Shown here: positions 1 to 64,000 of the stretch, piece by piece
How the letters are laid out: each line of letters opens with the position of its first letter
Position numbering within the stretch: the stretch's first letter is position 1
NCBI RefSeq assembly: GCF_010586825.1
Contig: NZ_JAAAGB010000003.1
Location: 372,001 to 436,000 of the forward strand
Source: Draconibacterium mangrovi
Lineage (GTDB): Bacteria > Bacteroidota > Bacteroidia > Bacteroidales > Prolixibacteraceae
Length of the DNA: 64,000 nt
Direction: 5' to 3'
The notes under the pieces: model-generated
The model's database searches: none
Told to the model about the DNA's origin: nothing
The model's input: only the letters and a program-made list of their open reading frames with translations
Position numbers and translations under genes: made by a program

Positions 1-1752
1 CACCTATCGGTATGGTGGCTAATGGCCGGTCTGGTTTTTCTGTACTACTTCTCGATGATGGAAGTTCGGGTTATCGTTTACTTTTTTGTATCGCTGGCAC
101 TCATTTGTTTCCAGCTGTTAAAAGCCGGACATTTAACTGATGCCTTTAGTTATTTCGATCCTTTTGCCAGCAACCCGATTTTAATATTCACGGCCTTTTT
201 CCTGGTAACCTTTTACCTCCGCAAAAAGCTGATCACAAACATCGAAGTTCTTACGGAGGAAATCGACTCGAAAAACGAAGCAATTAACCGGGTTTTACAA
301 AACGCATCGTTTCTTATTTCGCGACTGCGTGCTGTACGTGACGAAGACGGAAACATTACCAACCTGGTGGTTGAGAAAATAAACAATGCTTTTGAAGCCG
401 CTTTTAAACGCAATTTATACGAAGTACAGGAACAGGAAGCTGAATACGTATTCGACCTTATTTTCAAAGGCCGGTTTGACGTGAACAAAACCGTCCTTTT
501 TAATAAAAAGAATTTTACGGAGTTTTATGCCGAAAATCTCGACAAATGGTACAACATTCGGGTATTAAATCCCTCATATAATTCATATTACCTGGTTTTT
601 GATGACATCACTAAAACCAAAAAGCAGATTGCTGACCTTGAAGCCAACAAACGGCGCTACAAAGTACTGCTTGAAGCAATTCCTGATATTTTCTTTGTAA
701 TAGATAAGGAAGGTATTTACGAGGACTTTGTAATTAAAGAAAGCGACCTGTTTAAAATAGATGACTCGAATATTATTGGCAGCTCTATTTTTAATGCCGG
801 TTTCCCCGATAAAATGGCGCATAAAATTTATTCATGTATTCAGCACTGTATTAATAACGACACCATTGAAAGTATTGAATACTCGTTAAATACCCCTAAC
901 GGAACATTTATGTTCGAAATGCGCCTGGCCAAATTAAATGCCAATTCTGTAATTTCGGTGGCGCGTGATATTACCAAACGAAAAACTGCGGAATTCGGTT
1001 TGGAAAAAGCCCTAGTAAAAGCGGAAGAATCCGATCGGTTAAAATCGGCATTCCTCGCCAATCTGTCGCACGAGATTCGCACACCAATGAACATTATCTC
1101 CAACTTTACGCGGATGTTGGCCGACGATTCGCTCGATGGATTGGAACGACTGGAACTCACCGAAGCCATCACTCAAAACGGTCAGCAGTTACTAAATATG
1201 ATCGACAATACGGTGCACCTTGCAAAAATTGAAACCGAGAACATTCCTGTACACGCCACTTTCAGCAAAATAAATCCACTTCTTCGCGATATTTACAATG
1301 CGTATTTTGCCGATCTTCCCGACAGCAAGGATATTCGTATCAGCTTAAAAACTGATGTCGCAACTCCTGAATTTGGTTTTTCAACCGATCCTCAGTTGCT
1401 TAAAGAAGTGATGACGATTTTGGTTGACAACGCTGTAAAATACACCTTAAGCGGCCAGGTTACCTTTGGTTTCGAAATGGTACGCAATGATTTTGTGAGA
1501 TTCTATGTAGCCGATACAGGAATCGGTATTCCCGAGGAAGATTACGAACACATCTTCAGCCGTTTTTACCGTGTGCAGAACAAAATAAACCAGACAACTT
1601 CAGGATCGGGAATTGGATTGCCAATTGCCCAACATTACGTTACGCTGTTGGGCGGAGAACTTGAATTTGAATCAAAAGTGAATAAGGGCAGTAACTTCTG
1701 GTTTACACTTCCTTTTAACGAAGGCCGCGGCTATATGAGAATCGTGAGTTAA
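1..1752 (+). CDS. PAS-domain sensor histidine kinase (5' end outside window)
   Basis: A membrane-bound sensor kinase that should autophosphorylate on His and pass phosphate to an unseen response regulator. The frame is open from base 1; the first ATG is at 22, but codons before it are also hydrophobic, so the true start probably lies upstream. Numbering from that ATG, residues 1-65 hold membrane segments, followed by a short coiled coil and two PAS-like sensory regions (about 85-200 and 210-325). The H-box LSHEIRTPMN carries His350. The ATPase domain has an N-box (DNAVKYT, near 470), the G1 box DTGIGIP and the G2 box GSGIGLP near 527. No receiver domain is attached and no regulator gene follows, so its signal and partner are unknown. 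It converges on the T9SS plug gene. Confidence 0.9.
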   Translation, partial: HLSVWWLMAGLVFLYYFSMMEVRVIVYFFVSLALICFQLLKAGHLTDAFSYFDPFASNPILIFTAFFLVTFYLRKKLITNIEVLTEEIDSKNEAINRVLQNASFLISRLRAVRDEDGNITNLVVEKINNAFEAAFKRNLYEVQEQEAEYVFDLIFKGRFDVNKTVLFNKKNFTEFYAENLDKWYNIRVLNPSYNSYYLVFDDITKTKKQIADLEANKRRYKVLLEAIPDIFFVIDKEGIYEDFVIKESDLFKIDDSNIIGSSIFNAGFPDKMAHKIYSCIQHCINNDTIESIEYSLNTPNGTFMFEMRLAKLNANSVISVARDITKRKTAEFGLEKALVKAEESDRLKSAFLANLSHEIRTPMNIISNFTRMLADDSLDGLERLELTEAITQNGQQLLNMIDNTVHLAKIETENIPVHATFSKINPLLRDIYNAYFADLPDSKDIRISLKTDVATPEFGFSTDPQLLKEVMTILVDNAVKYTLSGQVTFGFEMVRNDFVRFYVADTGIGIPEEDYEHIFSRFYRVQNKINQTTSGSGIGLPIAQHYVTLLGGELEFESKVNKGSNFWFTLPFNEGRGYMRIVS

Positions 1753-1853
1753 AGTCCATTTGGTAGTCGTAGTAAACAGTTCTCAGTTGCAGTTTTCAAT
1801 TTGCAGTGTCAAACATTTCAAACTATTTCAAACAACAAAACAATATAAACCAG

Positions 1854-3146
1854 TTAGTACCTGTTTATAACCGAGTTTAATTGTCGGTATCCGACTAACC
1901 TGTCGTAACGACTGGCTAAATCGCGGTAATATACCAGAATCTGATAATCGTTATTGGTTTCCCAAAAGCTCCCTTCAATATTGGTATGATCGGCCACTTT
2001 TGCCCCCTGCGGCACATAAACGTAGATATAATTATAATATCCCTGTTTGAGTAACAACGTTAGTTCATATTCTCCGCGTTCGAAATTATAGGTCATTTCG
2101 TTGCTTTTGTTGGCATTCCAGTTACTTAGAGCGCCAAAAACGTTTACCGATCCGCCAAGCAACGGCGCTTCCAATGGTAATGTAAAATGTACAAAGGTAT
2201 AATCACATTCCGAATCATAATCGCGCACCTCCTGATCCTGGCTTTCAATGGCGTACATCCCATTCATTTCTTCGTACGAAAAAAACGGTTTATTGGCACG
2301 CACTTCATCAATTTTAACCGTTTTATGAAAATAAGGCCGGTGAAAATCAGTAGCAATTACATTCTCGCCATTCATCCGGTTGGTTCGGTTGTCGAAATAC
2401 CGAAACTCGTTTCCTGCCGGAAATACATTTTCGCGGGTATAATCGTAATCCAAAACCCCGTCGCGAATGTATAACGGCTTCAAATCACGAATGGCATTAT
2501 CCCAGCGGTTATTCTGCATAATTACCACCTTCACCTCTTCCCTCGGATTTAAGATAGCCAAATTGGGGTGATATATTTTGAAATCTACTTCGTGGTTGCT
2601 ACCTTCAAAAGCATCGGCAGTGGCGCGTCTAACTGTTCCTTCAATACGAACAGCATTTTCGTATATATTAAAACGTTTCGTTAAAACCACCTTTTCCTTA
2701 TCCTGATCTTCGTAAACCACTAAAACATAATTTCCCGAGAGTTTAAAACGCATCTGATCGTTAGGTAATTCAATACGGTAATTTACGTAGCTAAAAGTGG
2801 TGTTAAACGACAATGCATAATCATCAACCGGATTTTCAATAAAACCATCGATGTATTCGTCCTGCGAAATAAAACTCTCGTTCCAGTCGGCATCGCAATG
2901 TACCACGGTGTAATAGTAATCTTTAACCCCTTCCGAAAGATCATCGAATTTAAAAACCAGTGTCATGTTTTCGTTCAAACCCATTATCGGGTTCGAGAGT
3001 TCGAAACCGTTCCGATAGGCCTGCACTGTTTTTATATTCTCGCGGTTAATGGCATTTTCGTAGTAAAAATTCTCGTCCTGCCCCATTACCCCGGCACTAA
3101 AAATCAGAAAAAATATGGTGGTAAAAAAAACGGTTCTCATTTGCAA
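1854..3146 (-). CDS. Type IX secretion system plug protein (DUF5103)
   Basis: A secreted 430-residue protein of the DUF5103 family. A member of this family occupies ('plugs') one gated opening of the SprA translocon in the type IX secretion system of Bacteroidota. An N-terminal signal peptide (hydrophobic stretch ending near GVMGQ, residue 22) is visible. The body contains beta-rich regions typical of the family, including VVHCDADWNES, RPYFHKTVKI and DYTFVHFTLP, and a C-terminal segment resembling a carbohydrate-binding-like fold (VFGALSNWN). Length fits the family. It stands alone, convergent with the kinase and divergent from nqrA. The family call rests on recalled motifs and overall architecture; a plug role in this species is inferred from the family. 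Confidence 0.82.
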   Translation of the reverse strand: MQMRTVFFTTIFFLIFSAGVMGQDENFYYENAINRENIKTVQAYRNGFELSNPIMGLNENMTLVFKFDDLSEGVKDYYYTVVHCDADWNESFISQDEYIDGFIENPVDDYALSFNTTFSYVNYRIELPNDQMRFKLSGNYVLVVYEDQDKEKVVLTKRFNIYENAVRIEGTVRRATADAFEGSNHEVDFKIYHPNLAILNPREEVKVVIMQNNRWDNAIRDLKPLYIRDGVLDYDYTRENVFPAGNEFRYFDNRTNRMNGENVIATDFHRPYFHKTVKIDEVRANKPFFSYEEMNGMYAIESQDQEVRDYDSECDYTFVHFTLPLEAPLLGGSVNVFGALSNWNANKSNEMTYNFERGEYELTLLLKQGYYNYIYVYVPQGAKVADHTNIEGSFWETNNDYQILVYYRDLASRYDRLVGYRQLNSVINRY

Positions 3147-3563
3147 ATTGATTTGTTATTGTTGGTATCGTATTTCCTGTTACTTTTTTCCGCAATCACC
3201 CATTCTATTTAACAGCTACAATGTTCGGTTATAGCATTGCACAAAGTAGTGTTTACCTACATAAAACGTAAAATTCTGTAATTCGTATTTCATATCAAAA
3301 CCGAAAACACAAATTTCGTTTAAATGTGCTTGCTTTTTATAGTTAAATCGTGAAAATAGATAACAAAATGTTAATTTAATCTGAAGATAAATAACGCTGA
3401 AAATGATTTTTTATTTCACTCAATACCTGCCACTTACAAATACTATTACGATATCCACATATCTTCATATTTGAAACCGTTGAACTTTTGCTATAAAGCG
3501 TTGCGAAAAGCCAATTAAATTAATACTTTTGCCCACTTAAAAATAATACATTCTTAATTAGAT
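3147..3563. other. Divergent intergenic region between plug gene and nqrA
   Basis: AT-rich spacer of 417 bases between divergently transcribed genes. The nqr promoter is near its right end (3501-3531). I saw no TAnnTTTG element for the leftward plug gene, no hairpin of note and no convincing small ORF. Confidence 0.6.
3501..3531 (+). promoter_or_regulatory. Bacteroidota-type promoter of nqrABCDEF
   Basis: TTG at 3501-3503 and TACTTTTG at 3524-3531 are separated by exactly 20 bases. This matches the Bacteroidota housekeeping consensus (TTG, 19-21 nt, TAnnTTTG). Transcription would start near 3536, giving a leader of about 28 nt before nqrA. Confidence 0.75.
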
Positions 3564-4910
3564 ATGTCAGAAGTAGTTAAGTTAAGGAAAGGGCTTAATA
3601 TAAAGCTAAAAGGAAGTGCAGAAAAGGCACTTGACAAATTGCCGGTTCCGGCAACAGTAGCTCTGAAACCCACCGATTTTCCGGGACTTACTCCAAAACT
3701 TAGTGTAAAAGTTGATGCCGAGGTTAAAGCCGGCGATGCTTTGTTCTACGACAAATATCATCCTGAAATCTTATTTACAGCTCCTCTTGGAGGAAAAGTA
3801 GTATCGATTAACCGTGGTGAGCGTCGAAAAATTTTGGAGGTAGTTATTGCAACCGACGAGAAAATTGGTTCAGCCGAATTTAAAAAAGCTGATCCAACAA
3901 CCTTATCGGCGGAAGAGGTGAAGGAACAAATTTTGAAAAGTGGTATATGGCCGTTTATCAAAAAACGTCCGTACGGTATTATCGCCAATCCGGAGGAGAA
4001 ACCAAAAGCCATTTACATTTCAACATTCGACACGGCTCCATTGGCACCCGATTACAATTTTGTTCTTGATGGCCAACTGGATACCTTCCAAACCGGTGTT
4101 AACGCATTGGCTCAGCTTACCGAAGGAAAAGTAAACCTTGGAGTTTCAAAGGATTCGGCTTTTACATCGCTAAAAAATGTTGTAGTTAATACGTTTGAGG
4201 GACCACACCCTGCGGGTAACGTTGGTATTCAAATTGCCAATACATCTCCGATAAACAAAGGCGAAGTGGTTTGGACCATCAGTGTACAGGATGTATTGTT
4301 CATTGGTCGCCTGTTTGAAACAGGTAATGTTGATTTTACAAAAACTGTTGCTTTAACCGGATCAGAAGTTCAGACGCCAAAATATTACCAAACAACTGTA
4401 GGTGCACCAATTGCAACCTTAGTTGAAGGCAAATTGGTTGATGCCGACCACAATCAGCGTATTATCAGCGGTAACGTACTTACCGGAACCAAAGTTTCTG
4501 CAAAAAGTTACCTTGGTTTTTACGACTCGCAAATCAGTGTAATTCCTGAAGGAGATGAGTATGAATTTTTAGGCTGGGCCGATCCCGGTTTTAACAAGTT
4601 CAGCGCAACCAAAGCTTATTTCGGAAAATTGTTCCCGAAAAAAGAGTACACAATGAATGCAAATATTCATGGTGGCGAACGCGCATTTGTTTTGTCGAAC
4701 CAATACGAAAAACTGGTTCCTATGGATATTCTTCCGGTATACCTGCTTAAAGCTATCCTGGTAAACGATATCGACAAAATGGAAAACTTTGGTATTTATG
4801 AAGTGATAGAAGAAGACTTCGCCTTGTGTGAATATGCCTGTACTTCAAAAATCGAGGTTCAGAAAATTTTGCGCGAAGGTATTAATACCATGATCAAAGA
4901 GCTTGGTTAA
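3564..4910 (+). CDS. nqrA: Na+-translocating NADH:quinone reductase subunit A
   Basis: First gene of a complete nqrABCDEF operon. Na+-NQR oxidises NADH, reduces quinone and pumps Na+ out across the inner membrane. NqrA is the peripheral cytoplasmic subunit contributing to the quinone site. The 448-residue length and the RnfC-like N-terminal barrel region (GLNIKLKG, ALKPTDFPGLTPKL, APLGGKVVSINRGERR) are typical, as is the central region with HPAGNVGIQIANTSPINKGE. It lies 31 nt upstream of nqrB and directly downstream of a strong promoter. The gene order and all six subunits make the assignment secure. Confidence 0.97.
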   Translation: MSEVVKLRKGLNIKLKGSAEKALDKLPVPATVALKPTDFPGLTPKLSVKVDAEVKAGDALFYDKYHPEILFTAPLGGKVVSINRGERRKILEVVIATDEKIGSAEFKKADPTTLSAEEVKEQILKSGIWPFIKKRPYGIIANPEEKPKAIYISTFDTAPLAPDYNFVLDGQLDTFQTGVNALAQLTEGKVNLGVSKDSAFTSLKNVVVNTFEGPHPAGNVGIQIANTSPINKGEVVWTISVQDVLFIGRLFETGNVDFTKTVALTGSEVQTPKYYQTTVGAPIATLVEGKLVDADHNQRIISGNVLTGTKVSAKSYLGFYDSQISVIPEGDEYEFLGWADPGFNKFSATKAYFGKLFPKKEYTMNANIHGGERAFVLSNQYEKLVPMDILPVYLLKAILVNDIDKMENFGIYEVIEEDFALCEYACTSKIEVQKILREGINTMIKELG

Positions 4911-4941
4911 TCATTACAAGTAACTAATTAGTCTTTTAGAG

Positions 4942-6123
4942 ATGAAATTTATAAAAAACTTTTTTGAAAGGACAGAACCGCTGGTTCAGAAGGGAGGCAA
5001 ATACCATTGGCTCCAATCGGTACACGACGGATTCTTCACATTTTTATACACGCCAAAAACCACGTCGAAAACGGGTACGCACATTCACGATTACATCGAT
5101 TTGAAACGTACCATGTCGATTGTTGTTTTATCGGTGGTTCCGGCTTTGTTGTTCGGAATGTACAACGTAGGAGTGCAACACTTTAAAGCCATTGGCGAAT
5201 TGGCCTCAACAGGATTTTTCGAAATCTTCCTGTTTGGTTTAATTAAAGTACTTCCAATCGTTATCGTATCGTATGCAGTAGGTTTAGGTATCGAATTCGT
5301 TTTCGCTCAATTGCGCGGACACGAAATTCAGGAAGGATTCCTGGTATCGGGTATGCTTATTCCACTTATTATGCCGGTAGGTACTCCACTTTGGATGATT
5401 GCAGTAGCAACAGCTTTTGCAGTGGTTCTTGGTAAAGAGGTATTTGGCGGAACCGGAATGAACATCTGGAACCCGGCGCTTGTAGCACGTGCTTTCCTAT
5501 TCTTCGCCTATCCGGCACAAATGTCGGGCGAGTCGGTTTGGATCGCATTAAAAGATACCGATAAAGTAATCGATGGCTTCTCTGGAGCAACTCCAATGGC
5601 AAATGCAGCTGCAGGTCACTTAAACTACAGTGTAGCCGATGCATTCTTTGGTTTTATCCCTGGTTCTATAGGTGAAACATCAACACTTGCAATTCTTATC
5701 GGAGCTGTATTGTTGATCATTACCGGAATCGGAAGCTGGAAAATCATGGTTTCAACCATTGCAGGTGGTGCAGTTATGGGTCTTATCCTTAACGCATTCT
5801 CGGGCAGTGCAGGTTTATCGCCTGAAGTTGCAACTTACTTTTCTATGCCTTTCTGGCATCACTTAATTTTAGGTGGTTTTATGTTTGGTGCAATTTTTAT
5901 GGCAACCGACCCTGTTTCAGCGTCGCAAACCGAAAAAGGAAAGTGGATCTACGGATTCCTTATCGGTATTTTGGCCATCATTTTCCGTGTTGTTAACCCG
6001 GCCTTCCCTGAAGGTATGATGTTGGCAATATTGCTGATGAACACATTTGCTCCGCTCATCGACCACTACGTTGTGGCTGGTCATGTTAAAAGAAGAACAA
6101 AACGAGCTAAAGTTTCTGCATAA
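4942..6123 (+). CDS. nqrB: Na+-translocating NADH:quinone reductase subunit B
   Basis: Integral membrane subunit (393 residues, about ten hydrophobic helices) of Na+-NQR, related to RnfD. It carries covalent FMN on a threonine: the motif GFSGATPM is present with Thr217 as the expected attachment residue. FMN-NqrB is thought to pass electrons on to riboflavin and quinone in the step linked to Na+ movement. Conserved helical stretches such as GTGMNIWNPALVARAF and FMATDPVSASQT are visible. It is the second gene of the operon, followed 17 nt later by nqrC. Confidence 0.97.
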   Translation: MKFIKNFFERTEPLVQKGGKYHWLQSVHDGFFTFLYTPKTTSKTGTHIHDYIDLKRTMSIVVLSVVPALLFGMYNVGVQHFKAIGELASTGFFEIFLFGLIKVLPIVIVSYAVGLGIEFVFAQLRGHEIQEGFLVSGMLIPLIMPVGTPLWMIAVATAFAVVLGKEVFGGTGMNIWNPALVARAFLFFAYPAQMSGESVWIALKDTDKVIDGFSGATPMANAAAGHLNYSVADAFFGFIPGSIGETSTLAILIGAVLLIITGIGSWKIMVSTIAGGAVMGLILNAFSGSAGLSPEVATYFSMPFWHHLILGGFMFGAIFMATDPVSASQTEKGKWIYGFLIGILAIIFRVVNPAFPEGMMLAILLMNTFAPLIDHYVVAGHVKRRTKRAKVSA

Positions 6124-6140
6124 TTAAAAACGAAGAAAAG

Positions 6141-6839
6141 ATGGACAGAAATAGTAATACTTACACATTTTTATATGCAGCCATTATGGTAATTGTTGTG
6201 GCTGCCGTTCTTGCTTCGGTTTCATTGGCATTAAAGCCTGCGCAGAAAAAGAACGTTGAGATAGAGAAAAAACAAAATATTCTTGCATCGGTAAATATTG
6301 AAAGTACAGCAGAAACTGCAGAAGCGATTTATGCTGATAAAGTTGTTGATGAATACCTTGTGAATACTAAAGGTGAAAAAGTTGACGGAAACGCTTTCAC
6401 TACCGACCTGAAAAAGGAACGTGCCAAAAGTTTCGAAGAAATGGTACTTCCGGTATTTGTGTGTAAAACCGATGAAGGAACGAAATACGTACTTCCTGTA
6501 TACGGAGCCGGTCTTTGGGGACCAATCTGGGGATATGTATCGGTTAGCGACGATATGAACACTATTTTCGGAGCTAACTTCGATCACGAAGGAGAAACTC
6601 CGGGACTGGGTGCTGAAATTTCGACCACCGGTTTTGAAGTACAATTTAAAGGCAAACAAATTTTTGATGAAGCAGGAAAAATGGTATCTGTTACGGTTGC
6701 AAAAGCCGGACAGGTTGCTCCTGAAGCACATAAAGTTGATGCCATTTCGGGTGGTACAATTACCAGTAAAGGCCTTGAGAAAATGTTGTTAGACGATTTC
6801 GCAGGCTATGAAGCATTCTTAAACAAGAACAAAAATTAA
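6141..6839 (+). CDS. nqrC: Na+-translocating NADH:quinone reductase subunit C
   Basis: A single N-terminal membrane helix (about residues 10-30) anchors a periplasmic FMN-binding domain. The covalent flavinylation motif reads [10 protein letters not shown] with Thr206 as the expected FMN attachment residue; the variant SGGT replaces the more familiar SGAT but keeps the Thr. Upstream, [13 protein letters not shown] and [12 protein letters not shown] are characteristic NqrC/RnfG motifs. Flavinylation normally needs the ApbE flavin transferase, which is not in this window. The stop codon is 5 nt from the nqrD start, consistent with translational coupling. Confidence 0.96.
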
Positions 6840-6844
6840 GAAAG

Positions 6845-7489
6845 ATGAGCGAACCATTATTTTCAAAGAAAAATTTAAAATTACTGTCGGATCCGTTAAA
6901 CGACAGTAACCCGATTACCGTACAGGTATTAGGAATTTGCTCGGCACTTGCGGTTACTGCTCAGCTTAAACCGGCAATTGTAATGACGATCTCTGTTATG
7001 GCTGTTCTTGCCCTGGCAAACGTTATTGTTTCGATGTTACGAAATACAATTCCAAACCGTATCCGAATTATTGTACAACTTGTAGTTATTGCTGCACTGG
7101 TTATTTTGGTTGACCAGGTACTTCGTGCTTATGTGTACGATGTAAGCAAGCAACTTTCGGTGTTTGTTGGATTGATTATTACCAACTGTATTCTGATGGG
7201 CCGCCTTGAGGCATTTGCTCTGGGTAACCGCCCATGGCAATCATTCCTTGATGGAATTGGAAACGCAGCCGGTTACGGTTTTATTCTTATCGTAGTTGGT
7301 TTCTTCCGCGAAATATTAGGATCAGGCTCGCTGCTGGGTTATAAAATAATCCCGGATAGCTGGTACATTGTGAATGGCGGTTTTTACGAAAACAACGGAT
7401 TGATGGTACTTTCTCCAATGGCACTTATTGTTGTTGGTGTAATTATCTGGGTACAGCGTAGCCGTAATACCAAACTAATCGAAGATTAA
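6845..7489 (+). CDS. nqrD: Na+-translocating NADH:quinone reductase subunit D
   Basis: Hydrophobic 214-residue subunit with about six transmembrane helices, homologous to NqrE and RnfE. Motifs [28 protein letters not shown] and [13 protein letters not shown] fit NqrD. NqrD and NqrE form an inverted pseudo-symmetric pair in the membrane that holds an intramembrane Fe-S centre; the half-motifs GICSA and TNCIL each supply one Cys. Fourth gene in the operon, 24 nt before nqrE. Confidence 0.96.
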
Positions 7490-7513
7490 TTGTAACGCAA
7501 AAACAAAATTCAA

Positions 7514-8131
7514 ATGGAAAATCTGATTAATATATTTGTTAAGTCAATTTTTATTGAGAACATGGTATTTGCGTACTTCTTCGGAATGTGCTCTTATTTG
7601 GCTGTTTCGAAAAAAGTAAGTACTGCTGCCGGTCTAGGAATTGCTGTAGTTTTTGTGTTAGGCATTACTGTTCCGGTTAACTACCTGTTAGAGAAATTTG
7701 TATTAAACGAAGGTGCCTTAAGTTGGTTAGGCGAAGGTTTTGCCAATGTAGACCTTAGTTTCTTACGTTTTATCATGTTTATTGCAATCATTGCATCAAT
7801 GGTTCAGTTGGTTGAAATGATTGTGGAAAAATTTGCTCCTGTGTTGTACAACCAGCTGGGTATTTTCCTTCCGCTTATTGCAGTAAACTGTGCTATTCTT
7901 GGAGGATCGTTATTCCTTCAGCAAAAAGCCTTTATTAACGTTGGCGAAGCTACCGTTTACGGTTTAGGTTCGGGCGTTGGCTGGTTGCTGGCAATCGTAG
8001 GTATTGCTGCTATCAGAGAAAAGATCGAATATTCACAAATTCCCGCCCCGTTACGCGGACTTGGTATTACATTTATTGTAACCGGACTTATGGGACTGGC
8101 ATTTATGGGATTTGGCGGAATTAAATTGTAG
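7514..8131 (+). CDS. nqrE: Na+-translocating NADH:quinone reductase subunit E
   Basis: Hydrophobic 205-residue subunit, the partner of NqrD. Family motifs include [20 protein letters not shown] near the N-terminus and [17 protein letters not shown] in the middle, each with a conserved Cys that would help bind the shared intramembrane iron centre. About six transmembrane helices are apparent. It sits between nqrD and nqrF with short spacers (24 and 22 nt), as expected for a stoichiometric complex made from a single transcript. Confidence 0.96.
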
Positions 8132-8153
8132 AAATTAAAAAACAATTAGCAAG

Positions 8154-9425
8154 ATGATATTATTGTCAGCACAAACAACCGTAATTATAACCAGTGTAGC
8201 TGTTTTCCTGGGCGTAATTATTCTGTTGGTGGCCATACTTTTGTTCGCCAAAAAGAAACTTACACCATCGGGAACTGTTAAGATTGATATTAACGATGGT
8301 TACCTGGAAATGGAAACTGAACCCGGAAGTACACTTTTGAGTGCTTTGGGAAATAATAAAGTGCTGCTTCCTTCGGCATGTGGAGGAGGTGGTACCTGTG
8401 GAATGTGCCGTTGCCAGGTTACTGAAGGTGGTGGTTCAATCCTGCCAACAGAAACCGGTTTCTTCACACGTAAGGAACAAAATGACCATTGGAGACTTGG
8501 TTGCCAGGTAAAAGTTAAGGAAGACATGAAAATCCATATGCATCAGGAAATTCTTGGTGTGAAAAAATGGGAATGCGAAGTGGTATCGAACCACAACGTG
8601 GCTACTTTCATCAAAGAATTTGTGGTTAGATTACCTGAAGGCGAAAACCTTGATTTCAAATCGGGTGGATATATCCAGATCGATGTACCTAAAGTTGACG
8701 TAAACTTTAAGGACATGGATATTGAAGAAGAATACCGCGAAGAGTGGGAAAAATTCGGCATGTTCGACCTGGTTATGAAAAACCCGGAACCAACATTCCG
8801 TGCATACTCAATGGCTAACCACCCTGCCGAAGGTAACATTGTAATGTTGAACATTCGTATTGCAACTCCACCATTCGATCGTGTAAGCAATGGCTTTAAG
8901 AAAGTAAATCCGGGTATCTGTTCATCATACATTTTTAACCTGAAACCAGGTGATAAAGTAACTGTATCCGGTCCTTACGGAGAATTCTTCCTGAAAGACA
9001 ACGACAGCGAAATGATGTTCGTTGGAGGTGGTGCAGGTATGGCGCCAATGCGCTCGCACTTATTCCACCTGTTCCACACCATTAAAGAATCGGAAAAGAA
9101 AGTTACTTTCTGGTACGGAGCTCGTTCGTGGAAAGAAGTTTTCTACTACGATCAGTTCAGAGATATCGAGAAAAACTTCCCTAACTTTGAATTCCATTTG
9201 GCGCTCGACCGTCAAGATCCGGAAGCCGATAAACTGGGAATTGAATATAAAATTGGATTCGTACACCAGGTAATTCACGACAACTACCTGAGTCAGCATG
9301 AAGAACCGGAAGAAATCGATTTCTACATGTGTGGACCACCAATGATGAACGACGCCGTTCAGAAAATGCTTTACGATTTAGGCGTTCCGGACGAAAACGT
9401 ACTGTTCGACGACTTTGGATCGTAA
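8154..9425 (+). CDS. nqrF: Na+-translocating NADH:quinone reductase subunit F (NADH-oxidising)
   Basis: Electron-entry subunit that oxidises NADH through FAD and a [2Fe-2S] cluster. One N-terminal membrane helix (about residues 8-30) precedes a plant-type ferredoxin domain with cluster ligands Cys76, Cys82, Cys85 and Cys117. A ferredoxin-reductase-like module follows: RAYSMANHP for FAD, GGGAGMAPMRSH for nucleotide and MCGPPMMNDAV near the C-terminus. Length (423 residues) is typical. It is the last gene of the operon; an intrinsic terminator lies about 100 nt downstream, after a heptamer repeat array. Confidence 0.97.
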   Translation: MILLSAQTTVIITSVAVFLGVIILLVAILLFAKKKLTPSGTVKIDINDGYLEMETEPGSTLLSALGNNKVLLPSACGGGGTCGMCRCQVTEGGGSILPTETGFFTRKEQNDHWRLGCQVKVKEDMKIHMHQEILGVKKWECEVVSNHNVATFIKEFVVRLPEGENLDFKSGGYIQIDVPKVDVNFKDMDIEEEYREEWEKFGMFDLVMKNPEPTFRAYSMANHPAEGNIVMLNIRIATPPFDRVSNGFKKVNPGICSSYIFNLKPGDKVTVSGPYGEFFLKDNDSEMMFVGGGAGMAPMRSHLFHLFHTIKESEKKVTFWYGARSWKEVFYYDQFRDIEKNFPNFEFHLALDRQDPEADKLGIEYKIGFVHQVIHDNYLSQHEEPEEIDFYMCGPPMMNDAVQKMLYDLGVPDENVLFDDFGS

Positions 9426-9442
9426 GAAAAGTTTATAGGACC

Positions 9443-9519
9443 GAGTTGCGAGATACGAGTATCAAGAATCTAGAATCCAGTATCAAGCATCCACTATCCA
9501 GCATCGAGAATCCAGTAAC
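9443..9519. repeat. Heptanucleotide tandem array (11 x 7 bp)
   Basis: Eleven consecutive 7-bp units with no insertion or deletion, consensus NAGNATC (for example GAGTATC, AAGAATC, CAGTATC, AAGCATC, CAGCATC, GAGAATC). It lies between the nqrF stop and its terminator, so it would be in the 3' untranslated part of the nqr mRNA. It resembles in style the heptameric STRR repeats described in cyanobacteria; relatedness is not implied. Confidence 0.75.
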
Positions 9520-9528
9520 GATATTTCA

Positions 9529-9560
9529 AAGCCACTTCTCTTTTGGGAAGTGGCTTTTTT
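9529..9560 (+). terminator. Intrinsic terminator of the nqr operon
   Basis: A 10-bp perfect stem (9529-9538 with 9547-9556), 8-nt loop, and a run of T to 9560. Confidence 0.9.
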
Positions 9561-9680
9561 AATGCCCTGTCCCTACTTCGGTTTCACGCAGATTTTCGCA
9601 GAAATACTTTCACTTTCTTCTGCCCCTTCTTACAAACGGGGGTAGTTTGTGGGAAGTTGGGGTGTTTCTCAAATTCAAGC

Positions 9681-9911
9681 ATTTCTTAATCCGAAGCGGT
9701 TATTTCTCAAGTTAAACCTGCCATTTCTTCAGTCGAAGCACATATTTCTCGACTTAAAGCTGTCATTTCTTCGGTTGAAGCACTCATTTCTTGAGTTGAA
9801 GTGGTCATTTCATTAAATGAAGTACACGTTTCTCAACTTAAAGTGGTTATTTCCTGACTTGAAATAGTTATTTCCCGGCTTCAAGCACTTATTTCCTAAG
9901 GTGAAGCAGCC
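9681..9911. repeat. 21-bp tandem array (11 exact-length units)
   Basis: Units begin at 9681, 9702, 9723, 9744, 9765, 9786, 9807, 9828, 9849, 9870 and 9891, always exactly 21 bp apart, each starting with ATTTC/GTTTC and carrying a TTGAAG-like core. A degenerate unit continues at 9912. Sequence between units has diverged considerably while the length has not changed. Read on the minus strand, the units give a heptad peptide pattern (EMTASTx), but stop codons fall at the seventh position in several units, so it is not a continuous gene now. The array abuts the 3' end of the YwqK-like lipoprotein gene. Confidence 0.85.
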
Positions 9912-9926
9912 GTTGTTTGAAATCTT

Positions 9927-10658
9927 CTATAGGTTAATTGATTTTGACACCACTCCCCTGTTCTGGTAACGGGTAGAATATTCGGCGGTTATTGTAATGG
10001 TTCCGCTTGTTTGCGATACGACAGTTTCACCAACATCGTTTCTTGTCTGCAGGGCTTTCATCTTTTTAGGCATATATTTACCTTCAAGCAGATCGCCAAT
10101 GTAATAATCAACATTATCATAATCGTCGCTTAATTGGGCCTGAATTAAGACGCCTGTGGCAACGCGGTGTTTTGTAAGTATTAATTTGGGCTCTTCGATC
10201 TCCTTCCCCGATTCGGTGTATTCTTTTAAACCAACAGCGCGTAATCCGTTTTTATACTCGTATTCGGCCTGCAATGTTCCGTTGCGGTGATAACGCTTAC
10301 AAGTGCCATGTAGCTCATCTTCTTCGTAAGGTTGCTCTTTCCAAATCTGTGGTTCGCTGTCCAACGATGCCTGGTAATAGGTGTAAGCTACGCCTTGCTT
10401 TTTTCCGGCAATGTAAGGTATGGTCGAATATAAACTTCCGTGGAGGTAGTAGCGCTTCTGGATGCCGTGTTTTATCGCTGTTCCTTTTACAACCGATATT
10501 TCGTACTCAATCTGTTCGGAGTTACGATATGGCCGTTTAACGATTTCCAAACCGCTGCTCTCTTCATTGGTAGTTTCCGCAGTGTCTTTTTTAGATTCCG
10601 AATTACAAGCACCCAGAAGTAACAGTGCTGCAAACAAACAGTAAATCCATCCTTTCAT
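9927..10658 (-). CDS. YwqK/MORN_2-like repeat lipoprotein
   Basis: A 243-residue predicted outer- or inner-membrane lipoprotein: the signal ends in the lipobox LGAC with Cys18. The middle contains repeated motifs of the MORN_2/YwqK type, with a pattern of HG..RYY.G.L....Y..GK..G (for example HGIQKRYYLHGSLY and LHGTCKRYHRNGTLQAEYEY). Such repeats occur in many Bacteroidota surface proteins, and in proteins annotated as 'YwqK antitoxin', a name with little functional support here. No toxin partner is adjacent. The gene is solitary, divergent from the 10929 gene, and its 3' end touches the 21-bp tandem array. Function unknown. Confidence 0.65.
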   Translation of the reverse strand: MKGWIYCLFAALLLLGACNSESKKDTAETTNEESSGLEIVKRPYRNSEQIEYEISVVKGTAIKHGIQKRYYLHGSLYSTIPYIAGKKQGVAYTYYQASLDSEPQIWKEQPYEEDELHGTCKRYHRNGTLQAEYEYKNGLRAVGLKEYTESGKEIEEPKLILTKHRVATGVLIQAQLSDDYDNVDYYIGDLLEGKYMPKKMKALQTRNDVGETVVSQTSGTITITAEYSTRYQNRGVVSKSINL

Positions 10659-10928
10659 AACAGCGATTTTGAGTTTTATCAGTTATTAAAGATAATCTTT
10701 CATTCCTTTATTAGAACATAATGCGGTAATATTATCAAACATCTTAGTGCATAGTCGTTTGGTTTATCTTAGGTTGCCCTTTTTATACGCTGATTTCGCA
10801 ATTATCGTTTTTAAAATTCGGAAAACCCTACCCCCTAAAATACGTACATAAAAACGAAAAATACGTTCAGAAAACCATTGTTCTTTTATTGCATGATTTC
10901 CTGTCGTTAAAATTTAAAAAATATCGTC

Positions 10929-11693
10929 ATGGAAAAACATTACTACCTTGTAGCCACTCCCGAATCGTTGATCGTTTCACATTTACGTCCTCACGAATTT
11001 GGTAATTATATGGCTGTTGGCACGAAGAAAAACCTGCGCTCGCAATCGGTGTTTTTTGAGATAGATCCGGACAAAACAGAATTACCGGAGGATTATGTGA
11101 ATAAGAAGCTCATCCCTTACGAAAACGGGGAACCCAAACGATCGGTATATCTTTCTATTTATCGTGTTTTTGAGACGATCCCGCTGGAAGCACTTTTGAA
11201 ACTTTACCTGGTTACCGATGATGGCAAAGTACTCGAAATTTCCGACCGCGAATACCAACCATCGGAGAAAAAGGACATCCACCTGTACCAGCAATACAAT
11301 CCATTTTCTACAATGGTGGCCAGTAAACTCAGTCCGCCTGAATTCATTAAGTTTTTAACCGACACCACAAAACCGGTTTCTGTCCCAAAATTATTTTTTG
11401 TAGAGCTTCAGTTAAACGACCTGGCAAATGATCCTTTACTTCCGATAAAGAATTTGCCTTATCGAAATCCGGCACACCTGAGGGAATGTTTGATCAAACT
11501 TCACCAATCAGACGAAAGGCTAACCAAAACAGTTTTGCGGGTACGACAAAGCGAACTTCCCTACCGAACCATTGAAGATGGATTTTTTATTGGCGAAAAG
11601 GAGCATTACAAGTTTTATCCGTTTCCTTCTCAACACGAGCTTGAAAGCACTTATTTCTCGTGGTGGAGATCAGCATTGGAACAACATTTTTAG
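10929..11693 (+). CDS. Conserved-looking protein of unknown function
   Basis: A 254-residue soluble protein with no signal peptide, membrane segment or motif I recognise. It is rich in charged residues, with a beta-type N-terminus (HYYLVATPESLIVSHLRPHEFG), a central LSPPEFIKFL segment and a C-terminus ending in aromatic residues (YFSWWRSALEQHF). It has ordinary codon use for the region and an ATG nine bases after an A-rich stretch, so it looks like a genuine gene. It stands alone between the YwqK-like lipoprotein (divergent) and the cold-shock gene (same strand, about 170 nt away). No function is proposed. Confidence 0.6.
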   Translation: MEKHYYLVATPESLIVSHLRPHEFGNYMAVGTKKNLRSQSVFFEIDPDKTELPEDYVNKKLIPYENGEPKRSVYLSIYRVFETIPLEALLKLYLVTDDGKVLEISDREYQPSEKKDIHLYQQYNPFSTMVASKLSPPEFIKFLTDTTKPVSVPKLFFVELQLNDLANDPLLPIKNLPYRNPAHLRECLIKLHQSDERLTKTVLRVRQSELPYRTIEDGFFIGEKEHYKFYPFPSQHELESTYFSWWRSALEQHF

Positions 11694-11860
11694 TCTTTGA
11701 ACTTTCTGTTTTAGAAAATTAGGGTACCACAGGACTGATTATTGGTATATTTTGGGGAGAAATAGTGAAGAATACTACTAAAAAGTTAATACCAGAGATT
11801 TATGTTATTTATTTTCAAAAAATTATCGTAGCTTGCGCCCATAATTTTTTTAAGAATAAA

Positions 11861-12052
11861 ATGAATAAAGGAACAGTAAAATTCTTTAACGATACCAAAG
11901 GATTTGGTTTTATTAAAGATGCAGAATCAACAAAAGAGTATTTCGTTCATGTAAGTGGATGTAAAGATGAAATTCAAGAAAATGACGAAGTAACTTTTGA
12001 CCTTGAAGAAGGTAAAAAAGGTCTGAACGCAGTAAATGTAAAACTAGTATAG
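11861..12052 (+). CDS. Cold-shock domain protein
   Basis: A 63-residue single cold-shock domain that binds single-stranded RNA or DNA and melts mRNA structure. RNP1 is KGFGFI and RNP2 is YFVHVS, both intact. The frame is open further upstream (an ATG at 11765), but the domain begins MNKGTVKFF at 11861 and the extra 32 residues look like untranslated leader, so the 11861 start is chosen. Csp genes commonly have long structured leaders; the AT-rich stretch 11765-11860 could serve this way. An intrinsic terminator follows at 12072, so this is a one-gene unit. Confidence 0.93.
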   Translation: MNKGTVKFFNDTKGFGFIKDAESTKEYFVHVSGCKDEIQENDEVTFDLEEGKKGLNAVNVKLV

Positions 12053-12071
12053 TTATTATATTGCTTTGATG

Positions 12072-12100
12072 AAAAGTTCGGTTTTTAACCGGACTTTTTT
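12072..12100 (+). terminator. Intrinsic terminator after cold-shock gene
   Basis: A 10-bp stem (12072-12081 with 12089-12098, one G-T pair), 7-nt loop and a T run. Confidence 0.88.
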
Positions 12101-12174
12101 TATGCCCAAAAATCGCGAACAAACCCACACATTAAGTGCAGACGGAAATTCACCCTCTTTTCTAAACACGAAAA

Positions 12175-13362
12175 TCAAAGGCGCAGCCTAATTCCGATTC
12201 TGGCCAATAGAGCAGCAAATCCGATCATTGCCAGTGCCCATAAAATCGATCCGAGAATTACAACTCCGGCATATTCCGACTGCTTGTAAACAAGAATCGG
12301 CACCCCGCTTAACCACATCGAATAATACAAAATATCGGGGGCTAGATATGTTGTTAATGAATTTTGTCCGGCAGGCTTAAATAAAACGGTCCATTTTGTG
12401 AGCTTAAATAAATCGATAACGATATAAAGAACAACAAATACCAGCACGCTTATTCCATTACAAAGCATTGCCCAACTTGGCGTCCCTTGTATTTTTGAAA
12501 TGATAAACCATTGACGCAAAACAAACCCGATGATGAGTAAAACAACACCAATGATTAAACTTGTTCTGATTAACTTTTTATAATCGGTAAAACCAATTCG
12601 ACGGATTAATACACTAAAGAACAATCCGGCCAAAACTATCGACGGGGTGTTTCCACTAAGCAGCACTCCAAAAACCGGTTTTATGGGATTTAAGAAGTTC
12701 AGCAGATTCATTTGCGATAAAATATTCAACACAAAAAATAAGGCCCAAAAAACGGCAATTTGTAACAAATTGTCTTTTACTAACAGATAAACCAACGAAG
12801 CGGCCAAATATCCCCAGCCGATTAATCCTAGTATCCCCCACCAGCTGGTATGAAGCCAGGTTACTGCTTCCGCGCTGCCCGATTTAAACATTGCTGCCAG
12901 AATAACCAGGCCGGCGATTCCAATTCCTTTTAGCAGGTATACCAACCATGACTGTAAATTCTTGTAATTGTTCCACACCAAAAATATAGATACATAAACC
13001 AGAATTGCCCAAAGATTTTTAGGTAAGCCCGTTAATTCCGGATCTAAACGGGAAACGTTAACCATTAACACACCAATAACTAGCAGGCTGAGTGTTCGAA
13101 CCAATATGTGATAAAATATTGTCAGGTTGGTGTGCCCCTTTTTAATTCTGCTTTGTACGGCAAAAGGCACTGCCATACCCACCATAAAAAGAAAGCCGGG
13201 AAAAACCCAGTCGGCAAGCCCCATTCCGTCGAAATCGGCTGTTGTATGCCCCAGCCATGCGGGAACTCCGGGCATGTACAAATCGTTAACAAAAAGCATG
13301 AGAAAAAGCGTTAAACCACGCATTATATCTATAGACAGGATTCGTTGATTCATAAAATTCAA
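12175..13362 (-). CDS. DUF5009 / heparan-alpha-glucosaminide N-acetyltransferase-like membrane protein
   Basis: A polytopic membrane protein (395 residues, about ten helices) of the HGSNAT/NagX-type acyltransferase superfamily. The signature at the N-terminus is LSIDIMRGLTLFLMLFVNDL, followed by WVFPGFLFMVGMAVPFA. Relatives transfer acetyl groups to amino sugars across a membrane; in Bacteroidota they are often annotated as DUF5009 and are sometimes linked to glycan metabolism. Two nearby ATGs (13362 and 13353) could start translation; the second, three codons in, would place the conserved segment directly at the N-terminus. Monocistronic, divergent from the CNNM/CBS gene 142 nt away. Substrate unknown. 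Confidence 0.8.
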   Translation of the reverse strand: MNFMNQRILSIDIMRGLTLFLMLFVNDLYMPGVPAWLGHTTADFDGMGLADWVFPGFLFMVGMAVPFAVQSRIKKGHTNLTIFYHILVRTLSLLVIGVLMVNVSRLDPELTGLPKNLWAILVYVSIFLVWNNYKNLQSWLVYLLKGIGIAGLVILAAMFKSGSAEAVTWLHTSWWGILGLIGWGYLAASLVYLLVKDNLLQIAVFWALFFVLNILSQMNLLNFLNPIKPVFGVLLSGNTPSIVLAGLFFSVLIRRIGFTDYKKLIRTSLIIGVVLLIIGFVLRQWFIISKIQGTPSWAMLCNGISVLVFVVLYIVIDLFKLTKWTVLFKPAGQNSLTTYLAPDILYYSMWLSGVPILVYKQSEYAGVVILGSILWALAMIGFAALLARIGIRLRL

Positions 13363-13504
13363 TTTAGTTGTTTTGCAAGAATAACAAAATAAGCAAATTC
13401 CTCACGTGTCAAAACTCATATTATTCGAATAAACGGTTTACGAACCCGACAATCTAATTCCCGATTATTTTCCTATTTTCGTATAAAACATTGTAATACC
13501 TTAT

Positions 13505-14566
13505 ATGGCGATACTAATCTTTTTCTTTATCGTTTCAATACTTTTCTCGTTTCTGTGTTCCGTTTGGGAAGCTGTTTTGCTAAGTATAACACCATCGTAT
13601 GTTAGCCGCATGCAAATGGAAAAACCACGGTTGGGTAAACGTTTAAGTTATTTAAAAGACGACATCGACCGCCCGTTATCGGCCATTTTAACGCTAAACA
13701 CCATCGCACACACCGTTGGTGCTATCGGAGTGGGTGTACAAGCCGGAAAACTTTTCGGAACAGCAAAAATCAACCTCTATGTTTTTGAGGTTACCTACGA
13801 GTCGCTCATTGCAGGATTGATGACACTCGCTATACTTATTCTTTCTGAAATTATACCCAAAACCATTGGTGCTACTTACTGGAAAAATCTAACACCCTTT
13901 ACTGTACGGTCGCTAAAAGGATTGATGATCGTACTGGCTCCTTTTGTTTGGTTAAGTAAGTGGGTAACACATCTGATAAAAAGAGATGGTGAAAAAAGCG
14001 TATTGAACCGGGCCGATGTTGCGGCAATGGCTGATGCCGGGTTAAGAAGTGGTGCCATCGACAAAGAGGAAAAATCGATTATCCAGAACCTGTTACGTTT
14101 AGAGAACATGCGGGTAAAAGATATTATGACGCCTCGCAGTGTGGTGTTCACCCTGAATGAAAATCAAACGCTGGGAGAAATTTTTTCGGCCTACAATCCA
14201 TTCCAGTTCTCGCGTATACCTGTATACGGCGAAAACACTGACCAAATCACCGGGTTTATTTTGAAAGATACTATTCTGGAAAATATTGCCAATGACAAAC
14301 ACAGCCGGCAGGCAATAGAAATTCGCAGAAAGATATTTTTCGTTGAAGACAGCCTTTCGGTAGCCGGTTTGCTCGATAAACTTATTCTGGAAAAACAACA
14401 CATGACAATGGTAGCCGACGAGTTTGGAACTATTGTAGGCCTGGTAACCATGGAAGATGTTATCGAAACGCTCTTTGGTATGGAAATCATTGACGAATCA
14501 GACAAAGTAGCCGACCTGCAAAAACTGGCTCGCGAGCGCTGGAAAAGGGCAAATGATCCGAAATAA
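13505..14566 (+). CDS. CNNM/CBS-domain protein (HlyC/CorC family)
   Basis: A 353-residue integral membrane protein with an N-terminal DUF21/CNNM transmembrane domain (three or four helices; signature LTLNTIAHTVGAIGVGV) and a cytoplasmic pair of CBS domains. The first contains IMTPRSVVFTLNENQTL and FSRIPVYGEN, the second QHMTMVADEFGTIVGLVTMEDV. Family members are implicated in Mg2+/Co2+ homeostasis, with CBS domains sensing adenine nucleotides. The C-terminal CorC_HlyC domain found in longer homologues is absent, so this is the short form. It ends 13 nt from the convergent DUF5686 gene. Confidence 0.87.
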   Translation: MAILIFFFIVSILFSFLCSVWEAVLLSITPSYVSRMQMEKPRLGKRLSYLKDDIDRPLSAILTLNTIAHTVGAIGVGVQAGKLFGTAKINLYVFEVTYESLIAGLMTLAILILSEIIPKTIGATYWKNLTPFTVRSLKGLMIVLAPFVWLSKWVTHLIKRDGEKSVLNRADVAAMADAGLRSGAIDKEEKSIIQNLLRLENMRVKDIMTPRSVVFTLNENQTLGEIFSAYNPFQFSRIPVYGENTDQITGFILKDTILENIANDKHSRQAIEIRRKIFFVEDSLSVAGLLDKLILEKQHMTMVADEFGTIVGLVTMEDVIETLFGMEIIDESDKVADLQKLARERWKRANDPK

Positions 14567-14579
14567 AAATTTCCGTCAC

Positions 14580-17036
14580 TTAGAAACTCATTTCAGCCCT
14601 GAAACGTATTCCGCTGTTGTCGGTAAAACTTCTGTTCATATAAGTACCACCCAACTGATGGATATACTCCACACGCAGTACTTTAAAAATATTTGTTATT
14701 CCGAGTCCTATCTCAGCATATGGAGCCGTTAAATCCTGCGAGAATGCTTCAGGAAGATCGAATATTGGTTTGTACGAGCTGGTACGGTCGCCATAGTGCG
14801 CTTTTAACGATACCATTTCACGCAGTTTCAAACGTTTAATTAACGGTAATTTGTTAAAGATTATTCCGCCGCCAACCCAGTCGAGGTGAACGTTGGTATA
14901 TACATTGTGCGCAAACGATGCCTGATACAGCAGGTTAAAACGGTATTTTGCAAAACCAAGTGATTGCGATCCAACAGGCATATCCAATAAATCGTAAGGA
15001 GCATCGCCAAATAAATAACCACCGTTAACCATGTAGCGCATAAATGTAGGTCCCCAGTTTACTTTTCCAACTACGGAACCATGAAAATGCGAATACATTC
15101 CAAAATCAGGTGTGTTATCTCCCGGTACATAGGCCTGACCAATGTCCCAGCTTAAGTTAATAACCGGAGTTTGGTCGATATAATACACGCGCATAAAGTA
15201 ATACTGGTCGTAGTACTGACCAAACGCCAAACGTGCATTGAACAGTGCTCCATAAGCCGAATAATGCTTGTAATCTACCCCGTTATTTACGTAATGAATT
15301 GAAGGAGTACTATAATTGGATGAAAAATAAGCGCCTCCCTCAAGAATAACATTATCGGTATTATATTCTAAACTCAGACTTGTTTTCTTCTCCTGTTGTA
15401 AATAGGGATTCTCCTCGCGCGAAGTAATGGCAGCAATAAAGTTACCGTTACCACGGGTATTCGGGTTTTTCTTAATAAACCTCAGGTATTTATCCTGCGA
15501 AACCAGGTTGTAGTCATCAGAATAGTTACCACGTAAAATAAACTTATCGTCCTGGGTTAATTGCCAGCCAAAGTTCATTCCATATTTCAATTCCTTGTTT
15601 CGGGTACCATATCCTAAAAAGCCACCAACAGTAAAGCGCTCCCACATTTTTTCGCCGGTGCGGAAAGGCATTGAAAAGCGCTGCCCCTCAATGGCGTTGG
15701 TGCTGTAGATATCGAATACAGGCCCCAGCTCAATTTTCCCCAGATCGATATAGCTGGTAAGCACCATTCCGCCCACAGCATCAATACCTTTTACCACCTG
15801 GTTTTCCTTTAATTTGTCAACACGCTCGTATGTTCCGTCCGACATCAGGCTGGTTGCAAACTCGGGTTGCGAACGCCAGTTGTACCCACGTATTTCATTC
15901 AGATGAGCAGAAGTGGAATACTGTGTAATTTTATTCACCATCCAGTTTCCGTTCGAAATCTGATCAATTCGTTGCGAACCATACCTCGACACCGTATCCT
16001 TATTCAGCGTTAACGACAAATTCAGACTAATCTGCTGGTTATCGTAAAACCATGTTCCGTTTTCGTCTTTCGTGTATTGTACGTTTGACCGGTAGCCGTT
16101 TACAAAGTTAATATTGGCCTCTTCCTGCACGTAAGCGTAGATGCTGGTAAGTGCAAAGTTTTTGCCCTCAACAGTAAAGCGTCCGGTAAATAACGGATTG
16201 TACTTATTTTTCGGTGTAAACGAGAAGTTATAATGCCAAACGCTATCAATAAGCGTACTGTCGTTTAAGTAAAGATCGTAGTGCAAACGTGCTGAGTTAC
16301 TTAACGGAGAAACAATACCACGTCCCAGAATATTGATCTGGTCTTTGTAAAAATCAAGGTCGATCACCACATTTAGCAGAATCAAACTTTCAATGGTTTG
16401 ATTGAGTTTTGGGAAAATTCCATCCTTTTTTGCGTAAACAACACTGTCTTTTCTGTTGCTCGTTAATGTTGCCAGCTCGGCCATGTATATGGGCGAAAAC
16501 CGAATATCCTGATCATCCAGCTTCATGGTCACCTCGTTCATGTTCGGAATAATACGGTTCACTTTCGATGTGCTATCGATGGCCATATAAACCGAAGTTC
16601 GCTCAAAAGCCTTGTAATCGTTATAGTTTTCAACTTTATCGCGGTTCTCCTTTTTATGCTCCATAATTTTACGATACAGAACTTTGGCACGCGATTCTTC
16701 GGGCCTTACCTTAATCTCGCTAATTTGCTGAACATCGGGGGCTAAATAAATTTTAAGCGGCATTTCCAGTTGAGCCGTTACTTTTAGCTCCTGTTTTTGA
16801 TAACCTACCGATGAGAAACTGATGTCGTCGCCGGTTTTTGCCGACAAAAGAAAATGTCCGTCCATATCGGTAATGGTTCCGCGTGTAGTTCCTTTCACCC
16901 AGACGTTTACAAAGGGAATTGGCTCATTGGTACCCTTATCGTATACATTTCCCGATATTTCGGTGGCTTCATCCGAGGCGTGAGAAATAAATACGAATAG
17001 TAAAAAGAGTATTGTTAATCTGATCTTGTTTTCCAT
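14580..17036 (-). CDS. DUF5686 outer-membrane protein with carboxypeptidase-like regulatory domain
   Basis: An 818-residue exported protein. A signal peptide (about residues 1-20) is followed by a CarboxypepD_reg-like beta domain (ISGNVYDKGTNEPIPFVNVW, GTITDMDGHFLL, SSVGYQKQELKV) as found at the N-terminus of many Bacteroidota outer-membrane proteins. The rest is a large beta-strand-rich region of the DUF5686 type, probably a membrane barrel, ending in an aromatic C-terminus (GIRFRAEMSF). No TonB plug domain is present, so it is not a SusC. Function is unknown for the family. Solitary gene. Confidence 0.83.
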   Translation of the reverse strand: MENKIRLTILFLLFVFISHASDEATEISGNVYDKGTNEPIPFVNVWVKGTTRGTITDMDGHFLLSAKTGDDISFSSVGYQKQELKVTAQLEMPLKIYLAPDVQQISEIKVRPEESRAKVLYRKIMEHKKENRDKVENYNDYKAFERTSVYMAIDSTSKVNRIIPNMNEVTMKLDDQDIRFSPIYMAELATLTSNRKDSVVYAKKDGIFPKLNQTIESLILLNVVIDLDFYKDQINILGRGIVSPLSNSARLHYDLYLNDSTLIDSVWHYNFSFTPKNKYNPLFTGRFTVEGKNFALTSIYAYVQEEANINFVNGYRSNVQYTKDENGTWFYDNQQISLNLSLTLNKDTVSRYGSQRIDQISNGNWMVNKITQYSTSAHLNEIRGYNWRSQPEFATSLMSDGTYERVDKLKENQVVKGIDAVGGMVLTSYIDLGKIELGPVFDIYSTNAIEGQRFSMPFRTGEKMWERFTVGGFLGYGTRNKELKYGMNFGWQLTQDDKFILRGNYSDDYNLVSQDKYLRFIKKNPNTRGNGNFIAAITSREENPYLQQEKKTSLSLEYNTDNVILEGGAYFSSNYSTPSIHYVNNGVDYKHYSAYGALFNARLAFGQYYDQYYFMRVYYIDQTPVINLSWDIGQAYVPGDNTPDFGMYSHFHGSVVGKVNWGPTFMRYMVNGGYLFGDAPYDLLDMPVGSQSLGFAKYRFNLLYQASFAHNVYTNVHLDWVGGGIIFNKLPLIKRLKLREMVSLKAHYGDRTSSYKPIFDLPEAFSQDLTAPYAEIGLGITNIFKVLRVEYIHQLGGTYMNRSFTDNSGIRFRAEMSF

Positions 17037-17366
17037 AATAAATAAGCAATTGTCTCATTTATCATACGTTTGTTCTACCGAACAACTAATATAATGAGAA
17101 TCAACTGACTATGTTTTCTTTTCCCTAATAAATGTGTTCACTTATCCGGGATAATTGTTTTCGTGGCGATTTTACATATTTAAATACTAAGCGAAAGTAA
17201 TTAAGATCACTATTCTAAAATTTAATATCGCTAAATATCGTACAATATTTTAACTTTTATTAAGAACCGTTCTACAACCCTTTTGTTGACGAATGAGGGG
17301 GAAATAAAAAAACCTCCCCGATCAACTCAGGGAGGCTTTTAAAATATCGATTGATAAAGCAGCTGA
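17037..17366. other. Intergenic region upstream of DUF5686 gene
   Basis: AT-rich spacer of 330 bases. It contains the terminator for the phosphofructokinase gene (17306-17340) and presumably the DUF5686 promoter, for which I could not find a convincing TAnnTTTG element. Confidence 0.5.
17306..17340 (-). terminator. Intrinsic terminator of pfp
   Basis: On the minus strand AAGCCTCCC pairs across an 11-nt loop with GGGAGGTTT, followed by T residues. It sits 27 nt after the pfp stop codon. Confidence 0.85.
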
Positions 17367-19019
17367 TTAGGCCTGCTCTAATTTTAATGTTTCTGTTGTT
17401 TGGTCGCAAACTTCAGTTGGGCCGAAATACTGAATAGGACCAGGATAAACGAATTCGGTTCCTGTTGCCCACTCACCACGTTTTGAAACGAAATATTTGT
17501 ATGGAGCGCCTTCCAATTCAACCAGTGCTTTTTGAATTACCGGTTTCATATGTCCGTGACGTTTTTCCATATTCATCATCATAGTTACAGGTACACCACC
17601 TGCAATCCACTCATCAGCAGGAGCAGTTGTGTTACGTACCGATGCCATGTAACCGGTTTTTCCTTCTGAAATAAGAACAGAAGCAGTGTAACCCAATGAG
17701 TAGCAGTAGTCAGCATCGAAGTTTGATGGAGCTGCACAACGTCCTTCATAACCAAAGAAGTGGTATTGTGTTCCGAATTTTCCAACAAAATCACCGGCTT
17801 CTTTCATTTCATCCAAACGTGTTTTTACCATTTCACCCAGCAGCTTCTCAGTTTCGATTAACGATACCTGAACGTTTCCGTGTGGATCGCGATCTAAAGT
17901 TAACTGAGTAGCAATGCCTGATGGCAATGAGCTGAATACACTTGAAGAAGTTTCTGAAAGATGACCGGCCACCCATTCGTTACGGTGACTTTTCTTCAGC
18001 ATTTTAAATTCTTTCTCGCTTTCAGTTCCTTCAGCAAGCAGGTCGTTCAATTCCGAGATCAGAACTTTCATTTCAGGAATGAATTCGATCAAACCTTCAG
18101 GAATAAGGGCAACACCAAAGTTGTTTCCGTCGGCTGCGCGATTGGCAACAATACCGGCCATATAATCTACAACCTCGCCTAAAGTTTGTTTTTTCTCAGC
18201 AACTTCTTCCGAAATTAAAGTAATGTTTGGCTGAGTTTTTAAAGCACACTCTAAACCGATGTGCGACGCCGAACGTCCCATCAATTTAATAAAGTGCCAA
18301 TATTTTTTTGCTGAGTTGGCATCGCGCTGGATGTTACCAATCAACTCTGAATATACTTTTGTTGCAGTGTCGAAACCAAACGAAGTCTCAATCATTTCGT
18401 TTTTAAGGTCACCATCAATTGTTTTCGGACAACCGATTACCTGAACACCAGAATCGATTTTAGCGTAGTACTCGGCCAATACACAAGCGTTTGTGTTTGA
18501 GTCGTCGCCACCAATAATTACAAGCGCATTCAAACCAAGATCTTTTGCAATTTCAAGACCTTTATCGAATTGTGCTTCTTCTTCCAGTTTTGTACGGCCC
18601 GAACCGATAATATCGAAACCACCTGTGTTACGGTACGCGTCGATAATATCAGCAGTAAGTTCCATGTATTTGTGGTCAACCAATCCGCCGGGTCCACCTA
18701 AGAAACCATACAATTTGCTATCAGGATGGATGTTTTTAATTCCATCGAAAATACCTGAGATTACATTGTGTCCGCCCGGAGCCTGACCTCCTGAAAGGAT
18801 TACACCAACGTTAACCGGCTGTCTTTCGGCTGCGGCATCGGCTGCTTCGAAAGTAACCAACGGCATTCCGTAAGTATTCGGAAATAATTCAGCAATTTCT
18901 TTTTGGTCGGCAACCGATTCGGTTTTTGCACCCTCAACCAATTTTACATTGCCTTTTAACGATTTAGGAAGTTTTGGCTGATATTTAGCCCTTTCTTTTT
19001 GTAATGCGCTAATACTCAT
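17367..19019 (-). CDS. pfp: Diphosphate--fructose-6-phosphate 1-phosphotransferase (PPi-dependent PFK)
   Basis: A 550-residue enzyme that phosphorylates fructose 6-phosphate with pyrophosphate instead of ATP, reversibly, in glycolysis. Glycine-rich substrate motifs GGQAPGGHN and GFLGGPGGL precede the GGDDSNTNA motif, whose second Asp is the hallmark of PPi-specific enzymes (ATP enzymes carry Gly there). The catalytic PKTIDGDL follows, then MGRSASH. The length matches the long (plant beta-subunit-like) PFP type common in Bacteroidota. A TATTTTTG element on the minus strand at 19131-19138, without a clear -33 TTG, is a possible promoter giving a leader of about 105 nt. Monocistronic. Confidence 0.95.
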
Positions 19020-19371
19020 GTCTGTTTATTTTTTAGCCGGAAATTGAAAACAATCTTCCGGAACAAAACTTTAACCGGCTTACCGGCTCAAGTAATTATT
19101 AATTATTGATTTCTAATTTTTTAAGCAGATCAAAAATAACGGAATTTGTGGTGAAATCCTATGTTGAAAAAACAGGACGAACTGATTTAAAGTAAAGTTA
19201 AAAGGGAATCGGCTATTTACCGTCAACAATTGGGTTTGAGGCGATAAAATGTAGTTTGAAACGCCATATTGAAAACATTCGTCAGGGGCTTCAAAGAAAA
19301 AAGGATGTCATCTTTTCAGAAAGATGACATCCTTTTATTCAACTGGTGCAAATCGATAAATTCGTGGATTA
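19020..19371. other. Intergenic region between pfp and GNAT gene
   Basis: A 352-base spacer. It carries the possible pfp promoter (19131-19138, minus) and the strong hairpin terminator at 19299-19336. Otherwise nothing recognisable. Confidence 0.5.
19299..19336 (-). terminator. Strong terminator of the RidA-GNAT unit
   Basis: A perfect 17-bp stem (19299-19315 with 19320-19336) with a 4-nt loop. On the minus strand it is followed by T-rich sequence. It lies 36 nt past the GNAT stop codon. Confidence 0.9.
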
Positions 19372-19872
19372 TCAAACAAGCAACTTCTGATAGGCTACAA
19401 CATCGAGTATGCGCCCGAACTTCTCTCCTACCTGTTTAAAATGCCCGCATTTTTCGTAACCCATTCGCTCGAACAGTTTTACGCTGGCTTCGTTTTCGGC
19501 GGTAATAATTCCCATTAGAACAACTATCCCAACTTCCAGTGCTTTTTGTTCCATTTGCAACAGCACTTCGCGGCCAATCCCTTTTCCAAAATATTCCGGC
19601 TTAAGATAAATGGTTACTTCGGCAGTGCGGTCGTAGGCAGCGCGGGGTTTATAGCGCCCCAGGTAACAATACCCGGCCACTTCGTTATCAAAGTAAATCA
19701 GGAACGACCTGAAACGGCTATCACCAATGGGTAAAATGCTCTTTAAGTCGGCCTCGCTTACCGAGCCGGTATGAAAAGTAGCTGTTGAATTAGCGATGTA
19801 ATAATTATAAATGTCTTTAATCAGACCTAAGTCTTTCTCCTCCAGTATTTCGAGGCGAAGTGATTTATTCAT
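19372..19872 (-). CDS. GNAT N-acetyltransferase (phosphinothricin acetyltransferase-like)
   Basis: A 166-residue acetyl-CoA-dependent acyltransferase. The N-terminal arrangement IKDIYNYYIANSTATFHTG and the acetyl-CoA loop YFGKGIGREVLLQMEQKA fit the Pat/YncA-like branch, members of which acetylate L-phosphinothricin, methionine analogues or other amino acid derivatives. The C-terminal KLFERMGYEKCGHFKQVGEKFGR motif, split here by shorter citation, is also typical of that branch. It is the second gene of a two-gene unit, starting 9 nt after the RidA stop. The substrate cannot be inferred, although pairing with RidA suggests amino acid-related damage control. Confidence 0.8.
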   Translation of the reverse strand: MNKSLRLEILEEKDLGLIKDIYNYYIANSTATFHTGSVSEADLKSILPIGDSRFRSFLIYFDNEVAGYCYLGRYKPRAAYDRTAEVTIYLKPEYFGKGIGREVLLQMEQKALEVGIVVLMGIITAENEASVKLFERMGYEKCGHFKQVGEKFGRILDVVAYQKLLV

Positions 19873-19881
19873 CCTATCAAC

Positions 19882-20259
19882 TTATTTTACGGCTATCGTT
19901 TCAATTTCGACCATTACCCCCAGCGGCAGTTCTTTTACGGCAAAGGCTGCTCTTGCCGGTGGTGTCTCGCTGTAATATTTTCCGTAAACTTCGTTCATGG
20001 CTTTAAAATTGGCCATGTCGCTTAACAGGCATGTCGATTTTACTACGTCGGAAAACGAATAACCGGCCTCGGTTAATATCTCACCAATGTTTTTCATTAC
20101 CTGCTCGGTTTGCTCAGTAATTCCGCCTTCAACAACTTTCATGGTTGCCGGGTCGAGTGGTACCTGTCCTGAAATATAAAGTGTTCCGTTAACTTCAACC
20201 GCCTGGCTGTATGGCCCAATTGCCGCTGGTGCTTTTTCTGTAGCTATAATACGTTTCAT
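19882..20259 (-). CDS. ridA: RidA family reactive intermediate/imine deaminase
   Basis: A small (125-residue) trimeric deaminase that hydrolyses reactive 2-aminoacrylate and related enamines/imines produced by PLP enzymes. Conserved elements are APAAIGPYSQAVEVNG at the N-terminus, ISGQVPLDP, and PPARAAFAV near the C-terminus with the arginine that contacts substrate carboxylate, followed by GVMVEIETIA. An upstream in-frame start at 20301 would add 14 residues unlike the family, so MKRIIATEK at 20259 is chosen. Upstream lies the 42-bp repeat array; downstream the GNAT gene follows after 9 nt. Confidence 0.93.
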   Translation of the reverse strand: MKRIIATEKAPAAIGPYSQAVEVNGTLYISGQVPLDPATMKVVEGGITEQTEQVMKNIGEILTEAGYSFSDVVKSTCLLSDMANFKAMNEVYGKYYSETPPARAAFAVKELPLGVMVEIETIAVK

Positions 20260-20378
20260 CTGTTTAATATTTTGGTGTGAAGATACCAAAAGATGCCCCA
20301 ACTTTCAAGCCCGGCGATCAAGCAACAAAACTTATTAATGGAAAAAAAACAAATGCATATTTTCGATTATTGTTAAAT

Positions 20379-20640
20379 GCGGAAGGGGTCATTTTTATCT
20401 AAAAATGTATCCTTCCGCACTTAAAGGGCCTTATTTTTTTGTAAAAACATTGCCTTCCGCAGTTAAAGGAGGGCATTTTCTTGCAAAAATGTATCCTTCC
20501 GCACTTAGAGGGGGTCATTTTTTTATCAAAACACTGCCTTCCGCACTTGGAAGGGGTCATTTTTTGGTAAAAACACTGCCTTCCATATGCGGAAGGATAC
20601 GTTTTTGCGTAAAAACGCTGCCCTCTAACTACAGAAACAA
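20379..20640. repeat. 42-bp tandem array (about six units)
   Basis: CCTTCCGCA-type unit starts fall at 20411, 20453, 20495, 20537, 20579 and 20621, exactly 42 bp apart with no indels. Partial copies extend the array to about 20379 on the left and 20640 on the right. Units hold a CCTTCCGCACTT segment, a GGGTCATTTTT segment and an A-rich end. Because 42 is a multiple of three, a frame stays open on the plus strand (20405-20668, a 14-residue repeat of the type TLPSALxGGHFxVK), but the composition and lack of a ribosome-binding site argue against coding. It fills the lptD-ridA spacer. Confidence 0.85.
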
Positions 20641-20664
20641 ACGTTTTTGCAGTGTAATTATCGC

Positions 20665-23340
20665 TTAGAAATTAAAGTTATCGTAGTGACTTTGCTGTTT
20701 CTGGATTTTCAAATCCTGCAGCATCGACGAAGATGCACTAATGGTAAAGCTGTAACTTTTACGGTAGCCAAAAGGCACAAAGTTAAACGACATGTTCCAG
20801 CAGTGCAGATCGCGGTTCAGGCGGAACGAGGTTAATGCAAACTCCCCTTCCTGAATATCGAAGTTGGTCATGGCACTCATTTGCCATTTATTGGTAATAC
20901 TAATATTTCCGCGTAAACCTAAAGTTTGGGTAACCCGCCCATTCGGATTACTGGCACTGGTTGCTCCGGTATAGTTTAAACTGTAGTCGAAACCAAAATC
21001 CCAGGGCATGCTAAAATCAAGATAGTCATCAAAAATAGGTGGAATCACGTCTTCCGGAGGCCCGGGAGTTTCATCCTCATTGTTGCCTTCGTTGTTTTCA
21101 CCCTTTTTCTTGTCTTTCGAGTTAAAATTCATTCCGAACGAAAGGTTGGCCCGGGTTACACGTCCCAGTTTGCCAATACCACTGCGTTCGTTCCAGGCAT
21201 ATTTATGAATACGACGGTAGTTCTCATCCACCATATACGGGTCGACCGTGGTTCCCATATTAATACTAACACCTGCCACAGTAGTACGTGCCCGAATAGA
21301 AAACGGAGCCAAATTTAATGAGTCACGAATCAGGTCATACGATGAAGAAATACTCAGGTTGTCAATTATTTTCACCTTCTTGTATTTCTGCTCTTCATCG
21401 GTTTTGGTGGAATCGCGCGTATCCAGCTTTTTCATTTCCAGGTTGTTGTTCAGCGCGAAATTAATCGATCCCGATTCTCCCATTCCGGGCGAACCACCGT
21501 AAATACCACCTAAGTTGGTATCGAAGTAGCGGGTATTTCCGTCTTCATCAACTTGCACTTCCTGCCAGTAACCGTAATGTTCCTTACCAAAATCGGGGCG
21601 GTAACTAAACGATACCGTTGGCGACATTTTGTGGCGAATACCCTTAATTTTAGAGTTCGGATTTCGAGGGATGTACATACCATAAATGTTGGCCGAAGCA
21701 CTAATACTATATGCGTAATCGTATACACGGTTTAAACCGGTAATCGTATCAATCCTAACATTGTCGGGAATAGTTGAAGGATTTCCGGTGTACTCGCCCC
21801 CTTCTTCGTAGTTATAGTTGTATTTTTTGAAGTACCATTTTTCGTTGTAACTAATGCCTGGGCTGAAATTTATGTAATTAAACAAATTAAAACTCGGGAA
21901 CGCAATGGGCAAGTTGTGGCGAATACCGTTTTTCCAGTCGGTAGCAAACGAACTGCTCAGTATTTCGCTTTCTTTGGCATTAATCGAGTTTCTAAAGTTG
22001 GCGGTATAGTTAATACCAAATTTTTCGTAGAACTTCACCGATCCGCTTCGGTTCTTTTTCCTGAGCGGATAGATTTTTGCCATGTTAAAGGTCATTTCGG
22101 GCAACGACAACGACATGGTGCTGTCCTTGGTGTTTTGCGAATGACGCAGGTTCATCGACAAATTAAAGGGTGTATTCTCAAATTTTCGTGAATATGAAAT
22201 ACTCGACGATTTTGTGGTCGTCAGGTAATCATTCATATTGTACGCATTCTGCTTATCGTAGCCGCTCGACGAAACGTTCACACTGGCCGAGAATGTTTGG
22301 TTAGGATTGGCTTTTGAATCCTGCGAGTGCGACCACAAAATTTTATATTGTGTGCCTACCGAGTAATTATCCAAACCTTGTTCGCCGTATTTGTTTTTGG
22401 CATATTCGAAACCGAAATTACCACCAAACTTATACCGTTTTTTATAATTCGTTTTTATACGTGTACCCCACGAACCACGCGAATAAATATCGCCCTGAAC
22501 AGCTAAATCGAAATATTCGCTTGCGGCCCAGTAATACCCTCCGTCGCGCAGAAAGAATCCACGGTTTCGCTCCTCACCGTACTTCGGAATTAAAATTCCC
22601 GACGAGTAGGTTGGCGAATTGGGGAAATATCCAAACGGAATAATAGGAAAATATAACGGGAAATCCTCTAAAACCATGTAGGCCGGTCCGGTAATTATCT
22701 TTTCGTTCGATATAACCTTTGCTTTTGTCAGGTGTAAATAAAAGTGCGGATGATCGGCATCGCAGGTCGTATATTTGGCATCCTTGGTAATAAACACTTC
22801 TTCGCCAATCTTTTTGGTACGGTCGCTATGAATAAAACCTTCGCCCTGTGCCGAAACAACTTTGGTAATAAAAGCCTTTTCCGTTTCGAAGTTATAACGC
22901 ATCGTTTCCGACTCGTACTCTTCAGAACCTTGCCGGAACAACGGTTTTTGGGTCATCTCTCCCACCGAATCCAGAACTCCTTCAGCATAAATTTCCTTGG
23001 TTTCTAAATCCAGCTCAATATAATACGCCTCCAGTTCAATATTTTGGTAAGTAACTTTTGCCTGGTTGTATAAATACACCTTTTGGCCGTCGAGCGAAAC
23101 AATCATCGAATCGGCGGCAGCATAATCAATGGGCGCATCAATAACCGGCTTTTCTTCCTTTACCATTCCCATTGTATCAATACCGGTAGTATCAACCAAA
23201 ATGGTATCATGTGCGCTGATATACTCAGATAAGATAGAATCGGGAACCTGTTGCTGTGGAGCCACACTAATGGTTGGTTCCTGAGCTAAAATCAAAAATG
23301 GAGCTACCAGGAATAAATATGTGATGATTATTTTATACAA
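20665..23340 (-). CDS. lptD: LptD-like LPS-assembly outer-membrane protein
   Basis: An 891-residue exported protein resembling LptD, the barrel that inserts lipopolysaccharide into the outer leaflet of the outer membrane. A signal peptide (about 1-19) and a variable segment precede an OstA/LptA-like beta-jellyroll with motifs VYLYNQAKVTYQNIELEAYY and EIYAEGVLDSVG. Then come the family-diagnostic stretch PLYFPIIPFGYFPNSPTYSSG and a long beta-barrel rich in aromatic-ended strands. A low-complexity acidic insert (about residues 740-760) is seen. A minus-strand TATTTTTG at 23376-23383 is well placed to be the promoter, about 31 nt before the start. Divergent from the amidase gene. Confidence 0.88.
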   Translation of the reverse strand: MYKIIITYLFLVAPFLILAQEPTISVAPQQQVPDSILSEYISAHDTILVDTTGIDTMGMVKEEKPVIDAPIDYAAADSMIVSLDGQKVYLYNQAKVTYQNIELEAYYIELDLETKEIYAEGVLDSVGEMTQKPLFRQGSEEYESETMRYNFETEKAFITKVVSAQGEGFIHSDRTKKIGEEVFITKDAKYTTCDADHPHFYLHLTKAKVISNEKIITGPAYMVLEDFPLYFPIIPFGYFPNSPTYSSGILIPKYGEERNRGFFLRDGGYYWAASEYFDLAVQGDIYSRGSWGTRIKTNYKKRYKFGGNFGFEYAKNKYGEQGLDNYSVGTQYKILWSHSQDSKANPNQTFSASVNVSSSGYDKQNAYNMNDYLTTTKSSSISYSRKFENTPFNLSMNLRHSQNTKDSTMSLSLPEMTFNMAKIYPLRKKNRSGSVKFYEKFGINYTANFRNSINAKESEILSSSFATDWKNGIRHNLPIAFPSFNLFNYINFSPGISYNEKWYFKKYNYNYEEGGEYTGNPSTIPDNVRIDTITGLNRVYDYAYSISASANIYGMYIPRNPNSKIKGIRHKMSPTVSFSYRPDFGKEHYGYWQEVQVDEDGNTRYFDTNLGGIYGGSPGMGESGSINFALNNNLEMKKLDTRDSTKTDEEQKYKKVKIIDNLSISSSYDLIRDSLNLAPFSIRARTTVAGVSINMGTTVDPYMVDENYRRIHKYAWNERSGIGKLGRVTRANLSFGMNFNSKDKKKGENNEGNNEDETPGPPEDVIPPIFDDYLDFSMPWDFGFDYSLNYTGATSASNPNGRVTQTLGLRGNISITNKWQMSAMTNFDIQEGEFALTSFRLNRDLHCWNMSFNFVPFGYRKSYSFTISASSSMLQDLKIQKQQSHYDNFNF

Positions 23341-23553
23341 AATGTTTTCTGCGTTTCAAAATCTACTTGGCTGCACAAAAATATAAATATGGCTTATACT
23401 AAAGTGCTATAAAATGTAAAATAATGCTAATATTTCTATTTTTACGTTTATAAGCTGTAAGCGGGGCAAAGCAAATAAATAAAATGGTATCGAACAAATA
23501 CTAATACTCCGCTCTTATGTGTTTAGATATACGAATACTGATCAGATATTTAT

Positions 23554-24732
23554 ATGACACAACAAGGTTTAAAGTTACTTCTGTTCATTTGTTGCATTTG
23601 TTTTGCCGTACAATGTTTTGCCGCAAACCAATTTTCGGCTGAAAACCAAAAAGAAGGCATTTCTGTTGTGGTTATCGACCCGGGACATGGCGGCCGCGAC
23701 CTTGGCGCATCATTTGGCAACGCCGTCGAAAAAAACATTGTGCTCGATATTGCCTTAAAACTCGGAACAACAATAAAAGAAAACTACCCCGATGTAAAAG
23801 TGGTTTACACGCGCACCACCGATGTTTTTATACCATTATATAAACGGGCCGAAATTGCCAATAAAAACGAAGCCGATCTTTTTATATCAATCCATGTAAA
23901 TGCTGTTGGCGCCCGAAGTGTGCAGGGAACAGAAACTTTTGTTCTGGGGCTTCACCGAAACGACGATAACCTGGAAGTAGCCAAAAAGGAAAATGCAGTA
24001 ATTCTTTTGGAAGACGATTACAACACCACCTACGAAGGTTTTGATCCGAATTTGCCCGAATCGTATATCATGTTTGAAACCATGCAGGAAGAGTTCCAAG
24101 GACAAAGTGTAATGCTGGCATCGAGTATTCAGAACGAATTTCGCGATTATGCCAAACGGATCGATCGCAGCGTAAAAATGGCCGGGTTTCTGGTTTTACG
24201 CGAAACAACCATGCCCAGTGTTTTAATCGAAACTGGTTTTATAAGCCATAACGGCGAGCGACAATACCTTACCAGCGAAGCCGGAAGAACACGACTGGCT
24301 TATGCCATTTTCAGGGCTTTTCGCGAATACAAATCAGATATTGAACAACGCAGCAGTTTTCACCTCGTAACCGAAAATGAAGCCAGCCCGGGAAACAATA
24401 TATCGGAAAATAACAGCTCAGCTCCATCTGAATTACCGCTGGCACAAGCCGGGAATAAGGCACCTAAGCAAACGGCAGATGAAGTATTTTATTCGGTACA
24501 AATAATGGCCTTAACAAAAAAACTGGAAACCACACCGGCCAATTTTAAGGGCGAACAAAATATCTTTCTGTTGGAAGGGCAAAACCTCAACCGCTACTTT
24601 TCAGGCCGGTTTAAATCAATTGAAGAAGCCGGGGTGGAGCAACGAAGAATAAGCCCAAAATACCCCAACGCCTTTGTGGTTGCTTTCAAAAATAATAAGT
24701 TAATTTCTTTAAAAAAGGTGTCGGAGCATTGA
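23554..24732 (+). CDS. N-acetylmuramoyl-L-alanine amidase (Amidase_3) with SPOR-like C-terminus
   Basis: A 392-residue secreted zinc amidase that cleaves the bond between N-acetylmuramic acid and the stem peptide during cell separation. A signal peptide (about 1-24) precedes the Amidase_3 domain, whose expected ligands and catalytic residues are visible: VVIDPGHGGRDLGA (His), KRAEIANK (Glu), SIHVNAVG (His) and PSVLIETGF (catalytic Glu). After a Ser/Asn-rich linker (about 275-310) comes a short region (FYSVQIMALTKKLET ... YFSGRFKSIEEA) resembling a SPOR or related sporulation-type repeat that binds denuded glycan. The next gene, an MCE protein, starts about 50 nt later from its own promoter. 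Confidence 0.92.
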   Translation: MTQQGLKLLLFICCICFAVQCFAANQFSAENQKEGISVVVIDPGHGGRDLGASFGNAVEKNIVLDIALKLGTTIKENYPDVKVVYTRTTDVFIPLYKRAEIANKNEADLFISIHVNAVGARSVQGTETFVLGLHRNDDNLEVAKKENAVILLEDDYNTTYEGFDPNLPESYIMFETMQEEFQGQSVMLASSIQNEFRDYAKRIDRSVKMAGFLVLRETTMPSVLIETGFISHNGERQYLTSEAGRTRLAYAIFRAFREYKSDIEQRSSFHLVTENEASPGNNISENNSSAPSELPLAQAGNKAPKQTADEVFYSVQIMALTKKLETTPANFKGEQNIFLLEGQNLNRYFSGRFKSIEEAGVEQRRISPKYPNAFVVAFKNNKLISLKKVSEH

Positions 24733-24760
24733 TTAATCCCTTTGGAATTGGCTACTTTTA
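24729..24760 (+). promoter_or_regulatory. Promoter of the MCE gene
   Basis: TTG at 24729-24731 and TACTTTTA at 24753-24760, spaced by 21 nt. It overlaps the end of the amidase gene. It favours the MCE start at 24784 over the in-frame upstream codon at 24742, which would lie upstream of the transcript start. Confidence 0.5.
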
Positions 24761-24783
24761 CATTAAAATCTTATTTTTCCGCC

Positions 24784-26037
24784 ATGAAGAATGCAAAATA
24801 CACAAAACTTGGAATTTTAATCGTCTTTTCATTTGCCGTACTTATCTGGGGTTTAAGCTATCTGAAAGGGAAAGACATATTTAAACAAAACGACTATTAC
24901 CATGTGTATTATAACCGAATTGACGGGCTGGTAAAATCCAACGATGTAACAATCAACGGATTTAAGATCGGTCAGGTTGCCGATTTAAAATTTGCTCCCG
25001 ATAACAGCGGGCGGCTGCTTGTAACACTTGCGGTTAATTCATCATTCAAAATCCCGGTAAATTCTACCGCCCGTATTATTAGCAGCGATATAATGGGAAC
25101 ACGTTCGGTAGAAATTTTATACAGTGGAGAAAGCGAGATGTATGAACCGAACGATACCATTCCCGGCTCAATTGAAGCCGGACTAAAAGACCAGGTGAGC
25201 ATGCAGGTACTTCCGCTAAAAAACAAAGCAGAGGAATTGCTCAGCACTGTTGATTCAGCCATTACCGTGCTTACCATTATTTTTAACGAAGATGCACGCG
25301 AAAACCTCACAACCAGTTTTGCACGAATAAATCAAACCGTTGAAAATATTGAAGCCACAACTGCCGATCTCCAGGAAATAATGGCCTCGGAAAAAGGGAA
25401 TGTAAAAAATATTGTTTCGAATATTGAAGAACTAACCGCCACCTTTAAAAATAATGCAGCCGAATTTGAAGCAACCATTCAAAACCTGAATCGTTTTTCG
25501 GATACGCTGGCCAACGTTTCGGTTACACCTGTTTTAAATAATCTGGCCAATGCATCGGCCGAAATAGAAAATATACTTGAAAAACTGAACAGTGACGATA
25601 ATTCTGCCGGCTTGTTACTTAACGACGATGAATTATACCAGTCGATTAATACACTTTCGGAAAATATGGGTTTTCTGATTGGCGATATTCAGCAAAATCC
25701 TAAACGTTACCTTCAGGTTTCAGCATTCGATTTTGGTAAGGAAGTGTATATTAATACCAAAGACGATGCTGCTTCAAAAGATATTGTCTTTAAAGTTCAC
25801 CTGCTTTCAACCAAAACACAATTGGGTACCGATGCCGAAGTTTTTGAAGAAATTGATGATGTGGAAGAATACACAACAGGCAATGTTTATAACTATTTAA
25901 CGGGTGCAACAAGTAAGTACAGCGAGATAGAAGAAATCTATCATAATTTACGTTTTCAATTTCCGGAATCGAGTATCGTTGCCTTTAAAAATGGCCGCCT
26001 TATCAAGCTACAAAAGGCTCTTAAGCAAATACAGTAA
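24784..26037 (+). CDS. MlaD/MCE-family protein
   Basis: A 417-residue protein with one N-terminal transmembrane helix (KLGILIVFSFAVLIWGLSYL) and a single MCE domain (YNRIDGLVKSNDVTINGFKIGQV, then STARIISSDIMGTRSVEILY). It continues in a long alpha-helical region rich in Asn and Leu. MCE proteins form hexameric rings that move phospholipids between inner and outer membranes; MlaD is the single-domain type. Partner permease and ATPase genes (mlaE, mlaF) are not adjacent here. The start at 24784 is preferred because it places the TM helix at the N-terminus and lies downstream of the promoter. Confidence 0.88.
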   Translation: MKNAKYTKLGILIVFSFAVLIWGLSYLKGKDIFKQNDYYHVYYNRIDGLVKSNDVTINGFKIGQVADLKFAPDNSGRLLVTLAVNSSFKIPVNSTARIISSDIMGTRSVEILYSGESEMYEPNDTIPGSIEAGLKDQVSMQVLPLKNKAEELLSTVDSAITVLTIIFNEDARENLTTSFARINQTVENIEATTADLQEIMASEKGNVKNIVSNIEELTATFKNNAAEFEATIQNLNRFSDTLANVSVTPVLNNLANASAEIENILEKLNSDDNSAGLLLNDDELYQSINTLSENMGFLIGDIQQNPKRYLQVSAFDFGKEVYINTKDDAASKDIVFKVHLLSTKTQLGTDAEVFEEIDDVEEYTTGNVYNYLTGATSKYSEIEEIYHNLRFQFPESSIVAFKNGRLIKLQKALKQIQ

Positions 26038-26325
26038 TTAACCGACAAATGTTGATAGCTGGATATGTCAAAAAACCAACCCCACCAGACCCTACCAGCT
26101 ATATAGTTATCGTTCAATCACTTAAAAATAATTCGCTGATTTATAGCACTTTATAAATATTTCAGAAATTTAAAATTTTAAATGCCTGACTTATAACCAA
26201 CTATGACAAATGTTATTTTTCCAATAGAATTATGATTTTTTTTTTAACTTTTTTTTCGCAACTTTTGTTCTCGGAATACCACTAGGGAAATTTTTTTGTA
26301 GAACCTCATTATCCAGCAATTGTAA

Positions 26326-27753
26326 ATGAACAACGAATACAGATCTGCATGGGAGAAATGCCTTAACGTTATTAAAGATAACGTTCCTAGCAGCAGTTTT
26401 AAGACTTGGTTTGAACCAATCGAGCCGGTTAAATTGGAGAATAAAGTATTAACAATTCAGGTACCAAGTGCCTTTTTCTACGAGTATCTTGAAGAACAGT
26501 TTATCGACATTCTTCGCAAGACACTTCGTATGGTTTTGGGCACCGGAGCGAAACTTGAATATAACGTTGTTTTAAGCAATAAAAACAGTAATGAACCGTA
26601 TACTGTTAGTTATCCTACGAATAACAACAACAAAATTCAAAATAAACCACTTACTGTGCCATTAAAAGCGGAGGAAAAAGCAACAATAAAAAATCCATTT
26701 ATAATTCCGGGGATCCAGAAATTACAGATCGACCCGCAATTAAAACCGGACAATACTTTCGAAAATTTTGTTGAAGGTGATTGTAACCGACTGGCTCGCA
26801 GTGCAGGTTTTGCCGTTGCACAAAATCCGGGAGGAACAGCTTTTAATCCCTTAATGATTTACGGTAACTCAGGTTTGGGGAAAACTCACTTGTCGCAGGC
26901 TATTGGTATCCAGGTAAAAGAAAATTTCCCCGACAAAGTGGTTTTGTATGTAAACGCAAATAAATTTCAAACGCAATTTACCGAGGCAACGCGTAATAAT
27001 AACAGAAACGACTTTTTACATTTCTACCAAATGGTTGATGTGTTGATTCTTGACGATGTGCATGAATTTGCAGGAAAAGAAAAAACACAGGAAACATTCT
27101 TCCACATTTTCAACCACTTGCACCAAATGGGTAAGCAGCTGATTTTAACATCAGATAAGCCGCCTATTGAGCTGAAAGGAATGGAACAGAGACTCTTGTC
27201 GCGTTTTAAGTGGGGACTGACTGCTGATTTGCAAACACCCGACTTTGAAACTCGTATGGAAATTCTGCGTCGTAAAATTTATAAAGACGGCATTACTCTT
27301 TCGGATGAAGTATTGGAATATATTGCATCGCATGTAACCAATAATGTTCGCGAGCTGGAAGGTGCATTGGTTTCATTGCTGGCACAGTCGATGTTGAACA
27401 AGCGCGAAATTACACTTGAGTTAGCAGCCAAGTTGATCAACAAACTGGTTAAAAACTCAAAACGTGAACTTTCTATCGAGTATATTTCGAAAGTAGTTTG
27501 TGATTATTTCAGCATGCCGGTTGATGCACTGCAAACCAAAACCAGGAAACGCGAAATTGTTCAGGCACGGCAAATAGCCATGTATTTCTCGAAAAGTTTA
27601 ACGAAATACTCGCTGGCAAGTATCGGGGCACAAATTGGAAGTAAAGACCACGCTACGGTTCTCCACGCTTGCAAAACTGTAAACAACCTGAAGGATACGG
27701 ATAAGAATTTCCGACAGTTTGTTGAAGACATAGAAAAGAAATTAAAAATGTAA
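26326..27753 (+). CDS. dnaA: Chromosomal replication initiator DnaA
   Basis: Initiator ATPase that binds DnaA boxes and melts the origin. The 475 residues show the N-terminal DnaB-interaction domain (about 1-85), a variable linker, an AAA+ core with Walker A GNSGLGKT (residues 180-187) and Walker B LILDDVHE, a sensor region, and the C-terminal DNA-binding helix-turn-helix with signature GSKDHATVLHACKTV. The 288-base upstream spacer is very AT-rich with long T runs, but I found only a weak partial match to a DnaA box (TTATCCAGC at about 26310), so an adjacent origin is not supported. A strong terminator follows directly. Confidence 0.98.
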   Translation: MNNEYRSAWEKCLNVIKDNVPSSSFKTWFEPIEPVKLENKVLTIQVPSAFFYEYLEEQFIDILRKTLRMVLGTGAKLEYNVVLSNKNSNEPYTVSYPTNNNNKIQNKPLTVPLKAEEKATIKNPFIIPGIQKLQIDPQLKPDNTFENFVEGDCNRLARSAGFAVAQNPGGTAFNPLMIYGNSGLGKTHLSQAIGIQVKENFPDKVVLYVNANKFQTQFTEATRNNNRNDFLHFYQMVDVLILDDVHEFAGKEKTQETFFHIFNHLHQMGKQLILTSDKPPIELKGMEQRLLSRFKWGLTADLQTPDFETRMEILRRKIYKDGITLSDEVLEYIASHVTNNVRELEGALVSLLAQSMLNKREITLELAAKLINKLVKNSKRELSIEYISKVVCDYFSMPVDALQTKTRKREIVQARQIAMYFSKSLTKYSLASIGAQIGSKDHATVLHACKTVNNLKDTDKNFRQFVEDIEKKLKM

Positions 27754-27757
27754 TACC

Positions 27758-27785
27758 GGCAGGCTTTTAAGCCTGCCTTTTTTTT
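27758..27785 (+). terminator. Intrinsic terminator of dnaA
   Basis: GGCAGGCTT (27758-27766) pairs with AAGCCTGCC (27769-27777), followed by a run of eight T. The 2-nt loop implies that the innermost A-T pairs open. Confidence 0.9.
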
Positions 27786-27791
27786 GCCCAT

Positions 27792-28649
27792 ATGATTTAT
27801 CTGATCCTGTGCATCCTTTCATCATCAATGATTTATGTGATTTTCAGAGTTGCAAAAAATTACAATTGTAAACTTCAATCGCTGATCACGATAAACTATT
27901 TGGCTGCCAGTTTACTGGGCATTCTTTTGTTTCAACCATTTGCTGAGGCCAATACCCCGGCCACACTACCCCACTGGATGCCTTTTGCCATACTACTCGG
28001 AATCCTTTTTATTGCCATGTTTTACTTAATTGGGCACAGCGCCCAGAAAGCAGGAATTACTGTAACCACACTGGCCAATAAGTTATCGCTGGTTTTTCCG
28101 GTAACATTCTCTCTCATCTATTTTAACGAACAGCTTTCAACATTAAAAGCAATTGGAATAGTAACTGCGATAATTGCCGTTGGATTAACGGTTTATAAAA
28201 AGGAACTCACCAAAACAAACCTGGTTTATATTGTTTTGCCTCTGTCCATCTTTTTAGGAAGTGGTTTGATCGACTCGATTGTAAAATATGTTCAGGCCGT
28301 AAAAATATCGGAAAGCGAAACATCGTTATACACCATCCTGGTTTTTATGGTTGCCTTTTTATGTGGAGTACTCGTTTCGATATTCACAAAAACTTACCGG
28401 CTAAAACTAAATCCGGCAACACTACTCTTCGGGACACTTTTGGGTATTGTGAATTTTGGATCCCTTTATTTTATTATAAAAGCACTGAATAAATCGGGAT
28501 TGGAAAGTTCGCTTGTTTTTGCCCTCAATAACATGGCAATTGTGGCATTTACAGCCATTTTAGGCACCTTACTTTTTAAAGAACGGCTGAATAAAATTAA
28601 CTTTGCAGGTGTTGTATTGGCACTCATCAGTTTATATTTCATGTTGTAA
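27792..28649 (+). CDS. EamA-family drug/metabolite transporter
   Basis: A 285-residue membrane protein with about ten predicted helices in two EamA-type repeats (GHSAQKAGITVTTLANKLSL in the first; IKALNKSGLESSLVFALNN in the second). Families of this type export metabolites or amino acids. The start is only 7 nt after the dnaA terminator's T run, so its promoter must lie within or upstream of that terminator, or it depends on readthrough from dnaA. Its stop codon overlaps the start of the YigZ gene by one base (TAATG), suggesting coupled translation. Substrate unknown. Confidence 0.83.
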   Translation: MIYLILCILSSSMIYVIFRVAKNYNCKLQSLITINYLAASLLGILLFQPFAEANTPATLPHWMPFAILLGILFIAMFYLIGHSAQKAGITVTTLANKLSLVFPVTFSLIYFNEQLSTLKAIGIVTAIIAVGLTVYKKELTKTNLVYIVLPLSIFLGSGLIDSIVKYVQAVKISESETSLYTILVFMVAFLCGVLVSIFTKTYRLKLNPATLLFGTLLGIVNFGSLYFIIKALNKSGLESSLVFALNNMAIVAFTAILGTLLFKERLNKINFAGVVLALISLYFML

Positions 28650-29251
28650 TGGACGATCAGTATAAAACCATAGAAACACCGAGTACCGGCTACTTTAAAG
28701 ACAAAGGCAGCAAATTTTATTCATATGCCTACCCCTTAAAAGATGAAGAAGAAGTAAAAGAGCTTATTGCTTCATTAAAAAAAGAACACCACAGTGCGCG
28801 CCATCACTGTTATGCATGGCGACTGGGCACCGAAGAAATTCGTACGCGCGCCAACGACGACGGCGAACCTTCATCAACAGCCGGGAAACCTATTTTAGGG
28901 CAATTGCAAAGCTACGAAGTAACCAATATTCTGGTGGTAGTGGTTCGTTATTTTGGAGGAACACTGCTTGGCGTTAGCGGGCTTATTAATGCCTACCGGG
29001 AGGCTACGGTTGAAGCGCTGAACAATGCCGAAATAATTTCGAAACTTATTGAAATTCAGTATGAACTAAAATTTGAATACGACATGCTGAACACCGTTAT
29101 GAATAAGCTAAAACAAGATAATTACGATATTGTAAGTACTGATTTTCAGGAAAGCTGCCGGCTGATATTTAAAACCCGGAAATCGGAGCATGAAAGAGCT
29201 TTCCAATCGTTTAACGAAATATATGGAATAGAAATAAAAAGGCTGGATTAG
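28649..29251 (+). CDS. YigZ/IMPACT family protein
   Basis: A 200-residue protein of the YigZ (UPF0029/IMPACT) family. The conserved N-terminal domain contains ARHHCYAWRLG, the near-invariant DDGEPSSTAGKPIL and VVRYFGGTLLGVSGLI, followed by a small ferredoxin-like C-terminal domain (about 130-200). The eukaryotic relative IMPACT modulates GCN1-dependent stress signalling; the bacterial role is unknown, with nucleic-acid binding suggested. It overlaps the EamA gene by one base and ends about 45 nt before the pyrBI promoter. Confidence 0.9.
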   Translation: MDDQYKTIETPSTGYFKDKGSKFYSYAYPLKDEEEVKELIASLKKEHHSARHHCYAWRLGTEEIRTRANDDGEPSSTAGKPILGQLQSYEVTNILVVVVRYFGGTLLGVSGLINAYREATVEALNNAEIISKLIEIQYELKFEYDMLNTVMNKLKQDNYDIVSTDFQESCRLIFKTRKSEHERAFQSFNEIYGIEIKRLD

Positions 29252-29297
29252 CATTTTTATGTGTTAATAAAATGCTGATAAGTACGCCACACTAATT

Positions 29298-29328
29298 TTG
29301 ACAAACGTTAACTAACACTGTATTTTTG
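29298..29328 (+). promoter_or_regulatory. Promoter of the pyrBI leader
   Basis: TTG at 29298-29300 and a perfect TAnnTTTG element (TATTTTTG) at 29321-29328, separated by 20 nt. Predicted transcription start is near 29333, leaving a leader of about 230 nt before pyrB. Confidence 0.85.
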
Positions 29329-29332
29329 AACC

Positions 29333-29569
29333 ATGATGCTACGCGTGATATTCCACTTTAATTTTCTTGAGCGAGGCACTAACAAACGCTTTGAGAAGGT
29401 TTCTTTTTCCCATCGCTGCATCAGACGATTTTTAAAAGCAATCGTTTTTATCTATAAAAAAGGTTCTACTTTTTTAGCAATTAACGAAGACCAACATTTT
29501 CTTTTCCGAAATGTTGGTCTTCTTTTTTTCAGTCAACCACATTATCAAATTCAATATTTAAGGCAATGA
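29333..29569 (+). CDS. Putative pyrBI leader peptide (pyrL-like), spans attenuator
   Basis: An open frame of 78 codons begins at the predicted transcription start of the pyrBI promoter. It runs through the terminator hairpin and ends with TGA overlapping the pyrB ATG (ATGA at 29566-29569). It is rich in Phe, Lys and Arg and looks unlike a folded protein. In enteric bacteria pyrL likewise spans the pyrBI attenuator, and close coupling of ribosome and polymerase at low UTP prevents hairpin formation. The exact stop/start overlap supports translation, but the ATG would be almost at the 5' end of the RNA, so either a leaderless start or a downstream non-ATG start is required. A smaller hairpin plus T run at 29425-29449 could act as a UTP-sensitive pause site. 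Confidence 0.4.
29486..29529 (+). terminator. Intrinsic terminator in the pyrBI leader (attenuator)
   Basis: A perfect 14-bp stem (29486-29499 with 29509-29522), 9-nt loop and seven T residues, lying 36 nt before the pyrB start codon and about 150 nt after the promoter. A terminator between a promoter and its own gene is the hallmark of attenuation control. Confidence 0.88.
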
Positions 29570-30474
29570 AGAAGGATTTAATTTCGATCACAGATTTCTC
29601 GAAAGAAGAATATCTGAGAATTATGGAACTGGCTGCGGATTTTGAAGCAAATCCGAACCAGGAACTATTGAAAGGGAAAGTTGTTGCCTCCCTTTTTTTT
29701 GAGCCATCAACACGCACACGCTTAAGTTTCGAAACAGCCATTAATCGTTTGGGGGGACGAATTGTTGGTTTTGCCGATCCTGACAGCTCGAGTGCAACAA
29801 AAGGAGAAACACTGCACGACACTATTAAAATGGTGAGCAACTATGCCGACCTTATTGTTATGCGTCACCCGCTTGAAGGCGCAGCGCGTTATGCTGCCGA
29901 AGTTTCGAGTGTGCCAATTATCAACGCCGGCGACGGTGCCAACCAGCACCCAACACAAACGCTGCTCGACATGTATTCCATTTTAAAAACGCAGGGCACG
30001 CTTGATAACCTAAACCTGTTTATGGTTGGTGACCTTAAGTTTGGAAGAACAGTACATTCGCTGCTACAGGCCATGTCTGAATTCGAGAATCCGATTTTTA
30101 ACTTCATTGCACCCGAAAGTTTGCAAATGCCACGCGGTTATAAACACCATTTGGAAGAAAGAGGCATTCGTTATTTTGAACACGAAGAGTTTACCGATAT
30201 TATTTCGGAAGCCGATATTATTTACATGACCCGCGTTCAGAAGGAACGTTTTTCTGACCCGATAGAATACGAAAAAGTGAAAGATGTTTACATTTTAAAT
30301 AAAGCGATGCTGGAAAATACCAAACCAAATGTTCGGGTGTTGCATCCGCTGCCACGCGTTAACGAAATTGCCACCGATGTTGACAGCAGCGAAAAAGCTT
30401 ACTATTTCGAACAGGCACTTAACGGGGTGTTCACCCGCGAAGCGATTATCTCACATGTAATGAACCTTAAATAA
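29566..30474 (+). CDS. pyrB: Aspartate carbamoyltransferase catalytic subunit
   Basis: Catalyses condensation of carbamoyl phosphate and aspartate to N-carbamoylaspartate, the committed step of pyrimidine synthesis. The 302 residues include the carbamoyl-phosphate loop [15 protein letters not shown] (Ser48-Thr-Arg-Thr-Arg52), the catalytic-trimer loop [23 protein letters not shown] and the aspartate-binding [11 protein letters not shown]. It is followed 7 nt later by pyrI, so an E. coli-like allosteric holoenzyme is expected. Expression is probably controlled by the leader attenuator (29486-29529). Confidence 0.97.
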
Positions 30475-30481
30475 TACCGCC

Positions 30482-30955
30482 ATGGAAAAAAATGACGCAA
30501 AAAAGAAGTTAAAATTAAAAGTTAGTGCCATTAAAGATGGAACAGTGATCGACCATATTCCGGCAAAAAGTTTATTTGAGGTAATAGCAATTTTGGGTCT
30601 CGATACAATTGAAAACCAAATTACTTTCGGAACCAACCTAGAAAGTGGAAAGCTGGGGGCAAAAGCCATTATTAAAGTTTCGGATAAGTTTTTTGAAAAC
30701 GATGAGATCAACAAAATTGCTTTAATCGCACCACACGCCAAACTCAATATCATTAGAGATTACGAAGTGGCCGAAAAGAAAATTGTTGAGATTCCACAGA
30801 AAATTACGGGAATTGTAAAATGCTTTAATCCGAAGTGTATTACCAACCACGAAAAGATAACTACCTCGTTCAGAGTAATTAATACAAACCCGATTGCATT
30901 AAAATGTAAATACTGCGAAAAAATTACATCAGAAGACGAAATAAAAATGTTGTAA
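30482..30955 (+). CDS. pyrI: Aspartate carbamoyltransferase regulatory subunit
   Basis: A 157-residue allosteric subunit that binds CTP (inhibition) or ATP (activation) and links catalytic trimers. The N-terminal allosteric domain (VSAIKDGTVIDHIPA, FGTNLESGKLGAKAIIKV) precedes a C-terminal zinc domain with ligands Cys114, Cys119, Cys142 and Cys145 (CFNPKC ... CKYC). Length and order match E. coli PyrI. It shares the pyrB transcript; a terminator follows its stop codon. Confidence 0.97.
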   Translation: MEKNDAKKKLKLKVSAIKDGTVIDHIPAKSLFEVIAILGLDTIENQITFGTNLESGKLGAKAIIKVSDKFFENDEINKIALIAPHAKLNIIRDYEVAEKKIVEIPQKITGIVKCFNPKCITNHEKITTSFRVINTNPIALKCKYCEKITSEDEIKML

Positions 30956-30974
30956 GAAATAATTGTTTTCAGCT

Positions 30975-31013
30975 AAATCCGCCTTTTTAAAGAAACAAGA
31001 AGGCGGATTTTTT
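30975..31013 (+). terminator. Intrinsic terminator of pyrBI
   Basis: An 11-bp perfect stem (30975-30985 with 31000-31010), 14-nt loop, then T residues. Confidence 0.88.
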
Positions 31014-31014
31014 A

Positions 31015-31022
31015 TATATTTG
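31015..31022 (+). promoter_or_regulatory. Possible promoter element of tRNA-Leu
   Basis: TATATTTG matches TAnnTTTG, 59 nt upstream of the tRNA. No matching TTG at -33 was found. The predicted leader holds an 8-bp inverted repeat (CCAAAATC at 31028-31035 with GATTTTGG at 31056-31063). Confidence 0.45.
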
Positions 31023-31081
31023 CACGTCCAAAATCGAAACGGAGTAAACACCACAGATTTTGGAATGTTCTTAACAGATTT

Positions 31082-31168
31082 GCCCAGTTGGCGGAATTGG
31101 TAGACGCGCTAGTTTCAGGGACTAGTATTCTTATGAATGTGAAGGTTCGAGTCCTTTACTGGGCACCA
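31082..31168 (+). tRNA. tRNA-Leu (anticodon CAG)
   Basis: A class II tRNA. Acceptor stem 31082-31088 pairs perfectly with 31158-31164; discriminator A at 31165 and CCA encoded at 31166-31168. The anticodon stem CTAGT/ACTAG encloses a loop with CAG at 31116-31118. A long variable arm with a 4-bp stem (ATTC/GAAT) and a T arm (AAGG TTCGAGT CCTT) follow. The long variable arm plus the D-arm GGTAGACGCG pattern identify leucine. Its 3' half is the probable attachment site for the adjacent integrase remnant. Confidence 0.96.
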
Positions 31169-31188
31169 GGAGAAATCCAAATAAAATC

Positions 31189-31225
31189 AAAAGCACTTAA
31201 AATCAATATTTTAAGTGCTTTTTTG
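31189..31225 (+). terminator. Intrinsic terminator after tRNA-Leu
   Basis: A 15-bp perfect stem (31189-31203 with 31208-31222), loop CAAT, then T residues. Confidence 0.9.
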
Positions 31226-31268
31226 TTTTCTATAAGTATCAAAAAAGCACAAAAAAAGTCATTCTAAA

Positions 31269-31423
31269 CGAGACTTTACCGAGACCACTACTTTTTTACA
31301 ACAAACTAGTCTCGGCAATTCTCATAAGTATCTCTATTTCAACATTTAAATTGACATGAATTGACTCGATTTGATCTTGAAAACGAGCCCCTAAAAGGGT
31401 ATTTTTAAGCTACAATCGAGACC
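31269..31423. promoter_or_regulatory. CGAGAC repeats upstream of the integrase remnant
   Basis: CGAGAC occurs at 31269-31274, CCGAGACC at 31279-31286, the inverse TCTCGG at 31310-31315 and CGAGACC at 31417-31423. Repeats of this kind between a tRNA attachment site and a tyrosine integrase gene are often recombinase arm-type binding sites. That reading is inference. Confidence 0.4.
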
Positions 31424-31454
31424 AATTTTTTCTTTAACCTTAAAATGAAAAAAG

Positions 31455-32102
31455 ATGAGATTGACTATTAACTTTATTGTGAAAAAAGCGAGACAGAAAA
31501 TTAATGGAGAAATTCCTGTTTATGTAAGATTTACTCTAGATTCCAAACGCGTTGAGCTTTCTACGGGTATTTATTGTCATCCTGATAAATGGGATGAATC
31601 TGGACAACATTTCAGTGGAAGAAATGAAAGAGCCCAAATCCTGAATAACAGATTGAGTAAGATTCAAAATGAGATTCAGGATCATTACAATTTACTTAAA
31701 TCTTCAGGAGAAGATTTCGATGTAATTACCATTAAAAATAGGATACGAAACATCGATGACAGCGAAGGTATTCTAAAAGTATTTGACTACTACTTGAAGA
31801 ATATGCACGAGAAACTGGGGAAAAGCTATTCTCATGAAACCTATAAACATTATAAGTCGTCTAGAAAACGTCTGGGTGAATTCGTCAAGAAATTTAGCAA
31901 GAGAACGGATTATCCTGTCGAGAAAGTTGATTACAAATTTCTTGAAGCCTTTGATGTTTTCCTAAAGAAAGAGTACAAGGTCCATTTGACAAGAATGAAG
32001 CCTCCTTTGCCTATACATGCTTTTGGCATCAGTTTAATGAAGTCGGCAAAAAGAAAAAGCAGGAGCCTATTAGATACATTGTATTATTTGATTGATACCT
32101 GA
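31455..32102 (+). pseudogene. Tyrosine recombinase (phage-type integrase), 3'-truncated
   Basis: A 215-residue N-terminal piece of a Bacteroidota integrase of about 400 residues. The arm-binding domain (TINFIVKKARQKINGEIPVYVRFTL, abbreviated as INFIVKKARQ ... VYVRF; STGIYCHPDKWDE) and the SAM-like core-binding domain (HETYKHYKSSRKRLGEFVKKF) are recognisable as far as about residue 178 (FLKKEYKVH). The remaining 37 residues do not resemble the family and the whole catalytic domain with its Arg-His-Arg-Tyr residues is missing. A deletion with a junction near base 31985 is the simplest explanation. It lies about 290 nt from the tRNA-Leu in the usual orientation, so it is the relic of an integrated element. 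Confidence 0.8.
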
Positions 32103-32213
32103 AAATATTAAATATGAACCAAATTACTGAAAAAGCCATATTTTTTTTGACTTTAGTAAATGGATTAATTCTAATATTTGCATAATTTTTAATACGCCTA
32201 TTGAAAAAGAATA

Positions 32214-32732
32214 ATGTTAATTGAATCGTTACACAATACTGAGATAATAAAGAAAGGAGAATTCTTTCTAAAATATGCGGCTTCATGTAAACAAATCGGT
32301 CGATTAAAGAAAGGTGTTTTACGGGGTTTTGTAATCGATGCTGATGGAAATGAAATAACAACTCATTTTTACGGAGAAGACGATATGGTTATTGGCAGTT
32401 TTGTTCCAAATATGAATGCTGTAATTTCGATTCAAGCACTAACCAACTGCGAAATTTATAAGGCTGATTATTCAACGATAATGTCGTATGTGAATAAGGA
32501 CAAGGAAATAACAGAGGTTATAACTTCCTCTTTTCAAAAATTAAATGCTCAATTACAATCACGCTTAGTAGCGCTTCTGAATTTGAACTCATTGGAAAGG
32601 TATAAACTATTCTTACAAGAATACCCTAACCTGATTAATCGTATTCCCCATTATTACATTGCAAACTTTTTGGGAATCACTCCAACACAACTTAGCAGGG
32701 CACGAAAGCAATTTATCAACAATTGTAAATGA
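32214..32732 (+). CDS. Crp/Fnr family transcriptional regulator
   Basis: A 172-residue regulator with an N-terminal cyclic-nucleotide-binding-like jellyroll (QIGRLKKGVLRGFVIDADGN, DDMVIGSFVPNMNAVISIQA) and a C-terminal helix-turn-helix (YIANFLGITPTQLSRARKQF). It lacks the residues that bind cAMP in E. coli Crp, and no Cys cluster for iron is present, so the ligand is unknown. It is slightly shorter than usual at the N-terminus. It lies directly downstream of the integrase relic and 60 nt upstream of an alpha/beta-hydrolase on the same strand, a pairing that recurs in this region. Confidence 0.85.
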   Translation: MLIESLHNTEIIKKGEFFLKYAASCKQIGRLKKGVLRGFVIDADGNEITTHFYGEDDMVIGSFVPNMNAVISIQALTNCEIYKADYSTIMSYVNKDKEITEVITSSFQKLNAQLQSRLVALLNLNSLERYKLFLQEYPNLINRIPHYYIANFLGITPTQLSRARKQFINNCK

Positions 32733-32792
32733 AAAAGTAATCGCAGGTACTTTTCTTTGTCAATACAAAACAATGAATAATACTTTGCAATT

Positions 32793-33626
32793 ATGGGACT
32801 ACAATCAGGTTTAATACTTATGTTGATAGCAGCCGTTGGCTCTTCGTTTACCAACTGCTCTAAACACAAAAAAACAGTTTCAAACAATTATAAAATAGAT
32901 GAGATTCCGGTACAGGTTTGCTACATTGACGACAACCACAAAAAAGGGCTATTGATCTTAAGCCACGGATTTAATGGGAACAAGGAGCAATGGTCTGACA
33001 GGATAGAGAATTTCGCTGAAATGGGATATTATGTGCTTGCTTTAGACAACAGGTATCACGGTGAAAGGAAAGGTATAACCATAGCTGAAAAAATACTTAC
33101 AAACGATGGAATGATTGATATAGTAAAGCTTCGAAAGGCAATCGATGAAAATGCACAGGATATTTCAACGCTTATCGACTATTTTTCTGCAAACAGCTTA
33201 ATTGATACTTCCAAAATCGGTATGATGGGTATATCAATGGGCGGTTTTATAACTTATTCAAGCCTTGTTCGAGATCCCCGGATTTCATTTGCTATTCCAA
33301 TAATCAGTTCTCCGTATTGGGATGATATTCCTGAAGATGCAAGATTTTTAGATTCAGCCGAGACACGAAAAAATTTAGAAGCTTATGCTTTGAAGAATAG
33401 TCCAGCCAACCGTTTTGAACGATTTTATGACAGAAAGATTTTTGCCTTAATCGGAATGAACGACACCCATTTCAATCCAAACCGGGTTGTTGATTTTTAC
33501 GACAAACTTAAATTAGAACATGGAACAAAATGTCCGGACATAAAATTAAATCGATACAATGTTGGCCATAATGTAACTGAGACTATGTGGCAAGATATCG
33601 AAAACTGGTTATCCGAAGAATTATAA
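32793..33626 (+). CDS. Exported alpha/beta-hydrolase
   Basis: A 277-residue serine hydrolase. An N-terminal hydrophobic segment ending near Cys22 suggests export, possibly as a lipoprotein although the FTNC lipobox is poor. The oxyanion segment SHGFNGNKEQW, nucleophile elbow GISMGGF, acid GMNDTHF and His in YNVGHNV complete a catalytic triad. It resembles dienelactone hydrolase or BAAT/acyl-peptide-hydrolase-like enzymes; substrate unknown. It is the last plus-strand gene before a long series of minus-strand genes. Confidence 0.8.
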   Translation: MGLQSGLILMLIAAVGSSFTNCSKHKKTVSNNYKIDEIPVQVCYIDDNHKKGLLILSHGFNGNKEQWSDRIENFAEMGYYVLALDNRYHGERKGITIAEKILTNDGMIDIVKLRKAIDENAQDISTLIDYFSANSLIDTSKIGMMGISMGGFITYSSLVRDPRISFAIPIISSPYWDDIPEDARFLDSAETRKNLEAYALKNSPANRFERFYDRKIFALIGMNDTHFNPNRVVDFYDKLKLEHGTKCPDIKLNRYNVGHNVTETMWQDIENWLSEEL

Positions 33627-33713
33627 TAAACTTATTAAAGGTCTAAATAATTTAGGTCTCAAATCCTGAATACTAAACAAATACATTTTTGTAGTCTCAT
33701 GAGCATATAAAAT

Positions 33714-34297
33714 TCATTTATTATCAAACCCCATTAATTGGCGAATTTTGTCCGCATTGATTCTGGTTGTCAATTTCTCGAGCAATAATAATGCAACATT
33801 TATAGCTGTTGACGGATTCCATGATGTTATGATATTATCATCCACCACAATTGGCTGATGGATCACATTAACACCAAATCCTTTTAATTCCTCTCTTCGT
33901 ATTGGACTATTGTAAACTGTCCCTTTTTTATCCTTTAAGATTCCACTCTTTCCAACTGGTAAAGCTCCAACACAAATAGACACAATTATTTTATTTTTTG
34001 AGTTAAAAGCTCTGATCAAATCTAAGAATATAGTGTCATATGCGTCTTTGTAAAATCCATAAATTTCAAATCCTCAGGAATTGCTAATGCATCAAACGAA
34101 TCAACGTCAATCTCATCAATCAAGTAATCAACAATAAAACGTTGGTTAAAGGAACTCTTAATTTCCTTTTTTAATCCACACGTAAATAATTCAGTCGAGT
34201 TATCACCATATACAAGATTCCAGCCAATCACATCAATAAACACACTTGCCTCAAATGTCTCAAACCCGTCGGCTAACAGTAACAATACTTTTTTCAT
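33714..34297 (-). pseudogene. DJ-1/PfpI family protein, frameshifted
   Basis: Two adjacent open frames on the minus strand together encode one DJ-1/PfpI protein. The first (34297-34022) starts MKKVLLLLADGFETFEAS and reads in frame as far as DALAIP. The second (34019-33714, different frame) continues RAFNSKNKIIVSICVGALPVG, with the nucleophilic Cys of the elbow, to the end of the domain. Shifting frame just after ALAIP restores a typical GFEIYGFYKDAYDTIFLDLI segment, which points to loss of one G from a GGAGG at about 34073-34076. DJ-1/PfpI proteins act as glyoxalases, chaperones or peptidases. The rest of the sequence is well preserved, so the lesion is recent or a sequencing error. Confidence 0.85.
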
Positions 34298-34494
34298 TTT
34301 AAATCAATTTATCAGTATAAGATTTTGTTTCTTTTATTGGTCTGTACAAGGGCAATTTTTCTCCACGTAGTTAATTGTATTTTAGAGTAACTGATTCCTT
34401 CCGACAAAATTACCATAACGCGTTTCTTCGTTTTACGAACCTTTAATTGTATTTTTCACTAAATATATTGCTATGCACAATAATGTTGTTTACT

Positions 34495-35424
34495 TTAGCT
34501 TTCGACAGGATAAATGTTCCAGGTACCCTTACTTAATTCAACAACATTTCCACCTACTTTTAAGGAAAATTTACCGTTGTGCAATTTGCCTTGTAATTTG
34601 ATGTAAGATTTGCGATTCATTTGAAAACCTTGTTCAACAATAGCAGAAATACAATTTGAATTGTTTTTTAGAAGATAAGCTAAAAAGCAGCCATTGGCAC
34701 TTCCTGTTGCGGAATCTTCAATTATATTTCCATTTTCAATACAGAACATACGTCCATTGTAGTTGTTAAATTTCTCGTAAGTATCTTCTGTAATAAAATA
34801 TAATGAGGTGGATAATCCTGACCAACTATTAGTTTTATAGCACTTGTTTTTTATTAAAAACTCAATTACTTTATCTGGGTTTAGCTTAATTCCATTCATT
34901 TCTTTTAAACTAATAAGTGGAATAATTATATAAGGAATACCTGTACTTATCTCTTCTATAGGCATTTTTAAATCTATAGCTTTCATATCAATTCCTAACC
35001 CTACTGCAATATCTTCGTGCGTATATTTCTTAATAAATTGGGGTTGAGCTTGCTCCATTATAAAATCACAGAAATCCAGATTATCAACAGAGGATAAATC
35101 AACTCTGATATCTGTATGCTTTAGCTTTAATAATATACTTTTTTTAGGTTCCGGTAATAAATATTTAGAGATTATATAGGCTGTTCCTAAAGTAGGATGG
35201 CCGGCAAAAGGAACTTCATATTCTGGAGTAAAAATTCTAACATCAAATTCCTTATCCCCATAATTTTTCTTGACAAAAGTTATCTCTGAAAATTTTAACT
35301 CTTTTGCAATTTGAAGCATTAGTTCTTCTGAAACTTCATTTTCATAATCAATAAAAACAGCCAATTGATTTCCACCATATTTTGACAATGTAAAAACATC
35401 AACAATATAATATATTATCCCCAT
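34495..35424 (-). CDS. PhzF family isomerase/epimerase-like protein
   Basis: A 309-residue protein of the PhzF family, which shares the diaminopimelate epimerase fold. Motifs are VDVFTLSKYGGNQLAVF at the N-terminus, KFSEITFV (with the conserved Glu of the PhzF active site), VPFAGHPTLGTAYII, and EDSATGSANGCFLAYLL in the second half. PhzF itself isomerises a phenazine precursor, but most family members have unknown substrates, and no phenazine genes are present. Solitary gene in the accessory region, AT-richer than the core genes. Confidence 0.87.
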   Translation of the reverse strand: MGIIYYIVDVFTLSKYGGNQLAVFIDYENEVSEELMLQIAKELKFSEITFVKKNYGDKEFDVRIFTPEYEVPFAGHPTLGTAYIISKYLLPEPKKSILLKLKHTDIRVDLSSVDNLDFCDFIMEQAQPQFIKKYTHEDIAVGLGIDMKAIDLKMPIEEISTGIPYIIIPLISLKEMNGIKLNPDKVIEFLIKNKCYKTNSWSGLSTSLYFITEDTYEKFNNYNGRMFCIENGNIIEDSATGSANGCFLAYLLKNNSNCISAIVEQGFQMNRKSYIKLQGKLHNGKFSLKVGGNVVELSKGTWNIYPVES

Positions 35425-35591
35425 TCCGATTTATTTTTCTTTTTAATGGTAATCATTAACACAGCCAGTATCCAAAGGTCTATAATTTTTATTCATCTTA
35501 AATTCAATACACGGACTCTATTTCGTATTAAAATAGCATTCTTTATGCCATTAAGGGTGCATTTTCCTTTTCCTCATGGCTTTCTATGGTA

Positions 35592-36407
35592 CTATTCACT
35601 TCTGATTGACAAATCATCAAATAACTTTTGCAACTCTTTATCAAGCTCTTTTGCATGATCAAATCCCATCATTACAAATACTCTATTGTTGGATTCAAGC
35701 GTCTCTTTTAATAGTTGAATCAAATAGATATTCCTATAAGCTGAAACGTGTTCATATATTTCATTAATCCTGTTTTTTGAAAAATACAGGTACTTTTTAG
35801 CATCAAAATCAGTCCAGTTATTGTTATTTAAATCTTCAATATTCGTATAAGGTTCTAAAAGATCAGAGAGCTGCGAAAGCTTTATTGATGATACTGAATA
35901 CTTCAATGTTTTATTAATCCCATTAACAAAATCTACAGCATTTACTTCAAAATTAATGTTCGCATTTGGGCGTTGCCATTGCACCATTTGCCTGATTAAA
36001 TACATAGCCAATATCTCATCTTTCGTACATGAATTCAATAAATATCGAAATATGCTGGAATCAGTAGGCTCCGTACTTTGTATCTGAATATGATTTGTTT
36101 GTGACAGATAGGCCACGAACGAACTCTCTCCGTGTCTAATTGCATCCAAGCTGTCATTTGGAGCAATTGCGTTTCCTTCAACCAAAACTACATCCGGGGC
36201 AAACTTTGCAAATTCTACACATATATCATAAAACATTGGATTTAAAGGATCTACTCCATGGATTCCTGAAAACCAGAACAATTCCTTATTACCCGATACT
36301 AAATACAAATGCCCGCCACCTACACGCTTATAAATTTTACTTTCTGTATTGCAAGCCAACATAGAAATAAGGCTTAAACACAACAGTATTTTATTGGTAC
36401 GTATCAT
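35592..36407 (-). CDS. TraB/GumN (TIKI)-like lipoprotein
   Basis: A 271-residue predicted lipoprotein: the signal ends in MLAC with Cys19. The spacing of FWFSGIHGVDP near the N-terminus, PDVVLVEGN in the middle and VFVMMGFDHAKEL close to the C-terminus matches the G-x-H ... E ... G-x-x-H layout of the TraB/PrgY/GumN superfamily, whose eukaryotic TIKI members are metalloproteases. Bacterial function is not established. The family assignment is moderate because overall similarity is judged by eye from these three motifs only. Single gene with about 60 nt to the next. Confidence 0.55.
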   Translation of the reverse strand: MIRTNKILLCLSLISMLACNTESKIYKRVGGGHLYLVSGNKELFWFSGIHGVDPLNPMFYDICVEFAKFAPDVVLVEGNAIAPNDSLDAIRHGESSFVAYLSQTNHIQIQSTEPTDSSIFRYLLNSCTKDEILAMYLIRQMVQWQRPNANINFEVNAVDFVNGINKTLKYSVSSIKLSQLSDLLEPYTNIEDLNNNNWTDFDAKKYLYFSKNRINEIYEHVSAYRNIYLIQLLKETLESNNRVFVMMGFDHAKELDKELQKLFDDLSIRSE

Positions 36408-36469
36408 TGTTTTCTATTTCAGTTAAATAATTACTTACGAGATAGATTATTTATATTTTATCACTTCAA

Positions 36470-37147
36470 TCACTCATAATCGATTTCTAATGAGACATCG
36501 TTCGCTGCCTCAACACAAAGTTTTATATCGTGTAATCCAATATGTGCATTGTAGAGATTCCTCTCTTCATTCAACTGTTTTATATCCTGATAAAGCTTTT
36601 CTGAATCACCATTTGCAACCTTTTCAACAGTATCGTAACCAGCTTCAAACAAAACAAAAGCAAAAGTGTGATTTACCCACCTTATTCTTGCAAGATCGGT
36701 TAATTTCGTAATTTTTAAAAGGTCGTTTTTATCAATTCCGGTTTGTTGGCATAGATCATTTCTCTTATGCTTAGTGGTTGCTCTATCAAATAATTGAACT
36801 GTATTTTTTATCTGGATTTCTTCCAATTTCATTAGATCATTTTCAGAAATCCCAGGAAAGTCTTTTAGTTTATTTGGCTTTGGCTGGTAGCTTTTAATTT
36901 CTCGCACTAAAACTGTTAGATATCCTTCTTCTAATCCGCTATTTAGTGCGAAATCGTTTATACTTTTCTTATTTTTTAAAGCCTTTAGTATTTCATCAAC
37001 ATTCTTTATTCCTTCGCGCTTTAATACCTCAAAATTTAAATCCAAATTCTCCTTTATGATCATTCTGCCAGGAAGTAAATCAACTGATCTCAGCATTTCT
37101 TTGTATTTATTTAAGCATATTTTTTCTAGATCAATATAATATCCCAT
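36470..37147 (-). CDS. DUF4332 (helix-hairpin-helix-like) protein
   Basis: A 225-residue soluble, mostly alpha-helical protein. A helix-hairpin-helix-type core, KDFPGISENDLMKLEEIQIK, then TGIDKNDLLKITKLTDLARI, resembles DUF4332 proteins, in which tandem HhH motifs may bind DNA. There is no signal peptide or enzymatic motif. An N-terminal region (about 1-85) also contains repeated short helical segments (EGIKNVDEILKAL, NSGLEEGYLTVLVREI) that may be an earlier, diverged copy of the same fold. It lies 31 nt downstream of the frameshifted hydrolase on the same strand. Role unknown. Confidence 0.6.
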   Translation of the reverse strand: MGYYIDLEKICLNKYKEMLRSVDLLPGRMIIKENLDLNFEVLKREGIKNVDEILKALKNKKSINDFALNSGLEEGYLTVLVREIKSYQPKPNKLKDFPGISENDLMKLEEIQIKNTVQLFDRATTKHKRNDLCQQTGIDKNDLLKITKLTDLARIRWVNHTFAFVLFEAGYDTVEKVANGDSEKLYQDIKQLNEERNLYNAHIGLHDIKLCVEAANDVSLEIDYE

Positions 37148-37178
37148 ATCCTACTCTTTTATTCCAATAGCCAAGATG

Positions 37179-37930
37179 TTAAAACTGAAAGATTTTCTGT
37201 TTAATAATTTCTAAGAAGGCATTTGTATTAGTAATCATTGCCGGATGGCCTCCCTGCTCAAATAAATACACTTCTAACATTTCATTCCTTTTGGTTAAAT
37301 CACCATAAATTTTATCCAGATGATCGCAATATTCATCTTTCCTACTTCCTGTTATTAAAGTTGGCACCCTGAGCTCTGAAATAGATTTATGAAAAAACGA
37401 TTTGCCTGTTTTATAAAATTCCATATTCACTTCAGTATCTGAATCAACAACTTTTTTCCAATCAGTGCCATGGCAGTACCACCATATCAGTTTTGCCAAT
37501 AATTTCTTTTATCCGTTTCCCTATCTTGCTCAATAGTTTTAACATACGATTTTAACGGGAATTCGCCTTCAAAACTATCGGCTATTATATACTTTGTACA
37601 TTCCTGATGTTCCAAACCTAAATTAAGAGATACTAATGCACCACCACTTGTTCCTACAACTGAAACCTTATCCAGCTTTAAGGTTTGAATAAGCGCATAA
37701 GTCACCTCTGAGTTATAATACCAAAAATCGGATTCAAACTTTTCCATTCTTTCCGACTTTCCGTGCCCTGGGAAATCGACAAGAATTACCTTAAAGTTTT
37801 TGGCATATTTTCTAGTTACAGTACTAAACATTTTTGATGACATGGTATTGCCATGTAACAACAGTAAGGGTTCTCCTTTTCCTATTATTTTATAGAATAC
37901 CTTCTGTTTCTGAAATACAAAATAAGCCAT
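37179..37930 (-). pseudogene. Alpha/beta-hydrolase, frameshifted
   Basis: One hydrolase split across two frames. The first frame (37930-37487) carries the oxyanion segment LLLHGNTMSSKMF, DFPGHGKSER and the nucleophile elbow GTSGGALV. The second (37499-37179) carries the acid (GSRKDEYCDHL) and the histidine (FEQGGHPAM). Reading GATAAAA with one additional A at 37507-37510 joins them as ...TDKKKLLAKLIWW..., so a 1-nt deletion in an A run is the likely lesion. All triad residues survive. It resembles small haloperoxidase-like or proline-iminopeptidase-like hydrolases; substrate unknown. Confidence 0.82.
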
Positions 37931-38051
37931 ACCTATTTAGTTTAATACGGAAATTTTACATGAAGAATAATTGTAATAGCACTGAGTAAAATCCGGTTGT
38001 TTGTTTATCAGATTTCACCGGCAAACTCTTGCAATAGCTTATAGACTAAAT

Positions 38052-39446
38052 TTAATCCATTATGCTTTTTATCCACGTTTTTATATCATCGAGTACCGTT
38101 GGAGATATTGTTTCCTCAATAGAGGAATATTCGCTGGGACTACCCGTGTTGCATTCCTGAAATAAATGGTTAAGATTTGGATATTCTATAATTTTCACCT
38201 CTTTGTTTCCACTATCCTGAAATGCTTTTTCTATCACGGGTAAGTTATCTTCGGAATCAACCTGTAAGTCCTTTGCACCATTTAAGATTAATGATGGACA
38301 TTGTACCTTTTCAAAATATTTTGCAGCATTATAATTTAAGGCATAAATCATCCAAATATTGGCATACTCCAATAAATAAGAGTTGACATATTCTTTTACG
38401 TCGGATTCCTTTTTTATAAGCTCCTTATTTTTTCTTGCTTCCTTTTTAAGGTATTTTGATAATTGTTTTTCGAGCACATCAACATCTTCAGCGGCGGCAA
38501 TCATATTCAGGGCTTTCTCTGTGATGCTTCTGTCCATTGCTATTTTTTCTTCCGATTCTCCTTCAGCTCTTGAAATTAATTCATTTTGCTTTAATATAAT
38601 TTCTTTAAGAGAAACTCCCGGAGCTGCCAATGTTACAATAAAACCGACATCACTGTTCTCTGAAGCTACCATTGGAGCTATCATTCCACCTTCGCTATGT
38701 CCAATAAGACCAATATTATCAATATCAATTTCGTTCCTGCTTTTTAAATATTCGATGGCCGCCTTTACATCACTGGCAAAATCGGCTGTTGTTGCGCATT
38801 CATGACAACCTGTTGATTCTCCGAAGCCCCTGTCATCGTAACGCAAGACAGCAATACCTTTTCGGGTTAAATAATCGGAAAGTACAAGAAAAGGCTTATG
38901 CCTGGCAAGCTCTTCATCGCGATTTTGAGGGCCGCTACCCGAAATTAAAATTACTACCGGATATTTGCCTTCCTTATCAGGTAAGCTCAATGTTCCAGCT
39001 AATGTGTCTCTGTCGCTATTATTGGCGAACTTAATGTCTTCAGTGTAATAGGGCAATGGAAGTACAGGTTCCTGAGCACGCTTAAAAACAGGTTTCTCAA
39101 TTTCATTCCTTGTAAATACTAAAGGAAATTCCATTCCAAATTGTTTAAAAGTACCTTTTATAGAGTCTTCGCTTAAAATTCCGCTATAACCAAATAAACC
39201 AAGAAATGCTTTAGTTGTATAGGTTGAATCTTTTAATTTGGTCCTTTTCATCTCAAAACCTTCTGATGTTTGGTCAATACTGTATAAAGTAGTTTTATAA
39301 CTTCTTTTTGTTTGCTCTACATCAAGCGTTATCCGAAGCGCTTCACCTTGAGGGGCAAGCAAACCATACCATTCCCCTGTAATATTTTGTCCGTTAAGCT
39401 GTAATGTAATTAGAAACATTAATAATAAAATGAAAACTGTTTTCAT
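38052..39446 (-). CDS. Secreted alpha/beta-hydrolase (S9/acyl-peptidase-like)
   Basis: A 464-residue exported serine hydrolase. A signal peptide (about 1-19, ending QLNG) precedes an N-terminal beta domain of about 100 residues (ITGEWYGLLAPQGEALRI) seen in many Bacteroidota relatives. The catalytic domain has LISGSGPQNRDEE, nucleophile elbow IGHSEGGM, an inserted helical cap (about 280-350), acid LNGAKDLQV and His in YPNLNHLFQE. Relatives are annotated as dipeptidyl aminopeptidase-like or cephalosporin-C deacetylase-like; actual substrates are unknown. One of six alpha/beta-hydrolases between 32.8 and 46.9 kb. Confidence 0.85.
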   Translation of the reverse strand: MKTVFILLLMFLITLQLNGQNITGEWYGLLAPQGEALRITLDVEQTKRSYKTTLYSIDQTSEGFEMKRTKLKDSTYTTKAFLGLFGYSGILSEDSIKGTFKQFGMEFPLVFTRNEIEKPVFKRAQEPVLPLPYYTEDIKFANNSDRDTLAGTLSLPDKEGKYPVVILISGSGPQNRDEELARHKPFLVLSDYLTRKGIAVLRYDDRGFGESTGCHECATTADFASDVKAAIEYLKSRNEIDIDNIGLIGHSEGGMIAPMVASENSDVGFIVTLAAPGVSLKEIILKQNELISRAEGESEEKIAMDRSITEKALNMIAAAEDVDVLEKQLSKYLKKEARKNKELIKKESDVKEYVNSYLLEYANIWMIYALNYNAAKYFEKVQCPSLILNGAKDLQVDSEDNLPVIEKAFQDSGNKEVKIIEYPNLNHLFQECNTGSPSEYSSIEETISPTVLDDIKTWIKSIMD

Positions 39447-39718
39447 GATTGAGGTCTTCTTGAAATATTTAATATTAAAAACTTTATGAATTCAAAAATG
39501 CAGTGTTAACTAATGGTTTATTGACTTACTATCCTATAAACTTTTTTACAATACCTGCCTAATTAAACCATTAAGGTCGGGAAAAAGGCTTGGTAAAAAA
39601 GGTTACTTTATCCCACCTTTTAAAACCGAATTCAGAGACGATGATTGCGAATATGATTGCACTTAACATCCTATAACAAACGTGATTAGGAGAATTATCC
39701 TTTTCATCCTTTCCCGTT

Positions 39719-40489
39719 TTATATCTTTTTCCCAATGTAAAACACATATCCATAATAGGCTTTGTACTTGTCGTACAACGCTGCTTCATACCGTTGATAT
39801 TCTATAAATTGTTCTGCTGATTTATTGCCTTTATACTTTTTAAGAAAAGAACTTTGCATTTCTTTCATGGCAGCATAATAATCTGTCCAACAACTATCGG
39901 GAACTATAAATGTGGCTATAGGAAGATACCCTGCCTTTTGCATTTGATTAATCTTGTTTGAAATAGTATCTATTTCGGGATATGCTTTTTGCCAAAATTC
40001 CTGAATTTCGGTAGGACGCTCATCAGTAAACCATGTGTTTTCTGTTATTGCAATATAGGCACCCTGTTTCAAAAACTTCCGCCATTCGGTTAATCCGCGC
40101 TCAAATCCAATATTATAAATAGAACCTTCCGACCAAATCAAGTCTAATTCTTCTTCCTGAAATGGAAGATCTTCCATATTGCCAACAACGCCTTTTACCC
40201 TGTTGTGGATAGATAATGTTTGTGCATTTTGCTTGAATTGATCTATAAAACCCGAATGCAAATCGATTCCGATAATTTCACCAATAATATCTTCAGCTAA
40301 AACCATTGTTTGGCCACCTGTACCACAACCAACATCTGCCACTTTTGAATTCTCATTAAGGCTATCGATAAAGCTCAGTGCTTTACGCGTTATTTTAGGG
40401 TTTCCCGGTCCTTGCCTTTTTGTATTAAGAAAATATTCGTGAATTACATTCAAATCGAATTCGTGAATTGAAGTGTTTTCATTACTCAT
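39719..40489 (-). CDS. Class I SAM-dependent methyltransferase
   Basis: A 256-residue methyltransferase. The SAM-binding motif I is [17 protein letters not shown], followed by an acidic residue at the end of the second strand ([11 protein letters not shown]) and the motif IV-like [15 protein letters not shown]. It resembles the UbiE/Methyltransf_11 group of small-molecule enzymes. The C-terminal part ([20 protein letters not shown]) is shared by a set of Bacteroidota proteins of unknown substrate. It starts 35 nt after the stop of the hydrolase at 40525, on the same strand, so the two may be co-transcribed. Confidence 0.85.
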
Positions 40490-40524
40490 GATTACCTGGT
40501 ATTATTAATTTGTGATTTGTATTT

Positions 40525-41406
40525 TTAATAGTTAAGTGTCTCAATAGCCTGTTTTAAAGCCTGGTTAAATTCATCTGGTCGATTCAGCATAAGAAAATGG
40601 TCTGCATTTTCTATTTCAATAACCTCGTAAGATTTCATGTGTCTTCGGTTCGCCTCGTAATCGACTGGCCATAAATCTCCTTTTACTACAATAACAGGCA
40701 AATGGATATCTTCGAATATTTCGGCAGCCTCACCGGTAACACTTTGCATCAATACTTCTTCCATGGAGCTAAGTGCTATTCTTTGAGGTGCTGCTGACAT
40801 ATCTGCAATAATCCAATTATTTAGCAGGGTGTCTTTAGCAGGGAGAAGCATTTGTTGAACAAATTGTCTCGTTCCGGATTGAAAGTTTTCATGAAATGGA
40901 GCCATCATACCATTCAATTCTTCGCTACTTAATGGATATTCAATGTTTTCCCAGGTATCTATCCCAATAAGCCCTTTTACCCTGTGTGGCATTAACCGTG
41001 CTGCATCTGCAATAACAGGCCCTCCCGATGAGTGGCCGATAAGTATTACATTTTCGCTTTTGGTTGCTTCAACCACCGCTTGCACATCTTCTCCAAATGC
41101 CTTCATGGTATATTTTTCACGGGTCATTCCCGAGTGGCCATGTCCCGCAAGGTCTATCAAAATAATTCGATTGTTTCGGGAAAACTCAGCTACTTGTTTC
41201 TGCCAGTATCTTGCATCGCAACTCCAACCATGTACAAATACAAGTGTCGGTTCACCTGTACCGTAAACTTCATACGATATTTGTGTACCATCTTTCGATG
41301 CGACCATTTTGGGATAATTCGATTGGGCTATTAGCGTATTTGCAAGGAATATTAACCCTATAACAATTAACCCCCATCCTAAATATTTTTTTAATTTTTG
41401 CTTCAT
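40525..41406 (-). CDS. Membrane-anchored or exported alpha/beta-hydrolase
   Basis: A 293-residue hydrolase with an N-terminal hydrophobic helix (YLGWGLIVIGLIFLANTLIA, about residues 8-27) acting as signal or anchor. The catalytic triad is visible as FVHGWSCDARYW (oxyanion), IGHSSGGPV (Ser), VVKGDLWPVD (Asp) and ENADHFLMLN (His). It resembles haloalkane dehalogenase/epoxide hydrolase-like enzymes with a short cap. It lies upstream of the methyltransferase on the same strand and 24 nt downstream of the LRR gene, so a multi-gene transcript from the Crp pair is possible. Confidence 0.83.
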   Translation of the reverse strand: MKQKLKKYLGWGLIVIGLIFLANTLIAQSNYPKMVASKDGTQISYEVYGTGEPTLVFVHGWSCDARYWQKQVAEFSRNNRIILIDLAGHGHSGMTREKYTMKAFGEDVQAVVEATKSENVILIGHSSGGPVIADAARLMPHRVKGLIGIDTWENIEYPLSSEELNGMMAPFHENFQSGTRQFVQQMLLPAKDTLLNNWIIADMSAAPQRIALSSMEEVLMQSVTGEAAEIFEDIHLPVIVVKGDLWPVDYEANRRHMKSYEVIEIENADHFLMLNRPDEFNQALKQAIETLNY

Positions 41407-41429
41407 ATTATACTATTTTATTATTTATA

Positions 41430-42314
41430 TCAATTAACGACAACACAACCTTTCTTCTCCAGATTTGTCAGCTGATTCTTGGGGATCCGATTTCCAACCA
41501 AATTCACATATTCAAGATTTTCCAAATCGAAAAGTGGACTGATGTCATCGATTCCATTCCCCGACAGATCAACTATCCGGAGTTTTGAAAGATTACTCAG
41601 CGCATCGATGTATCCAATTTGATTATTGGCGAGATATAGTTCCTCCAAGTCGTGCAAATCCCATAAATTACTGATGTCGGTCAACTCATTGTTGGAAACA
41701 TCCAGAATTTTGACATGGGTACAATATTCTACGCCATCAAGCGATTCAAGACCCGATTCGGCCAGTTCAAACTCCTCAAAATCTTCTAGATAATAGGTCG
41801 GAAGTTCGATGTTTGTTCTTCCGTATTCCCTGATTTTTATTAGGTTGAAAAATGAACGCTCGATCTCAACTTCATCCTGATTATCGAAGTAGGCGTCTTC
41901 ATCAACTTCCGAGTCTGTGTAGTACCCATCATCGATTTCGGTGTCCCAAACATATTCGGGTCGGTAATCAATACTTTCGTCAACAACCTTAACTACCAGG
42001 TTTTCGATGTCCTGAACAAGGTGGATGTGGGCAAATTTTTGCAGGCGTTCCAGGTTGTTTTGCTCGTACAATTGCTGAATCTCTTCGCGAATTGCATGCC
42101 CTTTATCGGGATGATAAAGCACCACAAGTTTCGAGAAACATTTGGCATCCTTTTCTTCGTTTATGTCAACGTACTTCGAAATCTTATTTGCGATGGCCCG
42201 AATGGTTGCATAATTCTTTTTTTTATACAGAAGAATCAGTTTCCCGGTGATCCTGTTCAGGTTTTCCTGAGAATAGGCCTCAGTTAATTCCGTATATAGT
42301 TCTCTGCTTGTCAT
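41430..42314 (-). CDS. Leucine-rich repeat protein
   Basis: A 294-residue soluble protein. The N-terminal half is helical and acidic, with tyrosine-rich segments (DTEIDDGYYTDSEVDEDAYF). The C-terminal half has about five 22-residue leucine-rich repeats of the SDS22/internalin type: VKILDVSNNELTDISNL, LEELYLANNQIGYIDAL, LRIVDLSGNGIDDISPL, LEYVNLVGNRI. There is no signal peptide, so it acts in the cytoplasm, probably by protein-protein contact. Its start overlaps the upstream GNAT stop by 4 nt (ATGA), indicating translational coupling. Its partner is unknown. Confidence 0.8.
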   Translation of the reverse strand: MTSRELYTELTEAYSQENLNRITGKLILLYKKKNYATIRAIANKISKYVDINEEKDAKCFSKLVVLYHPDKGHAIREEIQQLYEQNNLERLQKFAHIHLVQDIENLVVKVVDESIDYRPEYVWDTEIDDGYYTDSEVDEDAYFDNQDEVEIERSFFNLIKIREYGRTNIELPTYYLEDFEEFELAESGLESLDGVEYCTHVKILDVSNNELTDISNLWDLHDLEELYLANNQIGYIDALSNLSKLRIVDLSGNGIDDISPLFDLENLEYVNLVGNRIPKNQLTNLEKKGCVVVN

Positions 42315-42868
42315 TCTTTCCAGTGTTCGGGTTTGTTCAGTTCATTAGCGCATACAACCGTTCCCTTTTTTACTGTAAAATCTTCCGGATCTAGTGACTG
42401 CACCATCCAGGCGTTGGCAAATTCTTCCGGAATTGGGTAAGGAGCCTGGTAGCCCAGTTTCCCGGCATCTGGAATAAAACCATGTCTGCAGTAATATCCT
42501 ATATGACCGAGTACAAAGACCAAAGCCGATCCTGCTTGCTTGAGTTTTTCCAGCCCTGCTTTTATCAGCATTCCACCAATTCCCTGTTTCTGGTATTCAG
42601 GAATAACAGCCAGCGGCGCCAGGATGTGAATTAAGGGTTGATCTTCCGACATTTCATTCATATAAACTCTTGTAAAAAGAATGTGCCCAACGGCTTTTTC
42701 GTTATGGAACGCCAAAAGAGATAATAGCGGCCTGGCTGTTGGATCGTTTAAAAGTGCTTCGGTTAATCGGGCTTCTTTTTCGTAACCAAAAGCGAGTTTC
42801 TCTACTTCGTAAATGGTGTGTAGATCTTTGTTTCCTGTTTCTTTGATAGTAATGTTTTCAGTTGTCAT
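42311..42868 (-). CDS. GNAT N-acetyltransferase
   Basis: A 185-residue acyltransferase of the YhbS-like GNAT group. Motif A, containing the acetyl-CoA pyrophosphate loop, reads PEYQKQGIGGMLIKAGLEK; it is preceded by LAPLAVIP and followed by ALVFVLGHIGYYCRHGF, the pattern typical of 'predicted N-acetyltransferase YhbS'. Substrate unknown. It is translationally coupled (4-nt overlap) to the LRR gene downstream, an unusual pairing, and lies 80 nt downstream of the HSL-type esterase gene. Confidence 0.85.
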   Translation of the reverse strand: MTTENITIKETGNKDLHTIYEVEKLAFGYEKEARLTEALLNDPTARPLLSLLAFHNEKAVGHILFTRVYMNEMSEDQPLIHILAPLAVIPEYQKQGIGGMLIKAGLEKLKQAGSALVFVLGHIGYYCRHGFIPDAGKLGYQAPYPIPEEFANAWMVQSLDPEDFTVKKGTVVCANELNKPEHWKE

Positions 42869-42948
42869 TGAGGCATTATTTGCTTTTATCTTAATTGATG
42901 CAAAGGACAGAAAAGCCTTCTGGAATATTTTTGACTTAAATCAAAAAA

Positions 42949-43875
42949 TCACAGTTCGAGGTGAAGTTTGATAAATGCAGTAACTTCAGTCATAGCTTCC
43001 GTGGCCTCCGGGAAAAGCGGAGCCAGTAGCGGATAACAATGGATCATATTTTCGCCTTCGCGGAATGTTACATCAACCCCGGTCCGTTTGGCTTTTTCGT
43101 AAAAAGCATGAGCTTCGTCAAACAGTTCGTCGGCATTTCCTGCATTGATAAAAAGTGGTGGCAATCCTTTCAAATCTCCAAATAAAGGCGAAATGTAAGG
43201 ATCAGTGACATTGCTTCCAGCAACATATAAACCACTGAAGACTGTCCAACTATTCAGCGGCGCCAGTGACACTTTGTTTTTTGTACTATACGATTCCCCT
43301 GAACAACTCAGGTCGGTCCAGGGCGAGATTACTACCGCTGCTTTTGGCAACGGGATATTGCGGTCGCGAATCGCCAGAAGACTTGCCAGACAAAGTCCGC
43401 CACCGGCCGATTCTCCCATCATGATGATGTTTTCGGGGGAATATCCTTTTTTCAATATTTCCTGATATGTCGTTATCGTGTCATTCAATGCAGCAGGGAA
43501 AGGATTTTCAGGAGCTAATCCATATTCGAAGAGCAAACATTTTAATCGTGTAGCTTTGGACACTTTCGAAACAATGCTTCGGTGATCTTTGCACGAGCCC
43601 GAAACATAACCACCGCCATGCACATAAAAAAGCAGTTTATCGGGCATTGCATTTTCCGGTATCAACCATTCCGAAATGATCATATTAATTATCCCGGGCT
43701 TTACTTCAATGCCATCCGGAATTTTGCCAAAACGCTCTGCACCTTTTTCACATTCAGCACGAAAAGCCAGTACTGCTTCCACCGAATTTCCCATCTTGGG
43801 CTTTTTCCTCCGGCCCTTAAACCAGTGGCGCTTTAGCATGATAGCAATCAGGATTTTACTTTTTAAACTTGCCAT
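42949..43875 (-). CDS. HSL-type alpha/beta-hydrolase (lipase/esterase)
   Basis: A 308-residue esterase of the hormone-sensitive lipase family (type IV). The diagnostic oxyanion motif YVHGGGYVSGS, nucleophile GESAGGGL, acid NADELFDEA and His MIHCYPLL are all present. Family members hydrolyse short-chain acyl esters. There is no signal peptide. It lies 60 nt downstream of the second of two tandem Crp/Fnr genes on the same strand, so it is a plausible target of that pair. Confidence 0.88.
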   Translation of the reverse strand: MASLKSKILIAIMLKRHWFKGRRKKPKMGNSVEAVLAFRAECEKGAERFGKIPDGIEVKPGIINMIISEWLIPENAMPDKLLFYVHGGGYVSGSCKDHRSIVSKVSKATRLKCLLFEYGLAPENPFPAALNDTITTYQEILKKGYSPENIIMMGESAGGGLCLASLLAIRDRNIPLPKAAVVISPWTDLSCSGESYSTKNKVSLAPLNSWTVFSGLYVAGSNVTDPYISPLFGDLKGLPPLFINAGNADELFDEAHAFYEKAKRTGVDVTFREGENMIHCYPLLAPLFPEATEAMTEVTAFIKLHLEL

Positions 43876-43935
43876 TTTGATTTTCTTTTCGGCTACAAAG
43901 TTCCCGCTTTGTTTGCAAAAGCAAATTCACCTATG

Positions 43936-44526
43936 TTAACTTCTGCTATTATGCAACTTATTTCTAATTCGGCTTAAAGATTGAGATGCTACTCCTAAAA
44001 ATGATGCAAGATGTTTTAATGGAATTTTTTGCATCAGTTGCGCCGGATATCGATTAAGTAAAAACTCGTAATTTTGCTCGGCTGTGTATATTTTAGATTC
44101 CAGCATACGTTTTTCAGTAAACTCCTGAATCTCATTAATGAGCTTATGCATAAAACGATTCCACGTCTCTATTTCCTCCAATTTTCTGTATTGCCCGTAA
44201 GTGATTTCCCAAACCACTGTATTCTCAAGCGCCTGAATACTTTCTTCCGATGGAACCTGGTTTCTGAAACTGATCTTCGAGGTAAAACAATACGGAGGAA
44301 TGGCAAATGATTTGGTTATATCATTGCCATCAATATTATAGAAAACGCGGATTATGCCTTCTTCAAAAAAATAGAAATGGCGGCAAATCTTTCCTTGTTC
44401 AACTATCAAATCGTCTTTCTTAAATAACTTCAACCTAAAGTCGCAACAAATTGTTTCCCACTCCGCTTGTGTTAACGTTACGTAGCGCTCAATAAAGCTC
44501 CTGAAATTCTCGATCGAAACAGTCAT
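43936..44526 (-). CDS. Crp/Fnr family transcriptional regulator
   Basis: A 196-residue regulator with a cNMP-type beta-barrel (LKLFKKDDLIVEQGKICRHFY, FEEGIIRVFYNIDGNDI) and a C-terminal recognition helix-turn-helix (IPLKHLASFLGVASQSLSRIRNK). An upstream in-frame TTG at 44553 would add nine residues, but ATG 44526 fits the family length and is preferred. It follows another Crp/Fnr gene with 23 nt between them, and precedes an HSL-type esterase. The effector is unknown. Confidence 0.87.
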   Translation of the reverse strand: MTVSIENFRSFIERYVTLTQAEWETICCDFRLKLFKKDDLIVEQGKICRHFYFFEEGIIRVFYNIDGNDITKSFAIPPYCFTSKISFRNQVPSEESIQALENTVVWEITYGQYRKLEEIETWNRFMHKLINEIQEFTEKRMLESKIYTAEQNYEFLLNRYPAQLMQKIPLKHLASFLGVASQSLSRIRNKLHNSRS

Positions 44527-44549
44527 AGTCAAAAATACTGAATTTATGT

Positions 44550-45116
44550 TCAACCTCTGCGTATCCGGCTTAAAGTTTCCTGCGATATTCCCAGCATTGA
44601 AGCAATATGCCCCAACTTGGCACGTTTGATTATTTCGGGAGCTTGTTCTAGTAAGTATTCGAATTTTCCTCTTGCATCTTTTGTTTGAAGATTACGCAGA
44701 TGCTGGTCAATGTCGAGAAACACATTTTCAATCATCAAAATACAGAATAACCACATTTCAGGATTTTGTCCGAGACTTAGATATTCAGATCGAGAAATGC
44801 TTACTACTTCAGTATCCTCGCAAGCTTGAATATAAACTCCAGAAGTCATACGGCGCGAGAAACTTTGAAATTCTGTGAAAATCTCATTTTCTGAGTACAA
44901 CCACAAGGTAATTTCCTTGCCTTCATGTATATAATAGCGCCGAACCATACCCGATTTTAAATACCATATTTTATGACAGCGCTGTCCGAAATCAAGCAGG
45001 TATTGATTTTTTGTATAGATTTCAGGTGAGGCAATTCCGTTTAATCGCTCTATGATTTTGTAATTCTGTTTTTTGGTAGAATCTATTTTGCTAATCAGTT
45101 GATACATTTTCAACAA
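44550..45116 (-). CDS. Crp/Fnr family transcriptional regulator (paralogue of 46989 gene)
   Basis: A 188-residue regulator with the usual sensor barrel (CHKIWYLKSGMVRRYYIHEGKE, WLYSENEIFTEFQSFSRR) and helix-turn-helix (LGHIASMLGISQETLSRIRR). It is clearly paralogous to the regulator at 46989-47546: both share KIW.LK.GMVR..Y, QACEDTE/QTCEDSE, DARGKFEYL/DAKGKYEYL and KRAKLGHIAS. The recognition helices ISQETLSRIR and VSRETVSRIR are nearly the same, so the two may bind similar operators. It is first of two tandem Crp genes and has an unusually structured 390-base upstream region (45117-45508). Confidence 0.88.
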   Translation of the reverse strand: MLKMYQLISKIDSTKKQNYKIIERLNGIASPEIYTKNQYLLDFGQRCHKIWYLKSGMVRRYYIHEGKEITLWLYSENEIFTEFQSFSRRMTSGVYIQACEDTEVVSISRSEYLSLGQNPEMWLFCILMIENVFLDIDQHLRNLQTKDARGKFEYLLEQAPEIIKRAKLGHIASMLGISQETLSRIRRG

Positions 45117-45508
45117 TTTAAAACCACATCATCGTTTAATGCAGTTGTTTTGATGGAAAACACAAAGGCGTTTCATCAAAGGTTATTATCAAAAAAATGG
45201 AAATAATCACTGAGATATTAAAGTGTACACCATAATAGGATCTTGCTTTAACATCAAACAGAATAGAATGACAGGTATGAATAATCCGCAGCGGGTATAT
45301 TCTTGGTTACCTGTCTGTTATACCGACATCAATTGTCGGGTAGATGTAGAATTAAATTGTATATTCATGCACTGCAAAAATACAACATTTTGTTGACTTG
45401 CAATGTTAATTGAAAGCTAATTGTGTGTAAATTCTGCACATATGTCTTAATGCTTAAGACACTATGTTTCAGTTTTATCAAATACTTCTATCCCGATTTC
45501 GTATAAAT
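45117..45508. other. Structured 392-base region upstream of tandem Crp genes
   Basis: No gene found. Two inverted repeats are present: GACAGGTA (45270-45277) with TACCTGTC (45308-45315), enclosing a smaller CCGC/GCGG pair, and CCGACA (45323-45328) with TGTCGG (45334-45339). A minus-strand TATTTTTG at 45375-45382, with TTG at 45401-45403 (18 nt apart), would start a transcript about 255 nt before the Crp gene. The hairpins would then lie in its 5' leader. Confidence 0.5.
45375..45403 (-). promoter_or_regulatory. Possible promoter for the tandem Crp genes
   Basis: On the minus strand TTG (45403-45401) and TATTTTTG (45382-45375) are spaced 18 nt, one short of the usual range. Confidence 0.45.
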
Positions 45509-45826
45509 TTAACGCGAATATGCCTGAATTTCATCAATTAAACCTTGTTCGAAGGCATCTTTTACCGGCTTCCAAATTCCAAGTCGATTCAAATACAAGC
45601 TTGCATAATTTCGTTGTATTAAGGTTCCGTTGAACAAATAATACCGTATGCGCTCAAATCCTTTAGAGTCGGGTTCCACCAAACTTAATGCAAAATCAAC
45701 ATACCGTGTCATTGCAAGACTTGATTCAGTAGTTAATTGACTCATAATATAGTCAACATCCTCTATTTGTCCTGACTGTGCTTTATTAATAAGCGCTTGT
45801 AATTCTCCCGAAAATTTAAATTTCAT
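45509..45826 (-). CDS. Small protein of unknown function
   Basis: A 105-residue soluble, predicted mainly alpha-helical protein. It begins MKFKFSGELQALINKAQSG and ends GLIDEIQAYSR, with a distinctive IRYYLFNGTLIQRNYASLYLNRLG segment quoted here only by its parts (YYLFNGT, QRNYASLYLNR). No motif or signal peptide is recognised, though the text style suggests a conserved Bacteroidota family. It follows, 6 nt away, the broken small gene at 45833-46068, and both follow an alpha/beta-hydrolase; together they look like one transcript. Confidence 0.55.
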   Translation of the reverse strand: MKFKFSGELQALINKAQSGQIEDVDYIMSQLTTESSLAMTRYVDFALSLVEPDSKGFERIRYYLFNGTLIQRNYASLYLNRLGIWKPVKDAFEQGLIDEIQAYSR

Positions 45827-45832
45827 TAAAAG

Positions 45833-46068
45833 CTATTTAAGTTGAATAAAGGTATTGTTGGCATTTTCGATTCCTTTTCGAATCCTGCGCATTAGAGTAA
45901 TTGCTTTATATTCTTTTTCCAAATAAGTGGATTTGAGTTCGTCGTCCATGCTGTTTATTTCCAACTGGAAAGGTGTTTTTCAGTTTCGAGATGATAGTAA
46001 ACTTTACCTGCACAGACAAAAGAAAGTCTTGCAGTGGTTCCCATTACAATTGTCTTAAGGTTTTCCAT
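45833..46068 (-). pseudogene. Small (about 77-residue) protein gene split by a frameshift
   Basis: Two short minus-strand frames. The first (46068-45955) encodes 37 residues starting MENLKTIVMGTTARLSF and reading through CAGKVYYHLETEK. The second (45949-45833) encodes 38 residues, MDDELKSTYLEKEYKAITL and on to a stop. In a different frame the first continues as PFQLEINSMDDELK, running straight into the second. One A missing from the A run (T5 at 45976-45980 on the plus strand) therefore explains the split. The joined product would have a beta-rich N-half and a helical C-half. Function unknown; the family is not identified. Confidence 0.6.
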
Positions 46069-46077
46069 ATCATGTAT

Positions 46078-46920
46078 TTAATTTTTTAAAAATGGAATGA
46101 TTGTATTTATTTGATTGACGACAACATGTCCCGAATTTTTAAGAACCAGAGTTTTAGCGTTTTCAATATTCTGTTCAAGTCGTTTAGCCGTTTTTTCTGA
46201 AACATAAAAACAATCGTTTTCGCCACCAATGAATAAAACCGGACACTTGATTTGTTGTAGTTGCTCATTCGAAAATCTTGGTAATGCATCGGTTCTGGGC
46301 ACATAATGTTGTCTTACAAGATTTGCAAATGCCAGACTCTGTTGGTCAATTTCTAATTCGCCATAAACTATCTGGTTGAGTTTATCGAATCCTTTCTGAC
46401 CGGATAGTGATGTGATGATAATCCAAAAAACCGTTTTTAAGCGGATATTCGTAATGCCCGCTGTTGCAATCAGAACCAGTTTGTTCATTCTTTCGGGAAA
46501 TTTGATTGCAAAATCAAGGGCAATCCATCCACCCAATGAATTGCTGATAATAGCTGTTGATGAAATATTTAAATGATTAATAACTTCAAGCAGCCAGTCA
46601 GAATAGCTGTTGTTTTTGAACGGAAGGCGTGTTTCAGCACTTTTACCGCATTCGCCAACGATATCAACAGCAAATACATGATAGAACTCGGATAATATTT
46701 TAGCATCGACCATCCACATTGCCGAATTTGAACCGGAGCCATGCAATAAAATAATCGCCGGGGCATCAACTTTTCCACTTTCTAACACAAAGGTATCGCC
46801 AAGCTGAGTTTTTATAAACTGTTGTTTAAAAGGTTGAACCCAATCTGAAAGTAATTGGGAATAATTGTTTTGAATAAGTTGTTTTCCTTTTTCTGTTTTG
46901 TAAATTGATTTCTTTGCCAT
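46078..46920 (-). CDS. Alpha/beta-hydrolase
   Basis: A 280-residue cytoplasmic hydrolase. The oxyanion segment is ILLHGSGSNSAMWMVDAK, the nucleophile elbow SNSLGGWIALDFA (S-x-S-x-G-G), the acid GGENDCFYV and the His NSGHVVVN. It resembles the proline iminopeptidase/carboxylesterase-like group, with a small cap (about 165-215). Substrate unknown. It lies 69 nt downstream of the third Crp/Fnr gene, on the same strand, and 10 nt upstream of the broken small gene. Confidence 0.85.
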   Translation of the reverse strand: MAKKSIYKTEKGKQLIQNNYSQLLSDWVQPFKQQFIKTQLGDTFVLESGKVDAPAIILLHGSGSNSAMWMVDAKILSEFYHVFAVDIVGECGKSAETRLPFKNNSYSDWLLEVINHLNISSTAIISNSLGGWIALDFAIKFPERMNKLVLIATAGITNIRLKTVFWIIITSLSGQKGFDKLNQIVYGELEIDQQSLAFANLVRQHYVPRTDALPRFSNEQLQQIKCPVLFIGGENDCFYVSEKTAKRLEQNIENAKTLVLKNSGHVVVNQINTIIPFLKN

Positions 46921-46988
46921 TTCTTAAAAATTTTCTGTGGCAAAGTTGAAGAGGAAAAGGAGGTTTTCTTTTGATGTAAATCACAAAA

Positions 46989-47546
46989 TTATGCTTTCCT
47001 AATCCTGCTGACAGTTTCCCTGGAGACACCGATAATTGAAGCGATATGGCCGAGTTTTGCCCTTTTAAGGAGTTCAGGAGCAATTTCTCTCAAATATTCA
47101 TATTTTCCTTTTGCATCGCGTTGATTAAGGGCTTTGGTATGTTTATCGATGTTGGCAAATTCCCTAGCCATCATTGCATTTACAAAGGCAACAATCTTTG
47201 GAAATTTGGCCAGCTTTTCACTATTATCTTTTGTAATGCTAATGAGTTCAGAATCTTCACAGGTTTGCAGATATTCTTTGGAAGGAGTATTTTGCGCATA
47301 GCTCTCCAGAGATGTGAAAGTTTGATTTTCAGTATGAATCCATACGGTTTTTTCCCGGCCGTCATTGAGGTAGAATTTTCGAACCATACCTCGTTTCAGA
47401 AACCAAATTTTATTGCAACGACGATCCGGCTCGAGGATGTATTCGCTTTTAACAAAATACTCCATTTCTGTCAGCGCGTGCAAAGCGGCTTTAGCGTCAT
47501 CATCGAGTTTAACAAATTCTTCTATATAGTTGATTAGTTGTTCCAT
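46989..47546 (-). CDS. Crp/Fnr family transcriptional regulator (paralogue of 44550 gene)
   Basis: A 185-residue regulator with a sensor barrel (CNKIWFLKRGMVRKFYLNDGR) and helix-turn-helix (LGHIASIIGVSRETVSRIRKA, from GHIAS on). It is paralogous to the 44550-45116 regulator, with near-identical recognition helix residues. Its start is 4 nt after the stop of the upstream GNAT gene, so GNAT and regulator are co-transcribed. Downstream is an alpha/beta-hydrolase, repeating the regulator-then-hydrolase order seen twice elsewhere in this region. Confidence 0.88.
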   Translation of the reverse strand: MEQLINYIEEFVKLDDDAKAALHALTEMEYFVKSEYILEPDRRCNKIWFLKRGMVRKFYLNDGREKTVWIHTENQTFTSLESYAQNTPSKEYLQTCEDSELISITKDNSEKLAKFPKIVAFVNAMMAREFANIDKHTKALNQRDAKGKYEYLREIAPELLKRAKLGHIASIIGVSRETVSRIRKA

Positions 47547-47550
47547 AAAT

Positions 47551-48054
47551 TTATCGGAAAGGTTCGATTTCGGGTTCCTTTTCTAAACGTTTTTCCATCA
47601 TGAAATTGGTAAGATTCACTCCTCGGGTGGGATTATCCTGTTTGCGGATGACCTCGAAGCCCATCGTTTCGAAAAAGGGACGAGTGGTAAGGCTTACATT
47701 AGTTGTAAGGGTTTCCACATTCGTTTCGATGGCCTTTCGCAATAATGCGGCATACAATTGTTTGGCAATTCCGAGCCCCTGGAAATCTTTGTGTACAAAG
47801 AGGTAATCGATATAGTTGTTTTCGAGCGAAGCAAAACCAGCTAGCTTTTCTTCTATACGTGCAACCAGAAAATATTGTGTTTCCAGTTTTTTTTCCAAAC
47901 GTTCAGGGTGTTGTGCCCCTTCGGTCCATACTGCTCTTTGTTCGGGCGAATAATCTTTTGCACAAACTGTGTTTATGGTTTCAACAAAAAGCGTAATGAT
48001 TTCTTTCAGGTTACTGATCTCTGCAAAAGTGATTCTTATCGAATTTAGAGTCAT
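47551..48054 (-). CDS. GNAT N-acetyltransferase
   Basis: A 167-residue acyltransferase. The acetyl-CoA-binding motif A reads LFVHKDFQGLGIAKQLYAALL, best recognised by QGLGIAKQLY, and the C-terminal ETMGFEVIRKQDNPTRGV is typical of the YafP-like group. An ATG at 48087 would add 11 hydrophobic residues (FYTPILIYT), so MTLNSIRITFAEI at 48054 is taken as the start. It forms a two-gene unit with the Crp/Fnr regulator downstream. Substrate unknown. Confidence 0.85.
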   Translation of the reverse strand: MTLNSIRITFAEISNLKEIITLFVETINTVCAKDYSPEQRAVWTEGAQHPERLEKKLETQYFLVARIEEKLAGFASLENNYIDYLFVHKDFQGLGIAKQLYAALLRKAIETNVETLTTNVSLTTRPFFETMGFEVIRKQDNPTRGVNLTNFMMEKRLEKEPEIEPFR

Positions 48055-48103
48055 CGTATATATCAATATTGGGGTATAAAAATACAACTTATATTTAACA
48101 AAG

Positions 48104-48133
48104 AATCGATCCGAGCTTTGTCTCGGATCGATT
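48104..48133 (-). terminator. 12-bp perfect hairpin, possible secondary terminator
   Basis: AATCGATCCGAG (48104-48115) pairs with CTCGGATCGATT (48122-48133) around a 6-nt loop. On the minus strand it is followed by a weak T-rich stretch. Confidence 0.5.
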
Positions 48134-48404
48134 AAACTAAACTAACTAACTCACTATCTATATGGAGTTGTAAAACGTGTACTTACAGTAACACATCCCA
48201 AACAAATGGTTGGGAATTAACGACAAGAAATTCAAACACCTGCTATATTGATCATTATGTAACGGTTATCACACAATGCACAAAACGAGTTATCGGACGG
48301 GTGGTATTGCCCCGGACTTCAAGGATGACAACGGGCAAGTTCCCTTTAAAATTAACCATCGGTGCATTGATTAGTAAACAATCTGATAGAAACAGAGGTT
48401 AGAA

Positions 48405-48446
48405 TAAAAGAGAAAGCCAACGAATTTTCCCTGGTTTTCTCTTTTA
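48405..48446 (-). terminator. Terminator of the susCD transcript
   Basis: A 15-bp stem (48405-48419 with 48432-48446, one G-T pair), 12-nt loop; the minus-strand 3' arm is itself T-rich. It lies 25 nt after the susD stop. Confidence 0.75.
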
Positions 48447-48471
48447 CTGGTTTATTAATGCCAATTAATCA

Positions 48472-50106
48472 TTACCACCCCTCGTGTTGCGATATTTGCT
48501 TATTTACATTGAGTTCTTCTTGTGGTATTGGCAAAAATTCATGCTTTGTCTGAAATCCTGTGCCACTGGTTTCATACCAACTAATATTGTAACCATCAGT
48601 ATCTGTAAATTTCTGATTTGAATTGTCGCTACCGTCATATAGCCCATACAACAAGGGAACCTGCTTCCCTTTATCTGCAAGAACTTGTGCAGCAATTCCC
48701 CAGCGAACAAGATCAGGATAACGGGTACATTCGAAACATAACTCAAGACGTTTTTCTTTCTGAATATCCTCAAGTGTATAATTTCCAGGTTGATTAGCAA
48801 TACCGGCCCGCGCTTTAATCATGTTCACATACTCATCAACTTTTGCCTGACTACCGCCATGTTCAGGCAATTCTGCCTCAGCCGCCAATAATAAAACCTC
48901 TGCATACCTAAATAACATGTAATTTGTAGCATAAGTGTTTCTGGCTACCCGCTCTGATGCCTGAGTCATAAACTTAAGAGGAAAATATCCGGCATTTCCA
49001 TATACATAATTACCATCGCCAATCTGCAAAGGCATTTCGTTCAATTGTTTGTAAGAAATCATTACCTGGTTTAAGCGATAACCGTCTTCCCCTTCCATTT
49101 CTTCAAAAGCTTTATATAACTCTCGGGTTGGATTCATAAACCCATAAGATTCGTTAGCACAAAATGTAAGTCCTGTACTTTGTGTTACTTCTAACTGATC
49201 AGGTTTGAATCTGTCTTTTCTCCATCCCAATCTTGTGAGCGACCTGTCCATTGCAAGATTTTGAGAATCAAATAAACGGTTGGTCTCAAACATACTTTCG
49301 GTGGAAAATCGTCCACCGTAATGGAAAATATCCAGATAGTCTCCTTCAAACAATTCATATTTTCCAGAAGAAATAACTGCGTTAAGCGCTTGTCTTGCTT
49401 CCGTCCATTTATCAACGTTAGTGAACGTACTCTCGTAAACATACGCTTTTCCTAAAACAGCCTGGGCTAGTTGTTTACTAACATTAACGAGTTGTGAGCT
49501 TGCATTTTCTTTTTCCAACAAAGCTCCGGATGCAATTGCATTGTTTAAATCCAGTTCAATTTGACTATATATCTCTGACAATGAAGCTGAAGGGCGGGCA
49601 AAATCTCCGGAAAGTTCTTCTGCAATTAGTGGAACCTCGCCAAAAAACGAGACTAACCGTAGATAGGTAAAAGCCCTAATGACTTGTGCTTCAGCAACAC
49701 ATCTTTTTTGGGTAGAACTGCCGTTTTCAATATCTGTACGGCTGATCAACATTTTGCATCGATAGATGGTTGTATAATACAACACGAATAATTCACTCAC
49801 ACGACCATTATTGGCGTTGTGTCTAAACTCGTTCATTTCTTCCAGATTCACGTCGTTCCCACGAGCGCCACCACCTGGATAAGCATCGTCAGCAAGCGAT
49901 GCAGTAATAAAAAAGTCATTATTTCTCCAGGAGGTTTCAATCTGGTAGTAAATTGCGGCCAATCCTTCCAAACATTGTTCATCCGTTTTATAAAAATTGG
50001 ATACGTCCCGAACACCATGCTGTTCTATATCAAGCTGATCTTCACAGGAATAAAATCCCATGATTATCAATACTATACTTACTATAATAATTAATTTAGA
50101 TTTCAT
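48472..50106 (-). CDS. SusD/RagB-like outer-membrane nutrient-binding lipoprotein
   Basis: A 544-residue surface lipoprotein that captures oligosaccharides for its SusC partner. The signal ends at Cys21 (FYSC) in a SusD-type lipobox. The N-terminal region has the family pattern (YKTDEQCLEGLAAIYYQI), then tetratricopeptide-like helices (AEAQVIRAFTYLRLVSFFGEVPLI, cited by its YLRLVSFFGEVPLI core) and the C-terminal RagB/SusD domain (ERVARNTYATNYMLFRYAE, RRLELCFE-type KRLELCFECTRYPDLVRWG). It is intact, unlike the upstream susC, from which it is separated by 16 nt. Confidence 0.95.
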   Translation of the reverse strand: MKSKLIIIVSIVLIIMGFYSCEDQLDIEQHGVRDVSNFYKTDEQCLEGLAAIYYQIETSWRNNDFFITASLADDAYPGGGARGNDVNLEEMNEFRHNANNGRVSELFVLYYTTIYRCKMLISRTDIENGSSTQKRCVAEAQVIRAFTYLRLVSFFGEVPLIAEELSGDFARPSASLSEIYSQIELDLNNAIASGALLEKENASSQLVNVSKQLAQAVLGKAYVYESTFTNVDKWTEARQALNAVISSGKYELFEGDYLDIFHYGGRFSTESMFETNRLFDSQNLAMDRSLTRLGWRKDRFKPDQLEVTQSTGLTFCANESYGFMNPTRELYKAFEEMEGEDGYRLNQVMISYKQLNEMPLQIGDGNYVYGNAGYFPLKFMTQASERVARNTYATNYMLFRYAEVLLLAAEAELPEHGGSQAKVDEYVNMIKARAGIANQPGNYTLEDIQKEKRLELCFECTRYPDLVRWGIAAQVLADKGKQVPLLYGLYDGSDNSNQKFTDTDGYNISWYETSGTGFQTKHEFLPIPQEELNVNKQISQHEGW

Positions 50107-50122
50107 CTTCGTAAATTTTGAA

Positions 50123-53100
50123 TTAGAATGTTACGTTAAGTCCAAATACTGCAGTTTTTGCGCTGGGATAGGAGCCAATATCAACTCCTAATCCCATAGT
50201 AGAGTCACTTGAAGTTTCAGGATCCAAACCCGGATATTTTGTAAACAGGAAGAAATTATCCAGTGAAGTGTATAATCTTACGTCGGATAGTTTAATCTTT
50301 TCTAACCAACTGTCCGGCAAATTATACCCCAGTTGTATTTGTTTGATTTTAAAGTAAGATCCATCAAAAACAACGGCACTACTTTGCCAGTAATAGCTTT
50401 CCTGATAATCCATGCGTGCATACTGTGCATTGGTATTCTGACTGGTCCAGGCATTCGTATAATAGGTTGCCAAACGGTTGGTTTGTGGTCGGTCGGTTTT
50501 TGTTAATCCTGAAAATATCTCGTTCCCTTGAGTTCCCTGTCCGAATACCGTCAGGTCAAAATTCTTATACGAAAGATTTATTGTAAGTCCATAAGTAATA
50601 TCAGGTATTCCTGAACCGATCATAGTAAGATCGGCAGAAGAAGGAGCTTCTGTTAAAGAACCATCTTCAGCTACATACAATGGATTTCCTGTTGCCGGAT
50701 CTATATGATCGACCTGGTATCCAATGAAATACCAAACCGGAAAACCTTTTTCAAAAGCAGTAACTGTTGAACGATTATAGTTGAATCCTGCAATTCGGTC
50801 TATACTGGGATCCAAATAGGTTACCTCATTTTTCAAAGTAGCCAGATTCGCTGAGATATCGTATTTAAAATCACCAAGCTGATCTCTCCATCCTAAGCCA
50901 AATTCAAATCCTTTGTTTTCAACATTACCAGCATTTACCGGAGATACAGTATTACCAATTGTTAAAGTAGGAGTTGTTCCTGAAACAATCAAATCCTTGG
51001 TTTTTTTGATATAATAATCAGTATTAAAAGTAAGTCGGTTATCAAAAAGGCGCAAGTCGATACCAAAGTCAGTCTGCTCCGATGTTTCCCATTTTAGGTT
51101 TGAGTTACCAGTAGAAGAAGGTACAGACCCGGAGATATATGCAGGATTGTTTGCATCAAACGAGTAGGCCCCGTCATTCATTATAACTTTTGAATAAGCA
51201 AAATTACTTAGTCCGGCAGTAGATCCATTCTGTCCCCAACTTGCACGTAATTTAAGGCTGGATATTGTCTTACTATCTTGAATAAACCAATCTTCGTTTG
51301 AAACGGTCCAGCCTAATGATAATGCGGGAAAGTAACCCCAGCGTTTAGCTTCCGGGAGAATTGACAAATCTGCAGCATCGGCACGCATACTGGCCTGAAG
51401 CATATATTTATTGCCATAATCATAAGACAAACGTCCGTAGAAGGATAATTTTTTATTTAGGATTTCATCTCCTTCGTGGATTAAGCTATTGGCATCAGTT
51501 GACAGGTAATTTGGATAGGCAAAAAGTTCATCATCAAATTGTAATCCCATACCTCCCGCAGTTACAAAGTTCGATGTTCTGGAAGAATAGGATGAACCTG
51601 CCATTAATACCAGGTTATGATCATCTATGCTTTTTGTATAATTCAGGAAATTTTCCAACTGATAATATTGGATACTTTGAACTGTTGATTCAATGGATGG
51701 ACTGTCTTGATTTCGTGTGGCTGTTGCATAATAAGCAGACTGATACGCCGATGAATTTCTTGACTCTAGTCGATATCCTAATCTTGAGGTAATAACCAAA
51801 TCTTTAATCGGGGTTAAATTCAAAGCCGTATTTCCCTGAATAAAATGATCCCAGCTTTTTGTTGAACCACTGTACAAAAGAATATTCGGATTTATATCGT
51901 CAGCGCCGGCCAGGTAATCAGATATTGAAAAATAATCTCCATTATCATCTTGCACTAACTTATATCCATTGTCAACAAGTCCTTGCATATGACTGGGTAA
52001 GTTATTCGCACTATAAATATTTGGCGTCAACGGATCAAGAGAAAGTACAGGCCGAATTGCTGAAACATAAGGAGAGTTCTCTGCCACCTGATTTCGGTTA
52101 TTGTAAGTAACAATGTTACTTGACGATAAAGTCAACCAGTCTTTAATATCATATTCAACGTTTAGCGTTCCCGAAATACGTTTATAAATATCCTCGTCAC
52201 CTCTAACAATACCATCATTTTTCATATAATTTAGCGAAGCATATATGGAGCCTCTATTCGTACCATTCTGGAAACTAATGCTGTGCTGTTGCATTGGTGA
52301 AGGTTCAAAAAGCACATCGTACCAATCTGTTTCAGTGCCGTCCCACGAGCTAAATTTCGACTGATCGATCGCATTACTGTTCACCATATAATCCATCTAT
52401 TGGTGTGCATTCATGACTTCTGCTTTTTGCAGATAAGACTGAATTACATATTGCATTTTGTAGGTAATTTTTCCCTGACCTATGTTTCCCTTTTTGGTTG
52501 TAACAAGGATTACTCCATTTCCGGCTTCAGCACCGTAGATTGCTGCAGATGCTGCATCCTTTAATATTTCTATTGATTCGATCACGTTCGGATCAATGTT
52601 AGAAATACTGTTAACGCGCAATCCATCAACCACATATAATGGATTCGACGTTGTATTGGATGAGAAACCACGAATTCGAATACTTGATTCGGCTCCTGGA
52701 GCGGCCGAGGTTGAAACAAGCTGAACACCAGAAGCTTTACCCTGAATTGCCTGATTCATATCGGCAACTGTCCTATTGTCTATATCCGAAACATTTACAG
52801 ATGAAATTGATCCCGTAAGATTTGACTTTTTTTGTACTCCATATCCTACTGCAACCACTTCTTCAAGTCCAATTGTTTCCTGTACCAGGGTCACATCAAT
52901 AACATTCCGTTTGTTGACAGGAATTTCTTGCGTTTTCATTCCAACAAATGAAAAAACAAGTGTTCCATCACCAGGTACGTTATCTAATTGGTAGTTTCCA
53001 TCAACATCTGTTATTATACCTAATGTAGAATTGCCTTTTACAGTAACAGTAACGCCAGGTATTGGTTGTCCCTCCTCTCCGACCACCTTACCTCTGACTG

Positions 53101-53272
53101 TTGTTTGTTGATCTTGTACTTCCGTTAAACTTCCAAACAAAGGAGTATCAGAAGCCATTACATGAGTAGTACTGCTCATAAAAAGGAACAACAGTGTACT
53201 CATCATTATCATTACGTTAGGAGACTTTGATTTACATAATATGCAAATCAACTTTCTAAAAGAATTTTTCAT
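50123..53272 (-). pseudogene. SusC/RagA TonB-dependent transporter interrupted by an amber codon
   Basis: A TonB-linked outer-membrane transporter of about 1,049 residues. In order it has a signal peptide, a CarboxypepD_reg-like domain (RGKVVGEEGQPIPGVTVTVKG), a plug domain with the SusC/RagA motifs VVAVGYGVQKKSNLTGSIS and YVVDGLRV, and a barrel ending in AVFGLNVTF. A TAG at 52397-52399 (codon 292, just after the plug) interrupts the frame; codons on both sides are in the same frame, and the neighbouring residues (NAHQ*MDYMVN) suggest a former Tyr. An ATG directly follows the TAG, but a protein starting there would lack the signal and plug. The intact susD follows. Confidence 0.85.
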
Positions 53273-53347
53273 AAGTTTGTTTAGCTTTAAATGATTATTT
53301 CGTTTAACGTATTACACTCACTATTAATGTAGTGCTGTAAGTTCAAA

Positions 53348-53378
53348 ACAAGAGGGTATTGTGGTGATTCCCTCTTGT
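53348..53378 (-). terminator. Hairpin between GH2 gene and susC
   Basis: ACAAGAGGG (53348-53356) pairs with CCCTCTTGT (53370-53378). On the minus strand it is followed by TTTG, a weak T run. It may terminate or reduce transcription from the GH2 gene into susC. Confidence 0.55.
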
Positions 53379-53470
53379 TGTGTATTAGCATCGTTTATCC
53401 ATAGGCACTCATATATGTTTAAATTTTATAATCAAATTTTTACTTCAATATTGGTATGAACTAGTCATTT

Positions 53471-55501
53471 CTATTCCACTGTCCACTCCACTGAATCGTC
53501 TCCATCTTCAGTTTTTATTTCTACCAGATTTTTACCTTTACTAAGCTTTACGTCCTTCCAAACAACGGTAGCATAATCGTCGGCATTGGCTTTGCCAATT
53601 TGTTTGCCGTTAATGTAAAGACGAGCTGTGGTAGCAGTGGTAAAAACAATAATATCTGTAATGTCTTCTTCGCGCTCAGTAAATCGTTTAGAACACAGAT
53701 GAACAGTTTTCTCGTTCTTGTTCCAGTTTGCCTTGTAGAGATAAAAGGCATCTTTTCGGATTTTACGATCCATTGAAACCAAGCCTTTATCATTTTCGTG
53801 CGGAGTATCACCTTCATTTCTAAAGTTAGAACCAAAATTAAACATGTTCCAAAGGAATGAGCCCCAAATAAAATCACGTTCAGATATCATTTTTATATGT
53901 CCTATGTGATTGGCTGTTTGTTTCTCTTCCGGATGCCATGGACCTCGGGCAGAAGGCCGTGGATTATCTTCAGGGATAAACTGCGACACGTGCTGATTAA
54001 GACTACCACCGGCTCCGTATTCGCTTAAGCCGACTTTTGCATATGGAAATTCGGCATGAAAATTATCGTAAAACGGTCCGAAGTCTTCAATTTTATCATA
54101 ATACCAACCAAAGTATTTATTCCATGCGATTGCATCGGTAATGTGATTAAAACTACCGGGTTGATAACTGGCAGCAACTGTTAACCTGGAAGGATCCAAT
54201 TTGTGCGATAAGTCGTTTAACTCTGCCGTTATGGCATCAAAATCTCCTCTGATCTCATTAAACAATCCCCAAAAACAGATAGAAGGGTGATTATAATTCT
54301 GAATGATCATTTCTTTAAGTTGCAATTTCAAGTTGCCTTCAAACGCATCCGAATTGATATATCCGCCAACAAACGGTATTTCTTCCCACACGATATAGCC
54401 TTTTCTGTCTGCTTCCTGAAACATGAATTTTGCCTGTGGATAATGTGCTAAACGCAAGGCATTAACCCCCATTTCTTCGAAAATTTCGAAATCAGCAAGG
54501 TGATGTTCTTTAGTTAATGCCGATGCTACTTCTGCCCAGTCCTGATGACGGCAGACACCATTTAATTTCAAATGCTCTCCATTTAAAAAGAATCCGTTAT
54601 CTGAATCAATAAAGAAATACCTGATTCCAATATTCTCCTCTACCCTGTCAATTTCTTCTCCATTGCGCTTTAAAACTGTTACTGATCTGTACAAATACGG
54701 ATCTTTTACACCATTCCACAAATGCGGGCTATCAATTCCTATATTTATAACTACTCTGTCATTTTCAAGAATAGCATCGGTTTGTTTTGAAATTATATTA
54801 TTATCAGCATCCAAAACAGAAAACTCCACTTCACAATTTTCGTAGTCCGACTTCGTAGAAAGATGTATTTCAGCACGTAATTCTGCCCTTTTATCAGATG
54901 CATACAATTGATGGATTAGTACACCGGTAGAACTGAAATACAATGGAGAGATACATGCATCATCGTCTGCGACAATCAGCCATACATCCCGATACAAACC
55001 TCCATACATATTAAAATCGCCGCCCTGTGGAGCTACATCAAATCGTTGCGAGTTATCGCAAATAACACTGATACTGTTATTCTCTCCGAATTGTACAACA
55101 TCAGTAATTTCATAAGTAAATGCATTGTAAGCACCTTTGTGTTCTCCCATATGGTTTCCATTCACAAATACATTGGCAACAGTTCCCGCTCCTTCAAATT
55201 TCAAAAACAATCTTTTCCCCTTATAATCAACAGGAATATCCATGTCTTTGCGGTATGATCCGTAACCTCTGCGATAACCTTCTTCCGACATAAAGTCGGA
55301 ACTGTTCCACGTATGAGGAAGATTAACCGTGTCTGAAGTTGCCGGTCCATACCCCCAGCCTAGTCCTCTGGGCAATTCAATCCCCGGGTTAAAACTCCAA
55401 CTTTTATTCAAGGAAATAACTTCGCGTGCATTGATGTTTGTCGTTAATAGTAACAAAACAACACACAAGCCTAAAAAATTTAAAAATTTGAATTTGTTCA
55501 T
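53471..55501 (-). CDS. Glycoside hydrolase family 2 beta-galactosidase-type enzyme
   Basis: A 676-residue exported enzyme. A signal peptide (about 1-25) is followed by a GH2 sugar-binding jellyroll (NLPHTWNSSDF, YRKDMDIP, VFVNGNHMGEHKGAY), an immunoglobulin-like domain and the TIM barrel (LNGVCRHQDWAEV). Catalytic residues are Glu416 (acid/base, in WGLFNEI) and Glu494 (nucleophile, in GLSEYGAGG). A C-terminal DUF4982-like domain ends in EIKTEDGDDSVEWTVE. Beta-galactosidase is the commonest activity in this subgroup, but beta-glucuronidase or others cannot be excluded. It lies downstream of GH3 and upstream of susCD, with a palindromic candidate operator at 55551-55565 before its start. Confidence 0.92.
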   Translation of the reverse strand: MNKFKFLNFLGLCVVLLLLTTNINAREVISLNKSWSFNPGIELPRGLGWGYGPATSDTVNLPHTWNSSDFMSEEGYRRGYGSYRKDMDIPVDYKGKRLFLKFEGAGTVANVFVNGNHMGEHKGAYNAFTYEITDVVQFGENNSISVICDNSQRFDVAPQGGDFNMYGGLYRDVWLIVADDDACISPLYFSSTGVLIHQLYASDKRAELRAEIHLSTKSDYENCEVEFSVLDADNNIISKQTDAILENDRVVINIGIDSPHLWNGVKDPYLYRSVTVLKRNGEEIDRVEENIGIRYFFIDSDNGFFLNGEHLKLNGVCRHQDWAEVASALTKEHHLADFEIFEEMGVNALRLAHYPQAKFMFQEADRKGYIVWEEIPFVGGYINSDAFEGNLKLQLKEMIIQNYNHPSICFWGLFNEIRGDFDAITAELNDLSHKLDPSRLTVAASYQPGSFNHITDAIAWNKYFGWYYDKIEDFGPFYDNFHAEFPYAKVGLSEYGAGGSLNQHVSQFIPEDNPRPSARGPWHPEEKQTANHIGHIKMISERDFIWGSFLWNMFNFGSNFRNEGDTPHENDKGLVSMDRKIRKDAFYLYKANWNKNEKTVHLCSKRFTEREEDITDIIVFTTATTARLYINGKQIGKANADDYATVVWKDVKLSKGKNLVEIKTEDGDDSVEWTVE

Positions 55502-55550
55502 GGTTTAGTATTCTTTTAAATATTTATATAATTGATTTACAAACAATTAA

Positions 55551-55565
55551 TCTCAATATGAGACT
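55551..55565. promoter_or_regulatory. Candidate operator upstream of GH2
   Basis: TCTCAATA immediately followed by TGAGACT forms a near-palindrome (TCTCA-ATA-TGAGA) 50 nt before the GH2 start. The same two elements occur upstream of GH3 (57745-57766). Confidence 0.5.
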
Positions 55566-55584
55566 ACCCAAGAGAATCATTCAA

Positions 55585-57642
55585 TTAATAACTTATCCCG
55601 TCATTAAAATCAAATACAGCGTATCCTTCTGCTTCTCCTGAACCAGGCACATCGGGTAGATTGTTTAATACTGCTTCATTGGAAGCCGGAATAGAAAATG
55701 GCATTTTACCGATTGGATTAAACTGCCCGGAAATTACATCGAGAACCGCGTCGGTAGTTGTACCAAAAGTGGCCAAAACCGTGTTCAAATTTCCATTGTC
55801 AATTTCGCTGATTACCCATGGATTACTGAAATTAATTACAACTACCGTTGGGTGTTGAGTTTTAATCCGATTGACATAGTCAATGTCGATATTATTCTTT
55901 GACAGTTCGTTATGGATTTCAGCACCTGCTGATCCAAACAGTCCACCCGATCCGGGAATTAACCACAGCACCACCAGATCGGCTTTTTCCGGGGCATCTA
56001 CAAATTCCACATCCCAGCTATTTGATTCCGGGACAATTACAATATGCGTATTATCACTACCACGCGAAACCATATATTTTTCGAAATACACTTTTGTTTT
56101 CGGTTTGAGAGGTAATATCTTATCATCATTTCGAAGCAACACGATGGATTTTCGTAGCGCCAGATCTGCTCTTTTCTGAAAGTCGGTGTTTCCAACAACC
56201 TGACCGGCAAGCTCCACATCGACATATGGATTTTCAAAAATCCCCAGTTCAAATTTTTCCTTTAATAAACGGGCTACTGATTCATTGATACGCTCTTCAG
56301 AAACCAGACCTTCCTTAACTGTTTCTAAAAGAAAGGTTGGATCTGCTACCCCGGAGAATAAGTCAACACCAGCATCAATAGCTTTTTGATAGCGTTCAGA
56401 AATGGAAAGATTTTCAACACCCCATGGCATCATAAAGATTGGACCCGTGTCAGAATTTATGATCCCCTGGAAACCGAGTTCTCCCCGTAACAGATCGGTA
56501 ATTATTCTTTTATTAAAAGCAAAACCTACTTCATCGTATTCAGTATTCACAGGAACAGCATAATACGGCATTATTGCAGATGTACCGGCTTCAATAGCTG
56601 CTTTAAAAGGTTTCAAATGATAATCCAACATATTACCCGGATATTCCTGATCTTTTCCCCAATCGAAATGTGCATCCTGACCGTCTTTCTGAGGTCCGCC
56701 ACCAGGGAAATGTTTTGTGGTGAGCGCCACTGATTTTGGCCCTAGCTTCTCGCCCTGAAATCCCAGTACAACTTCGCGAATCATATTTGCCGTCAGATCA
56801 GCATCTTCACCAAACGTACCTTCTGTTCGTCCCCATCGTGGTTCTGTTGCCAAATCGGCCATGTACATATAACCTTTGCGTATTCCTACAGCTACCCACT
56901 CCTTTGCTGCTATTTCGGCAAATTCGCGTGTAAGATCAAAATCGCGCATTGCCGCCAAACCCAATTCTCCCGGCCATTTCGAAAAACCGGTTTGTCCCAA
57001 GCTTAGTCCTGGCGAGTTATCAATTGTAATATGATTTCGTGGATTTGACGTAATCAGAACCGGTATTCCCAAGCGCGATGATTCAGCAACTGCCTGAACA
57101 TTATTTGCCCATTCAGCAATTGTAGATGCATTAGTATTAGCACGTAAAATAAAATGCCGGAGATTTCTTTCCAGAATTCCTTTTGTAGTTCCCGAAACAC
57201 TTAAAGTGGGAACGGGAAGTGGCTGACGTGTAAAAAAGTTGGTCTCATTAATGTTGTCTTCTTCCGACAGATCACTTGTAACGTTAGTATTTCCACCAAA
57301 ACCGCCACCCGAAGCTCCACCCATATTTATGGTGCTAATAAGCATAAAACCGGCTTTCTCCTCCAGTGTCATTTGTCCAAGCAAATCGGCAACACGTTCA
57401 TCAGTTGTTAATCGCCAATCTTCATATTTGTCAAGTTTATCGTTTTTGTTTAAATCTTTAAACTCGTAACCATCAGTCTGTAATAGCTGTAAGGTTTTTA
57501 TACCTAGTTCAGGCTGCTCATAACTTTCCTGGTCTTTACAGGATGTAAAGAGAATTACAGACAGAAATATAATGATGGGTAACTTAGATGATCTGATCAA
57601 TAGGTAATAGAATATTGATACAGCAGTAGCAAGATTTTTCAT
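55585..57642 (-). CDS. Glycoside hydrolase family 3 (beta-glucosidase-type) lipoprotein
   Basis: A 685-residue enzyme that removes beta-linked sugars from non-reducing ends. The N-terminus has 20 polar and hydrophobic residues before the signal-like LPIIIFLSVILFTSC (Cys35), so the start may be misplaced or the signal unusually long. The GH3 barrel shows VADLLGQMTLEEKAGFML, AEPRWGR-type ATEPRWGRTEGTFGEDADL, TKHFPGGGPQKDGQD and the nucleophile Asp398 in GIINSDTGPI. The C-terminal alpha/beta domain contains KSIVLLRNDDKILPLKP. Activity could be on glucose, xylose or galactose. It is downstream of the AraC-type regulator gene. Confidence 0.9.
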   Translation of the reverse strand: MKNLATAVSIFYYLLIRSSKLPIIIFLSVILFTSCKDQESYEQPELGIKTLQLLQTDGYEFKDLNKNDKLDKYEDWRLTTDERVADLLGQMTLEEKAGFMLISTINMGGASGGGFGGNTNVTSDLSEEDNINETNFFTRQPLPVPTLSVSGTTKGILERNLRHFILRANTNASTIAEWANNVQAVAESSRLGIPVLITSNPRNHITIDNSPGLSLGQTGFSKWPGELGLAAMRDFDLTREFAEIAAKEWVAVGIRKGYMYMADLATEPRWGRTEGTFGEDADLTANMIREVVLGFQGEKLGPKSVALTTKHFPGGGPQKDGQDAHFDWGKDQEYPGNMLDYHLKPFKAAIEAGTSAIMPYYAVPVNTEYDEVGFAFNKRIITDLLRGELGFQGIINSDTGPIFMMPWGVENLSISERYQKAIDAGVDLFSGVADPTFLLETVKEGLVSEERINESVARLLKEKFELGIFENPYVDVELAGQVVGNTDFQKRADLALRKSIVLLRNDDKILPLKPKTKVYFEKYMVSRGSDNTHIVIVPESNSWDVEFVDAPEKADLVVLWLIPGSGGLFGSAGAEIHNELSKNNIDIDYVNRIKTQHPTVVVINFSNPWVISEIDNGNLNTVLATFGTTTDAVLDVISGQFNPIGKMPFSIPASNEAVLNNLPDVPGSGEAEGYAVFDFNDGISY

Positions 57643-57709
57643 CTATCAAATAGTTTTAGTTTAGTTATTAATTTAATGTTTGATTACTGATAAATAATCA
57701 ACTTCAATT

Positions 57710-57785
57710 GTCTCTAAAACTAATTGATATACAAATTAGAATCGTCTCAATAGATGCACTGAGACTTATTTACTTATTGAGACTT
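57710..57785. promoter_or_regulatory. GAGAC repeat cluster upstream of GH3 (candidate AraC sites)
   Basis: Four GAGAC/GTCTC half-sites in 76 bases: GTCTC at 57710-57714, GTCTCAATA at 57744-57752, TGAGACTT at 57760-57767 and TATTGAGACTT at 57775-57785. The two direct TGAGACTT copies are 18 bp apart, a spacing compatible with AraC-type proteins. The cluster lies 68-143 nt upstream of the GH3 start. Confidence 0.55.
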
Positions 57786-57803
57786 GGTTATTTTATGGGA
57801 CTT

Positions 57804-58922
57804 TTACGTGCTTATATGTTTTTTATAAGCGGTCGGGGTTAAGTTTGTTTCTTCCTTAAAAATACGATTAAACGACGCTTTTGAATTAAATCCACATTCC
57901 ATTGCTATTCCTAAAATGGAGTAGTGTTCATATTTAGGATCCAGCAATTTTTCCTTCACTTCTTCTACCCTAAATTCATTTATTAGTTTATAAAAGTTCT
58001 TTTTCTGCCCACTGTTAATAACCTGTGATAGTTTGTGTCGTGAAATATCCAGGTCGTCAACCATCATCTGCAAGTTATATTCCGGATTAAGGTATGGTTT
58101 ACTGTTTTTCAGATAAGTAATCACCGTATCATTTAATTCCTTATAATTCTCACTGGCTAATACCATATCTTCCTTGACAATTTCATTTTGATTTTGCATT
58201 TCCACAGAATTTGCTAGTATCGACCAATTCTTCTCTTTGTTATAAATAACCAACTGATTTATTCCAAAATAAATCATAATGAAGGTGAACACAGTTAAGT
58301 TGAATGATAAAGTTGTCCATTTAAATACCCTAAGTTCTAAAAGCTCGATATAAGTCGTAAAAAAACTAGCAATGAATAAAAGCAAAAATAACGTTAGCAC
58401 AAAAATGAGCCAATTGAGTGTATTTTTACCCGAGTAATTTGAAAAATATAAGGGAATATTCTTTCGGTGTGAAATTATAAGTTTTAACCCCAAAAACCAG
58501 TAGGTAAAGACAGAGAATATCAAAAAGGAATAATAAATTTTGTTATACAGATAATAAGGATTTTCTGTTAAATTGGGGGTACTTCCAATAGCTACAACGC
58601 TAATTGTAGACCGATGTGCTGATATCAACAAATACGGGGCTAAATGCAAAAGATGGATGGGTTTTAATTTAAAGTTCTCGACAGTGAGAGAACAGACATA
58701 AAAATAAAGTATAGGGCCGGTTAAAAACATTATTGGGAAGATACCGGGTTTAAAATAATCAACCACTTCAAACGGAAGTAAATAAGAACCTTGAAAAATA
58801 GCTATAACAACCATCCACACGGTTAAAAATACAAAACTCAAATGCCTTGGACGTTTGGTCAGAAATAATACTATTCCAAACAGAGCTTGCACAAATCCAA
58901 TTATTGATATATAATTATCCAC
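57804..58922 (-). CDS. AraC-family regulator with N-terminal membrane domain
   Basis: A 372-residue regulator. The first 240 residues contain about seven hydrophobic segments (for example IIGFVQALFGIVLFL, VWMVVIAIFQGSYLL), a membrane-embedded sensor architecture. The C-terminal 110 residues form an AraC-type double helix-turn-helix (MVDDLDISRHKLSQVINSG, then SILGIAMECGFNSKASFNRIF, cited from GIAMECGF). Such 7TM-AraC proteins occur widely in Bacteroidota next to carbohydrate loci. It is directly upstream of GH3 on the same strand and probably controls the GH3-GH2-susCD genes through the GAGAC motifs. Confidence 0.88.
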   Translation of the reverse strand: MDNYISIIGFVQALFGIVLFLTKRPRHLSFVFLTVWMVVIAIFQGSYLLPFEVVDYFKPGIFPIMFLTGPILYFYVCSLTVENFKLKPIHLLHLAPYLLISAHRSTISVVAIGSTPNLTENPYYLYNKIYYSFLIFSVFTYWFLGLKLIISHRKNIPLYFSNYSGKNTLNWLIFVLTLFLLLFIASFFTTYIELLELRVFKWTTLSFNLTVFTFIMIYFGINQLVIYNKEKNWSILANSVEMQNQNEIVKEDMVLASENYKELNDTVITYLKNSKPYLNPEYNLQMMVDDLDISRHKLSQVINSGQKKNFYKLINEFRVEEVKEKLLDPKYEHYSILGIAMECGFNSKASFNRIFKEETNLTPTAYKKHIST

Positions 58923-59307
58923 CTTGGTTTGATTAAATTATTTCGATATCAAATCTGCTTATTGATTTGACTATTTAGAACTAAAAATATTGGATTTTTT
59001 TCAATATTCAAATTATCGTTGGGATCAACCATAAAGCTGATTCTCCAAAAGCTGATAAAACAGAAAAGATTCTTGATCCAAAATTAGCTTGTAAGAAATA
59101 CCGGAGCATACTCTCCATATATTCCTTCTTAATTCTTCTTAATAGAATATTCTTCATAAACCAATGATTTGCACTTGCAATCAATCCTTTAGACCAAGGC
59201 GAAATCCATCCCTCTGGCAACCCAAATTATGACACTAATAAAATGAATTACCCGATAGTCAATGCATGGAGTGACAAATGTAAGCCCCCGATTCAATTGG
59301 TATGGAT
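58923..59307. other. 385-base region without a recognised gene
   Basis: A minus-strand frame of 70 codons (59220-59008) is open here but resembles nothing I know and lacks a convincing ribosome-binding site. The region may contain decayed coding sequence. No hairpin of note was seen. Confidence 0.4.
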
Positions 59308-59574
59308 CTACTTTAGCACAAATTCCTTTGATGGCTTAAAAAATGGAATATTATGAGCTGGCACAATAACACTTGTATTTTTAGAAATATTTCTGGCTAC
59401 TTTCTCAGCTCTATGTTTGATTTCAAAGGTGCCAAATCCTCTTAAATAAACATTTTCACCATCAATGAGTGAGCTGCTAACAGTTTGCATAAGTGCTTCA
59501 ACTGTTTTCATCACGGTTACTTTATCAATACCTGTTTGGTGGTGAATCTCATTTACTAAATCAGCTTTTGTCAT
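59308..59574 (-). CDS. HU/IHF-family DNA-binding protein
   Basis: An 88-residue nucleoid protein. It has the HU fold pattern: MTKADLVNEIHHQTGIDKVTV helices (cited from KADLVNEIHHQTGI), then VYLRGFGTFEIKHRAEKVARN, where GFGTFE is the family signature, and an arm ending in VPAHNIPFFKPSKEF. The proline at the arm tip that intercalates DNA in HU is not placed in the usual RNP motif (here NISKNTSVIVP), so the arm is atypical. It sits in the carbohydrate region with its own promoter, perhaps as an architectural protein. Confidence 0.9.
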   Translation of the reverse strand: MTKADLVNEIHHQTGIDKVTVMKTVEALMQTVSSSLIDGENVYLRGFGTFEIKHRAEKVARNISKNTSVIVPAHNIPFFKPSKEFVLK

Positions 59575-59620
59575 TATAGTTTACTAAGTTTTAAATTAAT
59601 AGTTTCTGTATTATCCTATT

Positions 59621-59628
59621 CAAAAGTA
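59621..59628 (-). promoter_or_regulatory. Promoter -7 element of the HU gene
   Basis: TACTTTTG on the minus strand, a perfect TAnnTTTG, 46 nt before the HU start. The -33 element is weak (TTA rather than TTG at the right distance). Confidence 0.55.
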
Positions 59629-59711
59629 TCAAAATGTGCTGATACACTTAAATATCAGCTCCCATATTCACCGAGGTCGAGGATACAACCACTCTAAAAC
59701 CTACTTCTTAG

Positions 59712-60551
59712 CTAGCGTTTTAATTTATTTTGTTTGAAAACCCAGCTAACAAGTTCCGAATTTTTCCAAGCCATATCATAAGCTTCATGTCCAACATTTT
59801 CGAATATGGTCAACCGTATTTGATTATTACCCATTTGTTTTAATTTATCAATCATATCTGTGGTTCCTGATAGCGGCACTACCTCGTCCCGGTCTCCATG
59901 AAACGCCCATATTGGTATTGATGCTATTTTATAAGCCAAAGAAGGATCGCCAGCACCACAAACGGGAATAGCTGCAGCAGGAATATCGGGATAATTCAAC
60001 ACAAAATTCCAAGTCGCATATCCTCCCATAGAAACACCCATTACATAAATACGGTTTTTATCAATTGCGTATTCACCCAATACTTGGTCGAAAAGTTCCT
60101 TAACAAGTTTCATTGGTTGGGTCGCAGGAACCTCTGAAATTGAATAAGAGCCTTTAGACCATGGTACATTAACCCACTGCATATCCTGTGGGCATTGTGG
60201 CATTATTATAATACATGGGTTTTCTTTCTGGACTTTTCCATCTATCCATGCAGCCACCCAGGGTTCCAATTGTTTTAAGTTATCATCGCCTCTTTCACCT
60301 GCACCATGAAATGAAAGTATTAAAGGATATTTTATGTTTTGGTTGTAATTTTCAGGCAAAAATAACCGATACGGAAGTTTTTCATTATTCTCGTTCACAA
60401 AAATGTGGGATTCTGCTTTTTGAGCATAATAATCTTTCTCATATGCCTTTAACGAATCTGAACTCTGTCCATATGTGCAAAAAGATTCCAAAATTATGAA
60501 GGACAGTAATACTTTATTCAAGACTTTTAATTTCATGCTCGTAATACTCAT
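59712..60551 (-). CDS. Secreted esterase/peptidase (CE1/prolyl-oligopeptidase-like)
   Basis: A 279-residue exported alpha/beta-hydrolase. The signal peptide (ending near TYGQSS) fits a start at either 60551 or the internal ATG 60536; the first directly abuts the galM stop codon. Motifs are LILSFHGAGERGDD (oxyanion), MGVSMGGYATW (Ser nucleophile), FHGDRDEVVP (Asp) and ENVGHEAYD (His). This layout is shared by feruloyl/acetyl esterases of CE1 and 'phospholipase/carboxylesterase' proteins in polysaccharide loci, which remove acyl decorations. With GH53 and galM as neighbours, deacylation of a pectic galactan is plausible but unproven. Confidence 0.83.
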   Translation of the reverse strand: MSITSMKLKVLNKVLLSFIILESFCTYGQSSDSLKAYEKDYYAQKAESHIFVNENNEKLPYRLFLPENYNQNIKYPLILSFHGAGERGDDNLKQLEPWVAAWIDGKVQKENPCIIIMPQCPQDMQWVNVPWSKGSYSISEVPATQPMKLVKELFDQVLGEYAIDKNRIYVMGVSMGGYATWNFVLNYPDIPAAAIPVCGAGDPSLAYKIASIPIWAFHGDRDEVVPLSGTTDMIDKLKQMGNNQIRLTIFENVGHEAYDMAWKNSELVSWVFKQNKLKR

Positions 60552-61553
60552 TTAAAATCCAAATTTGTAAACAATTTTATGACAATATAACTCGCCAGGT
60601 TTTAGAATAGGGCTAGGAAAATTTTCATGGTTTATAGCATCCGGATAATTTTGTGCTTCTAATGCAATGCCTCCAAAAGCCTCTATCGGTATTCCCTTTT
60701 TACCTTTCTCCGACCCATCAAAGTGCATTGCAGTGTAAACCTGTACGCCTGGTTGTGTTGTATATAACTCAACCGATCGTCCAGATATTGGTTCGGTTAG
60801 CTTTAAAGCGGGTTTATTGTTCATATCATCCTTTGTAAGTGCCCAGTTGTGGTTAAGCCCTCCAATCTGATTTATTTGATGATCGACTTTTTTCACTACA
60901 TCACTTAATAATCTCTGATTTCGAAAGTCCATCTTTGTGCCTCCAACCTTTAGGATTTCTCCTGTTGGAATTGAGGTTTCATTCAAAGGGGTTATTTTAT
61001 AAGCATTAATTTGAAGAAAGTGATCCAAAACATCACCTTTCCCTGCACCTTTTAAGTTAAAATAAGGATGACACGTTAAGTTTACTATTGTGGACTTGTT
61101 TGTTTTTGCAGCAATATCGATACAAAACTCATTCTTGTTATTTAATGAGTAAATCACTTCAACCTTCAGTTCTCCGGGATAATTTTCTTCTCCTTCAGGG
61201 CTTGTTAAGTTTAATTTGTAAGTATTGTCATCAATTTTACTCACATCCCAATACCGGGTCTGGAATCCATTTGGGCCTCCATGCAAAGCATTTTCACCAT
61301 CGTTTTGTACGAGTTGGTACTCAACGCCATCTAATGTAAATTTCCCTTTTGCAATACGATTGGCTACCCGTCCGCATATCGCGCCGAAATATACATCTCC
61401 CTTAATTGCTTCCTCAGGGGTGTCATAGCCAATTAAAATATCAACTAAGTCATTTTTATCTGGTACTTTGACAGAGAAAATTCTCGCACCATGTGACAGA
61501 AATTCAACAACAAGCCCATGCTTATTCTTTAATTGATAAATTCTCTTATCCAT
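60552..61553 (-). CDS. galM: Aldose 1-epimerase (galactose mutarotase)
   Basis: A 333-residue cytoplasmic mutarotase that interconverts alpha and beta anomers of galactose or glucose ahead of the Leloir pathway. Substrate motifs include GRVANRIAKGKF, NDGENALHGGPNGF, the catalytic-base region LTCHPYFNL and the C-terminal Glu in GIALEAQNYPDAINH. There is no signal peptide. Its stop codon directly abuts the start of the esterase gene (TAA then ATG), so the two are translationally close. Position beside GH53 and a sugar transporter supports a role in using galactose released from galactan. Confidence 0.93.
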   Translation of the reverse strand: MDKRIYQLKNKHGLVVEFLSHGARIFSVKVPDKNDLVDILIGYDTPEEAIKGDVYFGAICGRVANRIAKGKFTLDGVEYQLVQNDGENALHGGPNGFQTRYWDVSKIDDNTYKLNLTSPEGEENYPGELKVEVIYSLNNKNEFCIDIAAKTNKSTIVNLTCHPYFNLKGAGKGDVLDHFLQINAYKITPLNETSIPTGEILKVGGTKMDFRNQRLLSDVVKKVDHQINQIGGLNHNWALTKDDMNNKPALKLTEPISGRSVELYTTQPGVQVYTAMHFDGSEKGKKGIPIEAFGGIALEAQNYPDAINHENFPSPILKPGELYCHKIVYKFGF

Positions 61554-61584
61554 TAAAAATTGATTGCTGTCATTTAAATTGAGG

Positions 61585-62289
61585 TCAAAAATCTAAATCT
61601 TTTAACCTTCTCTTTTCCGCATCCTGCTTTGATGGAGAAAACTTCGCCCTCATCTGGTTTTCGCAGATAATGGCTTCTGTTAGCTCCTTTACCGCATAAA
61701 CCTCAAAGAAAGATTCCTCTCTCTTTTGACAATCCGTATCATAATAATACTCGTGAACACTTGCTGCCTTTATTTCTCCGCTATCCCATTGATCAATGTA
61801 TTTGACATTCAACACTGTTTCTGTTTTTCCTTCGTAGCTGCACGTTGTTGAGTCAACTTTACTTGAAGGAGTCCCATTTCCATGCACGCTGATGAACGGC
61901 GGAAGGAAGCCTTCTGGCTGATCGCTGAATAATTGAATCAGGATGCCATCTCTGAATGTCAGATACACATTCCGTAATGTAATGACATTAGCGACTACGT
62001 ATTTATTAATGTAGAATACTCTGGTATCTGCGCAATAAGGTGCTCGAAATGGTCGGTTCATATCCCCATCCGTATTGCGTTCGAGTTCAAAAATCGCTCC
62101 CTCATCGCCAAGAAACAAATTCCTTGTAGTTTTAGCAAGTTTTACATTCGTGTGCAGTTCGGTAGCTACTTGGTTGGTCACATCAATCGATGCTTGCCCA
62201 ACTTTAAAAATCCAAATGCCTTCAACAGGTTTCTGAGCAGCCGTTGAAAGCGAACAGATTAATAGATAAAAGAAAAATAGTTTTTGCAT
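61585..62289 (-). CDS. Secreted protein of unknown function in the galactan locus
   Basis: A 234-residue exported protein. A signal peptide (about 1-18, ending STAAQ) is followed by a mature region with four Cys (in PYCADTR, TTCSYEG, DTDCQKR and IICENQM) and alternating hydrophobic residues suggesting beta structure. Its end is basic (KQDAEKRRLKDLDF). No domain is recognised. It lies 31 nt upstream of galM and 49 nt downstream of the sugar transporter, within one transcript direction. A sugar-binding or enzymatic role is possible but unsupported. Confidence 0.6.
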   Translation of the reverse strand: MQKLFFFYLLICSLSTAAQKPVEGIWIFKVGQASIDVTNQVATELHTNVKLAKTTRNLFLGDEGAIFELERNTDGDMNRPFRAPYCADTRVFYINKYVVANVITLRNVYLTFRDGILIQLFSDQPEGFLPPFISVHGNGTPSSKVDSTTCSYEGKTETVLNVKYIDQWDSGEIKAASVHEYYYDTDCQKREESFFEVYAVKELTEAIICENQMRAKFSPSKQDAEKRRLKDLDF

Positions 62290-62338
62290 CGTTATTTTTT
62301 TTATTTAAAAATGGACAAATTGATTTTGGATATTTATC

Positions 62339-63715
62339 CTAACTCTTAGTATATATACCTTCCAACTCTTCCAAAGTCTTACCTTTCGTTTCTTTAATCT
62401 TAAAAAGAACAAAAAAGAAACCAATTACGCAGATCGCAGCATAGATATAAAATGACTTATCCTGATATTTTTCAAACAACATAGGGAAAGTAAAAACTAA
62501 AATAAAATACCCTGCCCAAAGTCCGGTTATGGCAATAGAGGTTGCTTCGCCTCTTACTCGATTCGGAAAGATCTCAGCAATTAATACCCAGGTAACTGGA
62601 GCCAGTGATAAACCATATACACCTATGGCTGCAAAAAGTAACCACGAAACATGATTTGACTGCATTCCTAATAACTGAACCACGGCAACATATACTATTG
62701 CGAGACCTCCTGCGCCAAACAACATTAACGGTTTTCGTCCAACCCTGTCAACTAATGTCATTGCCAAAATTGTAAATACCAGATTCACGATACCGATAAA
62801 AACTGTTTGGAGTAATTGGTCGTCGAGTGAAGCTCCAATGCTTGCGAAAATTCGTGGGGCATAATTAAATACTGTATTTATTCCGCACAATTGCTGGAAA
62901 ACAGCAAGACCAATTCCAATAAGAACTGCAGGTAATACTGCTCTGCTAAACACATCTCTAAAAGTAGTTTTAGTTGTTTCACCACTTAGCGTCTTTTCAA
63001 TATTCTGTATGGTTGAAGAAGCGAAACCATCATCACCTACTTTTCTCAATATTGCTTTTGCATCAACACTTCTACCCATTTTCATCAGCCATCTGGGGCT
63101 TTCAGGCAACCAAAGCGCTCCTAAAAAGAAAAGTCCGGATGGAACAAATCCTAATCCAAACATCCACCGCCATGCATCTTCTCCTCCGTTTCGTAAAGTG
63201 TAGTTAATAAGGTTTGTAATTAAAATACCAATAACAATTGTTAGTTGATTTAATGCTACCATTCTTCCCCTTAAATGTGCCGGAGAAATTTCAGCTATAT
63301 ACATTGGTGATAGCATTGAAGCCATTCCCACACCAATACCCGCACAAAATCTGGATATGATAAAAATATCTCTGGAAGGAGAGAAAGCCATTGCTAAAGA
63401 AGAGATTGCAAAAACAGCTGCTGCAATCAATAAGCCAGGCTTCCTTCCCCATTTATCGGAAACCTTTCCGGCAGCTAGACAACCAATAATCGCACCTAGA
63501 GCCAAACTGCCTGTGGCAAAACCTTCCCAGTATGCATCAAGCATAAATTGTTGCTGCAGAAAAGGCAATGCGCCTGCAATAACAGCAAAATCAAATCCAA
63601 AGAGATACCCTCCCAACGCAGAAATAAAAGATATACCAATTATATAGGTATTATTAAAACGATGTTTGGATGTATCTATATCGTTTCGGTTCGTTTCGGT
63701 AATAATTGTAGCCAT
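62339..63715 (-). CDS. Sugar porter family MFS transporter
   Basis: A 458-residue, 12-helix sugar/H+ symporter of the XylE/GalP type. Signature motifs are GGYLFGFDFAVIAGAL at the N-terminus, DKWGRKPG and its second-half counterpart DRVGRKPLM, RFCAGIGVGMASM, PESPRWLMKMG and VTWVLIAEIFPNRVRG. Residues QQLCGINTVFNYAPRIF match the sugar-binding helix 7 motif (QQ-x-x-G-x-N). It probably imports galactose or short oligosaccharides across the inner membrane. It follows the GH53 gene with only 18 nt between, so they form one transcript. Confidence 0.93.
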   Translation of the reverse strand: MATIITETNRNDIDTSKHRFNNTYIIGISFISALGGYLFGFDFAVIAGALPFLQQQFMLDAYWEGFATGSLALGAIIGCLAAGKVSDKWGRKPGLLIAAAVFAISSLAMAFSPSRDIFIISRFCAGIGVGMASMLSPMYIAEISPAHLRGRMVALNQLTIVIGILITNLINYTLRNGGEDAWRWMFGLGFVPSGLFFLGALWLPESPRWLMKMGRSVDAKAILRKVGDDGFASSTIQNIEKTLSGETTKTTFRDVFSRAVLPAVLIGIGLAVFQQLCGINTVFNYAPRIFASIGASLDDQLLQTVFIGIVNLVFTILAMTLVDRVGRKPLMLFGAGGLAIVYVAVVQLLGMQSNHVSWLLFAAIGVYGLSLAPVTWVLIAEIFPNRVRGEATSIAITGLWAGYFILVFTFPMLFEKYQDKSFYIYAAICVIGFFFVLFKIKETKGKTLEELEGIYTKS

Positions 63716-63733
63716 TTCTAATTATTTTATTTT

Positions 63734-64000
63734 TTAGTTATTATACTTAAAAGCTTTCAGTGCGGGCAAACTACTGCCATTAAAATCAAACAAAGTTGTA
63801 TTAGATACTACATTTGGACCTCCTAGTTCCCAACCAACTCCAGGAACACTTATCATAACCGGATCCCAATAAATATCTCCCAGGACTCTCCCGTTTGCCA
63901 TTCCTTTTATGCCATTAAAACATTCGAATAAAAAGTTCTTTTGTCCTTCGCGAGAACTTGGATAAATATTATCATATGGCCCATTATCTTTTAATTGACC
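63734..64000 (-). CDS. Arabinogalactan endo-beta-1,4-galactanase, GH53 (C-terminal part)
   Basis: The last 88 residues of a gene that continues beyond the right edge, open from base 64000 to a TAA at 63734-63736. The family-specific C-terminal region is clear: IKGMANGRVLGDIYWDPVMI, then GVGWELGGPNVVSNTTLFDF and LPALKAFKYN. In GH53 enzymes the YWEP/YWDP and NVVSNTTLFDF stretches line the end of the TIM barrel; the catalytic Glu residues lie upstream, outside the window. The enzyme cuts beta-1,4-galactan of type I arabinogalactan, as found in pectin side chains. It sets the likely substrate of this locus. Confidence 0.85.
   Translation of the reverse strand, partial: GQLKDNGPYDNIYPSSREGQKNFLFECFNGIKGMANGRVLGDIYWDPVMISVPGVGWELGGPNVVSNTTLFDFNGSSLPALKAFKYNN

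Follow-up and report, generated by a model that had tools for sequence, protein, structure and literature searches.

A diverged 21-bp tandem array beside a presumed nqrF gene of Draconibacterium mangrovi, best read as a member of a genus-wide class of intergenic minisatellites

Repeated sequences outside of genes have been described in bacteria in several forms. The pneumococcal BOX element has the layout boxA-boxB(n)-boxC and represents one conserved sequence with fixed ends. REP and REPIN sequences are single or paired extragenic palindromes, which are linked to RAYT transposases, and CRISPR arrays consist of near-identical repeats with unique spacers. For P. gingivalis, the published description reports the BrickBuilt repeats of 23 nt, which are intergenic, contain stem-loops and differ in unit number between strains, as well as MITE464/PgRS, which are 41-nt tandem repeats (PMC4596501). 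The P. gingivalis repeats BrickBuilt and PgRS are the nearest described repeats to the arrays presented here. Among the openly accessible papers covered, no description of the present class was found.

Here, a stretch of 64,000 nucleotides from Draconibacterium mangrovi, called the window in the following, was analyzed with a focus on an array for which an initial annotation had claimed 21-bp units of strongly differing sequence (Table 1). This array is real. It consists of 11 contiguous units of exactly 21 bp each, and the pairwise identity of the units has a mean of 0.64 and a range of 0.48–0.81. A gapped profile alignment revealed no indel among the 11 units, and one 4-base deletion was located at the fading end of the array. 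TRF lists the array at periods 21, 42 and 84, and a super-period of 42 bp is present, in which the units partly alternate. The self-match score at lag 42 is 80 in comparison to maxima of 10.3–13.9 in ten block-shuffled 20-kb pieces, and no array came up when 1.48 Mb of shuffled loci were searched on both strands with a profile built from the units. The array is noncoding and has one of the periods (21, 41 or 42 bp) by which the class is defined. It is best read as a noncoding bacterial minisatellite belonging to a genus-wide intergenic class, the period of which is mostly 42 bp and less often 21 or 41 bp.

The array is flanked by two converging genes, nqrF on the left and a MORN_2 gene on the right. 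The name nqrF is presumed from the domain set and the operon. The terminator-like hairpin between nqrF and the array is absent from the output of a terminator scan, whose sole entry there is a weak site at 9625–9642. From the nqrF stop codon to its terminator (window 9430–9528), a 14-bp (7-bp based) repeat of the ATCCAGAATCAAG type is present, and 14-bp repeats resembling it recur elsewhere in the genome. Furthermore, palindromes of the CCCCTCGTTTGCAACGAGGGG type are dispersed near nqrF in the genomes G008 (L110, downstream of nqrF) and G030, and an apparent remnant of such a palindrome was seen by eye at window 9620–9650.

Table 1. Features of the window and the leader sequence (window positions, except for the leader, which is given by locus).
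Feature	Position	Strand	Remarks
Array under study	9681–9911	.	11 x 21 bp, type V; family consensus ATTTCTTGAGTTGAAGCAGTC
Degenerate twelfth unit	9660–9680	.	Same 21-bp register as the array under study, judged by eye
nqrF, left neighbor	8154–9425	+	2Fe-2S, FAD- and NAD-binding domains; points at the array
MORN_2 repeat protein, right neighbor	9927–10658	-	Lipoprotein-like N-terminus; points at the array
Terminator-like hairpin with T-run	9530–9560	+	Between nqrF and the array, by eye
Second class array	20383–20650	.	42-bp period, type I, strongly palindromic
lptD-like gene	20665–23340	-	Beside the second array
RidA-like gene	19882–20301	-	Beside the second array
Leader	L191:16840–17015	-	Also in L179, L208, L280 and L283–L302

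A shared unit consensus places the array in a family of 21 collected type V arrays (193 units) across the genus. By BLAST, this type V family is present in 10 of 37 genus genomes at orthologous as well as at unrelated loci. Among the 30 nqrF loci fetched from relatives, five contain a type V array. At the same site, L112, L113 and L026 harbor GGACNNGTCC palindromes in a 21-bp array that is unrelated to type V. The array families are patchy between species. BLAST searches with the window arrays, which cover sequence-similar arrays only, matched one of 149 genomes across the order, which is the own genome, and four of 61 genomes across the family, all from the own genus.

The wider class was captured by surveying 2.464 Mb of DNA, to which the genome of the window contributed about half and eight further genomes the rest; self-match was scored at lags of 9–70, and genes were called with a simple codon model. 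Here, 29 noncoding arrays reached a score of at least 40, with a top lag of 42 in 21 and of 41 in two of them (23/29); the remaining six have lags of 12, 14, 14, 16, 20 and 22. TRF, which allows indels, likewise yielded 29 noncoding arrays (at least 150 bp, score at least 80), of which 23 have a period of 42 (16 arrays), 84 (four) or 41, 63 and 82 (one each), and the others have periods of 16, 40, 60, 87, 97 and 98 (one each). Coding arrays with lag 42 also occur, four at a score of at least 40, and two in L163 are non-palindromic. BLAST clustering of 58 distinct class arrays (19 of type I, 18 of type V; 12 match their own reverse complement) resulted in about 18 unrelated sequence groups, types I and V being the largest.

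The spacing was also seen by scanning 37 genomes for patterns with a free gap of 31 possible lengths, without prior detection of arrays. Overall, 26 of 27 pairs are spaced by 21 or 42 bp. For CTTCCGCA, 18 of 19 pairs are exactly 42 bp apart, the exception being a single match in G004 with a different spacing, and all four distinct GGACNNGTCC pairs, derived from two orthologous arrays, are 21 bp apart; the matches for both patterns stem from few arrays, some of them orthologous. The type V pattern contributed four of four pairs at 21 or 42 bp. Control patterns read backward gave no matches in the 37 genomes. The density of the class is uneven; at a score of at least 28, G036 has no 41/42-bp array in its first 200 kb and G006 has one in 200 kb. 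In other genera of the same family (320 kb, four genomes, two genera), a non-palindromic 42-bp array (L249) and a 41-bp array (L255) were found, and L032 is a class array from outside the genus on a Bacteroidales contig.

Two side observations were made among these loci. The arrays L195:9166–9474 and L204:9282–9518, from two genomes and both between divergent genes, share a 78-bp flank of 87% identity and may be orthologues. Repeats of 47 bp with ACTGACCACC motifs (L198:1462–1545, L227:7257–7367, L228:5122–5232) are possibly the ends of insertion sequences.

The initial annotation had proposed a selection on spacing, to be checked by aligning the units and comparing substitutions with indels. 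For the array under study, 43 parsimony steps were counted, for which 2.0 indels are expected at the intergenic rate and none was seen (P = 0.13); the register is kept, but taken singly the missing indels are unremarkable. On the level of the class the proposal fared better. In 37 distinct arrays, which had been first detected in register, 1761 substitution steps and 20 indels were counted (88 per indel), in comparison to 968 steps and 43 indels (22.5 per indel) in a control set treated with the same script, which comprises 30 noncoding arrays with other periods and units mostly shorter than 42 bp. Per substitution, indels are therefore about four-fold fewer in the class (Fisher 2e-7; P = 0.0006 if whole arrays are permuted). 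The contrast is weaker if only the 12 controls with a period of at least 20 are used (289 steps, 9 indels, 32 per indel; P = 0.027), and for indels of 1–2 bases only, class and controls differ with P 0.003–0.006 (15–16 class indels). Ordinary intergenic DNA (30 regions of 5–30% divergence) showed 1188 substitutions and 56 indels (21.2 per indel). For type V overall, 638 steps let 30.1 indels be expected and five were seen, a count which leaves out the steps of 3 of the 21 loci that were cropped off their arrays.

Of the second array of the window (Table 1), six orthologues were available. In five, the length is either identical or shifted by exactly 42 bp, and the sixth is off by 2. Common indels in orthologous arrays had been named initially as the observation that would speak against any length constraint; with five of six orthologues in register, this comparison does not refute the constraint. 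Along 102 steps, 4.8 indels are expected and two were seen, which represents a trend (P = 0.14). Both occur in G033, one adding and the other removing a single base, so that the length is restored. In five orthologues, 56% of the dyad positions are paired in comparison to 11–41% in slid or moved controls, and 10 compensatory pairs were counted versus 0–6 in the controls. An open frame of 87 amino acids with 14-aa repeats arises from this array (window 20405–20668, plus strand); it is probably spurious, since the frame is not conserved in G033 or G036 and has no Pfam match.

Symmetry is a further property of a part of the class. With column permutation as the null, palindromicity reaches z of at least 3 in 14 of 26 class arrays and in none of 18 arrays with other periods; the remaining 12 class arrays stay short of this value. 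If a periodic array is identical to its reverse complement, each period contains two dyad centers, which results in one center every 21 bp at a period of 42 bp. Such a dyad-symmetric lattice is present in the second window array and is not significant in the family of the array under study; for the latter array itself, 328 of 2000 permutations reach the observed palindromicity. Covariation on the level of units is mixed in type I (119 units, 6 counted twice), with two dyad pairs at z above 6 and others down to -3.3, and is for this reason not part of the main evidence.

Taken together, the period is shared across unrelated groups, off-phase indels are several-fold rarer than in controls and roughly half of the class shows dyad symmetry. 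The reading preferred here, with a probability of roughly 0.42, is that these noncoding minisatellites change by whole units in helical register and form a putative protein-binding array. With a register of 21 or 42 bp, corresponding to two or four helical turns, successive sites would point to the same face of the DNA, and a DNA-binding protein or a family of such proteins might assemble along them. Located between transcription units, such an assembly could serve as a platform with an architectural or insulating role. The sequence would be free to drift as long as the spacing and, in many families, the symmetry are kept; type V, with spacing and no significant symmetry, would act as a row of direct sites. 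The occupation of the nqrF site by either a type V array or an unrelated 21-bp palindrome array in relatives is in favor of this platform. Against it count that the array under study is neither significantly palindromic nor well folded as RNA, and that the depletion of indels is non-significant in this array as well as in the orthologue set of the second one. Further points against it are the 12 class arrays below z of 3, the mixed covariation in type I and the initial detection of the arrays in register.

The main rival, ranked below the protein-binding platform and still a serious possibility, assumes that the minisatellites are functionless. Here, replication or recombination would duplicate blocks of about 42 bp, perhaps aided by hairpins at the dyads, so that the period reflects how the arrays are made, and whole-unit exchange would homogenize them. 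This is consistent with the differences between species, since arrays vary mostly by whole units while the bases drift, and with the patchiness of the families. Also the end units of arrays, which are often the most degenerate, fit this explanation, as do the bases of the second array, which change at least as much as the adjoining flank (54/251 versus 15/102 between G000 and G006). However, indels are rarer than in arrays of other periods from the same genomes, relatives retain a 21-bp array of another sequence at the nqrF site, and some compensatory change occurs at the dyads, all of which argue against a lack of function.

It is unlikely that the arrays act as RNA, being transcribed and folding into rows of hairpins that would serve as terminators, decoys or stabilizers. 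Both strands of the second window array do fold much better than their shuffles (z -9.4 and -11.5), but the array under study does not fold better than its shuffles (z -1.87 and -0.23). The gene context points in both directions. Of the 24 class arrays that could be placed (out of 26), nine lie between convergent, eight between divergent and seven between tandem gene pairs, compared to 239 convergent, 232 divergent and 1425 tandem pairs among all 1896 adjacent pairs. The convergent excess would fit an RNA role, and the eight arrays between divergent genes count against it; moreover, the excess is partly explained by gap length, as the gaps of at least 250 bp comprise 51 convergent, 96 divergent and 232 tandem pairs. 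Wobble-type mismatches are even across the strands, with 108 G-T and 107 A-C, and are not clearly heterogeneous between arrays (P = 0.09). This is expected of a symmetry on the DNA level and argues against selection for one RNA strand. Rfam at gathering thresholds reported only tRNA in the window and only tmRNA in six array loci.

A part of the class is accompanied by a leader. In L179, L191, L208 and L280, arrays of different sequence have a common conserved stretch alongside, whose core of about 80 bp gave 54 matches in 13 of the 37 genus genomes. A search of the family, covering 120 genomes, found the leader in 11, each of which belongs to the own genus; a plasmid collection gave no match and viral contigs one pattern match. 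Among 20 leader copies with flanks, 12 are followed by a 41/42-bp array 61–218 bp away in the 3' direction, and no copy has one on its 5' side. One further copy has a 22-bp array at a distance of 403 bp, and seven are without an array. The link of leader and array may be overstated, since the loci are among the best of the 54 matches, the query lies beside an array and orthologues are included. The genes adjacent to the leader belong to differing Pfam families or to none. RNAalifold of 23 leader copies gave no structure on either strand, and a decay of the units away from the leader is not significant (8/12, P = 0.09). Five leader copies without a 41/42-bp array (L288, L289, L290, L300, L302) instead have a common downstream sequence that resembles GATAGCCAC..CTGTTGTGGGTAAT and contains a short dyad.

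It is conceivable, though doubtful, that the class is the product of a dedicated system that builds or uses arrays, in which the leader would mark one end of a part of the arrays and the structure and spacing would be read rather than the sequence, the arrays of the window being leaderless. In the layout of leader and array, such a system would be similar to CRISPR and integrons; in contrast to these, spacers or cassettes are absent here. For the window arrays, which are without a leader, the flanks are common to orthologues only.

Even less probable is the kind of origin proposed for BrickBuilt, in which the arrays would be repeats inside a miniature transposable element. The dispersal of families within a genome and the common leader beside arrays of different sequence in a part of the class would fit such an element. 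However, a search for terminal inverted repeats gave a mean score of 8.1 for the own flanks of 26 arrays and the same 8.1 for 123 mismatched pairs, and type I or V arrays have no shared flanks except between orthologues. Also, the Y1 transposase PF01797, present in 35 of 37 genomes, does not track the arrays in its counts per genome: G002 has 14 of these transposases and no noncoding array in 80 kb, and G033 has one and many arrays.

The initial annotation had further offered a former heptad-repeat coding region, read on the minus strand with recurring stops. These heptads exist (frame -1, EMTTSTQEMSASTEEMTALSR...), but they are interrupted by stops, and the plus strand offers an FLxLKxx reading which is as regular and also contains stops. 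In total, the array has 2–10 stops per frame in all six frames. Among the 21 type V arrays (193 units), 10 have at least one open frame, which is possible by chance given short arrays and a period divisible by three, and the other 11 are interrupted by stops in every one of the six frames; the least interrupted frames of the family count 34 stops over 1351 codons and 42 stops over 1330 codons, and the conservation of codon positions is weakly uneven. The second window array, which is of another type, showed no clear synonymous bias in any frame against three species (G008, G006, G034); 0.12–0.50 of the substitutions are at synonymous sites, 0.18–0.25 being expected, and no frame stands out in all three comparisons. 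Additionally, the class arrays L182, L279 and L255 have a 41-bp period, with which a repeated peptide cannot be encoded. Although the period is divisible by three and both strands read periodically, a heptad-repeat protein gene, be it a remnant or still in use, is therefore rejected as highly improbable, as no open frame is conserved, stops occur in six frames and the class has 41-bp members.

Bacterial intergenic repeats are usually known by a common sequence; here, the common property is the spacing. A spacing common to arrays of differing sequence hints at a shared role on the DNA level or a shared way of making. A protein or process that reads or writes DNA at intervals of two turns, regardless of the sequence, would, if it exists, open a new route into nucleoid organization or the birth of repeats in Bacteroidota.

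In comparison with known systems, CRISPR arrays share the layout of a leader followed by an array with a part of the class. In contrast, the units of the class are diverged and stand head to tail, without identical repeats or spacers. Like REP and REPIN, the class includes extragenic palindromes, one group having CTTTCGTAG..CTACGAAAG dyads; it differs by forming long phased arrays without relation to Y1-transposase counts. Compared by description, the BOX element is likewise intergenic and has a tandem inner unit of similar length and stem-loops, but BOX is conserved with fixed ends, whereas the sequence of the class varies by locus. The closest resemblance is seen for BrickBuilt and PgRS. According to their description, these contain one sequence per family and are located inside elements with terminal inverted repeats (PMC4596501), whereas the class described here comprises about 18 unrelated groups with no inverted ends found and with one period. 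The likeness covers the occurrence in Bacteroidota, the intergenic position of tandem repeats with unit lengths of 22, 23 and 41 nt, the stem-loop potential, strain differences by whole units and a leader at one end (PMC4596501). If true, a reading or writing of DNA at two-turn intervals might also account for these 22-, 23- and 41-nt repeats of P. gingivalis (PMC4596501).
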